A stretch of DNA of 64,000 nt from NCBI RefSeq assembly GCF_900099555.1, contig NZ_FMWM01000002.1, positions 1,299,629 to 1,363,628 of the forward strand, written 5' to 3'. Below, in pieces: positions 1 to 64,000 of this stretch (position 1 is the stretch's first letter; every line of letters starts with the position of its first letter). The notes under the pieces were generated by a model. The model was not told where the DNA came from. It was given only the letters and a program-made list of their open reading frames with translations, and searched no databases. Source of the DNA: Peptoniphilus raoultii (GTDB lineage: Bacteria; Bacillota; Clostridia; Tissierellales; Peptoniphilaceae). A program made the position numbers and the translations under genes.

Positions 1-2886
1 CTTAGATTTTTCAATAAAGTCAAAAAATTCATCTTCCGTTTTTTTCATGGCTTCCCTTGAAAGGTCTACGGGAATTTTCTTTCCATGCTTTAGGGAATAA
101 ATATAAGCTCCCTTAACTTCTTTTTTATAATTATGACCAAAAATTTTAGAATAAAGTCTAAGCTGAGGACTATAATATTTTAAAAGTTCCTCTTCATTTA
201 GATCCGATGTTTTTAAATCCACAATATAAATACCCTTATTATAAATTATTTGGTCAATAAATCCTCTTACAATATTGCCCCTAAAGTCATAAAAATATTC
301 AAGTTCTTTGAACAAAATATCTTTATCCTTAAGCTTCAAATAATTATTTGCAAGGTCCTTAATTTCTTTAAATTTTTCTTGGTTTATATCCTCCCTAAAA
401 AATTTAAAGAGAGATTTAAGGTGAGAGTCAATATTTTCTCCTTCCCTATAGGTCTTGGCAAATAGGTGAATAATATTACCCCTATTTTTTGCATCTACAA
501 AAAATGTTTTGCCAGCAAGAACTTTTACTTCCTTGTCAAAGAAAAATTTATCAAAATAGGCCTTAGGATCCAATTTATAATTTAAGAAATCTGTAACTGA
601 ATAATTTTGCCTATACTTATATAAAAATTCTATATCATTATCTAAAAATAATCTAGCCTTTTTATCTAAAGCTTTAAATTCTTCTTCATTTTGAATTTCA
701 AGTATACTTAAGTTATCATAAGATTCTAAGAGGCTGATATAAGAATTAGAACCATCTTTTGGTTTTTTTACAAGTATTAGCCTATCCCTTGCCCTAGTCA
801 TGGCAACATATAAAATCCTTTTTTCCTCTTCCAGCCCCTCATTTTTATACTTATCTTCAACTAAAAAATATTTTCCTGATGACCTATCCGAATTTATAGC
901 AAGGCCATATTCCCTATCAAAATTAACTTTCCAAGAGGAAGATAAATTTAAACTTTTTGACATATTGTAAATTACTACATTATTAAATTCGAGACCCTTT
1001 GATGAATGAATTGTCAAGAGATTAAGACCCTTTGAAAGATCTTCTGTTTCTTTAATATCAAGATACTTAGAAAAAAGTCCTAGGTTTTTGTATCCAAGAT
1101 CTGTAAATTCTACAGCTAAATTATAAAATTCATAGAGATAGTCCATATCATTTCTGTCAATTGTAAAATTTGCAAGATCCCCTATAATATTTTTTATTAA
1201 ATCATCAAGGGCTAAAGAATTTTTAATATTTGCATATTTCTTATAAAAATCTATGGCTTTTTTATATTTATAGTCAATTTCCAAGTCAAGAGCTTTTGAA
1301 ATATCTCTTACTCCCCTTAAAAGAACTTTCACAAGATAATCAAAGGAAAGATTTACAAAGGGTGATGAAATATAAGTTGAAAAAGCCTTAAAGTCATTAT
1401 TATTATAAATTAGTTCAATAAAATTTAAGGAAAACTTAATAATTTCAAGGTTCTTTAATTTTATTGTCCCTTTATTTACAGGTATATTTTCATCTTTAAG
1501 GATTTCTTCAAGGCTATTTATTTCATTATTTGTTCTTGCAAGGATAGCTATATCTTTCATTTCAGATGTCTTTAAAAGGCTTTTTATCAGTTTAATAAAA
1601 GACCTATCATCTTCTTCTATAAAATATTCAGCACCCCTCGTTTTATCTCTTGCACCTTCAAGGCCTTGATAATTATCAAATTTATTTTGAAAAAGTAAAT
1701 TTATATCTTCTATAATTTTTGCATCCGTCCTATAATTAATATCCATATTTAGACTAATGCCCTCTTCTTCAAAGGTCTTTGTCATTTCATAATAGGAATA
1801 GATGTCACTTCCCCTAAAAGAATAAATTGATTGCTTGGGATCACCAACAATAAATAAATTTGCTCCTTCAAAGGATTTAATAATCTCATTTTGAACCATA
1901 TTTGTATCCTGAAATTCATCGACAAGAATATAGTCATAAGAAGATTTTAATTTATTTTTAATTTCAGGAAGACTAACAAGTTCTTGGGCATAAAATAAAA
2001 GGTCGTTATAATCTAAAAGTTTATTATCCCTTTTCATTTTCTCATAAGATTTTTTTAAGGTCCATAAAATTTCAAATATAAGTTTATAGTAGGGATGATT
2101 TTTCTTATCAAGACTAAGGGAAAGAGAACTTATAATTTCTCTTACTTTTGTGATTTTTGGATTTTCCTTTTTTATACTTGAAAATAAATCCCTTACTAAA
2201 TTTAAATCTTCCTCCGAAAAAATATCTTTTGCAAAAATACTATCAAAATCTTCTTCCATAAAATTTCTTAATTTTTTAAAAGACTTATTTGACGATAGGT
2301 CAATTAGTAAATCTCTTAGGTCCTCAAATTTATAAGCACTTGAATAGTTTTTAAAAGTAAGATTTTCTAAATCATCAATTCCTATGCCATTATCAATAAT
2401 TTTATTATAAAGACCAGCTATTATATTTTTAAAAATCTTTTTATTTATATCAAAATCAAGAATAAAATTAAAATATAAGTCATCTTTCCTCTTGTCCAAA
2501 ATTTCATTAAGGGCAAGGTCAAATAAATTGGCACAAGTCCACTCGCTGTCAACAATGGACTGAGGATTGATATTAACATATCTTGAATAAGAAGAAATTA
2601 AATCCCTGCAAAAGGAATGAATAGTCATAATATTTAAATTTTCAAGAAAAGATGAATAAGGAAGATTTGCAAGATCCTCACAAATTCTGTTATTCATTTC
2701 ATTAGCAGCCTTTTCTGTAAAAGTTATGGCTAAAATATTGTCACATCTGCCCCCTTGAGCCTTAACAATATTTATAAATCTTTCCTTTAAAACTCTAGTC
2801 TTACCAGTGCCAGCTCCTGCCACCAGGGAAATATTATCCTTTAAATTTGTAGAAGCAAGTTTTTGGGTTTCATTTAATTTCAGCAT
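1..2886 (-). CDS. addA: AddA/UvrD-type helicase with C-terminal RecB-family nuclease (partial)
   Basis: This is a superfamily 1 DNA helicase with a nuclease domain, of the AddA type used in double-strand break repair. It starts with ATG at 2886 and stays open to the window edge, so 962 codons are visible and the C-terminus is missing. Visible helicase motifs are Walker A AGAGTGKT (residues 23-30), motif II with VDEFQDT around D323, motif III GDPKQSIYSFRG, LTIHSSKGLEF and YVAMTRARDR. Near the end are GFIDQII (D878) and VDLKT (D890, K892), the D...DxK core of a PD-(D/E)XK nuclease. Classical AddA is about 1200 residues with the nuclease near 1170, so this is a compact version. An AddB partner would be expected outside the window. 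A stand-alone UvrD-nuclease fusion is the alternative. Confidence 0.82.
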   Translation of the reverse strand, partial: MLKLNETQKLASTNLKDNISLVAGAGTGKTRVLKERFINIVKAQGGRCDNILAITFTEKAANEMNNRICEDLANLPYSSFLENLNIMTIHSFCRDLISSYSRYVNINPQSIVDSEWTCANLFDLALNEILDKRKDDLYFNFILDFDINKKIFKNIIAGLYNKIIDNGIGIDDLENLTFKNYSSAYKFEDLRDLLIDLSSNKSFKKLRNFMEEDFDSIFAKDIFSEEDLNLVRDLFSSIKKENPKITKVREIISSLSLSLDKKNHPYYKLIFEILWTLKKSYEKMKRDNKLLDYNDLLFYAQELVSLPEIKNKLKSSYDYILVDEFQDTNMVQNEIIKSFEGANLFIVGDPKQSIYSFRGSDIYSYYEMTKTFEEEGISLNMDINYRTDAKIIEDINLLFQNKFDNYQGLEGARDKTRGAEYFIEEDDRSFIKLIKSLLKTSEMKDIAILARTNNEINSLEEILKDENIPVNKGTIKLKNLEIIKFSLNFIELIYNNNDFKAFSTYISSPFVNLSFDYLVKVLLRGVRDISKALDLEIDYKYKKAIDFYKKYANIKNSLALDDLIKNIIGDLANFTIDRNDMDYLYEFYNLAVEFTDLGYKNLGLFSKYLDIKETEDLSKGLNLLTIHSSKGLEFNNVVIYNMSKSLNLSSSWKVNFDREYGLAINSDRSSGKYFLVEDKYKNEGLEEEKRILYVAMTRARDRLILVKKPKDGSNSYISLLESYDNLSILEIQNEEEFKALDKKARLFLDNDIEFLYKYRQNYSVTDFLNYKLDPKAYFDKFFFDKEVKVLAGKTFFVDAKNRGNIIHLFAKTYREGENIDSHLKSLFKFFREDINQEKFKEIKDLANNYLKLKDKDILFKELEYFYDFRGNIVRGFIDQIIYNKGIYIVDLKTSDLNEEELLKYYSPQLRLYSKIFGHNYKKEVKGAYIYSLKHGKKIPVDLSREAMKKTEDEFFDFIEKSK

Positions 2887-2954
2887 ATAAATTCCTCTTT
2901 TTATTCTTTATCTGATTACTAGTATATAATAAAATGTGAAAATTTAAAATAAGG

Positions 2955-2984
2955 CAAAAAACAAAGCCCTATAAAAAGGCTTTG
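2955..2984 (-). terminator. Rho-independent terminator after ileS
   Basis: On the minus strand GCAAAGCC and GGGCTTTG form a stem around a T/A-rich loop, followed by a run of T. It lies just downstream of the ileS stop codon and separates it from the helicase gene. Confidence 0.8.
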
Positions 2985-2991
2985 CTAAAAA

Positions 2992-5900
2992 TTATTTTAC
3001 TTTTTCAATATTTATTTTAATGTCGTGGCCATTTAAATTAGATTCTTCCCCGTCATTATCTTTAATTCCAATATTTTGTGCAAGGGTTTCTGTTTTAATA
3101 AATTCTTCTTCAGCTTTTAATGCATTTGTAACTTCTTCATCTGACTTGTAGAAAATATTAATATTATCTAAAACGTCAAGGTCAAGTTTTTTTCTAAATT
3201 GCTGAATTCTAGAAATAAATTCTCTAACATAACCTTCATTAATAAGGCCTTCGTTAAGTTCAGTATCTAAAATTACAAAGATGTTATTTTCCATTTTAAC
3301 GTCAAATCCCTCCTTGGATTTAATGTTTACTAAAATATAATCTTTTGTAATTTCTGCAATTTCCCCATTTAATTTTAAGCTAACTGGTCCTTGTTCTAAT
3401 TTTTCTATAAAATCCTTAGGATTTACCTCATTTAAATATTTTGAAAATTCTTTAATCTTTGGTCCTAAAATTTTTCCAACTTCTCTAAAGTTTGGTTTTA
3501 ATTCATAGTTCATAAATTGAGATAGGTCATTTTCAAAATCCACTTCTTTTACATTTAATTCTTCCATAATAAGTTCAGTTAAATCGCTAATAATGTCTTT
3601 ATATTTTCCGTCAATTATTACTTTTGAAAGTGGTTGACGTACTTTAATTTTTGCATCTTCTCTTGAAGCTCTTCCAAGAGCAACTAAATCTCTTACAAGG
3701 TCCATTTTTTCTTCAATTTGAGGATTTATTAGTTCTTCATTAGCGAGTGGATATTCTGCAAGGTGAACTGACTCTTCATCTGTTAAGGACTTAAACAATT
3801 CCTCTGAAATAAAGGGTACAATCGGTGCAATTATTTTGCAAATTCCAACTAAAACTTCATAAGTTGTGGCATATACTGCAAATTTTGAATCATCCTTATC
3901 TGTCTTCCAAAATCTTCTTCTGTTTCTTCTAATATACCAATTGGAAAGATCTTCAATTACAAAATCCTGAATTTCTCTTACAACTTTTGTAAGTTCAAAT
4001 TTATCCATATCTTCTTTTACATTTTTTAAAAGTTTATTGTATTTTGAAAGAAGCCACTTGTCTATTTCATCTCTAACTTCATATGAGACATTAAATTCTC
4101 TTGGATCTATATTATCAGTATTGGCATAAAGACTAAAGAAATTATAGGTATTTCTTAAAGATCTGAAGAATTTTGATTCAACTTCTTTAAGGCCGTCTTC
4201 ATCAAATTTTGTTGGAGTCCATGGTGGTGAAACATAAATTAAATACCACCTTACAACATCTGCCCCATATTTATCGAAAAGTTCAAAGGGAGCAACGGTA
4301 TTTCCCTTGGACTTAGACATTTTTTTGCCAAATTTATCTAGGATTAAATCATTTACAAGTACATTTTTATAAGGGCTTTTTCCTGTTAGATATGTTGAAA
4401 TTGCAATTAAAGAATAGAACCATCCTCTTGTTTGGTCAATCCCTTCGCAGATAAAATCAGCTGGGAAAAGATCCTTAAAATCTTCTTTATGCTCAAAGGG
4501 ATAGTGCCATTGAGCGAAAGGCATAGAACCAGAATCAAACCAGACGTCAATTACATCCTTTTCACGGTTCATTTCTTTTCCGCAATCAGGACATTTTAAA
4601 TGAACATTATCAACATAGGGTCTGTGAAGTTCTAAATCTTCATTAATATCTTCTATTGCTCTTTCCTTTAAATCTTTTCTTGATCCAACTGATTCAACAT
4701 GACCACATTCACATTTCCAAAGAGGAAGAGGAGTTCCCCAATATCTGGAACGGGAAATTGCCCAATCATTTAGATTCTCAAGCCAGTTCCCAAATCTCTT
4801 TTCTCCTACAAAGTCTGGGAACCAATTTACTCCCTTGTTATTTTCAACCATCTTATCCTTAAATTTTGTAACTTCAATATACCAAGATGGGTGTGCATAA
4901 TAAATTAATGGAGTATGACATCTCCAACAGTGAGGATAATTGTGTTTAATTTTACCCTTGGCGAATAAAATATCATTTTCAAGTAAATATTTAATAACTT
5001 CCGGGTCGCTATCAATTACAAAATTTCCCTTCCAAGGAGTTTCTGTAAATTTCCCTTCTTCATCAACAGGATTTACAACAGGAAGATTATACCTTCTTCC
5101 GGTTTGATAATCATCTTCACCAAAGGCTGGTGCAGAATGGACAATACCGGTTCCGTCTTCAGTTGTTACATAATCTGCAAGAGTGATGAAAAAGGCCTTT
5201 TTATTTACTTTTATAAAAGGAAGAAGCTGTTCATATTCAATATATTCAAGATCCTTTCCCTTCATTTTTTCTACAATTTCATAGTCCCTATCTTGTAAAA
5301 CTTTTTCAAGTAAATTTTCAGCTAAATAATAAAATTCGTCTTCCATTTTTACCTTAACATAATCTACATCCGGATGCACTGTTAAGGAAACATTTGAAGG
5401 TAGGGTCCATGGAGTTGTTGTCCATGCAAGAAAGTATTCATTGTCCCCATCTTTTCTCTTGAATTTTACTGTAACTGCTGTTGTAGTAATTTCTTCATAT
5501 CCTTGAGCAACTTCGTGAGATGCAAGACCGGTTCCGCATCTTGCACAGTAGGGAAGAATTTTATGACCCTCATAGATTAGGCCATCTTTAAACATCTTAT
5601 CTAAAATATTCCAAACACTTTCAATATAATTATTGTCAAGAGTTATATATGGATTGTCTAAATCAATTAAATATCCCATTCTTTTTGTAAGAGTTCTCCA
5701 TTCTTTTTCATATTCAAATACAGACTCTTTACATTTTTCATTAAATTTTTCAATACCATATTTTTCAATATCCTGTTTGTTATGAAGGTCTAATTTTTTT
5801 TCAACTTCAATTTCAACTGGCAGTCCATGAGTATCCCAACCTGCTTTTCTCTTAACTTTATAGCCTAGCATGGTATGGTATCTGCAAGTTAAATCCTTTA

Positions 5901-6093
5901 AAGTTCTTGCCATAACATGATGGATTCCTGGTTTGCCATTTGCTGTTGGTGGACCCTCATAAAAAATGTAAGATTCCCCGCCTTCTTTTGCGTCTACACA
6001 CTTGTGAAGAAGATCAATTTCCTCCCAATATTTTGAAATATTGCCTTCTCTTTGACAAGCCGATTCTTTGGATAAATTTTTAAATTTACTCAT
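2992..6093 (-). CDS. ileS: Isoleucyl-tRNA synthetase, type 2, with permuted GIHH signature
   Basis: It charges tRNA-Ile with isoleucine. The length of 1033 residues matches the eukaryote-like type 2 enzymes rather than the type 1 form of about 930. The first class I signature, normally HxGH, reads GIHH (residues 56-59) inside GPPTANGKPGIHHVMA. The second signature KMSKS is intact, in GKKMSKSKGN. The editing domain and Cys pairs (CARCG, CWRCH, CECGH, CPDCG) are present. A T-box leader precedes the gene, and its start is preceded by the Shine-Dalgarno sequence GAGAGGAG. Type 2 enzymes are known to tolerate mupirocin, and the GxHH variant has been reported to raise that resistance much further. 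Confidence 0.97.
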   Translation of the reverse strand: MSKFKNLSKESACQREGNISKYWEEIDLLHKCVDAKEGGESYIFYEGPPTANGKPGIHHVMARTLKDLTCRYHTMLGYKVKRKAGWDTHGLPVEIEVEKKLDLHNKQDIEKYGIEKFNEKCKESVFEYEKEWRTLTKRMGYLIDLDNPYITLDNNYIESVWNILDKMFKDGLIYEGHKILPYCARCGTGLASHEVAQGYEEITTTAVTVKFKRKDGDNEYFLAWTTTPWTLPSNVSLTVHPDVDYVKVKMEDEFYYLAENLLEKVLQDRDYEIVEKMKGKDLEYIEYEQLLPFIKVNKKAFFITLADYVTTEDGTGIVHSAPAFGEDDYQTGRRYNLPVVNPVDEEGKFTETPWKGNFVIDSDPEVIKYLLENDILFAKGKIKHNYPHCWRCHTPLIYYAHPSWYIEVTKFKDKMVENNKGVNWFPDFVGEKRFGNWLENLNDWAISRSRYWGTPLPLWKCECGHVESVGSRKDLKERAIEDINEDLELHRPYVDNVHLKCPDCGKEMNREKDVIDVWFDSGSMPFAQWHYPFEHKEDFKDLFPADFICEGIDQTRGWFYSLIAISTYLTGKSPYKNVLVNDLILDKFGKKMSKSKGNTVAPFELFDKYGADVVRWYLIYVSPPWTPTKFDEDGLKEVESKFFRSLRNTYNFFSLYANTDNIDPREFNVSYEVRDEIDKWLLSKYNKLLKNVKEDMDKFELTKVVREIQDFVIEDLSNWYIRRNRRRFWKTDKDDSKFAVYATTYEVLVGICKIIAPIVPFISEELFKSLTDEESVHLAEYPLANEELINPQIEEKMDLVRDLVALGRASREDAKIKVRQPLSKVIIDGKYKDIISDLTELIMEELNVKEVDFENDLSQFMNYELKPNFREVGKILGPKIKEFSKYLNEVNPKDFIEKLEQGPVSLKLNGEIAEITKDYILVNIKSKEGFDVKMENNIFVILDTELNEGLINEGYVREFISRIQQFRKKLDLDVLDNINIFYKSDEEVTNALKAEEEFIKTETLAQNIGIKDNDGEESNLNGHDIKINIEKVK

Positions 6094-6135
6094 CTAAATC
6101 TCCTCTCTATATATACAAATTAACTATTTTTTCCT

Positions 6136-6327
6136 AATAAAAAAATCCCCTCTTTAAAGAAGGGACGAACATGCCGCGGTACCACCCTATTTATTTAGGT
6201 AAATCTCTCAAAATATATATAGCTATTAACCATAAACTCCAAGCTGATCCGTATAAAAAAGATCAAAACTTTTCACCAACCAGTTCTTCTCTTGTGAGAG
6301 CTTTTTTATACCATTCTCTTCAAAGTT
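6136..6327 (-). ncRNA. T-box riboswitch leader of ileS
   Basis: The conserved T-box sequence AGGGTGGTACCGCG lies on the minus strand at 6175-6188. It is followed by a terminator hairpin (TCCCTTC, loop TTTAAA, GAGGGGA, then seven T) at 6139-6165. The base of Stem I appears to pair CTCTC near 6300 with GAGAG near 6209. The known mechanism is that uncharged tRNA-Ile stabilises the antiterminator and lets ileS be transcribed. I could not place the specifier loop with certainty. An ATC at 6246-6248 is one candidate. The leader begins right after the rrf2 stop codon. Confidence 0.93.
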
Positions 6328-6735
6328 TTATATAAAATTATCTATTGTTTCACTTTCAAACATATTAATTATACTGCTTTGAATTTTATTTAACTTAACA
6401 TGAAATTTGCAGTGTTTCATTCCGTCCTTAGTGTGTTTTGAGCAATAGGGTCCATTTTCTAAACATTTATTTATAATTATCGGACCGTCAACTGCAACTA
6501 TTATATCATATAGAGTAATTTCTTCCTTAGGTTTTTTTAAAGAATAACCACCCTTAACACCCCTTAAAGCATAAGTAATACCAGCTAAATTTAATTTTCT
6601 GAGTATTCTAAGAGTGAATCTTTCACTTACACCTTCTTCTTTAGCTATTATTGGTGCTCCTATAATTTCAAATTCATGCTTAGCTAAGAAACTAACTATT
6701 CTAAAGGCGTAATCCGTTTCTTGCGTAATTCTCAT
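6328..6735 (-). CDS. Rrf2-family transcriptional regulator with a likely Fe-S site
   Basis: This 135-residue winged-helix regulator begins MRITQETDYAFRIV and has the family wing sequence RGVKGGYSLKKP. Cys91, Cys98 and Cys109, followed by His112, resemble the three-Cys-one-His cluster ligands of IscR-type members, so it probably senses Fe-S, redox or NO status. It is last in a probable operon with the HI0933 flavoprotein and the COG4091 dehydrogenase. A perfect 7-2-7 palindrome lies about 20 bases upstream of the start. The start is ATG with Shine-Dalgarno AGGAGAG. The specific signal and targets are inference. Confidence 0.88.
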   Translation of the reverse strand: MRITQETDYAFRIVSFLAKHEFEIIGAPIIAKEEGVSERFTLRILRKLNLAGITYALRGVKGGYSLKKPKEEITLYDIIVAVDGPIIINKCLENGPYCSKHTKDGMKHCKFHVKLNKIQSSIINMFESETIDNFI

Positions 6736-6755
6736 TAATCTCTCCTAATTCTATT

Positions 6756-6771
6756 ATAATTTCAAAATTAT
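6756..6771 (-). promoter_or_regulatory. Palindromic candidate operator upstream of rrf2
   Basis: On the minus strand ATAATTT-TG-AAATTAT is a perfect inverted repeat. TTGACA overlaps its upstream edge (6771-6776) and TATAAT and TAGAAT hexamers lie downstream. The TTGACA/TAGAAT pair has a 17-base spacer but would place the start of transcription inside the Shine-Dalgarno sequence, so the promoter assignment is uncertain. An Rrf2 autoregulatory site is the simplest reading. Confidence 0.4.
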
Positions 6772-6772
6772 G

Positions 6773-8044
6773 TCAATAAATTTCATCCTGCAATCTTCTT
6801 ATCTTTACTATTTGACTTTCTTCATTTAAGTCTACGTCATCATAAGTTATAAGGCTTCCCTTTTTTATATCTCTTTTTGCAAGAGCACCTTCTGTCAATA
6901 TCCCAATTGGTAAAAGTATATCTCTTTTTTGAATTTCAGCTTTTTCCAAAGATCCAAAAACTGTATAACCACCAATTCCGTCAAATTTTTCTCCTCTTTT
7001 AATATCTTTTTTTGCTACGGTTACAGATTCTGCATAGGGTTTATCCTTAGGTGCAATTGTAGAATCCCCAAGAATTACAGCCCTCATAATTGATTTTGGA
7101 GTTTCAAGACTTGTTAAATGGTAGGGCCTATAAATTGCAAAATTTTCTCCATCTCCCATGGAAAGATATTTCATTTCATCAGTGATGAAGGTAGATTTTG
7201 TCTTAACTATGGCAAAAACTCCAGGTGCAATTCCCTTGACAAAGTCAACTATCCCATAGGAATTTAAAAGTCCTCCATCTTCTTTTAATTTTATATCATC
7301 AGTAAGTTTTTTAGGACTTGATGTAAAGAAATGGCAACCTCTCACATCTGGTGCAAAACCAACTGCATTGCATACTGCATTCAGTTCAAGCATAGTGTTT
7401 GTTCCGTCCACAAAAGATGTTAGCATTCTTTTATTTATGCCCCTCCTCTTTGCATCATCTGCTAGGTCATCTTGATTTGCAAAATTATCAAGTTTATTAT
7501 TTTTCCCCTTACCTAAAACTAAAACATCAAAACCACAAGACTTACAAAAATCATATAAATCAATAATTGCTCCAGGTTCATCGCCAGCTGTTCCTGAATA
7601 AACAACACCAGCATCTTTTGCCAAATCCTTAAGATAAGGACCGACTGTTGAATCCATTTCTACATTTAAGGATACTATATGAACTTTATTTTTAATGGCA
7701 TTAAGGGAAATAATTGTACCTGTATTTGTATCTCCTGTTGCATCCACAACAACATCTGTAAGAGTTGAGGCAAGATTTATATCAAGGCTTCCAACATACT
7801 TATTATTTTTTAAGGCTATTCTAGCCTTGTCAATGTCATCTGTAATTATATATTCATTTTCAGAAATTCCCGCAACGCCAAAAGCTTCAGTCAAAGATTC
7901 TCTTCTTCTTGCTGCAATTAAGGCTGGACCAAAACCATCTAAAATTCTTAAAGTAGTAAGTAAAGACTTGCCCATAATTCCAAGACCGACAATTCCGACC
8001 TTAATAGGATCTCTATCTTTAATTTTATTTAATAAATAAAACAT
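6773..8044 (-). CDS. COG4091-type homoserine dehydrogenase-like protein with SAF domain
   Basis: This 423-residue protein has an N-terminal Rossmann fold (VGIVGLGIMGKSL, residues about 16-28), a central homoserine-dehydrogenase-like catalytic region, and a C-terminal SAF-like segment (GILTEGALAKRDIKKGSLI). This matches the group called predicted homoserine dehydrogenase, whose members are mostly uncharacterised NAD(P)-dependent oxidoreductases. It is not the canonical threonine-pathway enzyme, because it has no ACT domain and no threonine or methionine genes lie nearby. It starts 15 bases after the flavoprotein stop and ends 37 bases before rrf2, which suggests co-transcription. The substrate is unknown. 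Confidence 0.8.
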   Translation of the reverse strand: MFYLLNKIKDRDPIKVGIVGLGIMGKSLLTTLRILDGFGPALIAARRRESLTEAFGVAGISENEYIITDDIDKARIALKNNKYVGSLDINLASTLTDVVVDATGDTNTGTIISLNAIKNKVHIVSLNVEMDSTVGPYLKDLAKDAGVVYSGTAGDEPGAIIDLYDFCKSCGFDVLVLGKGKNNKLDNFANQDDLADDAKRRGINKRMLTSFVDGTNTMLELNAVCNAVGFAPDVRGCHFFTSSPKKLTDDIKLKEDGGLLNSYGIVDFVKGIAPGVFAIVKTKSTFITDEMKYLSMGDGENFAIYRPYHLTSLETPKSIMRAVILGDSTIAPKDKPYAESVTVAKKDIKRGEKFDGIGGYTVFGSLEKAEIQKRDILLPIGILTEGALAKRDIKKGSLITYDDVDLNEESQIVKIRRLQDEIY

Positions 8045-8059
8045 ATATCCTCCAGTAAA

Positions 8060-9256
8060 TCATTTTGTGTTATAAAAATTTATTCCTAAATTATAAGCAG
8101 ATGCAAAGGCAAAATGAAGATTATAGCCTCCGCAGTCTCCATCAATGTCAAGGACCTCCCCAATTATATAAAGACCCTTTTGGATTTTTGATTCAAATGT
8201 AATATTTGAAACTTCATCTGTCGTAACTCCTCCACCTGTCACCTGAGAATTTTTAAAACCAGTTGTGCTAATTGCAGCAAATTCTGATTCAAAAAGCATA
8301 TTAATTATAGGCCTGTAATACTTTTCTAAATTTCCTACAGGTTCATTCCTATCAATTTCTAATATTCCCAAAATGTAATGAATAAATTTTTTATCCACTA
8401 GACCAACTAATAAATCTTCAATAGAATAATCTCCATGCATATAGAAAAAACTATAAATTTCATCTCTATTAAAATTTTCGGAGTGATTTATTAAGGGCAT
8501 CTTTAGATTAATGTCATTATATAAGCTTAGATATTTAGATAGGTCAAGGATTGGAGGTCCGCTAATTCCATATTCAGTAAAAAGCAAATCCCCATATCTC
8601 TTGTCAATTAATTTTTGACCGGCATATATTTTAACTTCGCCAACAACTTTTGTTCCACTTAGGTGTTTTAGGTATGAGCTTTTTAATTTAATTTGTGTGA
8701 GTGCAGGATATATTTTAGTAATAGTATGGCCTAAATTTTCTAATAGTTTATAAGACCTTCCATCAGAACCAGACCCAGGCATAGATGATCCCCCACAGGC
8801 AAAAATAAGCTTATCACAACTAAAAACTTTATCCTTAGTAAATAATTTAAATTTATTCCCTTGCCTTTTAATATTTATAACTTCGCTATCAGTTTCAATT
8901 TCCACTTTTTTTCTCTTAAGCTGGGCCATTAAAACTGCAAGGACAGAATTTGCCTTTAAAGTTACGGGATATAGTCTATTATTTTCATAGGTTGAATTTA
9001 AACCAATTAACTTGAAAAAATTTATTAAGTCTTCATTTGAAAAGTTTTCCAGTGAATTTCTAACAAAATCAGGATTGTTGTAATTACTTGGACTAAGATT
9101 CATGTTAGAATAATTACATCTTCCATTTCCTGTGGCAAGTAATTTTTTTCCAATTCTAGGATTTTTTTCTAAAATAAGAACCCTGTTATTATTTTTTTTT
9201 AAATTAATAGCAGCAAAAATTCCGCTGGCTCCACCGCCAATTATTATAATATCCAT
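8060..9256 (-). CDS. HI0933-family NAD(P)/FAD-dependent oxidoreductase (first copy)
   Basis: This flavoprotein of about 398 residues opens with the FAD-binding dinucleotide fold IIIIGGGASGIFAAI and the family signature GKKLLATGNGRCNYSN. It ends with the FAD-contacting GGYNLHFAFASAYNLG. The family (YhiN, HI0933, BaiN-like) is widespread but its physiological substrate is not settled. I chose ATG at 9256 over GTG at 9262, because GGGGAG sits at proper distance only from the ATG. It is the first gene of the cluster with COG4091 and rrf2, behind a good promoter at 9272-9300. A second paralogue lies at 32865-34052. Confidence 0.88.
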   Translation of the reverse strand: MDIIIIGGGASGIFAAINLKKNNNRVLILEKNPRIGKKLLATGNGRCNYSNMNLSPSNYNNPDFVRNSLENFSNEDLINFFKLIGLNSTYENNRLYPVTLKANSVLAVLMAQLKRKKVEIETDSEVINIKRQGNKFKLFTKDKVFSCDKLIFACGGSSMPGSGSDGRSYKLLENLGHTITKIYPALTQIKLKSSYLKHLSGTKVVGEVKIYAGQKLIDKRYGDLLFTEYGISGPPILDLSKYLSLYNDINLKMPLINHSENFNRDEIYSFFYMHGDYSIEDLLVGLVDKKFIHYILGILEIDRNEPVGNLEKYYRPIINMLFESEFAAISTTGFKNSQVTGGGVTTDEVSNITFESKIQKGLYIIGEVLDIDGDCGGYNLHFAFASAYNLGINFYNTK

Positions 9257-9271
9257 ATTCACTCCCCTAAT

Positions 9272-9300
9272 ATTATAAGCTTTTAGCTTTTAAATTTCAA
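9272..9300 (-). promoter_or_regulatory. Sigma-A-type promoter of the flavoprotein-COG4091-rrf2 operon
   Basis: On the minus strand TTGAAA (9295-9300) and TATAAT (9272-9277) are separated by 17 bases and face the flavoprotein start about 16 bases downstream. Confidence 0.65.
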
Positions 9301-9348
9301 TAATTCACTAAATAAAGTTCATGATGTGGGTATAAATTAAAATGCTTT

Positions 9349-9378
9349 TTGTATTAATTCAAAATATGTTAATATAAT
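9349..9378 (+). promoter_or_regulatory. Sigma-A-type promoter of mscS
   Basis: TTGTAT (9349-9354) and TATAAT (9373-9378) are 18 bases apart, about 28 bases upstream of the mscS start. It is divergent from the flavoprotein promoter. Confidence 0.6.
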
Positions 9379-9406
9379 TATATAATAATTTAGGATAGGA
9401 GTAAAA

Positions 9407-10297
9407 ATGACTAAAATTTTTCTTGGAACAACAAATAAAGTTGCAAATGCAAATGATGTAAATGAAGTTATTGAAGAAGTAACAAAACCTAGCTTTTGGC
9501 AATCCATTGACTGGTCAAATATTTTTAAAAAATTTCTTTTAGCCCTTGCCATTTACATTGTTGGAGTCTATATTTTAAAAATTATTACAAATGTTATAAA
9601 AAAAATTATGGACAGGCGAAATATTAATAGGTCCTTTACTTATTTTTTAGTTAAAAGTATTTCCTTTGTCTATCTTTTTATCTTAATTATTATAATTGCA
9701 GGAAATCTAGGCCTTAACACCTCGTCACTTATTACCCTTGTTGGTTCTTTTGGTATAGCTATTGCCTTAGCCTTAAAAGAATCTTTACAAGACCTGGCAA
9801 GCGGCATTATGATAGTTTCCATAAATCCTTTAAGGGTTGGTGATTATGTATATATTGATGACAAAGATGAGCTTTTAAAAGTTCATTCAGTTAAGCTTTT
9901 TAATACAGTTTTTTTAAACTCATCAAACTATATGATTTCCTACCCTAATTCCTTGATAATGAAAAATAAGATTACAAACCTTTCAATAATGGATTCTATT
10001 TCATGTAGTATTAATTTTAAAGTCCCTCTTAATTATGACCAAGATTTTATAAAGTCCCTTGGCAAGAAAGTTTTAGATAATGAAAAAAATATAATTCATG
10101 AAAAAGGATATTATTTAAGGCTTATAGAAATTACAGACTATTCCTTAAAATTTGCCATGGGAGGCCAAGTTAAGGCTTCTGATTATATTGTAACTAGGGC
10201 AAATTTAATTGAAAATATGAAAAAAGAACTTGATAAAAATAAAATTAAAGTGCCTAGAAGAAGACTTGTGATTTTAAATAGCGATGATAAACAATAA
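9407..10297 (+). CDS. mscS: Small-conductance mechanosensitive channel, MscS family
   Basis: This 296-residue membrane channel releases solutes on hypo-osmotic shock. Two hydrophobic helices (about residues 43-65 and 80-102) precede the pore-lining TM3, seen as LVGSFGIAIALALKESLQDL followed by ASGIMI. The beta-domain follows with NPLRVGDYVYIDD and SYPNSLIMKNKITN, which resembles the family P-N motif. The length is typical of a short MscS. It starts with ATG after AGGATAGGAG and stands alone, facing prfA tail to tail. Confidence 0.92.
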   Translation: MTKIFLGTTNKVANANDVNEVIEEVTKPSFWQSIDWSNIFKKFLLALAIYIVGVYILKIITNVIKKIMDRRNINRSFTYFLVKSISFVYLFILIIIIAGNLGLNTSSLITLVGSFGIAIALALKESLQDLASGIMIVSINPLRVGDYVYIDDKDELLKVHSVKLFNTVFLNSSNYMISYPNSLIMKNKITNLSIMDSISCSINFKVPLNYDQDFIKSLGKKVLDNEKNIIHEKGYYLRLIEITDYSLKFAMGGQVKASDYIVTRANLIENMKKELDKNKIKVPRRRLVILNSDDKQ

Positions 10298-10298
10298 G

Positions 10299-10320
10299 AA
10301 AAAGGACAGCTAACTGTCCT
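10299..10320. terminator. Shared terminator between mscS and prfA
   Basis: AGGACAG and CTGTCCT form a 7-base stem with a 4-base loop and reach the end of the prfA stop codon. On the minus strand the hairpin is followed by TTTTTCTT, so it serves prfA best. On the plus strand the T tail is weak. Confidence 0.7.
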
Positions 10321-11393
10321 TAATTTGTATCTAAATTTTCAAGTTTTTTAACTTGGTCTTGAGCCGTTAAAGCATCTATTAAATCGTCAAGCTCACCATC
10401 ATTTATGGCTTCAATTTGATGGGTGGTATAATTAATTCTATGGTCAGTTACTCTTCCTTGAGGATAATTATAGGTCCTAATTCTTTCAGACCTATCTCCA
10501 GTTCCCACTTGCGAAAGTCTTTCCTTAGAATTTTTTTCATTTTGTTCCTGAAGCTTAAGGTCGTATAATTTTGCCCTTAAAAGTTTCATAGCTTTTTCCT
10601 TGTTCATAAGCTGAGATTTTTCATCTTGACAAGAAATTACAATCCCCGTTGGAAGATGGGTTAGTCTTACAGCAGAATCAGTTGTATTTACACATTGACC
10701 TCCATTTCCCGATGCCCTAAAAACATCAAATTTTATATCCTGAGGATCAATTTCCACTTCCACATCTTCAACTTCAGGAAGAACTGCTACTGTTGCCGTT
10801 GACGTATGAATTCTGCCTCCACTTTCAGTTTCGGGAACCCTTTGAACTCTGTGGACCCCAGATTCATATTTTAATCTTGAATAGGCTCCCTTACCATAAA
10901 TCATAAAGACAACTTCCTTATAACCACCAATTCCTATTTCATTTCTTGAAACTGTGTCGACTTTCCAGCCGCTTCTTTCGGCATATCTAACATATTGCCT
11001 ATATAAAACTCCGGCGAAAAGTGCTGCTTCATCTCCTCCTGCTCCTGCTCTAATTTCAACAACTACATTTTTATTGTCATTGGGATCTTTTGGGATAAGG
11101 AGAATTTTTAAGTCCTCTTCAATTTGATTAAGGCTTTTTTCGTTATTAGATATATCTTCTTTAACAAGTTCTTTCATATCATCATCTAATTTGTCCTTGA
11201 GCAATTCCTTAGAATCATCTAAATTTTTCTTAACTTCCTTATATTCCCTATATTTATTTACAATAGGCATAAGTTCAGCATGCTCAATGGCTGTTTTTTG
11301 ATAAAGATTAGAATCATTTATAATATTTACATCCATTAAATTTTTTTCTAGTTCTAAATATTTGTCTTCAAAAACAGATAATTTTTCGTACAC
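10320..11393 (-). CDS. prfA: Peptide chain release factor 1
   Basis: It reads UAA and UAG stop codons and triggers peptide release. The 357 residues are the normal RF1 length. The GGQ catalytic motif is in [18 protein letters not shown], and the RF1 anticodon-like tripeptide is in the PET variant of PxT (RVPETESGG). Translation starts at GTG (11393) with AGAAGG at good spacing, just after the prmC stop. The gene for its own methyltransferase PrmC is immediately upstream. RF2 is at 54284-55396. Confidence 0.97.
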
Positions 11394-11394
11394 T

Positions 11395-12225
11395 TTAACA
11401 CCTTCTTTTAGCTATTACTATTCTATCAAAGCCTTGTAAATCCTTTTTAAAGGCTAGGTAAAACTCATCTTTCATTAGTTTTTCTAAATCTTCTTTTTGG
11501 TCAAAGGAAATTTCAAATACTAAATATCCAAAGGGATTTAAAAAGTCGCTAGAATTTTTGATGATTTCCCTGTAATAATAAAGACCGTCTTCTCCTCCGT
11601 CTAGGGCATTTCTCGGTTCATATTCCCTAACTTCAACCTGAAGCTTTTCTATATCTTTTGTTTTAATGTAGGGGGGATTTGAATAGATTATGTCAAACTT
11701 TTCCTTGACCTTAGAAAATAAGTTACTCTTATAAATTTTAAGGTCTGTTCCAAATTTTCTGGCATTTTCTTCAGTATTCTTTAGGGCCAAATCATTAATA
11801 TCAATAGCATGAACTTCTATATTAGTTAGCTTATTTACCATAATACCCACAATTCCGCTTCCGCATCCAAGATCAAGCATAGAATTTATAGCATTTCCAT
11901 TAATAATTTTTAATAAATATTCGAGGGAAAGCTCTGTATCTTGCCTAGGAATTAAAACTCCTGGATATACTTTAAATTCATAGCCCATAAAATTTGCCTT
12001 TCCCATTATGTATTGAAGGGGCTCTCCCTTCCTTCTTCTCTCTAAAATATCAAAAAAACTATCTTCTATTTCCTTAGTAAGTTCTTCTTCCCTATAAATT
12101 TCTAAAAATGAATAGTCCTTATTTAAAAGTTCAAGTAAAATCATTGTAGACTCCCTTGATGGGTCAGTATATTCTCTTCCCTTTAAATAGACCTTACCCA
12201 TTTCTAAAGCTTCTTTTATCTTCAT
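11395..12225 (-). CDS. prmC: Release factor glutamine methyltransferase
   Basis: It methylates the Gln of the GGQ motif in release factors using S-adenosylmethionine. The 276-residue protein shows the SAM-binding segment [14 protein letters not shown] and the catalytic NPPY ([14 protein letters not shown]) of N5-glutamine methyltransferases. The N-terminal helical region carries [13 protein letters not shown], another family hallmark. It is directly coupled to prfA, its substrate gene. Confidence 0.96.
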
Positions 12226-12237
12226 AATTTTTTAATT

Positions 12238-12265
12238 AAAAAAGGCTAGCGCCTGCTAACCTTTT
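12238..12265 (-). terminator. Terminator after rpmE
   Basis: On the minus strand GGTTAGC and GCTAGCC pair with one wobble around AGGC and are followed by a run of T. Some read-through into prmC-prfA is likely, since these genes lie in the same direction close by. Confidence 0.7.
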
Positions 12266-12467
12266 ATTTTTCTCTCTTATATCTCTTGTTGAATTTTTCA
12301 ATTCTTCCGCCAGTATCAGTAAATTTTTGTTTTCCTGTAAAGAACGGATGACATTCTGAACAAACTTCAACTTTAAGATCTTCTTTTACTGAACCGGTTT
12401 TAAAAGTATTTCCGCAAGCACAAGTTACTGTTGCTTCTTTATATTCCGGATGTATTCCCTTTTTCAT
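12264..12467 (-). CDS. rpmE: 50S ribosomal protein L31, zinc-binding type
   Basis: This 67-residue protein begins [20 protein letters not shown] and contains CAC and CSEC, the four-Cys zinc site of the C+ type L31, then [10 protein letters not shown] and [12 protein letters not shown]. The ATG at 12467 is preferred over an upstream in-frame TTG because it matches the family N-terminus. The zinc-free paralogue used under zinc starvation is not in this window. Confidence 0.96.
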
Positions 12468-12572
12468 TCTCAAGCCCCCTATCTCATCTAATTTTTTATT
12501 ATATCATAAAAATAGATATTTCCAAATGAATTACTTAAGTATTATACAACTTTTTTACTTATTTTACAAGTC

Positions 12573-14324
12573 TTAATAAGAAAAAGTCATGTTTTTTGAT
12601 TTTTTTAAAAATATTTGGTTGTTTTTGCTATTTACAAGTTCATCTAATAAAAATTCAGTTACTTCTCCTGAAGAATTATAGGCCATAGCATTTCTAATTT
12701 TATAGGCAAAATTTAATTCTTCATCCTTAAGCAAAAATTCTTCTTTTCTTGTACCTGATTTATAAATATCAATAGCCGGGAAAATTCTCTTTTCTGAAAG
12801 TTTTCTGTCTAAATGTAACTCCATGTTTCCCGTTCCTTTAAATTCTTCAAAAATTATGTCATCCATACGAGAGCCAGTTTCTATTAAAGCCGTTGCTAAA
12901 ATTGTAAGGCTTCCACCTTCTTCCAAGTTTCTGGCAGATCCAAAAATTCTCTTTGGCTTGTGAAGGGAAAGAGGATCAAGTCCGCCTGAAAGAGTTTTGC
13001 CAGATGATGGAGTAATTAAATTATAGGCCCTAGAAAGTCTTGTTAAGGAGTCTAGTAAAATTACGACATCTTCTTTTTGTTCAGCAATTCTTTTTGCCCT
13101 ATCAATTACCATTTCTGCAACCCTTGTGTGATTTTTTGGAGTTTCATCAAAAGTTGAATAGGCAACCTCTCCCTTAACAGACCTAATCATATCTGTAACT
13201 TCTTCTGGCCTTTCATCAATTAATAATACAAATAATTTTATCTTGGGGTAATTTTTTTCAATTGACTTTGCAATTTTCTTTAAAAGAGAAGTCTTTCCTG
13301 ATTTTGGTTGAGAAACTATTAGACCCCTTTGCCCCTTTCCAATTGGGCAAATTAAATCAATAACTCTCATTGCCAAATCCTCATCAGAATTTTCTAGGGT
13401 TATCTTTTGTCTTGGATATAGGGGAGTTAAATTTTCAAAATAAGGTCTTTTAACTGAAAGGCTTGGCGACCTATCATTTACTTCCGCTATATAAATAAGT
13501 CCGTTAAAAGATTCTCCATCCTTTGATGGTCTAACAATTCCTTTAACCTTATCCCCGTTTCTTAGCTTGAATTTTCTTATTTGTGATGGAGAAACATAGA
13601 TATCTCCGTCCGATGGCAGATAATTATTAAATCTCAAAAAACCATAGCCATCTTGGTGAAGTTCTAAAATTCCGCAGACATATTCCGCATTATCCATTTG
13701 CCCCAGTGCTACTGTTGCATTATCAGATATTCCTTCAATTTCAATGCCAAATTTTTTTGCCTTAGCCTTTTCTTTTTTATCTATTTCATCATCTGCTACA
13801 AAAGAATGTTCTTCTTTCTTTTCCTCTTCATAAAAATCACTTTCTAGCTCTTCATCAAGGTCATCATTTTTATAAAAGTCTTCATCTTCAGAAATTTCTT
13901 TTGTTTCCTCAATTAATTTTATAAGCTCATCTTTTTTATAGGAATAGGCCTTTTCAATATTAAGTTCTTCTGCAATTTGCCTTAAATCCACTACAGTTTT
14001 TTTATTTAAATCATATTCTTCATCAGTGGTAGATTCATTCTTTCCCTTTAAAATTTCATCAATAAGAAAATCTTTTTTAAATTTATAGGCAGACTTTATG
14101 CCAAGTTCACCTGCCAAATTTCTAAGGTCTTTAATATTTAATTTTTTTAAGTCTTCAGGATTATAAATATCTTTTTCTGGTAACTTTCCATAAACTATAA
14201 AATTATAATAGTCATCTCTAGTAAAAGAATTATCTTCTTTAATTCCCATGGACCTGGCCATATTTTTTAAATCTTCCAGAGATTTATTTTTTAAAATCCT
14301 TGAATTATCTTTCTCATTTGCCAT
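12573..14324 (-). CDS. rho: Transcription termination factor Rho with extended N-terminus
   Basis: This RNA-dependent ATPase ends transcription. The protein is 583 residues, against about 420 in E. coli. The C-terminal part has the cold-shock-like RNA-binding domain ([20 protein letters not shown]), the P-loop [14 protein letters not shown] and the ring ATPase core ([13 protein letters not shown]). The extra N-terminal 190 residues contain up to three Rho_N/SAP-like helical repeats ([30 protein letters not shown]), then an acidic stretch. Spacing to glpX is 11 bases, so it belongs to the long operon. Confidence 0.96.
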
Positions 14325-14335
14325 AAATTCTCCTA

Positions 14336-15301
14336 CTACTTTGCGTAATCTGGTTTTAAATCAAGTTTATGAGTTGACTTAATAAATCTTTGAGTGCCAG
14401 AAGGAAGTCTTAAAACTAAGGTGTCTGTTGTTGCAATATTTCCTTCGTAATATTTTACTCCCTCCAAAATTTCTCCTGATGAAATTCCGGTAAAAGCAAA
14501 AATTACTTCATTTCCCTTTACTAAATCATCAATTTCATAGATTTTATTTAAGTCAGAATGAAGCTGTCTGCATCTTTCTTCTTGTTTTTCATCTGAGGGG
14601 TGAAGTCTTCCTTGGAAATCACCGCCAAGGCATTTAAGCGCTGCTGCTGCAATAACTCCTTCAGGTGCTCCTCCTCTACCCATTATTAAATCTACTCCTG
14701 AATTATCAAAACAGGTTTCAATGGCTGTAACAATATCACCATCAGAAACTTTTTTAATTCTTGCACCCATTTTTCTAATAGCCTTAATTATTTTTTCATG
14801 TCTTGGTCTATCTAAAATTGCAACCGTAATATCTTCAACATTTTTATTTAATTTTTCTGCAACTCTTTTAATATTTTCTTCAACACTATCATCAAGTTTA
14901 ATGGCTCCCTTGGCCTTTGGTCCGCAGGCAATTTTATCCATATAAGTATCAGGAGCATTTAATAGGCATCCCCTTGGTGCCACCGCAAGAACAGCAATTG
15001 AATTTGTTCCGCCCTTGGCAACAGAATTTGTGCCATCAATTGGATCCACAGCAATGTCAATTTCTTCTTCTCCAGATTTAGTGCCTATTTTTTCTCCAAT
15101 ATAAAGCATGGGGGCTTCATCAATTTCTCCCTCGCCAATAACTACTGTTCCGTCAATTTCAACTGTATCAAACATTCTTCTCATTGCATCAACAGCTGCT
15201 CCGTCTGCTCCATTTTTATCGCCTTTTCCAAGCCATCTGCCAGCAGAAAGTGCTGCTGCTTCTGTAACTCTTGCTAAATTTAGTGCTAAATTTCTATCCA
15301 T
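14336..15301 (-). CDS. glpX: Class II fructose-1,6-bisphosphatase
   Basis: It dephosphorylates fructose 1,6-bisphosphate in gluconeogenesis. The 321-residue protein carries the metal-binding signature DPIDGTNSVAKGG and VIGEGEIDEAPML, typical of GlpX. It overlaps by one base with the preceding transaldolase gene and runs into rho, so translation is probably coupled. With the transaldolase it points to sugar-phosphate interconversion from non-sugar carbon. Confidence 0.96.
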   Translation of the reverse strand: MDRNLALNLARVTEAAALSAGRWLGKGDKNGADGAAVDAMRRMFDTVEIDGTVVIGEGEIDEAPMLYIGEKIGTKSGEEEIDIAVDPIDGTNSVAKGGTNSIAVLAVAPRGCLLNAPDTYMDKIACGPKAKGAIKLDDSVEENIKRVAEKLNKNVEDITVAILDRPRHEKIIKAIRKMGARIKKVSDGDIVTAIETCFDNSGVDLIMGRGGAPEGVIAAAALKCLGGDFQGRLHPSDEKQEERCRQLHSDLNKIYEIDDLVKGNEVIFAFTGISSGEILEGVKYYEGNIATTDTLVLRLPSGTQRFIKSTHKLDLKPDYAK

Positions 15302-15957
15302 TATTTTATCTCCTTCTTATAAACTCTATTAAAATCTTCCTTAAATTTTTCTAGTCCCTTAACTGTTAAATCATGCCTAATCATTTCCTTAAAAATCTTA
15401 TAGGTAATTGTTGTTATATCTGATCCTACAAGGGCAGCTCCTCTTACATGACTTACATTTCTTACTGAAGCAGCTATAATTTCTGTTTCAATATTATGAA
15501 GAGCAAAAATCTTTTTAATATTTTCTACAAGTTTTAAACCGTCTTCTCCAATGTCATCCAGTCTTCCCATAAAGGGAGATACATAAGTCGCTCCAGCTCT
15601 TGCAGCAAGAAGAGCCTGACTTTCAGAAAAAATTAAAGTTAGGTTTGTTTTAATTCCCTCTTTAGAAAGAATTTTTAAAGCCTTTAAACCCTCTTCTGTT
15701 ATTGGAATTTTAATAATTATGTTTTTATGAATTTTTACAAGTTCTCTTGCTTCTTTAATCATACCCTCACTACATTCTGCATTTACTTCAGCAGAAACTG
15801 GACCATCAACAAGCTCACAAATTTCATTTAAAACATCTTTTACAATACCTCCATTTTTTGCAATTAAAGATGGATTGGTTGTAACTCCGCTTAAGACTCC
15901 CCATGTATTAATTTCTCGAATTTCGTCTATATTTGCCGTATCTATAAATAATTTCAT
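15301..15957 (-). CDS. tal: Transaldolase / fructose-6-phosphate aldolase-type protein
   Basis: This 218-residue short transaldolase begins [16 protein letters not shown]. The Schiff-base lysine lies in [16 protein letters not shown], and [16 protein letters not shown] is the family motif. Short members of this group (TalC, FSA, MipB) either transfer dihydroxyacetone or act as fructose-6-phosphate aldolases, and sequence alone does not decide which. It sits between ispF and glpX with one-base gaps or overlaps. Confidence 0.93.
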
Positions 15958-15958
15958 T

Positions 15959-16432
15959 TTACTCCCTTTCTATAAGACATACAGCCTGAGCCGCAATTCC
16001 CTCTTCTCTTCCAGTAAAGCCTAATTTTTCTGTTGTTGTAGCTTTAATGGAAATATTACTTGGAGAAGTTTCCAAAATTTTCGCCAAAATTTTTCTCATT
16101 TCTTCAATATAATTTTTTAGTTTTGGTTTTTCACAAATTACAATTGAATCAATATTACTTACCTTGTAATTTTCATTCTTCATCATTTGAAAAACTTTTT
16201 TTAACAAAATTTTTGAATCAATATCCTTAAATTCTTCATCATTATCAGGAAAGTAAAAACCAATATCCCTTTTTCCCATAGCTCCCAAAAGGGCATCCAT
16301 AATTGCATGAATTAAAACATCAGCATCTGAATGACCTAAAAGTCCGTACTCATAAGGTATTTCTAAACCACCAATAAATAATTTTCTATCGCTTGCGAAT
16401 TTATGAACGTCATATCCTATACCTATTCTCAT
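15959..16432 (-). CDS. ispF: 2-C-methyl-D-erythritol 2,4-cyclodiphosphate synthase
   Basis: This is the fifth MEP-pathway enzyme for isoprenoid precursors. The 157-residue protein has the metal-binding YDVHKF near the start, [20 protein letters not shown], and [19 protein letters not shown] at the C-terminus. It follows ispD with a one-base gap, the usual ispDF pairing. Confidence 0.97.
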
Positions 16433-16433
16433 C

Positions 16434-17129
16434 TTAACTCCTATTTAAAATTGCCCTTGCAAAAATCAAATCTTCTCTTGTTGTTATTTTTATATTTTTA
16501 TAGGAATTATCTATTAAAAGAATTTTTCTATTAGTCTTTTCAACAAGAGAACAGTCATCGGTTCCGTAATATCTCTCTCTGTAGGCCTGATCATAGGCCT
16601 TAAGTAAAATATCTGACAAAAAAACTTGAGGCGTTTGAACTTGCCATAAAAAATCTCTATTTGGAGTGTAATCAACTGTTGTTCCGTTATAAGAAACCTT
16701 AATAGTATCCTTGGCCCTATTGGCTAGGGCTGCTGCTCCAGTAACAAAAACTTTTTCTATGGCTTCATCAATTTTTTCAACAGAAACAAAGGGCCTAGCC
16801 CCGTCATGAGTTAAAACTATATCCGTCTTCTTAGGCATATTTAAAAGGCCCTGATAAATTGAATCTTGCCTTTCCTTGCCCCCATAAACAATTTTATAGT
16901 CCTTGTATATTTTATACTTGGAAATAATTTCTCCCAAATAATTAATATCTGAATGTTTAATGATTAAAATTATAAAGTCAATGTATGATGATGCTTCAAT
17001 TTTTTTTATGGTGTGGGCAAGAATTGGCACATCATCAATTGTTAGAAACTGTTTATTTATGCCTAAATTCATTCTCTTGCCCATGCCAGCAGCAGCAATA
17101 AAAGCAGTTACAAATTTTCCCTTAATCAT
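16434..17129 (-). CDS. ispD: 2-C-methyl-D-erythritol 4-phosphate cytidylyltransferase
   Basis: It activates MEP with CTP, the third step of the MEP pathway. The 231-residue nucleotidyltransferase shows AAAGMGKRMNLGINKQF near the start, VLTHDGARPFVS and QTPQVF, all typical of IspD. It lies between a cell-wall PBP gene and ispF, seven bases after the PBP stop codon. Confidence 0.97.
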   Translation of the reverse strand: MIKGKFVTAFIAAAGMGKRMNLGINKQFLTIDDVPILAHTIKKIEASSYIDFIILIIKHSDINYLGEIISKYKIYKDYKIVYGGKERQDSIYQGLLNMPKKTDIVLTHDGARPFVSVEKIDEAIEKVFVTGAAALANRAKDTIKVSYNGTTVDYTPNRDFLWQVQTPQVFLSDILLKAYDQAYRERYYGTDDCSLVEKTNRKILLIDNSYKNIKITTREDLIFARAILNRS

Positions 17130-17136
17130 AAAAACC

Positions 17137-18585
17137 TCAATCTTCTACTTCTTCAAATTTTATATTATCAAGAGCATATTTTAAAAGCTCACTTGCAAGA
17201 GGGGCGGCAACCTTTCCTCCATAATCTGCAATATTGGGAATTACAACCGAAATCGCAACTTTAGGATCATCTGCTGGTGCAAAACCAACAAACCAAGCAT
17301 TATTTTTTCCTTCTGTAATGTTAAACTGAGCCGTTCCAGTTTTACCAGCAACTTGGTAACCCCTAACATAGGCTTCAGTTCCAGTCCCATTATTTACAAC
17401 ATTAACCATCATGTCCCTAATTAAATTTGCATGTTCTTTAGTCATAACTTCTGAAAGGACTTCTGGATTTCTCCTTAAAATATTTTTTCCGTCAGAACCG
17501 TCAATACTCTTAACAAGATAAGGTTTCATCATAAGCCCTTCATTTGCTATTGTTGAAGTAATTAAACACATTTCAAGGGGGGTTACTAAAATATCATCAT
17601 GACCCATGCCAGCTGAGCCAAGTGCAGTTTTATCAAAGCCTTGCCTATTATAGGACCAAGTAGAAACTTCAAGAGGCAAATCAAAGTCTACATCTTTATT
17701 TATCATAAATTTTTCGCAAACTGATGAAAAAATACTTGTGCCTACATCAATTGCCTTTCTTATAAAATAAGTATTTATTGATTTTGTAAAGGCTGTTTTT
17801 AAATTTATATGTCCATAGGCCTTGCCCGTTGAATTTTTAAATTCCCTACCATCGTCAACTTTTTCTACACCCTTATCTATATAATTTTGCGAAATTCCTG
17901 ACTCTAAAATTGCAGCAGTTGTTACAATTTTAAAAACTGAACCAGGAGCAAATTTCCCTAGTGTAGAATTATTAAATAAAGCTCCGTTATTTTTTTTATT
18001 TATTTCTTCCATGTCCTTGGCAATATTTTGGGAATTGAAATCAGGAATGGAAACCATGGCAAGAATTTCTCCCGTCTTCGGATTCATCATAACAATTGAA
18101 CCCTTTTCATAATTGTCGGCAAGAACCTGTCTTACTTTCTTTTGAAGATCAGTATTTGTTGTTAAGGTTACTGAATCTCCCATATTTAAATCCATATTTT
18201 TATTTACAAGGGATTTAAAGGTCTTTGCAAGTTTAGATCCATTTTTCCCAACTAAATATTCATTAAATTCTTTTTCTATGCCATATTTAGAAACTATTCT
18301 ATTGGAATAGCCTACAATGTGTGAATAAATTACCGGATAATTATAAACCCTTTGATACTGATATTTTTCTCCTGTAGAATAGGCAAGAACCTTCCCGTCC
18401 CTATCATAAATATTTCCTCTTTTAACAGAATTTTCAGCAAGTGCCGGCCTTCTGTTGGCAGGATTCTTTATAGCATCTTGAGCCTTGAAAATTGTAAAAT
18501 AAGTTAAATATATAACTGGTGATAGGAGAAGAACTATAAGAAATATGAGAAGTATTAAAATTCTTTTATTTTCATTTGTTTTCAT
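17137..18585 (-). CDS. Class B penicillin-binding protein (PbpA-like transpeptidase)
   Basis: This membrane-anchored transpeptidase cross-links peptidoglycan. The chosen ATG at 18585 gives 482 residues and overlaps the ftsW stop by 14 bases, with AGGGG upstream. An upstream in-frame extension to 18654 lacks support. One N-terminal membrane helix (residues about 8-32) is followed by the transpeptidase domain with SVFK (SxxK), SIN (SxN) and KTGTAQF (KTG). The size and the FHA-FtsW-PBP gene order resemble the actinobacterial fhaB-rodA-pbpA cluster. A role in elongation or division is inferred. Confidence 0.93.
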   Translation of the reverse strand: MKTNENKRILILLIFLIVLLLSPVIYLTYFTIFKAQDAIKNPANRRPALAENSVKRGNIYDRDGKVLAYSTGEKYQYQRVYNYPVIYSHIVGYSNRIVSKYGIEKEFNEYLVGKNGSKLAKTFKSLVNKNMDLNMGDSVTLTTNTDLQKKVRQVLADNYEKGSIVMMNPKTGEILAMVSIPDFNSQNIAKDMEEINKKNNGALFNNSTLGKFAPGSVFKIVTTAAILESGISQNYIDKGVEKVDDGREFKNSTGKAYGHINLKTAFTKSINTYFIRKAIDVGTSIFSSVCEKFMINKDVDFDLPLEVSTWSYNRQGFDKTALGSAGMGHDDILVTPLEMCLITSTIANEGLMMKPYLVKSIDGSDGKNILRRNPEVLSEVMTKEHANLIRDMMVNVVNNGTGTEAYVRGYQVAGKTGTAQFNITEGKNNAWFVGFAPADDPKVAISVVIPNIADYGGKVAAPLASELLKYALDNIKFEEVED

Positions 18586-19840
18586 CTTTGATTCCCCTAT
18601 CATATAAATAAGATAAGTCTTCACCTGTAAACTGCAAAATTCCAAGAGCAACAAAGGACGAAATCATAGCAGATCCCCCATAGGATACAAAGGGCAGAGT
18701 AAGACCTGTTGAAGGAATTAATTTTATAACTCCTCCAATATTTAAAAAGGCATGAATTGCAAATAAAACTGCAACTGCAACTGCAAGTATTCTATAAAAA
18801 ATAAATTCTTGATTAAGGGCAATTTTTACTGCCCTATAAATTAAAAGCATAAAGAGCATAATTATACCAATGCCCACAAGTATTCCCATCTCTTCACAAA
18901 TAACTGCAAAGATAAAGTCTGATTCATTAACCTGAACCTGATTTGGATAGCCAAGTCCAATCCCTTGACCAAAAAATCCCCCTTCTCCAATGGCAAAAAG
19001 CGACTGAGTTATTTGCCCCGCTTTTCCATCTATCATTCCCATTGGGCTAAGCCAAATCTCAACCCTGGATCTAACATGATAAAATAAAAAGTAGGAAGCT
19101 ATCCCGCCAATAACCATTAAAAGTAAATTGCTATAAAGGCATGTCTTGTCCTTGTCATAAATAAATTGCAGACAGGTATAAATTGCCATAAAGACAACAG
19201 CTGTTCCTAAATCTTTTTGTAAAAATAAAAATCCCACAAAAATATACATTACAAGCATCAAATAATAAGACGAATGTTTGACACCGTGTCTTTCAAGTTT
19301 ATTTTGAAATTTTGTATAAAAGGAAGCTATTAAAAATATGGTTAAGATTTTTGTTATTTCTGAAAGCTGAATGGAAAAAGCATCATTACCAAAGACAATC
19401 CAGTTTCTAGCACCCTTAATTTCACTACCAAAAATAAGAGTTAAAAGAAAAAACAATATGGATAATAAAAGATAAAGACTTGTAAGATTTTCAAGCCTTC
19501 TCATGGCTCTAATGACGAAATATGTTAAATAAAATGATAAAATTCCAACAAGGGCCCACACGAGCTGTTTTAAACCGAGGGTCGGTGAAATTCTATAAAT
19601 TGTTATAATTCCAATAGTTAAAAGCATGGACACAATTAAAAATAAATAATTATCTCCTGTCGAAACCCTGCCCAAAACCAAATTTGAAATGTAGACAATA
19701 AGAATAAGTCCTATAAATAAAATTACTATATACCTGTCCAAGTGTTTGTTATTGAAAAAAAACAACAAAAAAATACTTAGAAGTTCAAATATTAATAAGA
19801 GATTTCCCGGTCTCCTATTTTTCAATAAAAAACTTAACAT
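18572..19840 (-). CDS. FtsW/RodA/SpoVE-family peptidoglycan glycosyltransferase
   Basis: This 422-residue SEDS protein has about ten membrane segments and polymerises lipid II together with a cognate class B PBP. Family hallmarks are LSEITKILTIFLIASF, FLQKDLGTAVVFMAIY and the C-terminal IPSTGLTLPFVSYGGSAMIS. The partner PBP gene overlaps its 3' end. Whether it is the division or the elongation enzyme cannot be told from sequence. Confidence 0.95.
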   Translation of the reverse strand: MLSFLLKNRRPGNLLLIFELLSIFLLFFFNNKHLDRYIVILFIGLILIVYISNLVLGRVSTGDNYLFLIVSMLLTIGIITIYRISPTLGLKQLVWALVGILSFYLTYFVIRAMRRLENLTSLYLLLSILFFLLTLIFGSEIKGARNWIVFGNDAFSIQLSEITKILTIFLIASFYTKFQNKLERHGVKHSSYYLMLVMYIFVGFLFLQKDLGTAVVFMAIYTCLQFIYDKDKTCLYSNLLLMVIGGIASYFLFYHVRSRVEIWLSPMGMIDGKAGQITQSLFAIGEGGFFGQGIGLGYPNQVQVNESDFIFAVICEEMGILVGIGIIMLFMLLIYRAVKIALNQEFIFYRILAVAVAVLFAIHAFLNIGGVIKLIPSTGLTLPFVSYGGSAMISSFVALGILQFTGEDLSYLYDRGIKDENK

Positions 19841-20281
19841 CTATCTGTTCTCCACAAAAATAAATTGAATAAATCCAACCCCAATTTTGTCACCATTAGA
19901 AAGTTCAAATTGCTCATCAGGATTTATTATTTCTCCATTTAAATAAGTGCCATTTGCTGAATGAAGGTCTTTTAAATAAAAACTGCCATTAATTTCTTTA
20001 ATAGTTAAGTGATTTTTGCTGACAAATTTATCCTTTATAACAATGTCATTTCTTGATGACCTGCCAAGGCTTATTAAGCCTCCAAGCACATAATATTCCT
20101 GCATCTTAAAGGATAAGGAGTCGAGTCTATTGACAACTTTTAAATAGGAATTGTCAAGTGAAGATCCCCTTTTGCCCATTTGTCTTATATCTAAATACAT
20201 AAGCCTTAAGATACTAAAGATAAATAGATAGATAATTATAATAAATATGTATCTTAAAACCTGGGATAATAATTCAAACAT
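19841..20281 (-). CDS. Membrane-anchored FHA-domain protein
   Basis: This 146-residue protein has one N-terminal membrane helix (about residues 8-28) and a C-terminal forkhead-associated domain: ISLGRSSRNDIVI, KFVSKNHLTI and LHSANGTYLNG carry the conserved G-R, S, N-H and N-G residues. FHA domains bind phosphothreonine peptides, so it may link a Ser/Thr kinase to the FtsW-PBP pair downstream. No kinase gene is in the window. It is the first gene of the long operon. Confidence 0.9.
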   Translation of the reverse strand: MFELLSQVLRYIFIIIIYLFIFSILRLMYLDIRQMGKRGSSLDNSYLKVVNRLDSLSFKMQEYYVLGGLISLGRSSRNDIVIKDKFVSKNHLTIKEINGSFYLKDLHSANGTYLNGEIINPDEQFELSNGDKIGVGFIQFIFVENR

Positions 20282-20308
20282 ATAAAACTCCTAATAAATA
20301 CTTATTAC

Positions 20309-20338
20309 ATTATATACTTTTTAGGCCTATATTGCTAA
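20309..20338 (-). promoter_or_regulatory. Promoter of the FHA-ftsW-PBP-isp-rho-prfA operon
   Basis: On the minus strand TTAGCA (20333-20338) and TATAAT (20309-20314) are 18 bases apart, about 28 bases upstream of the FHA gene start. The -35 is a partial match. Confidence 0.5.
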
Positions 20339-20404
20339 TAATTTTTTTTCACTTAATTTTTAGCAAATTTTAGGAAATTTTGTTAAACTAGAGGTGGTGA
20401 TCTT

Positions 20405-21013
20405 ATGTTTATAAAAAGTATTAGTTTTTATAAAAATTCTTATGAAATTGAATTTTCAAATTTTGAAAAGGTAAATATAATTGAAGATACTCTAGTCAAA
20501 TTTAATCTCTATAAAAATTTGGAAGTTGCAGATGATTTTCCCCAAAAATTAAGGGAAGAAAATAATTTTATTAAGGCCTTTAATTTGGCCTGCTCTTATT
20601 TAAAAAATATTAAGGCAACAAAAGATGTTAAAGATTATCTAAGAAAAAAAGAAATTCCAGATGAAATTATTGAAGAAATAATATTTGGGCTTGAAGACAA
20701 GGGATTTTTAGATGATTTAAACTACTCAAAGCTTTATATTCGTGATAGTCAGAAATTAAACAAATATGGTCAAAATAAGATTAAATATAATTTAATTTCA
20801 AAAGGTATTGATAAATATACTGTAGAAGATGCTTTAGAAAGCCTTGATTATGACCTTGAAAGAGAAAATATTAGAAATTTGTTTACAAGAAAAATAAAAG
20901 ATGACTATAGTACTGAAAATATTAATAAGGCTGTAAAATATTTAATAAATAAAGGTTATGCTTATGAAATGATTAAGGATTTTTTATATGAAGTCAGACA
21001 GGAATATGAATAA
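20405..21013 (+). CDS. recX: RecX-family regulator of RecA
   Basis: This 202-residue all-helical protein fits RecX, which binds RecA filaments and limits their activity. The family pattern of three-helix repeats is visible: ACSYLKNIKATKDVKDYL, then KEIPDEIIEEIIFGLEDKGFLDDLNYSKLYI, in two parts. The start is ATG after AGAGGTGGTG. A GIY-YIG gene overlaps its 3' end. RecA itself is not in the window. Confidence 0.85.
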   Translation: MFIKSISFYKNSYEIEFSNFEKVNIIEDTLVKFNLYKNLEVADDFPQKLREENNFIKAFNLACSYLKNIKATKDVKDYLRKKEIPDEIIEEIIFGLEDKGFLDDLNYSKLYIRDSQKLNKYGQNKIKYNLISKGIDKYTVEDALESLDYDLERENIRNLFTRKIKDDYSTENINKAVKYLINKGYAYEMIKDFLYEVRQEYE

Positions 21014-21284
21014 TTACTTTGTCTATATCCTAAAGTGCAGTGACAATTCTTTTTACACTGGAATTACAAATGATATGGAAAAAAGGCTAATAAATCACAA
21101 CAAGGGTATCGCTTCAAAATATACAAGGTCCCGCCTTCCTGTTAGTCTTATTTATAAGCACCCCTGCAAGGATAAGTCAGCAGCCTTAAAATATGAAATT
21201 GCCATAAAAAAACTGCCGAGAACAAAAAAAGAAAAACTAATCAAGGGTCTATTATCCTTTGAAGATATAAAAATAGAGAAATGA
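20988..21284 (+). CDS. GIY-YIG domain protein (UPF0213, YhbQ/YazA-like)
   Basis: This small protein of about 98 residues is a single GIY-YIG nuclease-type domain: YFVYILKCSDNSFYTGITND, then ASKYTRSRLPVSLIY. The cellular role of this stand-alone group is poorly known, although some members cut DNA or RNA. ATG at 20988 has AAGGA nine bases upstream. An alternative ATG at 21006 would begin MNNYFVYIL and fits the family N-terminus equally well. It overlaps recX and ends next to the stop codon of a convergent gene. Confidence 0.87.
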   Translation: MKSDRNMNNYFVYILKCSDNSFYTGITNDMEKRLINHNKGIASKYTRSRLPVSLIYKHPCKDKSAALKYEIAIKKLPRTKKEKLIKGLLSFEDIKIEK

Positions 21285-21617
21285 CTATCTTCTGCCATTT
21301 CTCTTATATCTGTTTTTATTTGATGATGCAATTCCAATAATGAGGGCAAATATTAAAGATATAAGCCCGGAACTGACTCCAATTACAAAAACTATTAAAT
21401 TATTTAAACTTTCCTTTTCAAAAAGTTTATCCGTTACCATAAAAATTGAAAACATACCTATGAAAAATAACATAAGACCCGGAATATATTTTAAAAATTT
21501 CAAGTCCCTGGCTGTAAAATTAACTATAAATGTTAGGATAATACCTAAAATAATTATGCCTATAGTCAATATAAAATAATCAGCATTTGCTGTAATTAAT
21601 TCTTTTATTTCACTCAT
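21285..21617 (-). CDS. Small membrane protein of unknown function
   Basis: This 110-residue protein has three hydrophobic stretches (about residues 13-36, 43-62 and 72-96) and a basic C-terminal tail (SSNKNRYKRNGRR). I do not recognise a family. It lies nine bases after a lipoprotein gene and is the last gene of a two-component operon, so it may contribute to membrane sensing or to the output of that system. It ends directly against the GIY-YIG gene with no room for a separate terminator. Confidence 0.65.
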   Translation of the reverse strand: MSEIKELITANADYFILTIGIIILGIILTFIVNFTARDLKFLKYIPGLMLFFIGMFSIFMVTDKLFEKESLNNLIVFVIGVSSGLISLIFALIIGIASSNKNRYKRNGRR

Positions 21618-21626
21618 TTTACACCT

Positions 21627-23039
21627 CTAATTTTTTCTGCTTATTTCTTTTTGCCAAAGCCTTGAATACCTACCCATGGCCCATTGGCTCATAATAATAT
21701 CTGCGTTGTCTCCTATTTCCCTTTCAAAAAGTGGATTTTCAATAATATCGCCTTTTTCTATATTATATATCTTTAGCATGTCATTTTCCAATGTTATTAA
21801 AAATTTATTGTCAGGAGAAATAAAAGCATCCTTAATCCTAGAATGAAATTTTTTTATTTCATTCATGGGAATTGGCAGTGAATTATATTTATTTATTGAT
21901 GTTGGTAGAACGAGATTTAAGTCAAAATCATTATAGGTATTTTTTTCTTCATTATAATTTCTACCCATTAATTTCCAAAAACCATTTTGCCTAAAAATTC
22001 CTATATTTCTTGAGTCTTCTAGTCTATTTTCAATATCTAATAGATTTTCCCCTTGAGTTTTATCTGGATCTATAAAATCTTTAACTTCCAAGGCTTTTTT
22101 TGATTCTAATTTATCTATTTCATAAATTCTTAATTTTTTAATCCCCATATTTGTATCATAATTTTCAATATTTATTATGTCGTCAGAAATATAAATAATA
22201 TTTTTAAGGACATTTCTATCTTCAATTTGAATGGGTTTTTCCTTGGTTTGAGATTCATCAATGCTGTCTAGTCTCTTTTTTATAATTAAATTATCAGTTG
22301 TTTCGTTTCCCTTAAAAAGTCTTTGTATTTCAACTTCTGAAAAACCATCAAGTCTAGGAAGCAAAATATTTGAACTTTCATAAAGATTTTCAACTCCAGC
22401 ATCTGAAAATTTAATATAAATTGTCTTGTAATTATAGGTTGGAAGCTTGGAAGTGTCTGGAATTTTAAGACCTAATAAAAGGCCGCTTTCAGCTTTTGAT
22501 CCCAAAGTTTCTATGGATGCGTCAATGTTTTCATCTTTTTTACTGGCAATAGCAAGGCTAAGCTCATTATCTTTAATCTCATCATCAGATTTAGAAATCT
22601 GAAAAATAAATCCATTTCTAAAGATAAAGGCCTTATCTTCAGTAACTTTAATAATTTCATAGGCCCCCAAATCACTTTGCTTTATGGAAATGGCATAGGC
22701 GTCCTTATTTTCAACGCTTAAAATCTCATGATTTAAATTATATTTGTTGTATAAATAATTTTCTAAATTAATTTTCTTTGTCTTATAAATAGGACCTTGA
22801 ATATATTCTCCTGCAATAAAGGATTCTTTATTGGCGAATAAAACGTCCATACCTATAATTTCCTTGCACATAAAATTGTCATTTGATAAATTATCTGAAT
22901 AAATATATTTAGTAACAACCCACTTCCCATAAATTGGAGGTTTTACAGTTTCAGGTGTTTCTATATTTGATCCCTCCGGATTAATAAAGGAACAGGCTGA
23001 CAAAAAAACCATTAAAATTAAGATTATTATTTTTTTCAT
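21627..23039 (-). CDS. Two-component-associated lipoprotein of unknown function
   Basis: This 470-residue protein has a lipoprotein signal peptide with lipobox LSAC (MKKIIILILMVFLSAC), so it should be anchored on the outer face of the membrane. The body shows alternating beta-rich segments, and near the C-terminus a sequence resembling a beta-propeller blade (ISPDNKFLITLENDMLKIYN). Its ATG overlaps the kinase stop codon (ATGA), so production is coupled to the kinase. A role as accessory sensor or target is inference. I recognise no named family. Confidence 0.72.
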   Translation of the reverse strand: MKKIIILILMVFLSACSFINPEGSNIETPETVKPPIYGKWVVTKYIYSDNLSNDNFMCKEIIGMDVLFANKESFIAGEYIQGPIYKTKKINLENYLYNKYNLNHEILSVENKDAYAISIKQSDLGAYEIIKVTEDKAFIFRNGFIFQISKSDDEIKDNELSLAIASKKDENIDASIETLGSKAESGLLLGLKIPDTSKLPTYNYKTIYIKFSDAGVENLYESSNILLPRLDGFSEVEIQRLFKGNETTDNLIIKKRLDSIDESQTKEKPIQIEDRNVLKNIIYISDDIINIENYDTNMGIKKLRIYEIDKLESKKALEVKDFIDPDKTQGENLLDIENRLEDSRNIGIFRQNGFWKLMGRNYNEEKNTYNDFDLNLVLPTSINKYNSLPIPMNEIKKFHSRIKDAFISPDNKFLITLENDMLKIYNIEKGDIIENPLFEREIGDNADIIMSQWAMGRYSRLWQKEISRKN

Positions 23040-24442
23040 GCACTTTCCCCCTCTCCCTTAATGGGAATTTGTAGTTCAACTGTTGTTCCAATATTTTCTT
23101 CAGAGAAAATTTCTAAATTGCCCCCATGCATCTTTGCAATTTCGTCTGAAATTGAAAGGCCAAGGCCAGAATGGGACTTTGAATGTTTACCCTTATAAAA
23201 TTTTTCCTTAACATGTTGCAAGTCTTTTTTTGACATACCACATCCATTATCAGAAACCAAAACTAAAAACTTATTATTTTCTGATCTTGACTGAACTTTT
23301 ACCCAACCCTTTTCAAATGTAAACTTTATGGCATTATCAATAATATTAATTAAAAGCTGTTTAATCCTATTTTCGTCACCAATTGTAAGGATGGGTTCTT
23401 CCATAAGTTCTGTTTGAAAATCAATGCCATTGGAATTTGCCCTTGGCTTCATTTGCTTTGCGACATCATTTACAGTTTGAGAAATATCAAAAAGTTCCAA
23501 ATCTAGGGTCATTCTGCCAGAAATATATCTTGAAAAGTCAAGAAGTTCTTCCACCATTTTTGAAAGTCTATCACTTTCATTTTCAATAATTGTAAGGCCT
23601 TCATCCATAAGTTCCTCTTCAGATTTTGAATCCCTTAAAACTACAGCCCAGCCCTTAATTGATGTTAGTGGAGTTCTTAATTCATGGGAAATAGAGGATA
23701 TAAAATCATTTTTAATCTTATCTTTTTTTACAATTTCATCTGCCATAACATTTAAGGCCTTGGCAAGTTCACCAATTTCGTCATCTTCCCAAGACTCCTC
23801 ACTTTTTTCATACTGGCTATTTGACATCCTCTTAGCCATTTGAGTGAGACGGCCAATTGGTTTAACAATTGATTTTGAAAGAATAATTGAAACAATGGCA
23901 GTAATTATTGTAAGGATTATAGAAAAAATTATAAGACTCAGCACTGTTTTTATTATTGATTTATTAGCTTCATTTAAAGAAGAAATAAATCTTAAATACC
24001 CAATAGTTTCCCCTTTTGAATTAATAAGAGGACTTGTTAGGGCCATAACTTGGGCGGAAGTTTTATTGTCAATCCCAGTCCAAACCCTTGAAGAATTTTC
24101 TTTTGCAGCCAAAAAATCATCAGTAGCAATTGGATCCTTATAAATAGCACCTATTGAGTCCAATAAAACATAGCCCTTTAGATCTAAAATTTGCACCTGA
24201 GCCCTAGTATAAGTCCACAAGAGGTCATTATCATCTAAAATTATGTCATTTAAGGAATTTTCAGAAAAATTTCTATTATAAATGGAAATAGAAAATTTAA
24301 GCCTATTTTTCAGCTCATTTTCTACATTTTTATAGTAAAATTTTTTAAATCCTATAAGTAAAAATATATCAACAATAATAATTGTAGTTACGATTATGAT
24401 TAAATAACTTTTTACAAGTCTTTTACCTATTCTGTTTTTCAA
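23036..24442 (-). CDS. Sensor histidine kinase
   Basis: This 468-residue membrane kinase has TM helices near residues 12-32 and 166-192 flanking an extracellular sensor region. HAMP follows (KSIVKPIGRLTQMAKRMS), then HisKA with the phosphoacceptor His in SISHELRTPLTSIKGW, and an HATPase domain with N-box IIDNAIKFTF, G1 DNGCGMS and GLGLSI. It starts at TTG (24442) with AAGGTGA upstream, directly after the response-regulator stop codon. The architecture is like PhoR or ResE. The signal is unknown. Confidence 0.93.
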   Translation of the reverse strand: MKNRIGKRLVKSYLIIIVTTIIIVDIFLLIGFKKFYYKNVENELKNRLKFSISIYNRNFSENSLNDIILDDNDLLWTYTRAQVQILDLKGYVLLDSIGAIYKDPIATDDFLAAKENSSRVWTGIDNKTSAQVMALTSPLINSKGETIGYLRFISSLNEANKSIIKTVLSLIIFSIILTIITAIVSIILSKSIVKPIGRLTQMAKRMSNSQYEKSEESWEDDEIGELAKALNVMADEIVKKDKIKNDFISSISHELRTPLTSIKGWAVVLRDSKSEEELMDEGLTIIENESDRLSKMVEELLDFSRYISGRMTLDLELFDISQTVNDVAKQMKPRANSNGIDFQTELMEEPILTIGDENRIKQLLINIIDNAIKFTFEKGWVKVQSRSENNKFLVLVSDNGCGMSKKDLQHVKEKFYKGKHSKSHSGLGLSISDEIAKMHGGNLEIFSEENIGTTVELQIPIKGEGESA

Positions 24443-25135
24443 TTATTCACCTTGCCACCTGTAGCCAAGTCCCCAAACTGTTTCAATATATTCAGGCTTG
24501 GCAGGATTTTCTTCTATTTTTGCTCGAAGCCTTCTAATGTTTACATCAACAATTTTTGAATCACCAATAAATTCCGTTCCCCATACAATTTTTAATATCT
24601 CATCCCTATTCATGGCCTTTTTGGGATTTTCCATAAAAATCTTCATGATTTGAAATTCCGTTGGTGTAAGTTCAATTTCTACTCCATCCTTATAAAATTT
24701 TCTGGAATAATAGTCTAATTTAAAGGCACCTTGGATAAGCATATTTTCAGAAGCTTCCTCATCATCTTCTTCAAGTCTTCTTTCAAGAGATTTTATTCTT
24801 AAAGTTAATTCAGTTGGATTGAAAGGCTTTGTCAAATAGTCATCAGACCCATATTGAAAGCCCATAATTTTGTCATAATCTTCAGCCTTAGCTGAAAGCA
24901 TAATAATTCCAAGTGATGGAAATTCAGGCCTTAGGGTTTTTAATACTTCAAAGCCATCAATGCCGGGAAGCATTATATCTAAAACTAAAATTTTAGGATG
25001 CTCTTTTCTAGCAATTTCAATTCCCTCTTCGCCACTTCCAGCTTCTAAAATATTGTAACCTTCTCTTTCTAAATTTATTTTAACAAATTTTCTAATCGCT
25101 TCTTCATCTTCAACTAATAAAATTTTTGTTGCCAA
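24443..25135 (-). CDS. OmpR/PhoB-family response regulator
   Basis: The receiver domain has the acidic pair EDEE, phosphoacceptor Asp in LVLDIMLPGIDG and Lys in DYLTKPF. A winged-helix DNA-binding domain follows (LTPTEFQIMKIF, VDVNIRRLRAKIE, YIETVWGLGYRW). I prefer TTG at 25135 (MATKILLVEDEE, 230 residues), since GAAGG sits eight bases upstream. The GTG at 25144 overlaps that Shine-Dalgarno sequence. It is the first gene of a four-gene operon with kinase, lipoprotein and a small membrane protein. Confidence 0.94.
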   Translation of the reverse strand: MATKILLVEDEEAIRKFVKINLEREGYNILEAGSGEEGIEIARKEHPKILVLDIMLPGIDGFEVLKTLRPEFPSLGIIMLSAKAEDYDKIMGFQYGSDDYLTKPFNPTELTLRIKSLERRLEEDDEEASENMLIQGAFKLDYYSRKFYKDGVEIELTPTEFQIMKIFMENPKKAMNRDEILKIVWGTEFIGDSKIVDVNIRRLRAKIEENPAKPEYIETVWGLGYRWQGE

Positions 25136-25168
25136 TCTATTCACCTTCTTTAATTAATTATAAAGAAA

Positions 25169-25206
25169 AAAACTCATAAATTCAATTAAATGAAAATATG
25201 AGTTTT
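25169..25206 (-). terminator. Terminator after guaB
   Basis: AAAACTCATA (25169-25178) and TATGAGTTTT (25197-25206) form a 10-base stem, followed on the minus strand by a T-rich run. It separates guaB from the two-component operon. Confidence 0.75.
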
Positions 25207-25225
25207 ATAAAGTATTATTAATTTT

Positions 25226-27883
<2,658 letters not shown>

Positions 27884-27894
<11 letters not shown>

Positions 27895-28717
27895 TACCTT
27901 CACTCCATTTTTTTAGCTTATTTAAAATTGAAGAGCCGTCATTTATATCAGGTCTATAGATTTCAAGTAAAAGCTGTTCTAAGGTTTCTAAATCTAAATA
28001 CCTTGAAATAACACCATCAGAAGCTGTTGAAATTTGACCAGTTTCTTCAGAAACCATAATTGAAAGACAGTCGCTTCTTTCAGAAATTCCAATTCCTGCC
28101 CTGTGTCTTGTTCCAAGTTCTTTAGAAATAGCCTTGCTATCGCTTAAGGGAAGAAAACAAGCCGCCGCCAAAACGACAGGCCCCTTTATAATAACAGCTC
28201 CGTCATGAAGAGGTGTGTTTGGTATGAATATATTTATTAATAGGCCACTTGATACATTGCCATTTATTTTTGTTCCCGTTTCAATAATTTCTGTAAGTCC
28301 AACTTTTCTCTCAATAATTATTAAAGCACCAATTTTTTGCCTTGAAAGAGATCCAACAGCATTGCAAATCTCTATAACAACAGCAGGGATTTTTTCTTGG
28401 TCACTTCCAAAATTATTTTTTATGGAAGAAGTCCTTCCTAAAAATTCAAGACCACGACGCAATTCAGGCTGAAAAACAATTATGAGGGCAAGAAGTCCAC
28501 CAGTTATTAATTTAGAAAATATCCAGTTAATTGTATATAGTTGGAAAAATTGTGAAATTAGCATAAAAGCCAAAAGAATAATAATACCTTTAAAAACCTG
28601 CTCGGCTCTTGTGTTTCTTATTAAATTTAAAATGAAGTAAATTAAAATTGCAACAATTGCTATGTCAATTATATCTCTTAAATTTATAAATGATAGATAA
28701 TGGGTTAAATCGTGCAT
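27884..28717 (-). CDS. cdaA: Diadenylate cyclase (c-di-AMP synthase)
   Basis: It makes the second messenger c-di-AMP from two ATP. Three N-terminal membrane helices (about residues 10-80) precede the DAC domain, whose signatures DGAVIIKG and GTRHRAGIGISE (the DGA and RHR motifs) are intact. The 277-residue length is normal for CdaA. It is followed by its regulator cdaR and preceded by a DUF5317 gene with a one-base gap. Confidence 0.96.
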
Positions 28718-28718
28718 T

Positions 28719-29267
28719 TTACCTCCTCGAAATCATCACTAAAGTTATTATAATACCTATACTAATAATTATATCACCAAGGCTTATGACCTTGGGCATG
28801 ATATATGGTTTTGCCAGGGGAATAATATCTCCAAGAAAAAATAATTTTGGATTTTGGAAAATTCCATGGCTTAAGGATTTTCCGCCTTCAATAATTTGAA
28901 GGGTCCTTAAATTTCCTATCCTTTCAAGAGCCCTTAAGGATACGGGCATTTTTCCATTAAAAAGAATTGCCAGCATATTAAGTAAAAGTCCAAATCCTAT
29001 AAAAGTCATTCCTCTTTTTTTGTAATTTACTATGAAAAATAAAAATACTAAAGCTAGTCCCAAAAGGTGGAAATAAAAATAAGTTTCTACTAAAAAATAA
29101 GATGGACTGCCAAAATCTCTTGCCGTAAAAAAATTTATGGCAAGTAAAATAAAGACGCCTCCAAAGGCAAGACCTATTCCTTTAAATTTCATATTCCAAA
29201 TTTTTTCAAAAGATCCCCTAGCAAAGTAAATTATAAGTAAAGAAATTATAAGAGCTTCTAAAATCAT
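28719..29267 (-). CDS. DUF5317-family membrane protein
   Basis: This 182-residue protein has about five hydrophobic segments. The central NGKMPVSLRALERIG and the C-terminal FLGDIIPLAKPYIMPKVISLGDIIISIGI resemble the DUF5317 family of unknown function. It is the first gene in front of cdaA and cdaR, so a link to c-di-AMP or envelope control is possible but unproven. It starts with ATG after TTTAGGTGG. Confidence 0.75.
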   Translation of the reverse strand: MILEALIISLLIIYFARGSFEKIWNMKFKGIGLAFGGVFILLAINFFTARDFGSPSYFLVETYFYFHLLGLALVFLFFIVNYKKRGMTFIGFGLLLNMLAILFNGKMPVSLRALERIGNLRTLQIIEGGKSLSHGIFQNPKLFFLGDIIPLAKPYIMPKVISLGDIIISIGIIITLVMISRR

Positions 29268-29331
29268 TTTACCACCTAAATTAATAATATCATAAAAATT
29301 GTAAATTTTTTATAGTATGAAAAATTTTTAT

Positions 29332-29363
29332 AAAAAAGATGCCACAAAATGTAGCATCTTTTT
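29332..29363 (-). terminator. Terminator after ispH-rpsA
   Basis: AAGATGC and GCATCTT form a stem with an 11-base loop, followed on the minus strand by a T run. It lies between the ispH-rpsA stop and the DUF5317 gene. Confidence 0.75.
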
Positions 29364-29396
29364 AATATAATTCAAAGCCTATTAGTAGCCAAATTT

Positions 29397-31601
29397 TTAG
29401 TTTTCTTCTTTTTCAGCTTCTTCGGCCTTTTCTTCTCTTTCTTGAGCTTCTTCATTTTCTTCAGTTTCAGCTGTTTCTTCTGAAGAAGCTTCTACTTTTT
29501 CTTCAACTTCTTCTGCATTTTCAGAATGGTTTTCTTCTTTTTCTTCTTCGCCTACTCCTTCTAGTTTAGAGGAGTCTAGTGAAAATCCTAAAAGATCACC
29601 AATTGTTGTATTAAATTCATCAGCTTTAGGTTCTTGAATTTGTTTCTTTGGTTTTTGTTCTCTTTGTCTTCTGGGTCTTTCTCTCTTTTCCTTCGGCTTT
29701 TCTTCTTTTTCAATTGGTTCTAAAAGTTCCTTAATTGATAAAGAAATTTTCTTATTTTCTTCATCAATTTCAGTTACCTTAACTTCAACTTCTTCGCCAA
29801 TTGATAGTTTGTCTTGTGGTTTATCAATGTGTTCTCTTGAAATTTGAGAAACATGTAGAAGTCCGTCAATTCCTTCTTGAAGTCTAACAAAAGCACCAAA
29901 GTCTAAAAGATTTACAACCTTACCTGTAATTACATCGCCAACTTTAACTGAGCTTGTAAATTTATCCCATGGCTTTTCAGTAGTTTGTTTTAATCCAATA
30001 GCAATTCTATTTCTTTCTTCATCTAAATTAAGAACTTGAACTTTAACTACATCTCCTGGAGAAACTACTTCTTGTGGGTGTTTTACTCTTGACCAAGAAA
30101 GTTCAGAAATATGAATAAGTCCGTCAACTCCTCCAATGTCAACAAATGCACCAAAATTTGTAAGTCTTTGTACTGTTCCTTCTATAATATCTCCAACATG
30201 AAGATTTCCATAGATGGCAGCTTTCTTTTCTTCAAGTTCCTTTAAAAGTAAATTCTTTCTAGAAAGAACAATCCTTCTTTTCTTTTTATCGAAGTCAATA
30301 ATTTCACAAACGAAATCATCACCAACAAATTTACTTAAATCTCTTTGGAATTTAATTGTAACATGGGATGCTGGAATAAAAGCAGAAATGCCCTTTAGGC
30401 TTGCAGTTAATCCACCTTTTACTTGGCTCATTACTTTTGCAGTTACAGTTTCATGATTATTAAAAGCTTCTTCAAGTTCATCCCATACTTTCATGTCTTC
30501 TACTCTTTTTGTTGATAGAACAACATTTCCATCTCCGTCATCCATCTTTAAAACATAGACATTAATTTCATCGCCTTGTTTAAATAAATCTGAAGGATTA
30601 ACATTAGGATCATTTGACAGTTCTTCTTTGGAAATAATTCCATCAGATCTGTAACCTAAATTAACCATAACTTCATTGTCTGTAACATAAAGAACTTCTC
30701 CTGTTACAATTTCGCCTTTTTTAATTCTTTTAAAAGAATTATCAATGGCTTCCATCATCTCACCTTTGTCAAAATTTTCCATACTACTAACAGCCTCCTT
30801 GATTACCGAATCTGGCGTGGATGCACCAGCGGTAATACCTATTTTATTAAATTTCTTAAAAATATTTATATCAATATCCTTTATTGATCCAATTAAAAAC
30901 ACATTTTTGCATTTTTCGCTTGCAACTTCAGCAAGTTTTTTAGTATTAGAGGATTTTTTACCACCTAAAACTATAAGTGCATCAACTTTTTCTGAAAGTT
31001 TTTTTACGCTTTCCTGCCTTTCAAAAGTTGCGTTACATATAGTATTATAAACTAAAACTTCGTCTTTTGAAATGTTTTTTATAAGATTTGTTAATTTTTC
31101 AAAATTTTTTTCAATTCCTGTTGATTGAGAAACTATACAAATTTTTCCGCTAGGCACAATTAAATCTTCTTCTCTTGAAAAAATAAAGGCTTTATTGTCG
31201 CAATAAGAATTTATGCCCTGAACTTCAGGATGATTTTTATCACCAATAATTATAATATTATAACCCTTTTTATAAAAATTATCTACAATCTTGTATATTT
31301 TTTCTACCTTTGGACAGACACAGTTAATTATTTGGTTATTATTATTTTTTAAAATTTCAAGATTTTCTCTTGGTGCTCCATGACTCCTAACAATAATTTT
31401 TGAGTTATGGACATTTAAATTTTCTAAATCTTTAACTCCCCTGTCCTTTAAAGAATTTACAACTATTTCATTGTGCACAAGATCTCCATAGGAGTAGGTC
31501 AGATTATCAGCTGCATCAAAAGCCATTTTAACGGCTCTTTTTACACCGCCACAAAAACCCGAATGATCAGCTAGGTAAATTTCCAATTTCTTTATCACCA
31601 T
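29397..31601 (-). CDS. ispH: IspH (HMBPP reductase) fused to ribosomal protein S1
   Basis: This 734-residue protein joins two activities. Residues 1-280 are the Fe-S enzyme of the last MEP step, with its three cluster Cys in GFCGGVKRA, NCVCPKV and NTICNAT. Residues about 295-625 hold four S1 RNA-binding domains, for example VGDIIEGTVQRLTNFGAFVD and VGDVITGKVVNLLDFGAFVR. A Glu-rich, low-complexity tail of roughly 90 residues follows. The fusion is known from clostridia. The start overlaps plsC by 35 bases. ATG (31601) or the next codon GTG could be used. Confidence 0.96.
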   Translation of the reverse strand: MVIKKLEIYLADHSGFCGGVKRAVKMAFDAADNLTYSYGDLVHNEIVVNSLKDRGVKDLENLNVHNSKIIVRSHGAPRENLEILKNNNNQIINCVCPKVEKIYKIVDNFYKKGYNIIIIGDKNHPEVQGINSYCDNKAFIFSREEDLIVPSGKICIVSQSTGIEKNFEKLTNLIKNISKDEVLVYNTICNATFERQESVKKLSEKVDALIVLGGKKSSNTKKLAEVASEKCKNVFLIGSIKDIDINIFKKFNKIGITAGASTPDSVIKEAVSSMENFDKGEMMEAIDNSFKRIKKGEIVTGEVLYVTDNEVMVNLGYRSDGIISKEELSNDPNVNPSDLFKQGDEINVYVLKMDDGDGNVVLSTKRVEDMKVWDELEEAFNNHETVTAKVMSQVKGGLTASLKGISAFIPASHVTIKFQRDLSKFVGDDFVCEIIDFDKKKRRIVLSRKNLLLKELEEKKAAIYGNLHVGDIIEGTVQRLTNFGAFVDIGGVDGLIHISELSWSRVKHPQEVVSPGDVVKVQVLNLDEERNRIAIGLKQTTEKPWDKFTSSVKVGDVITGKVVNLLDFGAFVRLQEGIDGLLHVSQISREHIDKPQDKLSIGEEVEVKVTEIDEENKKISLSIKELLEPIEKEEKPKEKRERPRRQREQKPKKQIQEPKADEFNTTIGDLLGFSLDSSKLEGVGEEEKEENHSENAEEVEEKVEASSEETAETEENEEAQEREEKAEEAEKEEN

Positions 31602-32154
31602 AAACCCTTCTCATAATATCTTGTGATATAAGTTCATATTCTTCATTTTCAGGCCTTGCAATCTTAGACATATCAATTGGTTTTTTAAAAATTATCCTAA
31701 ATTTCCCAAAAATTCTGTAAGTCCCTTCAAGTTTAACTGGCAAAACTGTAGCTCTTGCCCTATAGGCAATAATTGCTGTTCCCTGTTTTACTAAAGCGTA
31801 ATTTTTTTCCTTGACTCTTGTCCCTTCAGGAAAAATTCCCAAAACTTCTCCATCTTTTATGTGTCTTAGGGCAGTTTTAATAGCCTTAACATCAATACTA
31901 AATCTATCTACGGGGAAAGCCCCTAAAGCACCTATAAATTTCCCAAATAATTTATTTTCATAAAGCTCTTTTTTTGCCATCCAAAAAATTTGCCTTTTAA
32001 AGAAAACTGAAATCACAACTGGATCTAAATTTGATCTATGATTTCCAACCACTATTAATTTGTCAGTATCGGGAATGTTTTCTTCTCCCAAAATTTCAAT
32101 CCTATAAAAAATTCTAAATAAAAAGTAGAAGAGAACTTGTAAAAATCTATACAT
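31567..32154 (-). CDS. plsC: 1-acyl-sn-glycerol-3-phosphate acyltransferase
   Basis: It adds the second acyl chain in phosphatidic acid synthesis at the membrane. The HX4D motif is seen in VGNHRSNLDPVV and the glycerol-phosphate binding motif in GIFPEGTRVKE. The protein is 195 residues from ATG at 32154. An in-frame GTG at 32163 is the alternative. It overlaps cmk by eight bases. The order cmk-plsC-ispH/rpsA is a common arrangement in clostridia. Confidence 0.94.
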   Translation of the reverse strand: MYRFLQVLFYFLFRIFYRIEILGEENIPDTDKLIVVGNHRSNLDPVVISVFFKRQIFWMAKKELYENKLFGKFIGALGAFPVDRFSIDVKAIKTALRHIKDGEVLGIFPEGTRVKEKNYALVKQGTAIIAYRARATVLPVKLEGTYRIFGKFRIIFKKPIDMSKIARPENEEYELISQDIMRRVYGDKEIGNLPS

Positions 32155-32785
32155 GTCCCTCACCTATTTTTGAAATAATTAAATCAGCTGTTTCTTCTCC
32201 ATTTAAATCTGAAGAATCTATAAATGTAACGTCATCGCCAACTTTGAGTGGAGAATTTTTCCTATTCATATCATTTTCATCTCTCTTTTTAAGGTCTTCT
32301 AATATTTTATTGTAATCAGCTAGCATATTTTTTTCTAAAAGCTGGTCATACCTTCTCTTTGCCCTAACTTCAGGTGCTGCTGAAAGGAAAAATTTATATT
32401 TTGCATGGGGAAGAACAACAGTTGTAATATCCCTTCCCTCCATTACGCATGATTTTTTTTCAGCAATTTTTCTTTGAAGGTCAACAAGCTTTTCTCTAAT
32501 AAAATCAATTTTTGAAAAGTCAGAAGTAAGCCTTGAAATTTCTTCACTGCGTATCTCAGAAGATACATTTTTTCCGTCTAAAAATATGTCTTGGCCTATA
32601 AAATCAATGGAAGTTTCGCTTAAAATTCTATTAAAATCCTTAGGATCAAAATCTTTTAATTTTAAAGTTACAGCCCTATACATGGCTCCCGTATCAATAT
32701 AAGATATGTTTAATTTACGAGATAAAATTTTTGCCACTGTTGACTTACCGCTTCCGGCAGGACCGTCTATTGCAATATGAATCAT
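32147..32785 (-). CDS. cmk: Cytidylate kinase
   Basis: It phosphorylates CMP and dCMP. The 212-residue enzyme has the P-loop IAIDGPAGSGKSTVAK, SYIDTGAMYRAVTLKL for substrate binding and VMEGRDITTVVLPHAKYKFFL. It begins after a TTGGAGG Shine-Dalgarno sequence that overlaps the end of the upstream terminator region and leads the cmk-plsC-ispH/rpsA operon. Confidence 0.97.
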   Translation of the reverse strand: MIHIAIDGPAGSGKSTVAKILSRKLNISYIDTGAMYRAVTLKLKDFDPKDFNRILSETSIDFIGQDIFLDGKNVSSEIRSEEISRLTSDFSKIDFIREKLVDLQRKIAEKKSCVMEGRDITTVVLPHAKYKFFLSAAPEVRAKRRYDQLLEKNMLADYNKILEDLKKRDENDMNRKNSPLKVGDDVTFIDSSDLNGEETADLIISKIGEGHV

Positions 32786-32797
32786 ATTTCCTCCAAT

Positions 32798-32822
32798 AAA
32801 AAAACACTACTTAAAGTGTTTA
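32798..32822 (-). terminator. Terminator between the second flavoprotein gene and cmk
   Basis: AAACACT and AGTGTTT form a 7-base stem with a 6-base loop, and on the minus strand a run of seven T follows. Confidence 0.8.
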
Positions 32823-32864
32823 ATTAAATTATATTATAAAATTTTGATATAAACAAGGGAAAAG

Positions 32865-34052
32865 CTAGAGATTTAGACCTGCCAAATATCCTGTTGCATT
32901 TGCAAGCTGAATATTAAATCCTCCTGTAAGGGCATCAATGTCAATTATTTCTCCTGCAAAATAAAGTCCCTTAACTTTTTTTGACTCCATGGTGCTGGGA
33001 TCAATTTCTTTCGTTGAAATTCCACCACTTGTTACTATTGCCCTATTTATATCTTCTAAATTTTTAAATTTTAAGTCAAAGAATTTTAAACTATTTCTTA
33101 AATTTTCCCTATCCTCTTTTGAAATTTGATTAATTCTTTTGTCTTCCTGAATTTTTGACGCCTCTAAAATATATTTTATTAAATCCTTTGGCAGAAGATT
33201 TATTAAAACGTTTTTTATTTTCTTGTTGGGATTATTTTCAAAATCCCTTAAAAGTCTTGCATCTAATTTATTATGGTCCAGAGCTGGTTTTAGGTCTAAA
33301 AATAATTTTATATTTTTTCGCCTATTTATTTTTGATGACAGACTTAAAATTATTGGTCCGGAAACCCCTTTGTGGGTAAAAATCATTTCTCCAAATTCTT
33401 TAGCAATTAATTTTTCTCCCTCATAGGCAGAAACTTCCACATTTTTTAGGGATAGACCGGCAAGGTCAAGGAGGTTTTCACTTTCCACTCCACATAGGGC
33501 TGGCAGCGTTTCAATTATCTTATGACTAAAATTTTTTGCAAATTTATAGCCATCTCCCTTTGAACCAGTTTCCCTATAAGAAAGGCCACCAGTTGCAAGG
33601 ACAATTTTATCAAAATGAAATTTTTTATTTATTATAAAGTCCTCATTTTTTTCAAGAGAAAACACTTCTGTGTTAAGTTTAATTTCTACATTTCTATCCT
33701 TAAGCATTTTTTCATAGGTATTAATCACATCAGAAGCCTTATCTGATTTTGGAAAAACTCTATTTCCCCTTTCAACTTTTAATTTTAGGCCGTAAGATTC
33801 AAATAAATCTATGGTCATAAAGGGATCAAAAGAATAAATTGCAGAATAGGCAAACTTTGCATTTCTAACTATATTAGGAAAAAATTCACTAGCTTCAAGA
33901 TAATTTGTTAAATTACATCTGCCCTTGCCAGTTATATATAATTTCTTGCCAAGTTTTTCATTTTTTTCAAAGAGGGTAACTTCATGATTTTTTCCTCCAA
34001 CAAAAGATGCCATCATTCCTGATGGCCCTCCTCCAATTACGGCAACTTTCAT
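32865..34052 (-). CDS. HI0933-family NAD(P)/FAD-dependent oxidoreductase (second copy)
   Basis: This 395-residue flavoprotein is paralogous to the one at 8060-9256. It begins VAVIGGGPSGMMASF, carries KLGKKLYITGKGRCNLTN and ends GGFNIQLANATGYLAG. The gene overlaps mnmM by four bases and closes the long nusB-to-mnmM run, so it is expressed with housekeeping genes, unlike the other copy beside rrf2. Substrate unknown. The alternative label aminoacetone oxidase is used for some members. Confidence 0.88.
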   Translation of the reverse strand: MKVAVIGGGPSGMMASFVGGKNHEVTLFEKNEKLGKKLYITGKGRCNLTNYLEASEFFPNIVRNAKFAYSAIYSFDPFMTIDLFESYGLKLKVERGNRVFPKSDKASDVINTYEKMLKDRNVEIKLNTEVFSLEKNEDFIINKKFHFDKIVLATGGLSYRETGSKGDGYKFAKNFSHKIIETLPALCGVESENLLDLAGLSLKNVEVSAYEGEKLIAKEFGEMIFTHKGVSGPIILSLSSKINRRKNIKLFLDLKPALDHNKLDARLLRDFENNPNKKIKNVLINLLPKDLIKYILEASKIQEDKRINQISKEDRENLRNSLKFFDLKFKNLEDINRAIVTSGGISTKEIDPSTMESKKVKGLYFAGEIIDIDALTGGFNIQLANATGYLAGLNL

Positions 34053-34597
34053 AATTTTTTCTCCACTAAATAAACAATCGGCGGATTGTTAATCTCATTA
34101 AAAAATTCTCTTTTTTCCACCTTAAATAATTTTTGGTCAAGCGATTTTAAAAATCTTTCAACCCCTGTCCTTTCTTCCTCTGAACCTTCGTGACCCATAT
34201 AGGATACAATAATTAAAATCCCACAGGGATTTATGTCTTTTGTAGCCTTTGACAGGGAAATTACTGTTGACATGGCATTTGTTCTTATTTTTTTATCAGA
34301 ACCGGGAAGGTATCCTAAATTATAAATTACTAGGTCATAAGATTCTAAAATATCAATATATTCGTGACTGGTTTTAAAAATTTCGAGATTATTAACATCT
34401 TTAAATTTTTCCTGGCAAAAATCTATTGCATCATCTTGAATGTCAAAGGCATAGACCTTTCCATTTTCACCAACGGCTTTTAAAAGTTTTTCCGTGTCAT
34501 TTCCCTTGCCTAGAGTTGCATCAACAGCAATTTTGCCCTTAAAATCATTTGCTAAAACCTCGTCCACAATTTCATAATATTTTTCCTTAACTATCAT
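34049..34597 (-). CDS. mnmM: tRNA mnm5s2U methyltransferase, MnmM (YtqB)
   Basis: This 182-residue SAM-dependent methyltransferase matches the YtqB/MnmM group, which completes the mnm5 side chain at the tRNA wobble uridine in Gram-positive bacteria. Diagnostic segments are VDATLGKGNDTEKL, AFDIQDDAI, IYNLGYLPGSDK and IVSYMGHEGSEEE. Four-base overlaps with rluB and the flavoprotein gene suggest translational coupling. Confidence 0.88.
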   Translation of the reverse strand: MIVKEKYYEIVDEVLANDFKGKIAVDATLGKGNDTEKLLKAVGENGKVYAFDIQDDAIDFCQEKFKDVNNLEIFKTSHEYIDILESYDLVIYNLGYLPGSDKKIRTNAMSTVISLSKATKDINPCGILIIVSYMGHEGSEEERTGVERFLKSLDQKLFKVEKREFFNEINNPPIVYLVEKKL

Positions 34598-35301
34598 TTT
34601 AAGCCTCTTAAATATTTTATTTCTTCCTTGTTTAAATACCTATAATTGCCAATTTCAAGTCCCTCTAAAGAAATTTCCCCCATGGAAATTCGCTTTAATT
34701 TTTTGACCTTGTGGCCAATATAGGAAAACATCCTTTTTATCTGATGGTTTTGACCCTCATAAATTGTAATCTTTATTATTGAATCCTTGTCAAAATTTTT
34801 TAAAATTTTAACATCGGCTTTCTGGGTTTTAAGGTCTCTAATATTAAGACCTTCTCTTAATTTATTAAGCTGTTTTCCATTTGGTCTTCCCTCTACAGTA
34901 ACAATATAGGTTTTGCCAATTTTATGTTTTGGATGCATTAAAACATTTGCAAGACTACCGTCATTTGTCAAAATAACAAGACCTGTAGTGTCAATGTCAA
35001 GTCTGCCAACGGGATAAATTCTCTTGTCCGTATCAATTAAATCACAAACATTGACTCTTCCCTTTTCATCACTTGCCGTTGTCACAACTCCCATTGGCTT
35101 ATTCAATATGATATAGACCATTTCATTATCAATTTTTAAAAGTTTTCCCTCAAAATATATCTTATCCTTTTGAGGGTCAACTTCAAAACCCATTTGATCT
35201 ATAACCTTATTATTTACTTTTACTTTACCTTCTTTAATAAGCTCTTCTGATTTTCTTCGAGATGCTAGGCCAGCATGGGCTAAATATTTTTGTAATCTCA
35301 A
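34594..35301 (-). CDS. rluB: 23S rRNA pseudouridine synthase, RluB/RsuA family
   Basis: The 235-residue enzyme has an N-terminal S4 RNA-binding domain (MRLQKYLAHAGLASRRKSEE) and the catalytic motif VGRLDIDTTGLVILTNDG with its Asp. It probably modifies U2605 or a nearby uridine of 23S rRNA (RluB), although RsuA-type specificity is not excluded. It follows scpB as in Bacillus subtilis. Confidence 0.93.
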   Translation of the reverse strand: MRLQKYLAHAGLASRRKSEELIKEGKVKVNNKVIDQMGFEVDPQKDKIYFEGKLLKIDNEMVYIILNKPMGVVTTASDEKGRVNVCDLIDTDKRIYPVGRLDIDTTGLVILTNDGSLANVLMHPKHKIGKTYIVTVEGRPNGKQLNKLREGLNIRDLKTQKADVKILKNFDKDSIIKITIYEGQNHQIKRMFSYIGHKVKKLKRISMGEISLEGLEIGNYRYLNKEEIKYLRGLK

Positions 35302-35314
35302 ATTTTCTCCTTAA

Positions 35315-35848
35315 TTATTCAATATTTTCAAACTGATCAAATTCTTCTAAATTTGGAAGCTCACTTAAATCTTTTATGCCAAATTTTTTTAAGAAATAAT
35401 CTGTTGTCTTATAAAGTTTTGGGTGACCAATCCTATCTAAAATACCTGAAATTTCAATTAAATTTAAATCCATTAGAGCCTTTATAGTTGAATCGCAGTT
35501 TACTCCTCTTAAATCTTCAATTTCTATTTTTGTTACGGGCTGTTTATAGGCAATAATTGAAAGGGTCTCAAGAGATGGTCTTGAAATATTTTTTTTATTT
35601 TTTTCTTCCACAAATTCTTTAATAAATTCATAATTTTCAGGTTTTGTGGAAAGCTGATAAGAACCCTTGGTTTCAACTAGTCTTATGCCCCTAGAATCTT
35701 CCTCATATTCTCTTTTCATCTCTTCTAAAATTTCTTTTAGGACTTCATCTTCTAAGTCAAGAGTTTTTTTTATATCCTTAAAGGAAACTGAATCTCCCCA
35801 AAGAAATAAAAGGGATTCAATAATTGATTTTATTTTATCTCTATTCAT
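35315..35848 (-). CDS. scpB: Segregation and condensation protein B
   Basis: The 177-residue kleisin-associated winged-helix protein forms the SMC-ScpA-ScpB condensin. It begins DKIKSIIESLLFLWGDSVSF and contains LETLSIIAYKQPVTKIEIED with RGVNCDS, the family core. It overlaps scpA by eight bases. Confidence 0.95.
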   Translation of the reverse strand: MNRDKIKSIIESLLFLWGDSVSFKDIKKTLDLEDEVLKEILEEMKREYEEDSRGIRLVETKGSYQLSTKPENYEFIKEFVEEKNKKNISRPSLETLSIIAYKQPVTKIEIEDLRGVNCDSTIKALMDLNLIEISGILDRIGHPKLYKTTDYFLKKFGIKDLSELPNLEEFDQFENIE

Positions 35849-36566
35849 CTTTTATCCTTGATTCAATTAAAATATCTGAAAAGTCATTTTTTTGCCTCGC
35901 CTTAATTATCTCCATCTTTATAAGTTCAAGCATGGCAAGAAAAAAAGTAATAACTTCTGCCTTCCTATAATCCTCTTCCAAAAGTTCCGTAAAATAAAAA
36001 GAAGTATTCTTTAAAGAATTTTCCCTTAAAAGGCCTTGAGCTTCCTCCACAGAAAAGCTTTCCCTAATAATATTTAAGGATGGATCATCCTTTTCCCTTG
36101 CTAAAATATTTATAAAGGCCTTGGAAAGATCATCTAAACTTAAGTCATCAATTAAATCTAGGGACCTGCAAAAGTCAATTTCTGTTCTTAGCCTATAGAT
36201 GGCTTTTTTTTCATACTCTTCACTTTGTCTTAAAATTTCGGAAATATTTTTAAATTTCTGATATTCCAAAAGTTTTTCCACAAGTTCTTTTCTTGGGTCC
36301 TCTTCTTCCGCTTCCTCATCTTCATTAAGAACTTTAACTTTTGGCAAAAGCATTTTTGATTTTATTTCTAATAAAGTTGATGCCATTACTAAAAAATCGC
36401 TTGTTAATTCCAAATTTATTTTTTTTGCATTTTCAATGTATTCTAAAAACTGATTTGTAATTTCAAAAATTGGTATATCATAAATGTCAATTTCAGCTTT
36501 TTTTATTAAATCAAGGAGAAGGTCCATGGGACCTTCAAATCTTTCTAAAACTATATTATATTCCAT
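35841..36566 (-). CDS. scpA: Segregation and condensation protein A
   Basis: This is the kleisin subunit that bridges SMC heads. The 241-residue protein opens with the family hallmark FEGPMDLLLDLIKKAEIDIY and contains FLVMASTLLEIKSKMLLP. It overlaps the M50 protease gene by 16 bases on one side and scpB on the other. SMC itself is outside the window. Confidence 0.96.
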   Translation of the reverse strand: MEYNIVLERFEGPMDLLLDLIKKAEIDIYDIPIFEITNQFLEYIENAKKINLELTSDFLVMASTLLEIKSKMLLPKVKVLNEDEEAEEEDPRKELVEKLLEYQKFKNISEILRQSEEYEKKAIYRLRTEIDFCRSLDLIDDLSLDDLSKAFINILAREKDDPSLNIIRESFSVEEAQGLLRENSLKNTSFYFTELLEEDYRKAEVITFFLAMLELIKMEIIKARQKNDFSDILIESRIKDE

Positions 36567-37177
36567 ATATAGATTCCTATTTGCAAAATACCCTGCATCA
36601 TAACATTAATAATTGGAGCAATATATCTGGAAACTTGACCTGTTACAAGTAAAATAACAAGAACTATATAAAAATATCTTTCATATTTGTAGAAATAGTA
36701 TTCATATTTGGCTGGTAAAAAAGTGGCAAGAACCTTTGAACCATCAAGTGGTGGAAGAGGAACTAAATTAAATACACCAAGCATAATTGAATACCAAAAA
36801 ATACTTTCAATTATTGGAGTAATCTTCCATAAATTATAATAAGCAGGCACAAGCAAAATCCCTGCCACAAGGCCCATTATAAAATTAACTGTAACTCCAG
36901 CTATGGAAACTAAAAAAGAGGATAGCTTCCTATTCTTTGTGAAATTAGCTGGATTTATAGGAACGGCCTTTGCCCAACCAAATCTTAAAATAACCATACA
37001 AAGTAGGCCAATGGGATCAATGTGATTTAAAGGGTTTAGAGAAAGCCTTCCGTCTTCTTTTGCAGTTGTATCTCCACACCAATATGCCACATAACCATGG
37101 GCAATTTCGTGGGGAATAATTACAATTAATAGAGCAATTATATTAATTACTAAAGATTTTATATCTAAATTTGCCAT
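36551..37177 (-). CDS. M50-family site-2-type membrane metalloprotease
   Basis: The 208-residue polytopic protein has the zinc motif HEIAH (in VIIPHEIAHGYVAYWCGD) in the first helix and the second metal-binding motif in VPLPPLDGSKVL. It belongs to the short group of uncharacterised site-2 proteases often found next to scpA. The substrate is unknown. Its ATG overlaps the purine nucleoside phosphorylase stop codon (TAATG). Confidence 0.9.
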   Translation of the reverse strand: MANLDIKSLVINIIALLIVIIPHEIAHGYVAYWCGDTTAKEDGRLSLNPLNHIDPIGLLCMVILRFGWAKAVPINPANFTKNRKLSSFLVSIAGVTVNFIMGLVAGILLVPAYYNLWKITPIIESIFWYSIMLGVFNLVPLPPLDGSKVLATFLPAKYEYYFYKYERYFYIVLVILLVTGQVSRYIAPIINVMMQGILQIGIYIWNII

Positions 37178-37989
37178 TAAATATTTTCTATAACTCCCTT
37201 TACAAGTTTTTGAAATTTACCTTCAATTAATTTTCCGCTTTCCATTACTTCCTTATGGTCAAGGGGTTTATCTAAGATTCCTGCTGCCATATTTGTAATA
37301 GCTGAAATTCCCAAAACTTCAAGGCCCCTATGTCTTGCAACAATAACTTCAGGAACAGTTGACATCCCAACAGCATCTGCTCCTAAAATTCCTGCCATTT
37401 TTACTTCTGCAGGCGTTTCATAAGTTGGACCTGTAAAATAAAAATATACTCCCTTTTGAAGATTTATATTTAATTTTTCTCCCACTTCTTCAGCTTTTTT
37501 TATTAATTCTTTTGAATAGCTATAGGTCATATCAGGAAATCTTGGTCCAATTTCCTCATCATTTGGCCCTATTAGTGGATTTATTTGGGCAAAGTTAACA
37601 TGATCTCTTATAATCATTAAATCTCCCGCCTTAAAGTCTTTATTAACTCCCCCTGCTGCATTTGTTACAATTAATTTTTTTATTTTTAAGGCACATAAAA
37701 CTTTAATTGGAAAGACGCTAGCTTCTATTCCCTTACCTTCATAATAATGAATCCTTCCCTTCATGGCCACAAGATATTTTCCTGCAATTTTTCCAAAAAT
37801 TAATTTTCCGTCATGGCCTTTCACTGTTGAGCTCTGGAAATTCGGAATATCTCCATACGGGATTTCAATTTTTTCTTCAATTACTTCTGCAAAATTTCCA
37901 AGACCTGACCCTAAAATTATTCCTATTTCAGGAACATTTTTAATTTTTTCTTCAAGGTGTTTTACCGCTTCAATAACTTTATTTTCCAC
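37177..37989 (-). CDS. punA: Purine nucleoside phosphorylase, trimeric type
   Basis: It splits purine (deoxy)nucleosides with phosphate. The 270-residue enzyme has IGIILGSGLGNFAEV, the phosphate-binding GRIHYYEGKG and TNAAGGVNKDF, typical of inosine/guanosine-specific members. It starts at GTG (37989), overlapping the NUDIX gene by eleven bases. With that hydrolase it suggests a nucleotide salvage pair. Confidence 0.93.
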   Translation of the reverse strand: MENKVIEAVKHLEEKIKNVPEIGIILGSGLGNFAEVIEEKIEIPYGDIPNFQSSTVKGHDGKLIFGKIAGKYLVAMKGRIHYYEGKGIEASVFPIKVLCALKIKKLIVTNAAGGVNKDFKAGDLMIIRDHVNFAQINPLIGPNDEEIGPRFPDMTYSYSKELIKKAEEVGEKLNINLQKGVYFYFTGPTYETPAEVKMAGILGADAVGMSTVPEVIVARHRGLEVLGISAITNMAAGILDKPLDHKEVMESGKLIEGKFQKLVKGVIENI

Positions 37990-38524
37990 TTCTATTTTTT
38001 ATCCTTTCATATAACAATATACCGCTAATTGTTTTGGCATCAATAATATCTCCAAGGTCAATAAGTTCAAGGGCCCTTTCAAGAGACACCTCTTCAAAAC
38101 TAATATCTTCAAATTCGTCTAAGTTTTGCTCTCTTTTTTCCAAATCACGAGCCATAAAAAAATAGACCTTTTCATTTGAAAAACCAGGTGAAGTATAAAA
38201 TTCACTAACATATTCACATTTATGAGGATAAAATCCTGTTTCTTCACAAGTTTCTCTTATGGCTGCACTTTTTGGTTCCTCATCAATTTCTATAAAGCCG
38301 GCAGGAAGTTCAATAAGTTCTCTGTCAACGGCCTTTCTATATTGTTTAACTAGCAAAATATTTCCTTCATCAGTTATGGCTATAACACATACAACAGGAG
38401 GGTGTTCAATAATCTCTCTCTTAGTATATTTTTTACCTTCCATTTCAACTGTATCTACTTTTAAAGTTAAAATTCTTCCCTCATAAATTTTGTCAGACTT
38501 CATAGTCCTTTCAATCTGTGACAT
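37979..38524 (-). CDS. NUDIX hydrolase, ADP-ribose pyrophosphatase type
   Basis: The 181-residue protein contains a complete NUDIX box (GX5EX7REUXEEXGU) from GFIEIDE through IRETCEETGF. The surrounding QYRKAVDRELIELPAGFIE and a Pro-containing TSPGFSNEKVYFF segment match ADP-ribose pyrophosphatases (NudF). It starts at 38524 within the last codons of recN. An internal ATG at 38503 is possible. Confidence 0.92.
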   Translation of the reverse strand: MSQIERTMKSDKIYEGRILTLKVDTVEMEGKKYTKREIIEHPPVVCVIAITDEGNILLVKQYRKAVDRELIELPAGFIEIDEEPKSAAIRETCEETGFYPHKCEYVSEFYTSPGFSNEKVYFFMARDLEKREQNLDEFEDISFEEVSLERALELIDLGDIIDAKTISGILLYERIKNRSGK

Positions 38525-40190
38525 TTTTATTCACCCCAATCATTTCTTTGGCTGCATCAAGAGTTGCACCACCAATATTATCGCCCGCTATTAACTTTGC
38601 TAATTCCACAACTTTTTCGTCTATTGATAATTTTTTAATTTTTGATCTTGTTTTATTATCTACAACTTCCTTTTCAATTATGAAATGGCAGTCTGAAAGG
38701 GCGACAATTTGAGGAAGGTGTGAAATTACAATTATCTGCCTATCCTTAGCAAGCCTTTTAATTTTATTACCCACAATTTGTGCTGTCTTTCCACTAATGC
38801 CTGCATCAATTTCATCAAATATAAGAGTTGGTATATTATCCTTACTTGCAATAATACTTTTGAAGGCAAGCATTATTCTTGACATTTCCCCTCCTGATGC
38901 AATTTTTGCAAGGGGAGCAAAGGCCTGGCCCAAATTTGATGAAATCATAAATTCTACATGATCAAAACCGTCAAAAGAAAGGTCTTTCTTTTTAAAGTCA
39001 ATCCTAAAAGCCGCATTTTTAATATTTAATTCCTTTATTTCTTCGTTTAATTTTTCTGTCAAACTTTCTGCAAATTTTTTTCTATTTTCAGAAATTTTTT
39101 CAGAAATTTTTTGAGCCAAACTTTCCTTTTCATCTATTTCTTTTTTTAAATTTATTAAATATTTTTCAGAATTTACTAAAAAATCAAGCCTTTGCTGAGA
39201 ATTTTCTAAAAATAAATTTATTTCATTAAGATTTTTTCCATATTTTGATTTAAGACTGTTCACCAGATTAAGCCTATCCCTTAAAAATCCAAGCCTTTCT
39301 CCATCTATTTCAAGACTGTTGTTATAGGACTCAAGCTCTCCAGTCAAATCCTTTAGCCTATATTTTATATCTTCAAGTTCTTCTTCATAAACCTTTAATT
39401 CTCCATCAAATTTTATTACATCAGAAATTTCGCCTATAGCCTTATCTATTCCGTCTTCAACATTAAAGTCAGAATAGGAAGATTTTAAAATTTCTAAGGC
39501 CCTTGCTAGGGAAGAAATTGTATTAGTTTTATTATCTTCTTTTAAAAAATCTTCTTCCAAATTTTCTTCATCATAATCAGTAAGCTCTGCCTTTTCAATC
39601 TCATCAATCTGATAATTTAAAAGGTCAATTTCACGATTTTTATTTTGTGAATCCCTATTATTTTTTTCATAATCACTTTTTAAAAGATTTATTTCTTCTA
39701 CCAGGGATTTTAATTTAATTAAATTTTCCCTATGGCTCTTGTCACCAAAGGAATCTAAAAGCCTTTTTTGGCTTTCATTTCTCATTAAATCCATGGACTC
39801 ATGCTGAGCAAATATATCTATTAAATAGGGCCTAATTTTATTTAGGGACTGAGCAGTTACTGCCTTTGAATTAATTCTAGTAATTGCCGGCCCCTTTGTT
39901 TTTATGTCCTTTGAAATAATTATAGGATCAGAAATTTCAAGGCCCATTCCCTTTAAAAGATTAAATAAATTTTCATCATTGGAAGAAAAAATTCCCTCAA
40001 TATGACAAAAATCCTTTCCCGTATTAATAACATCTTTGCTAGCCCTATCTCCTAAGAGCATACCAAGGCCATCAATAATTATGGACTTACCGCTACCTGT
40101 TTCCCCAGTTATAACATTAAGTCCTCCTTCAAATTCAATATTCATATTTTCTATAATAGCGAAATTTTCAATATTTAATTCAAGTAACAT
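38511..40190 (-). CDS. recN: DNA repair protein RecN
   Basis: This SMC-like ATPase acts early in double-strand break repair. The 559-residue protein has an N-terminal P-loop (VITGETGSGKSIIIDGLG), a central coiled coil (about residues 155-370) and C-terminal ASGGEMSRIMLAFKSI and LIFDEIDAGISGKTA. It lies eight bases after tlyA. The argR gene often found between tlyA and recN is absent. Confidence 0.96.
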   Translation of the reverse strand: MLLELNIENFAIIENMNIEFEGGLNVITGETGSGKSIIIDGLGMLLGDRASKDVINTGKDFCHIEGIFSSNDENLFNLLKGMGLEISDPIIISKDIKTKGPAITRINSKAVTAQSLNKIRPYLIDIFAQHESMDLMRNESQKRLLDSFGDKSHRENLIKLKSLVEEINLLKSDYEKNNRDSQNKNREIDLLNYQIDEIEKAELTDYDEENLEEDFLKEDNKTNTISSLARALEILKSSYSDFNVEDGIDKAIGEISDVIKFDGELKVYEEELEDIKYRLKDLTGELESYNNSLEIDGERLGFLRDRLNLVNSLKSKYGKNLNEINLFLENSQQRLDFLVNSEKYLINLKKEIDEKESLAQKISEKISENRKKFAESLTEKLNEEIKELNIKNAAFRIDFKKKDLSFDGFDHVEFMISSNLGQAFAPLAKIASGGEMSRIMLAFKSIIASKDNIPTLIFDEIDAGISGKTAQIVGNKIKRLAKDRQIIVISHLPQIVALSDCHFIIEKEVVDNKTRSKIKKLSIDEKVVELAKLIAGDNIGGATLDAAKEMIGVNKNVTD

Positions 40191-40198
40191 TTTGCACC

Positions 40199-40999
40199 TT
40201 ATTTTTTTAAATTATCCTTGGCTTCTAGGGCAATTTTTTTAAGGTCAAAGTCCCTAGAAATATTTGCATTGGTATCCATATAAATTAAAAATTCAATATT
40301 TCCCTTTGTTCCCTTAATTGGTGAATAGGTAATATCTTTAACAAATAGATTTAAGGACCCTGCCAGATTTAAAATTTTTTCCAAAACTTCAACGTGAACT
40401 TTTGTATCTTTAACTATTCCGCCCTTGCCAACTTTATCTTTTCCAGCTTCAAATTGGGGTTTAATTAAGGCAACTATTTGTAAATTATCTCCTCCAAAAG
40501 TCACTGCCTTTGGGATGACAAGTTCAAGAGAAATAAAAGAAACGTCAATTGAAATAAAATCAATTTCATCTTCTATTAAATTATCATCTAAATATCTTAT
40601 ATTTTGCCTTTCCAAGACAATAACTCTTGAATCTTTTCTAATTCTATAGTCAAGCTGATTATATCCAACATCTACTGCATAGACTTTTTTTGCACCATAT
40701 TTTAGCATACAATCTGTAAACCCACCTGTTGAAGCACCAATATCCATGCAAATTTTACCCTCAAGTGATAGCTTATAATCTTCTAAAATTTTTTTTAATT
40801 TATAGCCGCCCCTTGAAACAAATTCAAGGTCCTTTCCCTTGACCTTAATTTCTTCATCTTCGTCAATTAATTCTCCAGCTTTTTCTATTCTGCCACTTTT
40901 TGTAAAGGCCCTGCCTTCCATAATTATTATTTTTGCCTTTTCTCTTGATTCGGCAAGCCCTCTATTATGAATTAATATGTCAGCCCTAAGCTTTGTCAT
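40199..40999 (-). CDS. tlyA: TlyA-family rRNA 2'-O-methyltransferase
   Basis: The 266-residue protein joins an N-terminal S4 domain (RADILIHNRGLAESREKAK) to an FtsJ-like methyltransferase (CMDIGASTGGFTDCML, VDVGYNQLDYRIR). Family members methylate 16S and/or 23S rRNA, and loss gives capreomycin resistance in mycobacteria. It overlaps ispA by one base in the conserved xse-ispA-tlyA-recN order. Confidence 0.94.
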   Translation of the reverse strand: MTKLRADILIHNRGLAESREKAKIIIMEGRAFTKSGRIEKAGELIDEDEEIKVKGKDLEFVSRGGYKLKKILEDYKLSLEGKICMDIGASTGGFTDCMLKYGAKKVYAVDVGYNQLDYRIRKDSRVIVLERQNIRYLDDNLIEDEIDFISIDVSFISLELVIPKAVTFGGDNLQIVALIKPQFEAGKDKVGKGGIVKDTKVHVEVLEKILNLAGSLNLFVKDITYSPIKGTKGNIEFLIYMDTNANISRDFDLKKIALEAKDNLKK

Positions 41000-41859
41000 T
41001 AAAAATTCCTCTTAATTAAGGAGAAACAAAAATTTTTAAGATCATCTGATTTTGTTTCCATTTCTCCTAAAATGCTAGCTGCCTTTGATGAAAGTTTTTC
41101 TATTTCCTCTCTTACTTCTTCTTCAGTCATAAACATTAGGATATTGACTTCATCCTTATTTGAATCTCCTATACAGTCTATTAAATCATCTTCATATTGG
41201 TAGGATAAACCAATGCAAGAACCAAATTCTTTTAATTTTGTAAGAGCTTGTGAGTCGCAACCTGCCAAAACTCCGCCAATAACAATTGATGCCTTAATTA
41301 AAGCTCCCGTTTTTAGATTATACATATTTTCACACAAATCTTTTGTATAATTTTCAGCTAGAAGCTCAATATCAAGAAGCTGGCCTCCAATCATTCCTGA
41401 TGCACCTGTTGAAGTATATAAATATTTTGAGGCCCTTATAGCTTTTTTAAGGTCCTCAATATCCTCAAGTCCTTCCATATACTTATTAATAATTTCCATG
41501 GACATATTTAAAAGACAGTCACCAGCGAGAATAGCACAGGCATCGTTAAATACCTTATGGTTTGTAGGCTTGCCCCTTCTTAAGTCATCATTATCCATAG
41601 CCGGCAAATCATCGTGAATTAATGAATATGTATGGATCATTTCAATAGCAACAGCAAAGGGCATAATACTCTCTAAACTTTCATCATTAGAAAATTCCCT
41701 ATAAGTCAAAAGGGCAAGAAGGGGTCTTATTCTTTTGCCACCTGAAAATAGGGAGTATCTCATAGATTCGTAAAGTTTTTCTAAATTTTCGTCCACATAA
41801 GTAAAGATGTTACTTAAATATGAATCAAATTTGTTTATTAAATCTTCGTAATCTTTCAT
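40999..41859 (-). CDS. ispA: Polyprenyl (farnesyl/geranylgeranyl) diphosphate synthase
   Basis: It condenses isopentenyl diphosphate units. The 286-residue enzyme has the first Asp-rich motif in HDDLPAMDNDDLRRGKPTNH and the second in YEDDLIDCIGD. Position beside xseAB is the usual ispA location. The dxs gene that often separates it from tlyA is missing here. Chain length (C15 or C20) is not certain. Confidence 0.93.
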   Translation of the reverse strand: MKDYEDLINKFDSYLSNIFTYVDENLEKLYESMRYSLFSGGKRIRPLLALLTYREFSNDESLESIMPFAVAIEMIHTYSLIHDDLPAMDNDDLRRGKPTNHKVFNDACAILAGDCLLNMSMEIINKYMEGLEDIEDLKKAIRASKYLYTSTGASGMIGGQLLDIELLAENYTKDLCENMYNLKTGALIKASIVIGGVLAGCDSQALTKLKEFGSCIGLSYQYEDDLIDCIGDSNKDEVNILMFMTEEEVREEIEKLSSKAASILGEMETKSDDLKNFCFSLIKRNF

Positions 41860-42065
41860 TTATTTTCCTCTAAAATATCTCTATTTTCTTTGACAATTGT
41901 TTTAACCCTTGCTTCGTATTCATTTAAAGTATTATCTAAATATCTATATAATTTTATGGCTTTTTCGTATTTATTTATAGATTCTTCAAGACTGATGTCC
42001 TTTGATTCCAGCTCACTTATTATAGATTCAAGTTCTTTTAGGGAACTTTCATAATCATTATTCAT
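41856..42065 (-). CDS. xseB: Exodeoxyribonuclease VII small subunit
   Basis: This 69-residue helical protein (SSLKELESIISELESKDISL) is the typical XseB coiled-coil subunit that binds XseA. The ATG at 42065 follows GAGGAG and overlaps the xseA stop codon. An in-frame upstream codon is not preferred. Confidence 0.92.
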   Translation of the reverse strand: MNNDYESSLKELESIISELESKDISLEESINKYEKAIKLYRYLDNTLNEYEARVKTIVKENRDILEENK

Positions 42066-43653
42066 AGCTTTTCTCCTCAATTTCCTTAATGTTAGCCTTG
42101 GCTATTGCATTTTTAAAAATTAAATCTATATTATCACCAGGCAAGATTTGGGAAATATCCTTCAAAATTTCACCATTTTGAAGCCTGATGTCAATTTTAT
42201 TTATATTTTGGAATAAATCCTTTAACTTATAATTCAGCATTTGCAAATTTCCCCTTATATCTTTTAGGGAATTTATAAAATCTTTATCTCCAATCTTTTT
42301 AAGCCTTGAAAGATTTTCCCTTTCTTCATAAAGTTTTTTAAAAAAATCCTTCTTAACAAGATTATCCTTAAAAGTTTCAACTTCCCTTGCTCTTATGTTC
42401 AGGGAAAGATTCGGATTATAACTTTTAAGCCTTCTCCCTAAAATATTTTGAATAGATTTATAAGATAAATAATTTTTCCTAATATTATAATTTAAGTATT
42501 TAAGATAATATTTTAAATCCTTATGCCTTAGGTAAAAATCATTGGTCATAAGATATTCAAGCTTTGTCTTAATACCATATAAGACAGTTTTTTTATAACT
42601 TATATCCCTAATTTTACCCCTTAGTTTTTCTCCCAATATATTTATTTTATGTCTATTAACATTAATAATTCTAGCTATTAAAACTTCTCCCCTATAAGAT
42701 AGGTCTTTAAGATTTTTCTTTTCTCCTAAAATTTTATTAGCTGGTGTAAAAAAATTTATATAGGCCCTAAAGGACCTTAGGTTTTTCTCCCTATCTTCTA
42801 AGCCCCTATCCATAAAAAGATTAAGCCTAATAAAAAGGTCCCTTAAATTCTTTTCTAGGTCAACCTTTGAAACTGTAGCAATTTCAGCTGCCTTTGTAGG
42901 GGTGGCAGCTCTTTTATCACTTACAAAATCTGAAATGGAAAAATCCACTTCATGACCAACAGCAGAGATTATTGGGATATTACTTGCATAAATTGCCCTT
43001 GCAAGTTTTTCATCATTAAAAGCAAATAGGTCTTCAAAAGATCCTCCTCCCCTACCTAAAATTATTAGGTCGCAGGACCTCTCTCTATTAAAGTATTCAA
43101 TCCCTGAAATTAAATCACTTGGTGCTTCTGGCCCCTGAACAAGTGATGGATAAATTATAATATCCACAAGACTATTTCTAAGCCTTAGCATATTTACCAT
43201 ATCTTTTACTGCGGCCCCACTTGAAGAGGTTATAATCCCAATTGTCCTGGGAAAATAGGGTATGGCTTTTTTATGGTCCTGGTCAAAGAGCCCTTCCTTG
43301 TCAAGCTTTTCCCTAAGTTTTAAAAACTTTTCATATAAATTCCCGCTTGCTGATGAAATAATTTCAGAAATATAAAAATTTGCCTGACCATCTTTCTCAT
43401 AATAAGATACATTGCCCTTGGCAACAATTTTTAAGCCGTCTTCAAGTTTAAAGGAAAGATTTTCTGCCTCCTTATAAAAAACTATAGCATTTATTCGGGA
43501 GGATTCATCCTTTAGGGAAAAATAAAAGTTCCCATTTTGGTGACTTTTAAAATTTGAAATTTCACCCTCAACTGTAACATTCGAAAGAAGATAGTCCATT
43601 GATATAATTTTTTTAATATATGAATTTAATTGGCTTACTCTAATTGCTTTCAT
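42058..43653 (-). CDS. xseA: Exodeoxyribonuclease VII large subunit
   Basis: This metal-independent single-strand exonuclease subunit has an N-terminal OB-fold (LSNVTVEGEISNFKSHQNGN, with YFSLKDESS) and the catalytic region around IGIITSSSGAAVKDM, ILGRGGGSFEDLFAFNDE and SAVGHEVDFSISDFVSD. The C-terminal half is a long coiled coil. At 531 residues it is somewhat longer than the usual 400-450, mainly in that coiled coil. Confidence 0.94.
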   Translation of the reverse strand: MKAIRVSQLNSYIKKIISMDYLLSNVTVEGEISNFKSHQNGNFYFSLKDESSRINAIVFYKEAENLSFKLEDGLKIVAKGNVSYYEKDGQANFYISEIISSASGNLYEKFLKLREKLDKEGLFDQDHKKAIPYFPRTIGIITSSSGAAVKDMVNMLRLRNSLVDIIIYPSLVQGPEAPSDLISGIEYFNRERSCDLIILGRGGGSFEDLFAFNDEKLARAIYASNIPIISAVGHEVDFSISDFVSDKRAATPTKAAEIATVSKVDLEKNLRDLFIRLNLFMDRGLEDREKNLRSFRAYINFFTPANKILGEKKNLKDLSYRGEVLIARIINVNRHKINILGEKLRGKIRDISYKKTVLYGIKTKLEYLMTNDFYLRHKDLKYYLKYLNYNIRKNYLSYKSIQNILGRRLKSYNPNLSLNIRAREVETFKDNLVKKDFFKKLYEERENLSRLKKIGDKDFINSLKDIRGNLQMLNYKLKDLFQNINKIDIRLQNGEILKDISQILPGDNIDLIFKNAIAKANIKEIEEKSYE

Positions 43654-44053
43654 CTTTTAGTTTCTTAAAAATAGATGCCAAAATTCCGTTGACAAATTTT
43701 GGTGAGTCATTTGTAGAAAATTTTTTAGCTATGGCTACTGCTTCATTTATAGAGACCTCATTTGGTATGTCATCCCTATATAAAAATTCATAGACAGCTA
43801 TTCTTAAAATCTCCCTATCAACTTTTGCCAGCCTTTCTAAAGTCCAGCCCTCTAAATTTTCAGAAAGAATTTTATCTATATCCCCTAATTTACTAAGTAA
43901 ATCTTCAGTCAAATCCTTAATATAAGACTTTTCATCTTCTAAAAAATCATAGGATTCTAAAAATTCATGAATATTTTTGGCATCAAATTCCTTATTTATT
44001 TCCATGGAATAAAGAAGCTGCATTGCTCCAATTCTAGCTTTCTTCCTACTCAT
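43640..44053 (-). CDS. nusB: Transcription antitermination factor NusB
   Basis: The 137-residue helical protein binds boxA of rRNA leaders with NusE. It begins SRKKARIGAMQLLYSMEIN and ends with the family core IAVYEFLYRDDIPNEVSINE, then VNGILASIF. It follows the Asp23 gene by one base and overlaps xseA, as in many Firmicutes. Confidence 0.95.
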   Translation of the reverse strand: MSRKKARIGAMQLLYSMEINKEFDAKNIHEFLESYDFLEDEKSYIKDLTEDLLSKLGDIDKILSENLEGWTLERLAKVDREILRIAVYEFLYRDDIPNEVSINEAVAIAKKFSTNDSPKFVNGILASIFKKLKDESN

Positions 44054-44054
44054 T

Positions 44055-44438
44055 TTATGCTCTTAATTTATCCTCTTTTGGGGTTACAATTCCTGTTACA
44101 TGACAATTAATTTCCACAACACTTAGGTCTGTCATATTTTCAATAGCTTCCTTGGCAACTTCTTGGACTTCCTTACATATGTCTATAATTTTTCTTCCAT
44201 ATTCAACACTTATATATAAGTCAACAATAGCTTCCCTTTCTCCAACATTAACTTTAGCTCCTCTTGAAGGATTTTTTGCAGAAAAAATATCAGTTACTTG
44301 TGTCTTTAAATTTATGGGGGCTTTTGCCACACCTTCAACTTGTTCACAAGCCACTTGTGCTATGGTTGCAATAACATCATTTGAAATTTTTACACTTGAT
44401 TCTGTATTGCTATCATTAATTAAATAATCATTATCCAT
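44055..44438 (-). CDS. Asp23/Gls24-family envelope stress protein (YqhY-like)
   Basis: The 127-residue protein contains ISNDVIATIAQVACEQVEGV and VDLYISVEYGRKIIDICKEV, the Asp23 core. In Bacillus, yqhY at this position is linked to acetyl-CoA carboxylase control and envelope stress. Here it is the first gene of the nusB-xse-ispA operon, behind a strong-looking promoter. Confidence 0.9.
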   Translation of the reverse strand: MDNDYLINDSNTESSVKISNDVIATIAQVACEQVEGVAKAPINLKTQVTDIFSAKNPSRGAKVNVGEREAIVDLYISVEYGRKIIDICKEVQEVAKEAIENMTDLSVVEINCHVTGIVTPKEDKLRA

Positions 44439-44458
44439 AGTAACACCTCCATTTTTTT

Positions 44459-44487
44459 ATTATAACAAAAAAGCCTTTTAATATCAA
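44459..44487 (-). promoter_or_regulatory. Promoter of the asp23-nusB-xseAB-ispA operon
   Basis: On the minus strand TTGATA (44482-44487) and TATAAT (44459-44464) are spaced by 17 bases, about 20 bases upstream of the asp23 start. It is one of the best sigma-A matches in the window. Confidence 0.7.
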
Positions 44488-44540
44488 TTTTAGGGCTTGG
44501 GATTAAAAAGATTGGATATTTTCTTGCAATTTTTGTCAGT

Positions 44541-44566
44541 AAAAAAACGGCCCTTAAATAAGAGCC
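44541..44566 (-). terminator. Terminator after the stalk-domain pseudogene
   Basis: On the minus strand GGCTCTT and AAGGGCC pair with one wobble across a 4-base loop and are followed by GTTTTTTT. Confidence 0.75.
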
Positions 44567-44574
44567 ATAATATA

Positions 44575-45431
44575 TTATTCAAAAACCATAAGAACAGTAT
44601 TTAATTTTCTGCCAGGACTTGTATAAGTTTTTCCATTAAAATACATGGCAGGAGATGCACCACCATCTAAATTAGTTGCAGCTTTGGGATTATATCTATT
44701 TATCATTGATGAAAAACTTTCATTGCCAATTAAGCCATCATTTGCCTTCACTACCGAATATTTAATATTTGCCGCATTTGGAATTGTAAGAACCTTAAGT
44801 GAAAGTCCAGCAGCCTTTTTATTTTCAAAAGAAATTTTTTCATTTTCACCGGATTGGTTTGCTAAGTTTCCAAAAGTCTCCTCTTCCTTTGTAGTCTTTT
44901 CCTCTTTTCCAGACTTTTCCTCAACATAGGCTTTTGATGTATCAATTATAATTGAATTTTCCCCTTGGTCATAGCCAACATAAAAACCGATGGCTTTTCC
45001 CAAATCTCTTAGCTTAAAAAAGTTATTAACTCCTATTAAATAAGCCTTAGTATTTATTTTTTCTCCATCAAGAAGAATTTTTTACCTGACTCTATATATG
45101 CCTTATTATAACCAAGATTTTTTAGGTCATCTTCACTTTTTTTATAACTTTCATTTTTTTTGATCAAAACACTCGCTGAGCCTTCGTCAAAGGCAATATT
45201 AAAAGTACAGGCCTTGCCATCTAAAATTGCTGCCAAATCTCTTAACTTAAAATAATTATTGCCATTTATATTGTAGGCAGCCATTGAAACATTTTCTCCA
45301 TCAAGCTTAATTTTTTGGCTTGATACCTTAGCAAGATTTTCTCCAAAAACATTTGCTGAAAATAAAACTACGGATAAGAAAATCAAAAGCGTTAGATATT
45401 TTTTAAAAATTTTTCTAATAAAAATCTCCAT
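44575..45431 (-). pseudogene. Broken stalk-domain / phosphodiester glycosidase-like secreted protein
   Basis: Two reading frames form one gene. The first (45054-45431) has a signal peptide and a copper-amine-oxidase-N-like stalk repeat (KIKLDGENVSMAAYNINGNN, then YFKLRDLAAILDG). It stops just after a six-A run near 45080. One extra A would continue into the second frame, which carries a second stalk repeat (ILLDGEKINTKAYLIGVNN, then FFKLRDLGKAIGF). The C-terminal domain looks like the NAGPA/phosphodiester glycosidase fold, but the start (KANDGLIGNESFSSMINRYN) runs directly into the end (TNLDGGASPAMYFNGK, SPGRKLNTVLMV), with the middle missing. So it has a frameshift and probably an internal deletion. 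Confidence 0.75.
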
Positions 45432-45490
45432 TTCTATTTATTCAATTATACCATAGAACAAATAAATAAAAACTTATAAATTTATAAAAA

Positions 45491-45531
45491 AAGGACGTCC
45501 CTGCTTCTCGATCAAAGCAATAGACGGTCCC
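45491..45531. repeat. REP-like hairpin, possible terminator of the YgjV-like gene
   Basis: AAGGAC and GGTCCCT-type arms (GGACGTCCC near 45493 and GACGGTCCCT near 45523) enclose an inner GCTT/AAGC hairpin. On the minus strand it is followed by seven T, so it can act as a terminator. Its GGGAC/GTCCC arms resemble the repeat at 48924-48950. Confidence 0.5.
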
Positions 45532-45582
45532 TAATAATTATTTTTTTAGAAATCTTATAAGACAATACATAATCTTAAAAGA

Positions 45583-46104
45583 TTACTCACCTGTGTCAAG
45601 ATTATTCCATCCATAACGTATAATTGAAATAATCATAGAAAGTTCTGAAACTATTTCGTCTAAAATTCCAGCCCATGAACCCACAATAACATTATGAATT
45701 ATCCAAAGGGGAGAATTTATAAAAATCCCCACTAATCTTATTTTTTTGCCACTATAGCTAAAACCACCAATTGTTGCTGCAATATTTGCCGTAATTGGAA
45801 GTAGCGAAATCCATCCCGACCAAGTTAAAAACAAGGTAACAATTTGAAGAAAACATATAAAAATACACATAGTCCAAGACCTTAAAAATTTATTTTGGCT
45901 TCCTAGGCAAAAGGACCTAAGGGTATTAATTAAATAAGAAATACCTCCAGTTGTCGCCCCAAGAAAAATTAAATGAACTGTATAGAGAAGATAAGATAAA
46001 AACTGTACCCTAAAAAGATTTTTATTTGACTTACATTGAAATGACACAAAAAATAACGCAGTTCCTATAAATCCTATTATTTGTATCAATAAATTATTAG
46101 TCAT
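45583..46104 (-). CDS. YgjV-family inner membrane protein
   Basis: This 173-residue protein has about six hydrophobic helices. The opening IIGFIGTALFFVSFQCKSNK and the segment LLYTVHLIFLGATTGGISY match the YgjV group (Imp-YgjV), whose function is unknown. It stands alone between a terminator-like repeat and the alanine symporter gene, so it may share transcription with the symporter gene 39 bases upstream. Confidence 0.8.
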   Translation of the reverse strand: MTNNLLIQIIGFIGTALFFVSFQCKSNKNLFRVQFLSYLLYTVHLIFLGATTGGISYLINTLRSFCLGSQNKFLRSWTMCIFICFLQIVTLFLTWSGWISLLPITANIAATIGGFSYSGKKIRLVGIFINSPLWIIHNVIVGSWAGILDEIVSELSMIISIIRYGWNNLDTGE

Positions 46105-46143
46105 AATTCCTCCTATTAGGGTACAAAATTAATTTATATTTAA

Positions 46144-47538
46144 TTAAAATTTAAATTTTTCTGGAAGAGCACTTAAATATTCGTCAGGGCTCTGTCTAAT
46201 ATAGTCCGGATTTTTAAAAAAGTCCTTTGTCATTATTATAACAATTTTACTAAGCATTGCAAGACCAATTAAGTTTGGTATTGCCATAAGGCCGTTTAAG
46301 GTATCTGAAATATTCCACACTAATTGTAAAGATCCAGTTGCTCCAACATAACAAGCTAAAACATACAAATACTTATAAAAAGATCCGATTTTTTCTCCAA
46401 CTAAAAAGCTGAAACATTTTTCTCCATAATAGGCCCAGCCCAAAACTGTTGAAAAAGCAAAAAATAAAAGTCCAATAGCAACTATATATCTTCCACCAGA
46501 AAAGGCACTGTCAAAAGCAGCTACTGTAAGGTCAGCACCTTCAAGTCCACTATTCCATAGACCTGATGTTAAAATTGTAAGGGCAGTAATTGAACATACC
46601 ACAATTGTATCTGTAAAAACTTCAAATATCCCCCAAAGCCCTTGTCTAACAGGGTGGTCTGTATTAGATGCAGCGTGAGCAATAGGTGCTGAACCAAGAC
46701 CTGCTTCATTTGTAAATACACCTCTTGCAATCCCCATCTTCATTGTTAATTTAAGTGAAACACCAACTGCTCCGCCAAAGGCAGCCTTTGGATTAAAAGC
46801 AGATGAAAAAATTAAGGCAAAAGCACCAGGGATTTTACCTGCATTTATTACTAAAATTATTAATCCACCTAAGATATAAAATAATGACATAAAGGGCACA
46901 ATCTTTTCAGTAACTTGACCAATTCTCTTAACGCCGCCAATAACAACTATACCTGTCATAAGAATTAATATAACCCCAGTTATTTTTTGGTCAATATTAA
47001 AATTTGTATTTAAGGTTTGAGAAATGGCATTTGACTGAGTCATATTTCCAATTCCAAAGGAAGCAAAAGCACCAAAGAATGCAAACATATAGGCAAGCCA
47101 GTTTAATTTTAAACCGTTTTTAATATAATACATAGGACCGCCAATATATTCGCCCTTAGAATTTCTTTCCCTATAAGTTACCGCAAGGACAACTTCTGAA
47201 AATTTTGTACACATACCAAATATTGCAGAAAGCCACATCCAAAAAACAGCACCTGGTCCACCAGTTGCAATTGCTAAGGCAACCCCAGCAATATTTCCTG
47301 TGCCAACAGTTGCAGCTAAGGCTGTAGAAACTGCTTGAAAGGCAGTAAGCTCACCTTCCTTGGCTGAAGAATCCTTTTTAAAAACTTTAAATAAAGTGTT
47401 CTTCATAGTGTAGGCAAATTCTCTCACCTGTAAAAATTTGAGTTCAAAAGTTAGATAAATTCCGCAGCCGACTAAGAAAAATAACATAGGCCAGCCCCAA
47501 ACAATACCGTTAATAAAACTATTTACTTCTTTGATCAT
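46144..47538 (-). CDS. Sodium:alanine symporter, AGCS family
   Basis: The 464-residue transporter has about ten membrane helices and takes up alanine or glycine with Na+. Family segments include AATVGTGNIAGVALAIATGG with PGAVFWMW, GGPMYYIKNGL and GVFTNEAGLGSAPIAHAAS. It starts with ATG after a weak AAGGGGGG Shine-Dalgarno sequence. Upstream lies an AT-rich region with repeated ATTAGTATA motifs that may be regulatory. Confidence 0.95.
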   Translation of the reverse strand: MIKEVNSFINGIVWGWPMLFFLVGCGIYLTFELKFLQVREFAYTMKNTLFKVFKKDSSAKEGELTAFQAVSTALAATVGTGNIAGVALAIATGGPGAVFWMWLSAIFGMCTKFSEVVLAVTYRERNSKGEYIGGPMYYIKNGLKLNWLAYMFAFFGAFASFGIGNMTQSNAISQTLNTNFNIDQKITGVILILMTGIVVIGGVKRIGQVTEKIVPFMSLFYILGGLIILVINAGKIPGAFALIFSSAFNPKAAFGGAVGVSLKLTMKMGIARGVFTNEAGLGSAPIAHAASNTDHPVRQGLWGIFEVFTDTIVVCSITALTILTSGLWNSGLEGADLTVAAFDSAFSGGRYIVAIGLLFFAFSTVLGWAYYGEKCFSFLVGEKIGSFYKYLYVLACYVGATGSLQLVWNISDTLNGLMAIPNLIGLAMLSKIVIIMTKDFFKNPDYIRQSPDEYLSALPEKFKF

Positions 47539-47863
47539 AATTACTCCCCCCTTAAGAAATAATTTAATGGTTTATTAGATTAATATTCTTTTTATTAGTA
47601 TAGATTTTATTTTTCCAAAAATCAAGCTTTTTTATCTATATTTTTTAATAATTTTAGATATTATTTATAATTAATATATACTAATTAGAATATATTTTAG
47701 ATTAGTATAACATAATTAGTCTATAATATAAAAGGAAAATAAATAATATAACTTTAACTTTTTTATTTTTTAAATTTAAATATATCTAACCTTTAAAATT
47801 AAGTTATAATATTTTTTTAATGAATAAGGCAGCCACGAAAGCTGCCTAAAATAATTTATTATT
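47539..47863. other. AT-rich intergenic region with repeated ATTAGTATA motifs
   Basis: There is no credible gene in this stretch. TATACTAAT (47677-47685) and ATTAGTATA (47701-47709) form an inverted repeat of nine bases with a 15-base spacer. A further ATTAGTATA lies at 47594-47602 and a related ATTAGTCTATA at 47715-47725. The symporter promoter should be here, reading leftward. A hairpin near 47826-47848 (AGGCAGC/GCTGCCT) ends the dehydrogenase gene. Confidence 0.6.
47826..47848 (-). terminator. Hairpin after the hydroxyacyl-CoA dehydrogenase-like gene
   Basis: AGGCAGC and GCTGCCT form a 7-base stem with a 7-base loop on the minus strand. The T tail is interrupted (TATTCATT), so termination may be partial. 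Confidence 0.55.
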
Positions 47864-48826
47864 CTATATTTTTTTATGAAGTCTTAAAAACTCAATAAGC
47901 ATTTTTGTCCTATATTTCCCTAAAGATTTTCTGTCATTTCCAATTTCTTTATTTCTATCCTTTAATTCTTGGGCTGTTAACTTTCCTATTTCCTCTGGAC
48001 TTATAGGAAGTTTATTCCAATCAGCTAAATCTTCTAGCCAAAGTTCCATTGAAGAACCAATATTTTTCATAAATCCTTCTATGCCTTCGCTTCCCCCACC
48101 AAGTTCAAGAATCAATGATGGACCCATTATTCCCCAACGGATTCCCGGCCCAAAGGTAACAGCCTTATCTGCATCTTCCATTGATACAACCCCATTAATA
48201 ACTAGATTTAAAACTTCCCTAAAAACTGCCGCCTGGATTCTATTTCCAACAAAACCAAAGACTTCTTTTTCTAAAATTATGGGAGTCTTATTAATTTTTT
48301 CAAAAAGTTCCTTGGCAATACAAAGATATTTATCTTCAGTTTTTTCACCTTTACATAGTTCAATTAGTGGAATTAAATGCGGTGGATTCCAAGGATGAGC
48401 CACAAAAAATCTTTCCGGATACTTCATATCACGTGAAATTTCACTAGCCTTTAATCCAGAAGTTGAAGAACCAATAGGAATTTCAGAAGATACAATTTTT
48501 TCAACATCTGCTAAAACTTTTCTCTTAATATCATAATCTTCCTTTAAAGATTCTTGAATATAATCTGAATCTTTTATTGCTTCATACAAATCATTTGTAT
48601 AAGAAATTCTATTTAAAATTTCATATTTATCATCTTCTTTTTTAACACTATATTTTATTAACTCATCTAAAGAATTTTCAATAATCTCCTTTGAAGCCTC
48701 AAGAGTTTTTTTACTTCTAGTGTAGATATGTGCATTAAGTCCACCAAGGGAAAAGGCAAGGGCAAAACTTGCACCAATAAGGCCTCCCCCAACAAGACCA
48801 ATGTGCTTTATATTTTTAACTTCCAT
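47864..48826 (-). CDS. 3-hydroxyacyl-CoA dehydrogenase-family protein (gulonate/carnitine dehydrogenase-like)
   Basis: The 320-residue NAD-dependent dehydrogenase has a Rossmann motif IGLVGGGLIGASFALAF, the catalytic region AHPWNPPHLIPLIELC and a C-terminal helical domain with GFVGNRIQAAVFRE. The segment FGPGIRWGIMGP and the single-domain size are closer to L-gulonate 3-dehydrogenase or carnitine 3-dehydrogenase than to fatty-acid HADs. Substrate uncertain. It stands alone, without beta-oxidation neighbours. Confidence 0.83.
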   Translation of the reverse strand: MEVKNIKHIGLVGGGLIGASFALAFSLGGLNAHIYTRSKKTLEASKEIIENSLDELIKYSVKKEDDKYEILNRISYTNDLYEAIKDSDYIQESLKEDYDIKRKVLADVEKIVSSEIPIGSSTSGLKASEISRDMKYPERFFVAHPWNPPHLIPLIELCKGEKTEDKYLCIAKELFEKINKTPIILEKEVFGFVGNRIQAAVFREVLNLVINGVVSMEDADKAVTFGPGIRWGIMGPSLILELGGGSEGIEGFMKNIGSSMELWLEDLADWNKLPISPEEIGKLTAQELKDRNKEIGNDRKSLGKYRTKMLIEFLRLHKKI

Positions 48827-48923
48827 ACTTCCCTCCTTTAAAATTATTATAAATCAATAATATAAAATTGGAACTATAAAGCCTAGTAATTTTTTCAAGC
48901 AAAACAGCCAGCATCTTATAAAT

Positions 48924-48950
48924 AGGGACAGTCCACAATGAACAGTCCCT
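48924..48950. repeat. REP-like hairpin with AGGGAC/GTCCCT ends
   Basis: AGGGACAGTCCACAATG and ACAGTCCCT form an imperfect 12-base stem. The outer AGGGAC/GTCCCT arms resemble the repeat at 45491-45531, and the ends look like the REP hairpins mobilised by Y1 transposases in other Firmicutes. Confidence 0.5.
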
Positions 48951-48976
48951 GCTTTTTTATTACTATTTTTTTTATT

Positions 48977-49054
48977 GGAGGGCTGTCTTTAATGAATGAG
49001 CGTTAGCGAATGAATCTAAGGCTGTCCTCCTTGTTTTATTTAAGACAGTCCTCC
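48977..49054. repeat. Long inverted repeat reaching into the end of truA
   Basis: GGAGGGCTGTCTT (48977-48989) pairs with AAGACAGTCCTCC (49042-49054), 13 bases with one wobble. A third related copy, AAGGCTGTCCTCC, lies at 49018-49030. The right arm is inside the last codons of truA. Between the arms is a short repeated GAATGA...GCG segment. It may act as a truA terminator or be a miniature mobile element. Confidence 0.5.
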
Positions 49055-49785
49055 AAATATATAACGTCCATTAAATATAAACCGGAAGCTGGGGCTGTTG
49101 GCCCTGCCACGGCTCTTTTTTTTGAATTTAAAAGCTCCTCCATATATGATGGTTCAAATTTCCCTCTAGCAATTTCTAAGGCCGTTCCCATAATTATTCT
49201 TATCATATTTTTCAAAAAAGACTTACCATAGAAATCAAAATATATAAATTCTCCATCTTTTTTTATGTCAATGGAATAAATATTTCTAATTGTATCTTTT
49301 ACTACTGCATCTCGTCCCATAAAGGCATTAAAATCATGCTCTCCTATTAGGCATTCAAAGGATTTTTCCATGGCATGTAAATTCAATTTAAAGGGAAATT
49401 GGTAGGCCCTATTATAATAAAGAGCGTTTCTATAAATTGAGTTATATAGTATATAACGGTATTTTTTTGCTTTAGCAGAAAATCTTGCATGAAAATTCTC
49501 ATCTACTATCTGAGCTTTCACAACTGAAATGTCAGAAGGCAAATGAAAATTTATAACTCTTGGCAAATTTCCTATATTTATTGTGGTATCTGCAAAAAAA
49601 TTGGCATATTGTCCAAGGGCATGTACTCCTCTGTCAGTCCTGCCTGCAGAATAGATTTTCGTCTTTTTCTTTAGGGTATTTGAAATGGCCTTTGTCAATT
49701 CTAGTTCCACTGTCTTTAAATTTTTTTGCATTTGATAGCCATGATATGCTGTTCCATCATAGGTTATTTTTATTAAAATATTCAT
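49036..49785 (-). CDS. truA: tRNA pseudouridine synthase A
   Basis: It makes pseudouridine at positions 38-40 of tRNA anticodon arms. The 249-residue enzyme has the catalytic Asp in YSAGRTDRGVHALGQYANF, and YRYILYN and KSFLKNMIRIIMGTALEIAR are also typical. The ATG at 49785 overlaps the ecfT stop (ATGA) and is preferred over an upstream codon. It ends within an inverted repeat. The ecf-truA order is conserved in Firmicutes. Confidence 0.96.
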   Translation of the reverse strand: MNILIKITYDGTAYHGYQMQKNLKTVELELTKAISNTLKKKTKIYSAGRTDRGVHALGQYANFFADTTINIGNLPRVINFHLPSDISVVKAQIVDENFHARFSAKAKKYRYILYNSIYRNALYYNRAYQFPFKLNLHAMEKSFECLIGEHDFNAFMGRDAVVKDTIRNIYSIDIKKDGEFIYFDFYGKSFLKNMIRIIMGTALEIARGKFEPSYMEELLNSKKRAVAGPTAPASGLYLMDVIYLEDCLK

Positions 49786-50579
49786 ATTAGGGACCATGCA
49801 ATTAAAAGTCCAAAGAAAATTACATTTCCTATAAAAATTACATAGTCAGATGAATCTAAGACCAAAACTTTAAGTTTTGTTCTGCCAACTCCTCCCCTAT
49901 AGCATCTTGCTTCCATGGCTGTTGCCAGTTCATCTGCTCTTCTGAAGGAGTTAATGAAAAGGGGGACTAATAGTGGCACTAAATTTTTTGCCCTTGAAAA
50001 TAAGTTTCCTGATTCAAAATCTGCCCCCCTTGCCATTTGAGCTTTCATTATTTTATCTGTTTCTTCTATAAGAGTTGGGATAAATCTTAGGGCAATTGTC
50101 ATCATCATGGCAATTTCATGACTTGGCATACCAAATTTTTTAAAGGGTGAAAGTAGGCTTTCGATTCCATCTGTAAGTTCTATTGGTGAAGTTGTATAAG
50201 TTAATAAGCTTGTTCCCAAAACTAAAAATATAAGTCTTATTGCCATTAAAAGTGCTTGTCTTAGACCTTCTTTTGTAATTGTAAATATCCAAAATTTAAA
50301 AAGCATCTCGCCAGGCAAAAAGAATACATTAATAACAAAAGTGATTAATATTATCCATCTTAGAGGTCTTAGTCCCCTTAAAACTATTTTTAAAGGCAGC
50401 TTTGCCAGCTGAATTATAAGTAGTAAATAAGCTACAACTAAGGCATAAGGTGGAAAAGTTTTTATGAAAAAAAGTGTTACTATGAAAAAAATCATAGTAA
50501 TTATTTTTAGTCTGGGGTCAAATTTATGAACAATAGATTCGCCTGGAAAGTATTGACCGATTGTAATATCCTTAAACAT
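49782..50579 (-). CDS. ecfT: Energy-coupling factor transporter transmembrane protein EcfT
   Basis: The 265-residue membrane protein has about five helices and the two coupling motifs with Ala-Arg-Gly (MKAQMARGADFE and MEARCYRGG) that contact the EcfA ATPases. It forms the shared module for vitamin and metal uptake with interchangeable S subunits, none of which is in the window. It overlaps ecfA2 by eight bases. Confidence 0.96.
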   Translation of the reverse strand: MFKDITIGQYFPGESIVHKFDPRLKIITMIFFIVTLFFIKTFPPYALVVAYLLLIIQLAKLPLKIVLRGLRPLRWIILITFVINVFFLPGEMLFKFWIFTITKEGLRQALLMAIRLIFLVLGTSLLTYTTSPIELTDGIESLLSPFKKFGMPSHEIAMMMTIALRFIPTLIEETDKIMKAQMARGADFESGNLFSRAKNLVPLLVPLFINSFRRADELATAMEARCYRGGVGRTKLKVLVLDSSDYVIFIGNVIFFGLLIAWSLI

Positions 50580-51435
50580 TTCTACTCCTTAAAAATTCCT
50601 CTAAAAAATTTTTTGCTTCTTTTACTGTAATGCAGTCTGTATTGACATCAAATCCCCTTGCCTTTAAGGAATTCATAAAAGATTTTATTTGAGGAACTCC
50701 AAGGCCTGCATTTTTCAATTCTTCTTCCCTTGCAAAAATTTTTCTTGGCTTATCATCCATTAAGACTTTTCCCTTGTCCATAACAATAAGTCTTGTTGCA
50801 ATTTTTGCCACATCTTCCATGGAATGGGAAACTAAAATTATGGTTATTTCCCTGCTTTCATGGATGGTTTTTATTTCACTTAAAATTTCGTCACGACCTC
50901 TTGGGTCAAGGCCTGCTGTTGGTTCGTCTAAAATTAATACTTCTGGTTCCATGGAAAGAACTCCGGCAATGGCAACTCTCCTTTTAAGACCTCCTGAAAG
51001 TTCAAAGGGTGATCTGTTTTTATATTTTTCATAATCAAGGCCCACAGCTTCCATGGCTTTTCTCACACGGTTATTAACTTCCTTTTCATCAAGGCCTAAA
51101 TTTTTTGGACCAAATTCAATATCTTTAACAACAGTTTCTTCAAAAAGTTGGTATTCTGGATATTGAAAAACAAGGCCTATTCTTCTTCTTAATTCAGTTA
51201 AATTTTGGGACTTACTTGTAATTGAAATGTCACCAACTTTAATAAAGCCGCCACTTGGGAGAAGAAGACCGTTTAAGTGCTGAATTAAAGTTGATTTTCC
51301 ACTGCCTGTGTGACCAATAAGTCCAATAAATTCCCCAAGCTCTATATCTAAATTAATATTTTCAATTGCCAATCTCTCAAAGGGCGTATTGGGAGAATAT
51401 ATGTGTTTTAAATTTCTTACTTCAATAAATGACAT
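50572..51435 (-). CDS. ecfA2: Energy-coupling factor ATP-binding protein EcfA2
   Basis: The 287-residue ABC ATPase has Walker [17 protein letters not shown], the signature [17 protein letters not shown] and Walker [16 protein letters not shown]. Position second after ecfA1 and next to ecfT is standard. It overlaps both neighbours. Confidence 0.96.
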
Positions 51436-52256
51436 ATCTCTTCTACTAACTCCTCAATACTTAAAATTTCATTATTTATTTTAATTCCATCCTTATTTAA
51501 ATCATAGGCAAGTTCTGTAACCTGCGGAACATCTAGGCCGATATTTTTAATTTCCTCTACATGAGAAAAAACTTTTTTCGGCTCTCCTTCTAAAATTATA
51601 TTGCCTTCTTCCATTACAACAATTCTATCAGCAAGGGCAGCTTCATCCATATAATGGGTGATTAAAATTATGGTCTTGCCCTGGTCTTTATTAAGTTTAA
51701 TGACTGTATCCATAACTTCTTTTCTACCACTGGGATCAAGCATTGCTGTTGGTTCATCTAAAATAATATAGGTGGGACTCATGGCAAGAATACCTGCAAT
51801 GGCAACTCTCTGTTTTTGTCCACCAGACAAAAGGTGGGGTGCGTTTTTTTTGAATTCTGCCATATTAACAGACTTTAAAGACTCATCTACCCTTTTTCTA
51901 ATTTCAGCTTGGGGCAGACCTAAATTTTCAGGTCCAAAGGCCACATCATCTTCCACAACTGTTGCTACTAATTGATTGTCTGGATTTTGAAAAACCATTC
52001 CTGCCCTTGACCTAATATTCCAAACGTCTTTTTCGTCTTTTGTATTGTAACCATCAACAATAACTTCGCCTGACTTTGGTATAAAAAGTGCATTAATAAG
52101 TTTTGCAAGTGTTGATTTTCCACTACCGTTATGACCCAAAAGGGCAACAAATTCACCCTCTTTTATATTTAAATTAATTCCGTTAATTACATTTCTCGGA
52201 TTTTCCTTATTACCTTCGCTATCATAAGAAAAGTATAAATCCTTTATTTCAATCAT
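51417..52256 (-). CDS. ecfA1: Energy-coupling factor ATP-binding protein EcfA1
   Basis: The 279-residue ABC ATPase has Walker [17 protein letters not shown]-loop [10 protein letters not shown], signature [15 protein letters not shown] and Walker [16 protein letters not shown]. It heads the ecfA1-ecfA2-ecfT-truA operon. A TATAAT element lies about 30 bases upstream of its start, although a clear -35 is not evident. Confidence 0.96.
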
Positions 52257-52333
52257 GGCTTGTCCTTTCCTTTACTCTAAGTTCCTATTATAAAATAAAA
52301 CTTATTAATTATCTACATTTTTTAAAATTTTGT

Positions 52334-52957
52334 TTACAATTTTTTTGAAAGATAGGGGCTTTGAAGGCAAAATCTATAAGGGTAGTCCTTGGCCTGTTCC
52401 GAAAAATCTATACCAATTCTTTTGCTGGCAAATATTTCCCCCTTGAAATTTGTATCTTCAATAAAAATATCAGGTCCAAAAATTCTCTTGCCATTTAAGG
52501 ATTTGTCAATTTTTAATGCCTTAGTAAGTTTTCCTGGTCCACTTGTCAAAGATAATTTTTCACTATTTCTAAGGTCCTCAAAATTTTTTCCATACCTATT
52601 TTGGCTTATTATATCAAAAGAATCTATGGGTTCAATAGCTCTTACTAAAACAGCTTCAGGAATATCTACATCTCTTGTCACAATATTAAACATATAGTGC
52701 ATGCCATAAGTTAAATATACATATATTGTCCCCGGCCCTTCATACATTATTTTATTTCTATTTGTTTTTTTGTTGCCATAGGAATGGCAGGCCTTGTCAT
52801 TGATTCCTGTATAGGCTTCAACTTCCACAATTTTTCCCCTAAAAAAATTACCGGAGAAATTTCTTACAATATTTTTCCCCAGTAAATCTCTTGCAACATC
52901 CAACGTGTTCCTATTAAAAAAATTACTATTTAAAAAATTTTTTTCCATATTAATCAT
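52334..52957 (-). CDS. mpg: DNA-3-methyladenine glycosylase (Mpg/AAG type)
   Basis: This base-excision repair enzyme removes alkylated purines. It shows FFNRNTLDVARDLLGK, VEVEAYTGINDKACHSYG with the catalytic Glu, and EGPGTIYVYLTYGMHYMFN. Length of about 207 residues is normal. The start may be ATG 52957 or 52948, both overlapping the pyrE end. Its link with pyrimidine genes is probably only positional. Confidence 0.94.
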   Translation of the reverse strand: MINMEKNFLNSNFFNRNTLDVARDLLGKNIVRNFSGNFFRGKIVEVEAYTGINDKACHSYGNKKTNRNKIMYEGPGTIYVYLTYGMHYMFNIVTRDVDIPEAVLVRAIEPIDSFDIISQNRYGKNFEDLRNSEKLSLTSGPGKLTKALKIDKSLNGKRIFGPDIFIEDTNFKGEIFASKRIGIDFSEQAKDYPYRFCLQSPYLSKKL

Positions 52958-53579
52958 TAATCCAAGATTCATCCTTAGGATTTTCCCTAAATTTTAAAAG
53001 TTTAGCGTATTCCCTAGAATCTATCTCGCCATTTTCCTTTGCCAAATCTAAAAGTTCATCTAAACCTGTTAAGGAATAGTGGCTGAAATTTGAATTTTTA
53101 AAATTATCAAGTCCTTCTTGTAGGTTGTAGGTAAATACTGAAACTATGCCAAGAAGGTCAAAATTTTCTTCTTTTAGTGCCTTTCCAGCATCTATGGAGC
53201 TTCCTCCTGTTGAAAATAAATCTTCAATTAAGACAGTTTTTGCTCCCTTTAAAATTTTCCCTTCAATTTGATTTTTTTTGCCGTGGTCCTTCCCCTTACT
53301 TCTTACATAGCCCATGGGGAGTTTCATTTTTTGAGCAATAATAGCTGCATGGCTAATGCCTGCTGTTGCTGTTCCCATAATGTATTCTGCATCCGGAAAT
53401 TTATTTTTTATAAGGTCTACAAAGGCATTTTCAACTATTTCTCTTTCCTCTGGATAAGATAAAATTAACCTATTGTCACAGTAAATCGGACTTTTTATAC
53501 CTGATGCCCAAGTGTAAGGATCATTTGGACTTAAACTTACGGCTTTTATTTTAAGTAATATTTTTGCAATTTCTTTCAA
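52950..53579 (-). CDS. pyrE: Orotate phosphoribosyltransferase
   Basis: It converts orotate and PRPP to OMP. The 209-residue enzyme has SGIKSPIYCDNR near the start and the PRPP-binding segment TVLIEDLFSTGGSSIDAG. It lies one base after pyrF, and together they make UMP. Confidence 0.95.
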   Translation of the reverse strand: MKEIAKILLKIKAVSLSPNDPYTWASGIKSPIYCDNRLILSYPEEREIVENAFVDLIKNKFPDAEYIMGTATAGISHAAIIAQKMKLPMGYVRSKGKDHGKKNQIEGKILKGAKTVLIEDLFSTGGSSIDAGKALKEENFDLLGIVSVFTYNLQEGLDNFKNSNFSHYSLTGLDELLDLAKENGEIDSREYAKLLKFRENPKDESWIND

Positions 53580-53580
53580 T

Positions 53581-54282
53581 TTATTCTCCTAAAAATTCTC
53601 TTTTTATTTCCCTATAGACCTCTAAGGGATTTTCTGCCTTAGTTATGGGCCTACCAACAACAATAAAATCTGAACCAAATTCTCTTGCCATCTCCGGAGT
53701 TACGACTCTTTTTTGATCATCCTTTTGAAAAGACTTAGGCCTAATGCCTGGTGTTACAGTTATAAAATTTTCTCCGAATTTTTCCTTTATTTCTTTTACC
53801 TCTAAGGCGGAGCATACAACTCCACTTAAATGAGCTTTTTTTACAAGACCAGCATAAGATAAAACTGTATCTTTTAAAGATAAGTCCCTCTCAATTTTTA
53901 AGTCCCTATGGATTGATTCTTCATCAAGAGAAGTTAAAATTGTAACTCCTAGGGAAATTATATTTTTATGATTATTCTCTATTTCTTCTGATGCAGCTTT
54001 TAACATATTATAGCCGCCTTGTGCATGGTAATTAATCATATCTATATCTAAATCAAGAAGGGATAAGGTAGCCTTTCTCACAGTATTTTCTATATCATGA
54101 AGTTTTAAGTCTAGGAAAATTTTGTGACCCATTTTTTTATAGGCCCTTACTATTTCTGGTCCTTCCTTATAAAAAAGTTCCATTCCTATTTTTAAAAATA
54201 GGCTTTGATCCTTAAAATTTTTTAAAAATTCGTCAGATTTTTCCCTTGAAGGAAAATCCATAGCAATTATTACATCTTTCAT
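53581..54282 (-). CDS. pyrF: Orotidine-5'-phosphate decarboxylase
   Basis: It decarboxylates OMP to UMP. The protein begins MKDVIIAMDFPSREKSDEF and carries the catalytic KLHD cluster in IFLDLKLHDIENTV. ATG 54282 follows AAGGAAGG at good spacing, so the apparent extension into prfB is not used. About 233 residues. Confidence 0.95.
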   Translation of the reverse strand: MKDVIIAMDFPSREKSDEFLKNFKDQSLFLKIGMELFYKEGPEIVRAYKKMGHKIFLDLKLHDIENTVRKATLSLLDLDIDMINYHAQGGYNMLKAASEEIENNHKNIISLGVTILTSLDEESIHRDLKIERDLSLKDTVLSYAGLVKKAHLSGVVCSALEVKEIKEKFGENFITVTPGIRPKSFQKDDQKRVVTPEMAREFGSDFIVVGRPITKAENPLEVYREIKREFLGE

Positions 54283-54283
54283 T

Positions 54284-55396
54284 TTATCCTTCCTTAGCAT
54301 TTTCTCTTAAATATGCGTTAATGAAAGGGTCTAAATCTCCATCCATAACCCTATTCACATCACCAACTTCGGCATTTGTTCTATGGTCTTTAACAAGGGT
54401 GTAGGGCTGAAAAACATAGGATCTTATTTGTGATCCCCAAGCAATTTGTGAATAATTTCCTTGAAGGTCTTCAATTTTTTCCTTTCTTTCTTCTTCAGCC
54501 AAAGCTATTAATTTTGACTTCAAAGTGTGCATAGCCTTTTCTCTATTTTGTATTTGACTTCTTTCATTTTGACACTGCACCACAATTCCAGTTGGAAGGT
54601 GGGTAATTCTTACTGCAGAATCTGTAGTATTAACGTGTTGACCGCCTGCTCCTGATGATCTATAGGTGTCAATTTTTAAATCTTCATCTTTAATTTCAAC
54701 TTCAACATCCCCTTCAATATCAGGAAATACATCCACAGATGAAAAAGATGTATGCCTTCTCTTGTTAGCATCAAAGGGCGAAATTCTTACAAGTCTGTGA
54801 ACTCCCTTTTCTCCCTTTAAATATCCATAGGCATTTTCACCAGAAATTTTTAAGGTTACGGATTTTATTCCAGCTTCATCTTCCTTTAAAATATCTAAAG
54901 TTTCAACCTTAAAATTTTTATTTTGAGCATATCTTGTGTACATTCTTAAAAGCATACTTGCCCAGTCTTGGGCTTCAGTTCCTCCTGCTCCAGCGTGAAT
55001 AGAAAGTATGGCATTGTTGCCGTCATATTCTCCATTTAATAGAGTTTGCAGCTTAAAATCTGAAACCTTTTCTTCTATATTTTCTATACATTTTTTTAAG
55101 TCATCATAGGCTGAATAGTCATCTTCAATTTCCATTAGGGTAATAATGTCATTGGCATCTTCGATTAAAGATGAAATTTCGTCATAGGCATCAACTTTTT
55201 GTTGGTAGGAATTTGTTTCCCTTATAATTTTTTGAGCCCTTTCGTTATCGTCCCAAAAATCACTTTCCAATTGTTTTTTATTTAAATCTTTAATTTTTCC
55301 TCTCAGACCCTCTATATCAATTGATAAGCCAAGAGCATCATTTAGGGCGTTTGCTTTTTCAAGTTTTTCCTTATCTAAATATATATTCTGTTCCAT
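54284..55396 (-). CDS. prfB: Peptide chain release factor 2, no programmed frameshift
   Basis: It reads UAA and UGA. The 370-residue protein has the SPF recognition tripeptide in RISPFDANKRRHTSF and the GGQ motif in [18 protein letters not shown]. The whole protein is in one frame from the ATG, so the autoregulatory +1 frameshift near codon 25, found in many bacteria, is absent. It leads the pyrF-pyrE-mpg group, and a TATAAT element lies about 25 bases upstream. Confidence 0.97.
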   Translation of the reverse strand: MEQNIYLDKEKLEKANALNDALGLSIDIEGLRGKIKDLNKKQLESDFWDDNERAQKIIRETNSYQQKVDAYDEISSLIEDANDIITLMEIEDDYSAYDDLKKCIENIEEKVSDFKLQTLLNGEYDGNNAILSIHAGAGGTEAQDWASMLLRMYTRYAQNKNFKVETLDILKEDEAGIKSVTLKISGENAYGYLKGEKGVHRLVRISPFDANKRRHTSFSSVDVFPDIEGDVEVEIKDEDLKIDTYRSSGAGGQHVNTTDSAVRITHLPTGIVVQCQNERSQIQNREKAMHTLKSKLIALAEEERKEKIEDLQGNYSQIAWGSQIRSYVFQPYTLVKDHRTNAEVGDVNRVMDGDLDPFINAYLRENAKEG

Positions 55397-55456
55397 AAAA
55401 ACTCCTTTTTTTAATTATACCATAAGACAATGCAAATAAAAATTTAAGACTTCCTA

Positions 55457-55728
55457 TTATTTTGCCTTAAAAAGACTTAAGCCATTAATTATTATTGATG
55501 CAAAGGTTAAAATAAATAAGGCTTTTGACATGGTAGGTACTATATCCATAAGACCAGACCAATCTTTATTATTAAGATGTATATATGCATCCCTATAAAA
55601 AAAACAAAGGGTTATAGCCGTTAAGGCCAAGGATAAAAATCTAAAAAATTTGGGTCTTTTCCCTTTGAAAAGTAAAAAATATTTAAAAAGGCAAAAATTA
55701 TTGCCAATAAACCACTTATTAACCACAT
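55457..55728 (-). pseudogene. Small clostridial membrane protein gene with a frameshift
   Basis: From ATG 55728, with AGGAG at good distance, the frame reads MWLISGLLAIIFAFLNIFYF and then SKGKD, and it stops early. Shifting by one base at a four-A run (55657-55660) gives RPKFFRFLSLALTAITLCFF and then VPTMSKALFILTFASIIING, which looks like the rest of a small four-helix membrane protein common in clostridia. A GTG-started frame covering the second part (55726) has a poor N-terminus. One missing A explains it, whether a real mutation or a sequencing error. Confidence 0.65.
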
Positions 55729-55736
55729 AAATTCTC

Positions 55737-56348
55737 CTATTTTTTAATGCTTATAAAGGCAATATGTTCTTTGTTATCAAAATGATATTCGCAGGAAAAT
55801 CCAATTTCTTCTAAAAGACCCTTCAAATAATCTGGATCATAAACTTCAAATTCCAACATATCTGCCCATTTTTTAATATTTTTATGGTCTCTGTAGGCTC
55901 CTTCATTGCAAATTAAAAATTGTCCTCTCTTTTTTAAGACCCTATGGATTTCCTTAAAAGTTTTTTCTAATTCCTTCCAAAAATAAATTGTTTCAAAGGC
56001 AGTAACTATATCAAATGAATTATCTTCAAAGGGAAGGCTTGAAACATCTCCTTCAATAATTTTACACCTGCCCCTTTTAATTGCTTCTCTGTTTAATTTT
56101 CTTGCAATTTCAACACTTGTTTTAGAATAGTCCATTCCATAAACTTTATTAGATTTTGTTAAAAAGTATTCAATATTTCTTCCTCCACCGCAGCCTAGGT
56201 CTAAAATATTATGGTCCTTTTCAATATTTAAAAATGATCTGCCCCAACTTGCCAATTTTTCATGGCCTACATTCATTCCTTTAACCATAAATCTTCCGCC
56301 AAAATTTTCCTTAGGTTTTATAACATTTTTAAAAAATTCTTTAAACAT
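55737..56348 (-). CDS. Class I SAM-dependent methyltransferase
   Basis: The 203-residue protein has the SAM-binding motif NILDLGCGGGRNIEYF, GMDYSKTSVEIAR and DVSSLPFEDNSFDIVTAFE, typical of small-molecule methyltransferases of the UbiE/COQ5-like group. It also opens with a GGRFMVKGMNVGHEKLASWG segment seen in uncharacterised clostridial relatives. Substrate unknown. It lies eight bases before the small membrane gene. Confidence 0.85.
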   Translation of the reverse strand: MFKEFFKNVIKPKENFGGRFMVKGMNVGHEKLASWGRSFLNIEKDHNILDLGCGGGRNIEYFLTKSNKVYGMDYSKTSVEIARKLNREAIKRGRCKIIEGDVSSLPFEDNSFDIVTAFETIYFWKELEKTFKEIHRVLKKRGQFLICNEGAYRDHKNIKKWADMLEFEVYDPDYLKGLLEEIGFSCEYHFDNKEHIAFISIKK

Positions 56349-56462
56349 AAAATTCTCCTAATTTCTTTTATTAAGGAAATTTTATCATTTCTTTTAATTA
56401 ATAACAATTATTAATAATAAATAAAATGTTTATTTATATTAAGCTACAATAATTTATAGCTT

Positions 56463-56496
56463 AAAAAAAGACCCTAACTTTAAGCTAGAGTCTTTA
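56463..56496 (-). terminator. Terminator after the flavodiiron protein gene
   Basis: On the minus strand AAAGACTCTAGCTT and AAGTTAGGGTCTTT form an imperfect stem followed by a T run. Confidence 0.75.
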
Positions 56497-56525
56497 ATAA
56501 ATTTGTATTATTTTATGCTAAATTA

Positions 56526-57890
56526 TTATCTTCTTTTATTTTTATTATCATGATTATCACGTTTGTCATGATTTTCGTGATTTTCTTCTTCATGTACTTC
56601 TTCTTCAGCTTCTTCCTTTTCTTCTGCTTTTTCTTCAGAAGTAGAATCTGATTTTTGGTCTATTTTTGCATGTAATTCTCTAATATTTTTCATAGATTCA
56701 AGAATTGCATCAGCCATAGCATTAACGTCATTTAATTGAATATCATTTAAAGAAGTGTTAAGAGTAATTCTTTCGGGAAGAATGTCCATTAATTTACAAT
56801 TTTCTTCAAAGAAGTCTTCAATTTTATCTCCAACTGTACAAGCCCAAGAACCATTTTCAATAATTCCAATAGTTCTGTTTTGTAAGTTAAGAGCAGCCAT
56901 ATCCATAATGAAGTTCTTCATATTAGGATAAATTCCTAAATTGTAGGTTGGGCTAGCTAAAACTATGTGAGAATATTTAAAGGCTTCAGAAATTAAATAT
57001 GAATAGTGGGTTTTTGATACATCATAGCATCTTACATTTGTCATTCCCTTTTCGCAAAGAGCTGTTGCAAGTGTTTGAGCTGCAAATTCTGTATTACCAT
57101 ACATTGAACCGTAGCAAATTAAAACTCCTTCAACTTCTGGTGTGTAGGATGCCCATGTTGCATATTTATTTATAAACCATCCTAAATCTTTTCTCCAAAT
57201 AAGACCGTGTAGTGGACAGATAACTTTAATATCAACAGTAGCAGCTTTCTTTAAAACATTTGTAATAAATGGGCCATATTTGCCTACAATATTTGTTAAA
57301 TATCTCCTTGCATCGTCAAGCCAATCTCTTTCAAAATCTACTTCATCAGCAAAGATCTGTCCATCTAGGGCACCAAATGAACCAAAGGCATCAGCAGAGA
57401 ATAATACGCCATTTGTTGTATCCAGTGACATAATAACTTCTGGCCAGTGGACCATAGGTGCTTCTATAAAGAAAAGATTATGTTTACCAAAGGAAATTTG
57501 ATCTCCTTCTTCAACAATAATTGTTTGTTCGTCTTTTACATGGTATCCAATTTGTCTCATTATTTGGAAACCTTGCTCTGATGAAATAATTTTTAAGTTA
57601 GGGTATCTTAAAATCATTTCATCAATGGTACCGCAGTGGTCAGGTTCCATGTGGTGGATTATTAAATAATCTAGTGGACGACCATCCAATACTTGTTCAA
57701 CATTATTTATATAGTTACGTGCAATAGACCAGTCAACGGCATCTACTAGCACAGTTTTTTCATCCATTAATAGATATGAATTGTAGGCAACTCCTCTAGG
57801 TATTGGGAATAGATTCTCAAATAGTTCAAGTCTTCTATCGCTTCCACCTACATAATATAGATCATCTACAACTTTTCTTACTGTATACAT
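56526..57890 (-). CDS. Flavodiiron protein (FprA-type O2/NO reductase) with charged tail
   Basis: The 454-residue A-type flavoprotein has an N-terminal metallo-beta-lactamase diiron domain with HHMEPDH (H80, E82, D84, H85), EAPMVHWPEV, SADAFGSFGALDG and CPLHGLIWRKD, then a flavodoxin domain (VLICYGSMYGNTEFAAQ). It reduces O2 to water, or NO, with electrons from rubredoxin. The last 45 residues are an unusual Glu-rich then His/Asp/Asn-rich tail. The gene starts ten bases after the rubredoxin-bearing ACD gene, which suggests that protein is its electron donor. Confidence 0.95.
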   Translation of the reverse strand: MYTVRKVVDDLYYVGGSDRRLELFENLFPIPRGVAYNSYLLMDEKTVLVDAVDWSIARNYINNVEQVLDGRPLDYLIIHHMEPDHCGTIDEMILRYPNLKIISSEQGFQIMRQIGYHVKDEQTIIVEEGDQISFGKHNLFFIEAPMVHWPEVIMSLDTTNGVLFSADAFGSFGALDGQIFADEVDFERDWLDDARRYLTNIVGKYGPFITNVLKKAATVDIKVICPLHGLIWRKDLGWFINKYATWASYTPEVEGVLICYGSMYGNTEFAAQTLATALCEKGMTNVRCYDVSKTHYSYLISEAFKYSHIVLASPTYNLGIYPNMKNFIMDMAALNLQNRTIGIIENGSWACTVGDKIEDFFEENCKLMDILPERITLNTSLNDIQLNDVNAMADAILESMKNIRELHAKIDQKSDSTSEEKAEEKEEAEEEVHEEENHENHDKRDNHDNKNKRR

Positions 57891-57899
57891 GGTTCCTCC

Positions 57900-59828
57900 T
57901 TATTTTCTATCATCAGTAAATTCCACTTTAATGAAATTAGCTTTCGGTTCCTGACAATCAGGACAGCTCCAATCATCTGGAAGTCTTTCAAATTCTGTAC
58001 CTGGGTCGATTTCTCCTTCTGGATCTCCAAGATCAGGATCATATTCATATCCACATCCTGGGCATACCTTTACTGAATAGTTAGGAGCAAGTTTTCTTGG
58101 TTTAGATCTTCTAACTTTTTTCATTGGAGGAGCTGGTTTCTTTTCTTCTGTTCCTAGAGCTTTAGTTAAAAGTGGTATTATTTCAAACATATCTCCAACA
58201 ATACCGTAATCACAGTTCTTGAAAATTGCAGAACCAGGATTTGTATTAATTGCAACAATTGTTGAAGCATTTTTAATACCCTTTAAGTGTTGAACAGCTC
58301 CTGAAATACCACATGCTATATAAAGATTGCCATTAAATTTTTGTCCAGACATACCAACGTATCTTTCAAGTGGAAGTACTTTTAAGGTTTCAGCTGTTGG
58401 CCTTGAACATCCAATAGCAGCACCTGCAGCTTTTGCTAGAGCTTCAGCCATTGGAAGATTTTCTTTAGATCCAATTCCCTTACCAATTGAAACAACTCTT
58501 TCAGCTTCATAAATTGGTGTGTCTATTGAAATACCAACTGAAAAATCATATCCATCTTTCTTTAAGTTTTTAACTAAAATGTCAACTTGTTCTTGTGGGG
58601 TGTCAGCTTGAATCATTTCTCTTTTTCTTTGACCTGTAATAGGTTCTTGGGCTTTTTGAACTACTGCTGCTTTTCTCTTTTTCTTAGGTGCCTTACCAAT
58701 TAAATTATTTGCAACTACAACTCTTTGAATTTCACTTGTACCTTCATAAATAGTTGTTATCTTAGCATCTCTGAAAAATCTTTCAACTTCCATACCTTTC
58801 ATAAATCCATTACCACCATGGATTTGAAGAGCTTCATTTACACAAAACATAGCTGTTTCAGAGGCAAAAGTTTTAGCCATAGCAGCTTCCATTGAATACT
58901 TTTCGTGATTAGTCTTCATTTCTGCCGCAGAATAAATCATAAATCTTGCAGCACGAATTTGTGTTGCCATGTCTGCTATTTTAAAAGCTACTGCTTGTTG
59001 TTGTGCTATCGGTCTTCCAAATTGTACTCTTTCTTTTGCATATTTAAGTGCTACTTCATAAGCTCCTTGAGCAATACCAAGTGCTTGAGAAGCAATACCA
59101 ATTCTTCCTCCGTCAAGTGTTTGCATTGCAATTCTAAATCCTTGACCTTCTTGTCCAAGTAAGTTTTCCTTGGGTACCTTAACTTTGTTGAAAGTTAATT
59201 CAGCAGTTGAAGAGGATCTAATGCCCATTTTGTCATAGTGGTCACCAAAAGTAAAGCCTTCCCAGCCTTTTTCAACAATGAAAGCTGAAATACCACGTGT
59301 TCCAATTCCTGGAGTTGTAACAGCAAAAACTACATAAGTATCAGCCTTTGGTGCATTAGTAATAAATACTTTGCCACCATTTAAAATATAATAGTCTCCA
59401 TCAAGTTCAGCTGTTGTTTCAGTTCCACCAGCGTCACTACCGGCATTAGGTTCTGTTAAACCAAATGCTCCAAGTTTTTCTCCCTTAGCAAGAGGAACAA
59501 GATATTTTCTCTTTTGTTCTTCAGTACCAAAAGCTTCAATAGGATAAGAACCTAAAGAAGTGTGAGCAGATAAAATAACACCACATCCAGCATCTACTCT
59601 TGAAAGTTCTTCAACAGCAATTGCATATGAAAGTGCGTCAAGTCCGGCTCCACCATATTCTTTGCTATAGGGAATACCCATCCAACCATTTTCGCCCATC
59701 TTCTTTACAATTTCATCAGGAAATTCATTTGCCTGATCAAGTGCAAAGGCTATAGGCTTAATTTCCGCTTCAGCAAATTCTCTAATAGATTTACGAAGGG
59801 CTTCATGTTCATCAGTCGTCTTATACAT
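57900..59828 (-). CDS. Acyl-CoA dehydrogenase fused to ETF-alpha FAD domain and rubredoxin
   Basis: This 642-residue protein has three parts. Residues 1-380 are a short-chain (butyryl-CoA-like) acyl-CoA dehydrogenase with the catalytic Glu362 in [13 protein letters not shown] Lys-rich linker leads to residues about 405-560, the FAD-binding domain II of ETF-alpha ([38 protein letters not shown]). A second basic linker leads to rubredoxin at 586-634 with [11 protein letters not shown] and CPDC (C589, C592, C622, C625). ETF-alpha domain I and ETF-beta are absent. The flavodiiron gene follows at once. A path from acyl-CoA through FAD, FAD and Fe to O2 is inferred. Confidence 0.93.
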
Positions 59829-60194
59829 TATTTGCCTCCTTAAATATAATCTGTACCGATTTGGTGTATTATGTTTTTAGCTTACCACACTTTGCCAAGT
59901 TAGTAAAGATGTTTTTGCAAATTATTATAAATTCTTAGTGTGATTTCTTAAAAATATATACACATAGGTATATACCCAATAAAGACAAATAAAACATACA
60001 ATATTAATTATTTAAAAACATTATTTAAATTTTTTAAAATATTTTAACTTTATACTTTTTCCACTCTTTAATTTAAATAAATATTTATCTCAATGCATAT
60101 AATTTGTAAAATTATATTTTCTGCTATTAAATATTACAATTATTAGTAATTAAGTGTTATAATTATTAGGATTACATTTGAAGGAGGATTGAGA
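59829..60194. other. Divergent intergenic region between the ACD operon and the PfoR-like gene
   Basis: There is no gene here. It must hold two divergent promoters. For the plus-strand gene I see TTACAA (60134-60139) and TATAAT (60158-60163), 18 bases apart. For the ACD operon no promoter stands out. A short inverted repeat TATATAC/GTATATA (59955-59961 and 59968-59974) lies in the middle and could bind a regulator. The rest is very AT-rich. Confidence 0.55.
60134..60163 (+). promoter_or_regulatory. Candidate promoter of the PfoR-like gene
   Basis: TTACAA and TATAAT are separated by 18 bases and lie about 30 bases upstream of the start. AATTATTAG occurs twice around the -10 element (60138-60146 and 60161-60169). 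Confidence 0.45.
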
Positions 60195-61211
60195 ATGAAA
60201 TCTTTTTTGAGGAGAAAGAATATTATGCTTTCCCCAAAAATTTATTTTGTAGATGCCTTAGGTGCTATGGCATTCGGACTTTTTGCCACTTTATTAGTAG
60301 GCACAATTTTAAATTCACTTGGTCAGTCTTTAAACATTAAATTCCTTTCAGAAACAATTTGGCCACTAGCAAAAGAAGCCACCGGCCCAGCTATTGCCGT
60401 TTCAATAGCATATGCTCTTGGAGCACCTAACCTTGTTATTTTTGCTTCAACGGTTGTGGGAATTGCTGGTAATGAGCTAGGCGGACCAATGGGAGTTTAT
60501 ATTGCAACCTTACTTGCCGTTGAATTTGGTAAGCTTGTTTCAAAAGAAACAAAAATTGATATTGTTATAACTCCTGTAGTAACAGTTCTTGTTGGTGTAA
60601 GTGTGGCTAATCTTGTAGGCCCTTCTATTAACGCTCTTATGACTGCAATTGGTAATATTATTATAATTGCAACTGAACAACAACCTTTTATTATGGGAAT
60701 TATCGTTTCAGTTATTGTTGGCATTGTTTTAACGCTTCCTATTTCTTCGGCTGCCCTTTGTATGATGCTTTCCCTATCAGGTCTAGCCGGCGGTGCTGCA
60801 ACAGTTGGTTGCTGCTGCCAAATGGTTGGATTTGCAGTTATTTCCTTTAGGGATAACGGTTTTGAAGGCTTAATTGCCCAAGGATTAGGCACAAGTATGT
60901 TGCAAATGCCTAATATTGTAAAAAATCCAAAAATTGCTTTGCCCCCAACTCTTGCCTCAGCAGTTTTGGGCCCAATTTCAACAATGATTTTTAAGATGAC
61001 TAATATTCCAATAGGATCAGGTATGGGAACTTGTGGACTTGTAGGACAAATTGCAACTTTTACTTCAATGCCTGAGGTTCCTTTTATGAAACTTCTTATG
61101 ATAATTATAGTTTTGCATATATTATTACCTGCTCTAGTTTCCTATCTATTTTATATTCCTATGAGGAAAATTTCATGGATTAAAGATGGAGATATGGTTT
61201 TAGATTTATAA
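60195..61211 (+). CDS. PfoR-family PTS IIC-like membrane protein
   Basis: This 338-residue protein has about nine hydrophobic segments and belongs to the PTS_EIIC_2/PfoR group (COG3641), seen in IYFVDALGAMAFGLFATLLV and AGNELGGPMGVYIATLLAVE. No IIA or IIB domains are present. Clostridium perfringens PfoR was first named as a toxin regulator. The actual role is probably transport, but the substrate is unknown. ATG 60195 has AAGGAGG seven bases upstream. An in-frame TTG at 60189 and an ATG at 60225 are less likely. Confidence 0.85.
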   Translation: MKSFLRRKNIMLSPKIYFVDALGAMAFGLFATLLVGTILNSLGQSLNIKFLSETIWPLAKEATGPAIAVSIAYALGAPNLVIFASTVVGIAGNELGGPMGVYIATLLAVEFGKLVSKETKIDIVITPVVTVLVGVSVANLVGPSINALMTAIGNIIIIATEQQPFIMGIIVSVIVGIVLTLPISSAALCMMLSLSGLAGGAATVGCCCQMVGFAVISFRDNGFEGLIAQGLGTSMLQMPNIVKNPKIALPPTLASAVLGPISTMIFKMTNIPIGSGMGTCGLVGQIATFTSMPEVPFMKLLMIIIVLHILLPALVSYLFYIPMRKISWIKDGDMVLDL

Positions 61212-61266
61212 ATCATATTATATTTTAGTAAGAATATAACTTTTTTAAACAAATCAAATGCAATCA

Positions 61267-61315
61267 AAAAAGGTGCTTGCCTAAATAGTTAAACTATTTA
61301 GGCAAGCACCTTTTT
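61267..61315. terminator. Perfect 24-base inverted repeat, bidirectional terminator
   Basis: Arms 61267-61290 and 61292-61315 are exactly complementary around one central base, with A5 and T5 at the ends. It lies between the convergent PfoR-like gene and telA, and can stop transcription from both sides. Confidence 0.85.
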
Positions 61316-61386
61316 GTATTATTGTAAAAATAAGATTTTCATAACCAACCAATGAAAGCACAACTTCTTATAATTGATTTTCATAT

Positions 61387-62514
61387 TTAGTCCTCCCTAT
61401 TAGCAATTTGTAATAGAGAAGATTTTAAGTTTTCTTCAATTTGTTTTAATTCTTCGCTTGCTTCCATTCTCTTTCTTTGACCATCTCTTTGAATGTCGCG
61501 AACTTCATTTAAGGATTCAATTAATTTTTCATTAGTATATTTAATTGTGTCAATGTCAACAATTCCTCTTTCTGAAAGTCTTGCTGTGTCAACAGTAGTT
61601 TGTTTTAAGCTTTCTGCATTTTTCCTAAGCAGCTTATTTGTTAGATCCGTTACTTCTTTTGTTGTCTTGGCAGCTTCTCTTGAATGATTTGCCCCCATAG
61701 CTATAACCATTTGCGACTTCCAAAGAGGTATGGTATTTACAATAGTTGACTGAATTTTTTCAACCATAACTGTATTTGAAGACTGAACCATTCTAATTTG
61801 CGGTGCCATTTGCAGGGACACAGTTCTTGTTAAGTCTAAATCGTGAAGTTTTTTTTCAAAAGAATTTATAAAATTAACATAATCATTAGTTTTTTGAGCA
61901 TCAACGGGAAGATTTGAAGTTTTGGCAGCTTCTTCAAGTTTTGGTAGCTCAAGATTTTTTGCCTCGGCCAGCTTTTTTTCTCCAGCCAAAATATACATGG
62001 AAAGCTCCTTGTAATAAGATTCGTTTAAATCATACATTTGGTCAAGAGTGGCAATATCTTTCATTAGTGTTACTTGGTGTTTTTCTAACCCCTTAATAAT
62101 ATTATCTATATTTTTTTCAACACTTTCATATTTGCTTTTTATTCCATTTGATTTATTTATTTGCTTTTTAAAAAAGCCAACAATTTTATTGTCTTCTTCA
62201 TTTATTTCAAAATTTTTTAGTTCTGTAACAACATTTCCTAAAAGCTCACCAACTTCTCCAAGATCTTTTGTCTTCACTTGATTTAAGGTTTTTTCAGAAA
62301 AGTTTGCAATTTTTCTTTGGATACCAGCACCATATTGAAGAATGACATTAGGGTTTGAAATATCTATTTGTTTTGAAAATTCACTAACCTGTTTTTCTTC
62401 ATCTGGGCTTAAATGTGGCTCCCTTTGGGGAAGGCTATCATTTAAATTTAATTCAATTTTTTCTTCTTCCACATCATTTGTGCCGTCTAGGGAAAGTTTT
62501 ATTTCTCTATCCAT
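61387..62514 (-). CDS. TelA-like toxic anion resistance family protein
   Basis: The 375-residue, mostly helical soluble protein has the TelA family segments FEKKLHDLDLTRTVSLQMAP and MVEKIQSTIVNTIPLWKSQM with VIAMGANHSR. Members are linked to tellurite and antimicrobial tolerance, with mechanism unknown. It starts after AGGAGG and overlaps xpaC by eight bases, the usual pairing. Confidence 0.9.
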   Translation of the reverse strand: MDREIKLSLDGTNDVEEEKIELNLNDSLPQREPHLSPDEEKQVSEFSKQIDISNPNVILQYGAGIQRKIANFSEKTLNQVKTKDLGEVGELLGNVVTELKNFEINEEDNKIVGFFKKQINKSNGIKSKYESVEKNIDNIIKGLEKHQVTLMKDIATLDQMYDLNESYYKELSMYILAGEKKLAEAKNLELPKLEEAAKTSNLPVDAQKTNDYVNFINSFEKKLHDLDLTRTVSLQMAPQIRMVQSSNTVMVEKIQSTIVNTIPLWKSQMVIAMGANHSREAAKTTKEVTDLTNKLLRKNAESLKQTTVDTARLSERGIVDIDTIKYTNEKLIESLNEVRDIQRDGQRKRMEASEELKQIEENLKSSLLQIANRED

Positions 62515-63628
62515 TTTTTCCTCCTAAATTAACTTCATCGTTTAAAAGTCCTTCTTGCCTTAACATTGTTTTTAAAACAGAAATATCTGATGAAATGTCA
62601 ATGGCCTTGTCTTCAAAAATCTTATCCAGTAGCTTTAGTAAGGCATTATTTATTGTATCAACTGCCTTTTCAATTTCTGTAAGTGATGCCTTCATTGTTC
62701 GTGTGGGGCTGTCCTGTAAATTTTTATAAGAATCTACAAGTTTTGTTGTCGTTGGCAAATAATAGTCCACAAATCTTGTTAAATCTTTAGCTGTATCGGA
62801 ATCTTCCCTTGCCATTTTAAATATTTTTCTAACTGTCCCCAGTAAATTAGTAATCTTACTTTTCATAGGCTCTTTTAGATTATCAACTGAATTTGCAATT
62901 TGTGTAATGTCAGCCTTTGCCCTATCTATAAGCTCACCAGCAGAAATATTTTCTTCTTCAATTTGCTTTAAATCTTCTTTAGAAATTTCATTTAATTTTT
63001 CTTTTTTGTATAATTTATAGGTCTTTGAATCTAGGATAAAAAGCTCTCCATTTTCAACAATTCTAGCCTGTCTAAAAAAGTCCTTATCAATTAAATCTAA
63101 AAGGTCTTTTATAGTAAATTCTTTTGATTTTGCAACGGCAACTGCAAGGTCCATTACTGGAATTACAGTGTTATTTCCAATTTCTCTTTTATATTTTCTA
63201 AATCTAACAATTTGCTTTTTTATACTATCAGTTTTTTTCAAACCATAAAAGGATAAGCCAATACCAGGCAAAAGCCAAAATATTATCATTAAAAAAATAT
63301 CAGATTCAAATCTAGTAAAGAGATTAATTAAAAACACAACAAATAGAAAACTGTGGCCCACAAGTGAAAATTTAGAAAGACCTGACCATGTTTTTATCCT
63401 TTTTTCCATTTTTGGTTTTTGATTTATTATGTTGTCATCCTTATTAACACTATAAATTCCGTTATCTCTTTTACTTACAAGTTTATCTATGGAAGATTTG
63501 GTAAAATTAAGGGCCGCATCAATAGATTCATTAATAAATTTATTAAGGTCCTTAAAATTTTCATCTTTTATAGCGTGATCAACAATTTTATTGAAATCCT
63601 CTTCAGATTTTTTTCCATTTTTTTCCAT
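62507..63628 (-). CDS. XpaC-like 5-bromo-4-chloroindolyl phosphate hydrolysis family protein
   Basis: The protein of about 373 residues has two hydrophobic helices (LFVVFLINLFTRF and IFLMIIFWLLPGIGLSFYGL) followed by a long helical cytosolic part. It is a typical partner of telA. The ATG at 63628 follows AAGGAGAG. The longer frame into degV lacks a ribosome site. Function is unknown beyond the co-occurrence with TelA. Confidence 0.8.
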   Translation of the reverse strand: MEKNGKKSEEDFNKIVDHAIKDENFKDLNKFINESIDAALNFTKSSIDKLVSKRDNGIYSVNKDDNIINQKPKMEKRIKTWSGLSKFSLVGHSFLFVVFLINLFTRFESDIFLMIIFWLLPGIGLSFYGLKKTDSIKKQIVRFRKYKREIGNNTVIPVMDLAVAVAKSKEFTIKDLLDLIDKDFFRQARIVENGELFILDSKTYKLYKKEKLNEISKEDLKQIEEENISAGELIDRAKADITQIANSVDNLKEPMKSKITNLLGTVRKIFKMAREDSDTAKDLTRFVDYYLPTTTKLVDSYKNLQDSPTRTMKASLTEIEKAVDTINNALLKLLDKIFEDKAIDISSDISVLKTMLRQEGLLNDEVNLGGKNG

Positions 63629-63638
63629 AAATCTCTCC

Positions 63639-64000
63639 TTAAAATCCAATAACAATTCCTCCAATATCGGCATAGCCGGCTGAAAGTCCATTTGTATGGC
63701 GAATTACAATTTCATTAACCTCATACAAATCTTTAAATCTTTTAGCAAGTTTTTCTGCTCTTTCCTTGGCATTTACATGTGAAATGCAAATTCTGTCAAA
63801 GGATTTTTTATTAGTAATTTTCTCTAGGGCAAGGGCAAGTTTTTCCAAAGATTTTTTCATTCCCCTATTCATTTCATAAAGCTCAATTTCTCCGTCTTTT
63901 GTCCCCATTATTGGCCTAATATTTAGTACATTTGCAATTAGGCCAGCACTTTTTTTAATTCTTCCATTTTTTATTAAATTTTGCATTGATTCCAATACAA
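63639..64000 (-). CDS. DegV-family fatty-acid-binding protein, C-terminal part
   Basis: The right window edge cuts the gene, so about 120 C-terminal codons are visible. NLIKNGRIKKSAGLIANVLNIRPIMGTKDG is the DegV lower-lobe core, and the end GGIVIGF is family-like. DegV/FakB proteins bind a fatty acid for phosphorylation by FakA. It lies upstream of xpaC-telA and is probably transcribed with them. Confidence 0.85.
   Translation of the reverse strand, partial: VLESMQNLIKNGRIKKSAGLIANVLNIRPIMGTKDGEIELYEMNRGMKKSLEKLALALEKITNKKSFDRICISHVNAKERAEKLAKRFKDLYEVNEIVIRHTNGLSAGYADIGGIVIGF

Follow-up and report, generated by a model that had tools for sequence, protein, structure and literature searches.

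Butyryl-CoA oxygen oxidoreductase (BOOR), the pair of a fusion protein (BCR) and a flavodiiron protein (FDP), was shown in Fusobacterium nucleatum by Bystrom & Wolthers 2024, as described in PMC12288474, PMC12630350 and PMC13404960. According to the available text of PMC12288474, the F. nucleatum bicistron (FN1424, BCR; FN1423, FDP) encodes a fusion of acyl-CoA dehydrogenase, ETF and rubredoxin parts followed by an FDP, the two proteins work as one complex, and the enzyme reduces O2 and not NO. BOOR of F. nucleatum is reported, in the excerpts available, to be an alpha4-beta4 complex with butyryl-CoA-dependent O2 reduction. The accessible part of PMC13404960 also places BOOR in gut Clostridia, with the same gene pair adjoining an Rrf2 regulator. 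Most studied FDPs are said in the available text of PMC12288474 to draw their electrons from pyridine nucleotides. In the FDP-rubredoxin-rubredoxin reductase fusions of C. difficile and Trichomonas, gene fusion likewise puts rubredoxin before a flavodiiron O2 reductase, but these fusions, in the parts of their descriptions available (PMC6033852, PMC9364112), take electrons from NADH, whereas BOOR takes them from acyl-CoA.

Here we analyse a two-gene operon in a 64,000-nucleotide stretch of the Peptoniphilus raoultii genome (the window), and compare it with these systems and with its relatives in other genomes.

An operon with the architecture of BOOR

The operon lies on the reverse strand (Table 1). 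All domains of the 642-aa chain (Acyl-CoA_dh_N, Acyl-CoA_dh_M, Acyl-CoA_dh_1, ETF_alpha and Rubredoxin) and of the 454-aa chain (ODP beta-lactamase and Flavodoxin_1) match Pfam above the curated cut-offs, confirming the original prediction that acyl-CoA dehydrogenase, ETF-alpha domain II and rubredoxin are joined in one chain and followed by a flavodiiron gene. Neither protein has a Pfam match to ETF domain I (PF01012), and the pair contains no ETF-beta. The window BCR has all four rubredoxin cysteines, which we take to be the iron ligands of that domain, and Glu362, the presumed catalytic base, is present in all 106 Cys-bearing BCRs of the alignment. Metallo-beta-lactamase and flavodoxin domains occur in the window FDP together with the seven diiron ligands whose motif we regard as the mark of a class-A flavodiiron protein, and we assign it to that class; the seven positions are conserved in 105 of 105 FDPs of Cys-bearing operons, except for one gap at H228.

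Table 1. Features of the operon, in positions of the window
Feature	Position	Strand	Evidence
BCR fusion gene, 642 aa	57900..59828	-	ORF + Pfam
Class-A FDP gene, 454 aa, acidic/His-rich C-terminal tail	56526..57890	-	ORF + Pfam
Acyl-CoA dehydrogenase part of BCR, residues 5-376, Glu362 in IYEGT	58701..59816	-	Pfam + alignment
ETF-alpha FAD domain of BCR, residues 439-519	58272..58514	-	Pfam
Rubredoxin domain of BCR, residues 588-632, Cys589, 592, 622, 625	57933..58067	-	Pfam + alignment
AAGGAGG ribosome-binding site of FDP gene; overlaps BCR stop codon	57895..57901	-	sequence reading
AAGGAGG ribosome-binding site of BCR gene	59835..59841	-	sequence reading
Terminator-like hairpin 3' of FDP gene	56467..56495	-	RNA folding

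Nine bases separate the BCR stop from the FDP start on the same strand, so that the short spacing first proposed holds while its size, ten bases, does not. Downstream, folding of the RNA at 56510-56455 (-) gives a hairpin of 13 pairs in which the 3' arm continues into a U7 tract (-14.8 kcal/mol; z = -3.27, with 0 of 200 shuffles as stable), but a consensus terminator scan found none after the FDP gene; folding thus bears out the predicted terminator and the consensus scan does not. A consensus promoter scan of the window returned 21 sites against 17.8 expected, which is no evidence for a promoter. The end of the FDP (56529-56660) is rich in acidic and His/Asn/Asp residues, whereas in L038, the nearest relative, the FDP lacks this tail and has 417 aa against 454 in the window. 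The operon's immediate neighbours match methyltransferase and PTS_EIIC_2 models, and differ from the Rrf2 neighbour given for gut Clostridia in the accessible part of PMC13404960.

Upstream of BCR, the window (59829-60189) was aligned with L105-L110, L113, L116, L201, L202 and L038. In ten of these 12 regions TTGACAC is followed by TGTATACT and, ten bases further, by a second GTATAC; the window and L038 depart from this pattern. Where present, TGTATACT with the second GTATAC is a possible operator over the -10.

Among the solved structures listed (60 of 110 matched) there is no BOOR or BCR chain, and the closest to BCR is 5ol2_C, an acyl-CoA dehydrogenase chain (E 4.5e-141) from what we take to be Bcd-EtfAB of C. 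difficile. Bcd-EtfAB, of which the genome also has its own copy (Bcd-EtfBA, at L185), shares acyl-CoA dehydrogenase and the ETF-alpha FAD domain II with BCR; unlike it, BCR lacks ETF-alpha domain I and its operon lacks ETF-beta.

Distribution and gene order

In a draw of genomes from the family, 80 of 120 match the C-terminal half of BCR at E <= 1e-30; in 77 the match spans the ETF domain and rubredoxin, and three have shorter matches only. An even draw over the phylum gave a full match in 5 of 398 genomes, the window's own included, and within one other order 9 of 61 genomes have a full match, all nine keeping the four rubredoxin cysteines. Named carriers among the best 80 of at least 584 confirmed stretches include Peptoniphilus, Anaerosphaera, Urinicoccus, Lachnoanaerobaculum, Oscillibacter, Acidaminococcus and Clostridium, with no record titled Fusobacterium among these 80. 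The phylum draw is a sample, and neither it nor these 80 loci amount to a census of BOOR.

We collected 139 BCR ORFs (124 distinct proteins), 60 from one genome set and 79 from named records, where L175 alone of the 80 loci gave no countable BCR ORF; one genome may occur in both sets. An FDP ORF lies directly downstream on the same strand in all 139, at a gap of -8 to 260 bases (median 17). Every ORF examined shares this arrangement, which is more than chance. By eye, some BCRs carry N-terminal extensions of up to about 110 aa. The 772-aa FDP of L067 was considered as a fusion and rejected, as the assembly has a run of N there.

A probable butyryl-CoA:O2 oxidoreductase and its alternatives

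Every BOOR sequence feature tested is present in the window operon: the fusion, the bicistron, the absence of ETF domain I and ETF-beta, and the four cysteines. As judged from the published description, of which a part was available, the F. nucleatum system shares with it the three-part fusion, the bicistron with a class-A FDP and a host with Bcd-Etf and Rnf, but comes from a different phylum. We therefore consider it very probable that the window operon encodes BOOR, a soluble butyryl-CoA:O2 oxidoreductase, with the full proposed electron path. As the enzyme pair itself is already published, the window copy adds one more ordinary member.

By analogy with F. nucleatum, the window organism would show this activity, with the same substrate and route of electrons. 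The dehydrogenase domain of BCR would oxidize butyryl-CoA, or another short-chain acyl-CoA like it, to enoyl-CoA. Electrons would pass from the FAD of this domain to that of the fused ETF-alpha domain II, then in the window copy to the rubredoxin iron, and on to the FDP with its FMN and diiron centre, where O2 would be reduced to water. The idea that acyl-CoA electrons could reach the flavodiiron protein through the fused ETF and rubredoxin domains, without ETF-beta and in oxygen defence, agrees with what the available text of PMC12288474 reports for F. nucleatum BOOR.

The 1.62 Mb host genome contains a thiolase-crotonase-3-hydroxyacyl-CoA dehydrogenase cluster, Bcd-EtfBA and RnfC; because of these genes, butyryl-CoA is probably made in this organism, and crotonyl-CoA could be recycled as proposed in the accessible part of PMC12288474. 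Crotonyl-CoA may go back to Bcd-EtfBA, in which case O2 would be removed with a weak reductant. The genome also has a second EtfA gene with a 265-aa ORF next to it, one free rubredoxin (about 62 aa) and, elsewhere, a second FDP (35% identity). An ORF at L186:10967-11332, taken by eye for an iron protein, was discarded as it has no Pfam match.

It is unlikely that the same machine uses another acyl-CoA (e.g. of propionyl or glutaryl type) or NO as acceptor. The top NCBIfam model for BCR is acryloyl-CoA reductase AcrC (NF042972), and those for the FDP are FlRd-type NO reductases, which would suit such a role; but AcrC scores 486.1 bits against a cut-off of 640, and was rejected as an identification for that reason, and the FlRd-type models lie far under theirs (220.7 against 635 bits). 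Because the best model falls under its cut-off, the acyl chain is not set by sequence; the best solved match listed is an acyl-CoA dehydrogenase and the genome holds a butyryl-CoA pathway. NO had been predicted as an alternative acceptor, a branch left without support because the F. nucleatum enzyme, in the available text, reduces O2 and not NO; NO reduction as the main function was set aside on that result and not on sequence.

The rival donor raised in the original prediction, free rubredoxin with a reductase that uses NAD(P)H, would be the main source of electrons for the FDP, leaving the fusion as a side branch. We regard this as very improbable: the free rubredoxin, the second FDP and the pyridine-nucleotide use of most studied FDPs would favour it, but all 139 BCRs stand directly upstream of their own FDP, and the F. 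nucleatum pair is described in the accessible text as acting as one complex.

A rubredoxin domain without cysteines in Anaerococcus

The four rubredoxin cysteines are present in 120 of the 139 BCR ORFs and all missing from the other 19, which come from the 19 genomes that one genus has in the set; we infer that this genus is Anaerococcus. This Cys-less BCR is the new part of our findings. In a genus-wide search BCR was found in 29 of 31 Anaerococcus genomes (Cys-less loci: L064-L067, L076, L102-L104, L189-L199, L208-L236), and in all 29 the cysteines are replaced by D, S, S and S, always as D-x2-S and S-P-V-S. Hence the rubredoxin wire of the original prediction, for which the cysteines are intact in the window, need not be obligatory in all members. 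We found no paper on Anaerococcus and flavodiiron proteins, or on Anaerococcus with rubredoxin and acyl-CoA dehydrogenase together, in a search that left most subscription papers outside its reach.

Five of the 72 positions that never vary among the 106 Cys-bearing BCRs differ in Anaerococcus, namely the four cysteines and Ala505; at a threshold of 95% conservation ten positions differ, four of them the cysteines. Gly591, Gly593, Tyr596, Gly601, Asp602, Pro617 and Pro623 are identical in the 19 aligned Anaerococcus BCRs, the catalytic Glu is kept in all 19 aligned in full, and the seven diiron ligands are intact in the 18 FDPs tested, the nineteenth having been left out for a run of N. Because the four cysteines are lost while the catalytic Glu, most invariant positions and the FDP ligands are kept, it seems that either the rubredoxin iron is dispensable across the whole genus or BOOR works differently in Anaerococcus.

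Two trees built from the other two domains unite the Cys-less BCRs in one group (SH-aLRT 99 and 97), which fits a single origin of the loss. The first, from a quick search, held the window, 34 of 105 distinct Cys-bearing, 19 of 19 Cys-less and 21 of 22 distinct rubredoxin-less BCRs; the second, also quick, omitted six rows that were long or distant as well as nine Cys-less ones, and gives weak support to the position of the group relative to its closest kin. Among FDP positions conserved in 95% of others and in under 10% of Anaerococcus, we found no change peculiar to the loss. E91L and H308N in the FDP at first looked tied to it but were rejected: both also occur in the Cys-bearing sister L056, and L91 in L135 as well, so that they follow ancestry.

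For the rubredoxin domain, pN/pS over all pairs comes to 0.161 in Anaerococcus (171 pairs), similar to the 0.173 of its ETF domain; the window's genus (66 pairs) has 0.095 and 0.085, respectively. Among close pairs, the rubredoxin value in Anaerococcus exceeds that of the ETF domain (0.126 and 0.078, 21 pairs), and the 47 close pairs of the window's genus give 0.050 for rubredoxin and 0.052 for ETF. Judged by these ratios, the Cys-less domain is under purifying selection yet more relaxed than the Cys-bearing one, which speaks against a fully unchanged role.

One reading, to which we give somewhat less than an even chance, is that BOOR of Anaerococcus works with a rubredoxin domain that holds no iron and serves as a docking piece, the ETF-domain FAD passing electrons directly to the FDP flavin, and that the iron wire would be optional elsewhere. 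A serious contender, likewise falling a little short of probable, is that Anaerococcus BOOR is decaying, or depends on free rubredoxin, with no direct FAD-to-FMN transfer. Free rubredoxin is present in all 19 Anaerococcus genomes searched, BCR is missing from the matches of two of 31 genomes, and the rubredoxin domain has the higher pN/pS, both against the window's genus and, in close pairs, against its own ETF domain. Decay or dependence on free rubredoxin is harder to reconcile with a pN/pS far below 1, with identical D, S, S, S in all 29 proteins, with serine at 592 and 622 maintained through two codon families (TCN and AGY), and with the retained catalytic Glu and diiron ligands. It is also conceivable that the Cys-less BCR binds another metal, or else that the complex has another task.

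Fusions without rubredoxin

A further 23 ORFs (22 distinct; L078-L097, L101, L058:3972-5663, L168:1881-3572) join dehydrogenase and ETF domain but match no rubredoxin model. Eleven, all from the Anaerococcus group, are divergent from a second FDP type; in three of the eleven (L087:3876-5546, L091:3846-5516 and L093:3879-5549), whose dehydrogenase domain is only 35-36% identical, IYDG stands for IYEG, with Asp for the presumed catalytic Glu. The L097 fusion diverges further and has no IYEG motif. Rubredoxin-less fusions adjoin a 3-hydroxyacyl-CoA dehydrogenase and an acetyl-CoA hydrolase/transferase gene in L094, and crotonase and thiolase in L089. The ETF-alpha FAD domain looks like a portable one-sided ETF. 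In L057, L066, L135, L195 and L199 a second FDP gene, 41-42% identical, lies divergent beside the BCR-FDP operon; this is perhaps the arrangement that gave rise to the rubredoxin-less copies.

Implications

The window copy would extend butyryl-CoA-driven oxygen removal to a Peptoniphilus-type anaerobe, in whose family the system is common. The Anaerococcus variant offers a natural experiment on whether rubredoxin iron is needed between acyl-CoA dehydrogenase and flavodiiron protein. If the docking reading is true, rubredoxin would serve there for docking where it once conducted electrons, and its part as a wire in Peptoniphilus and Fusobacterium would be optional and not necessary.
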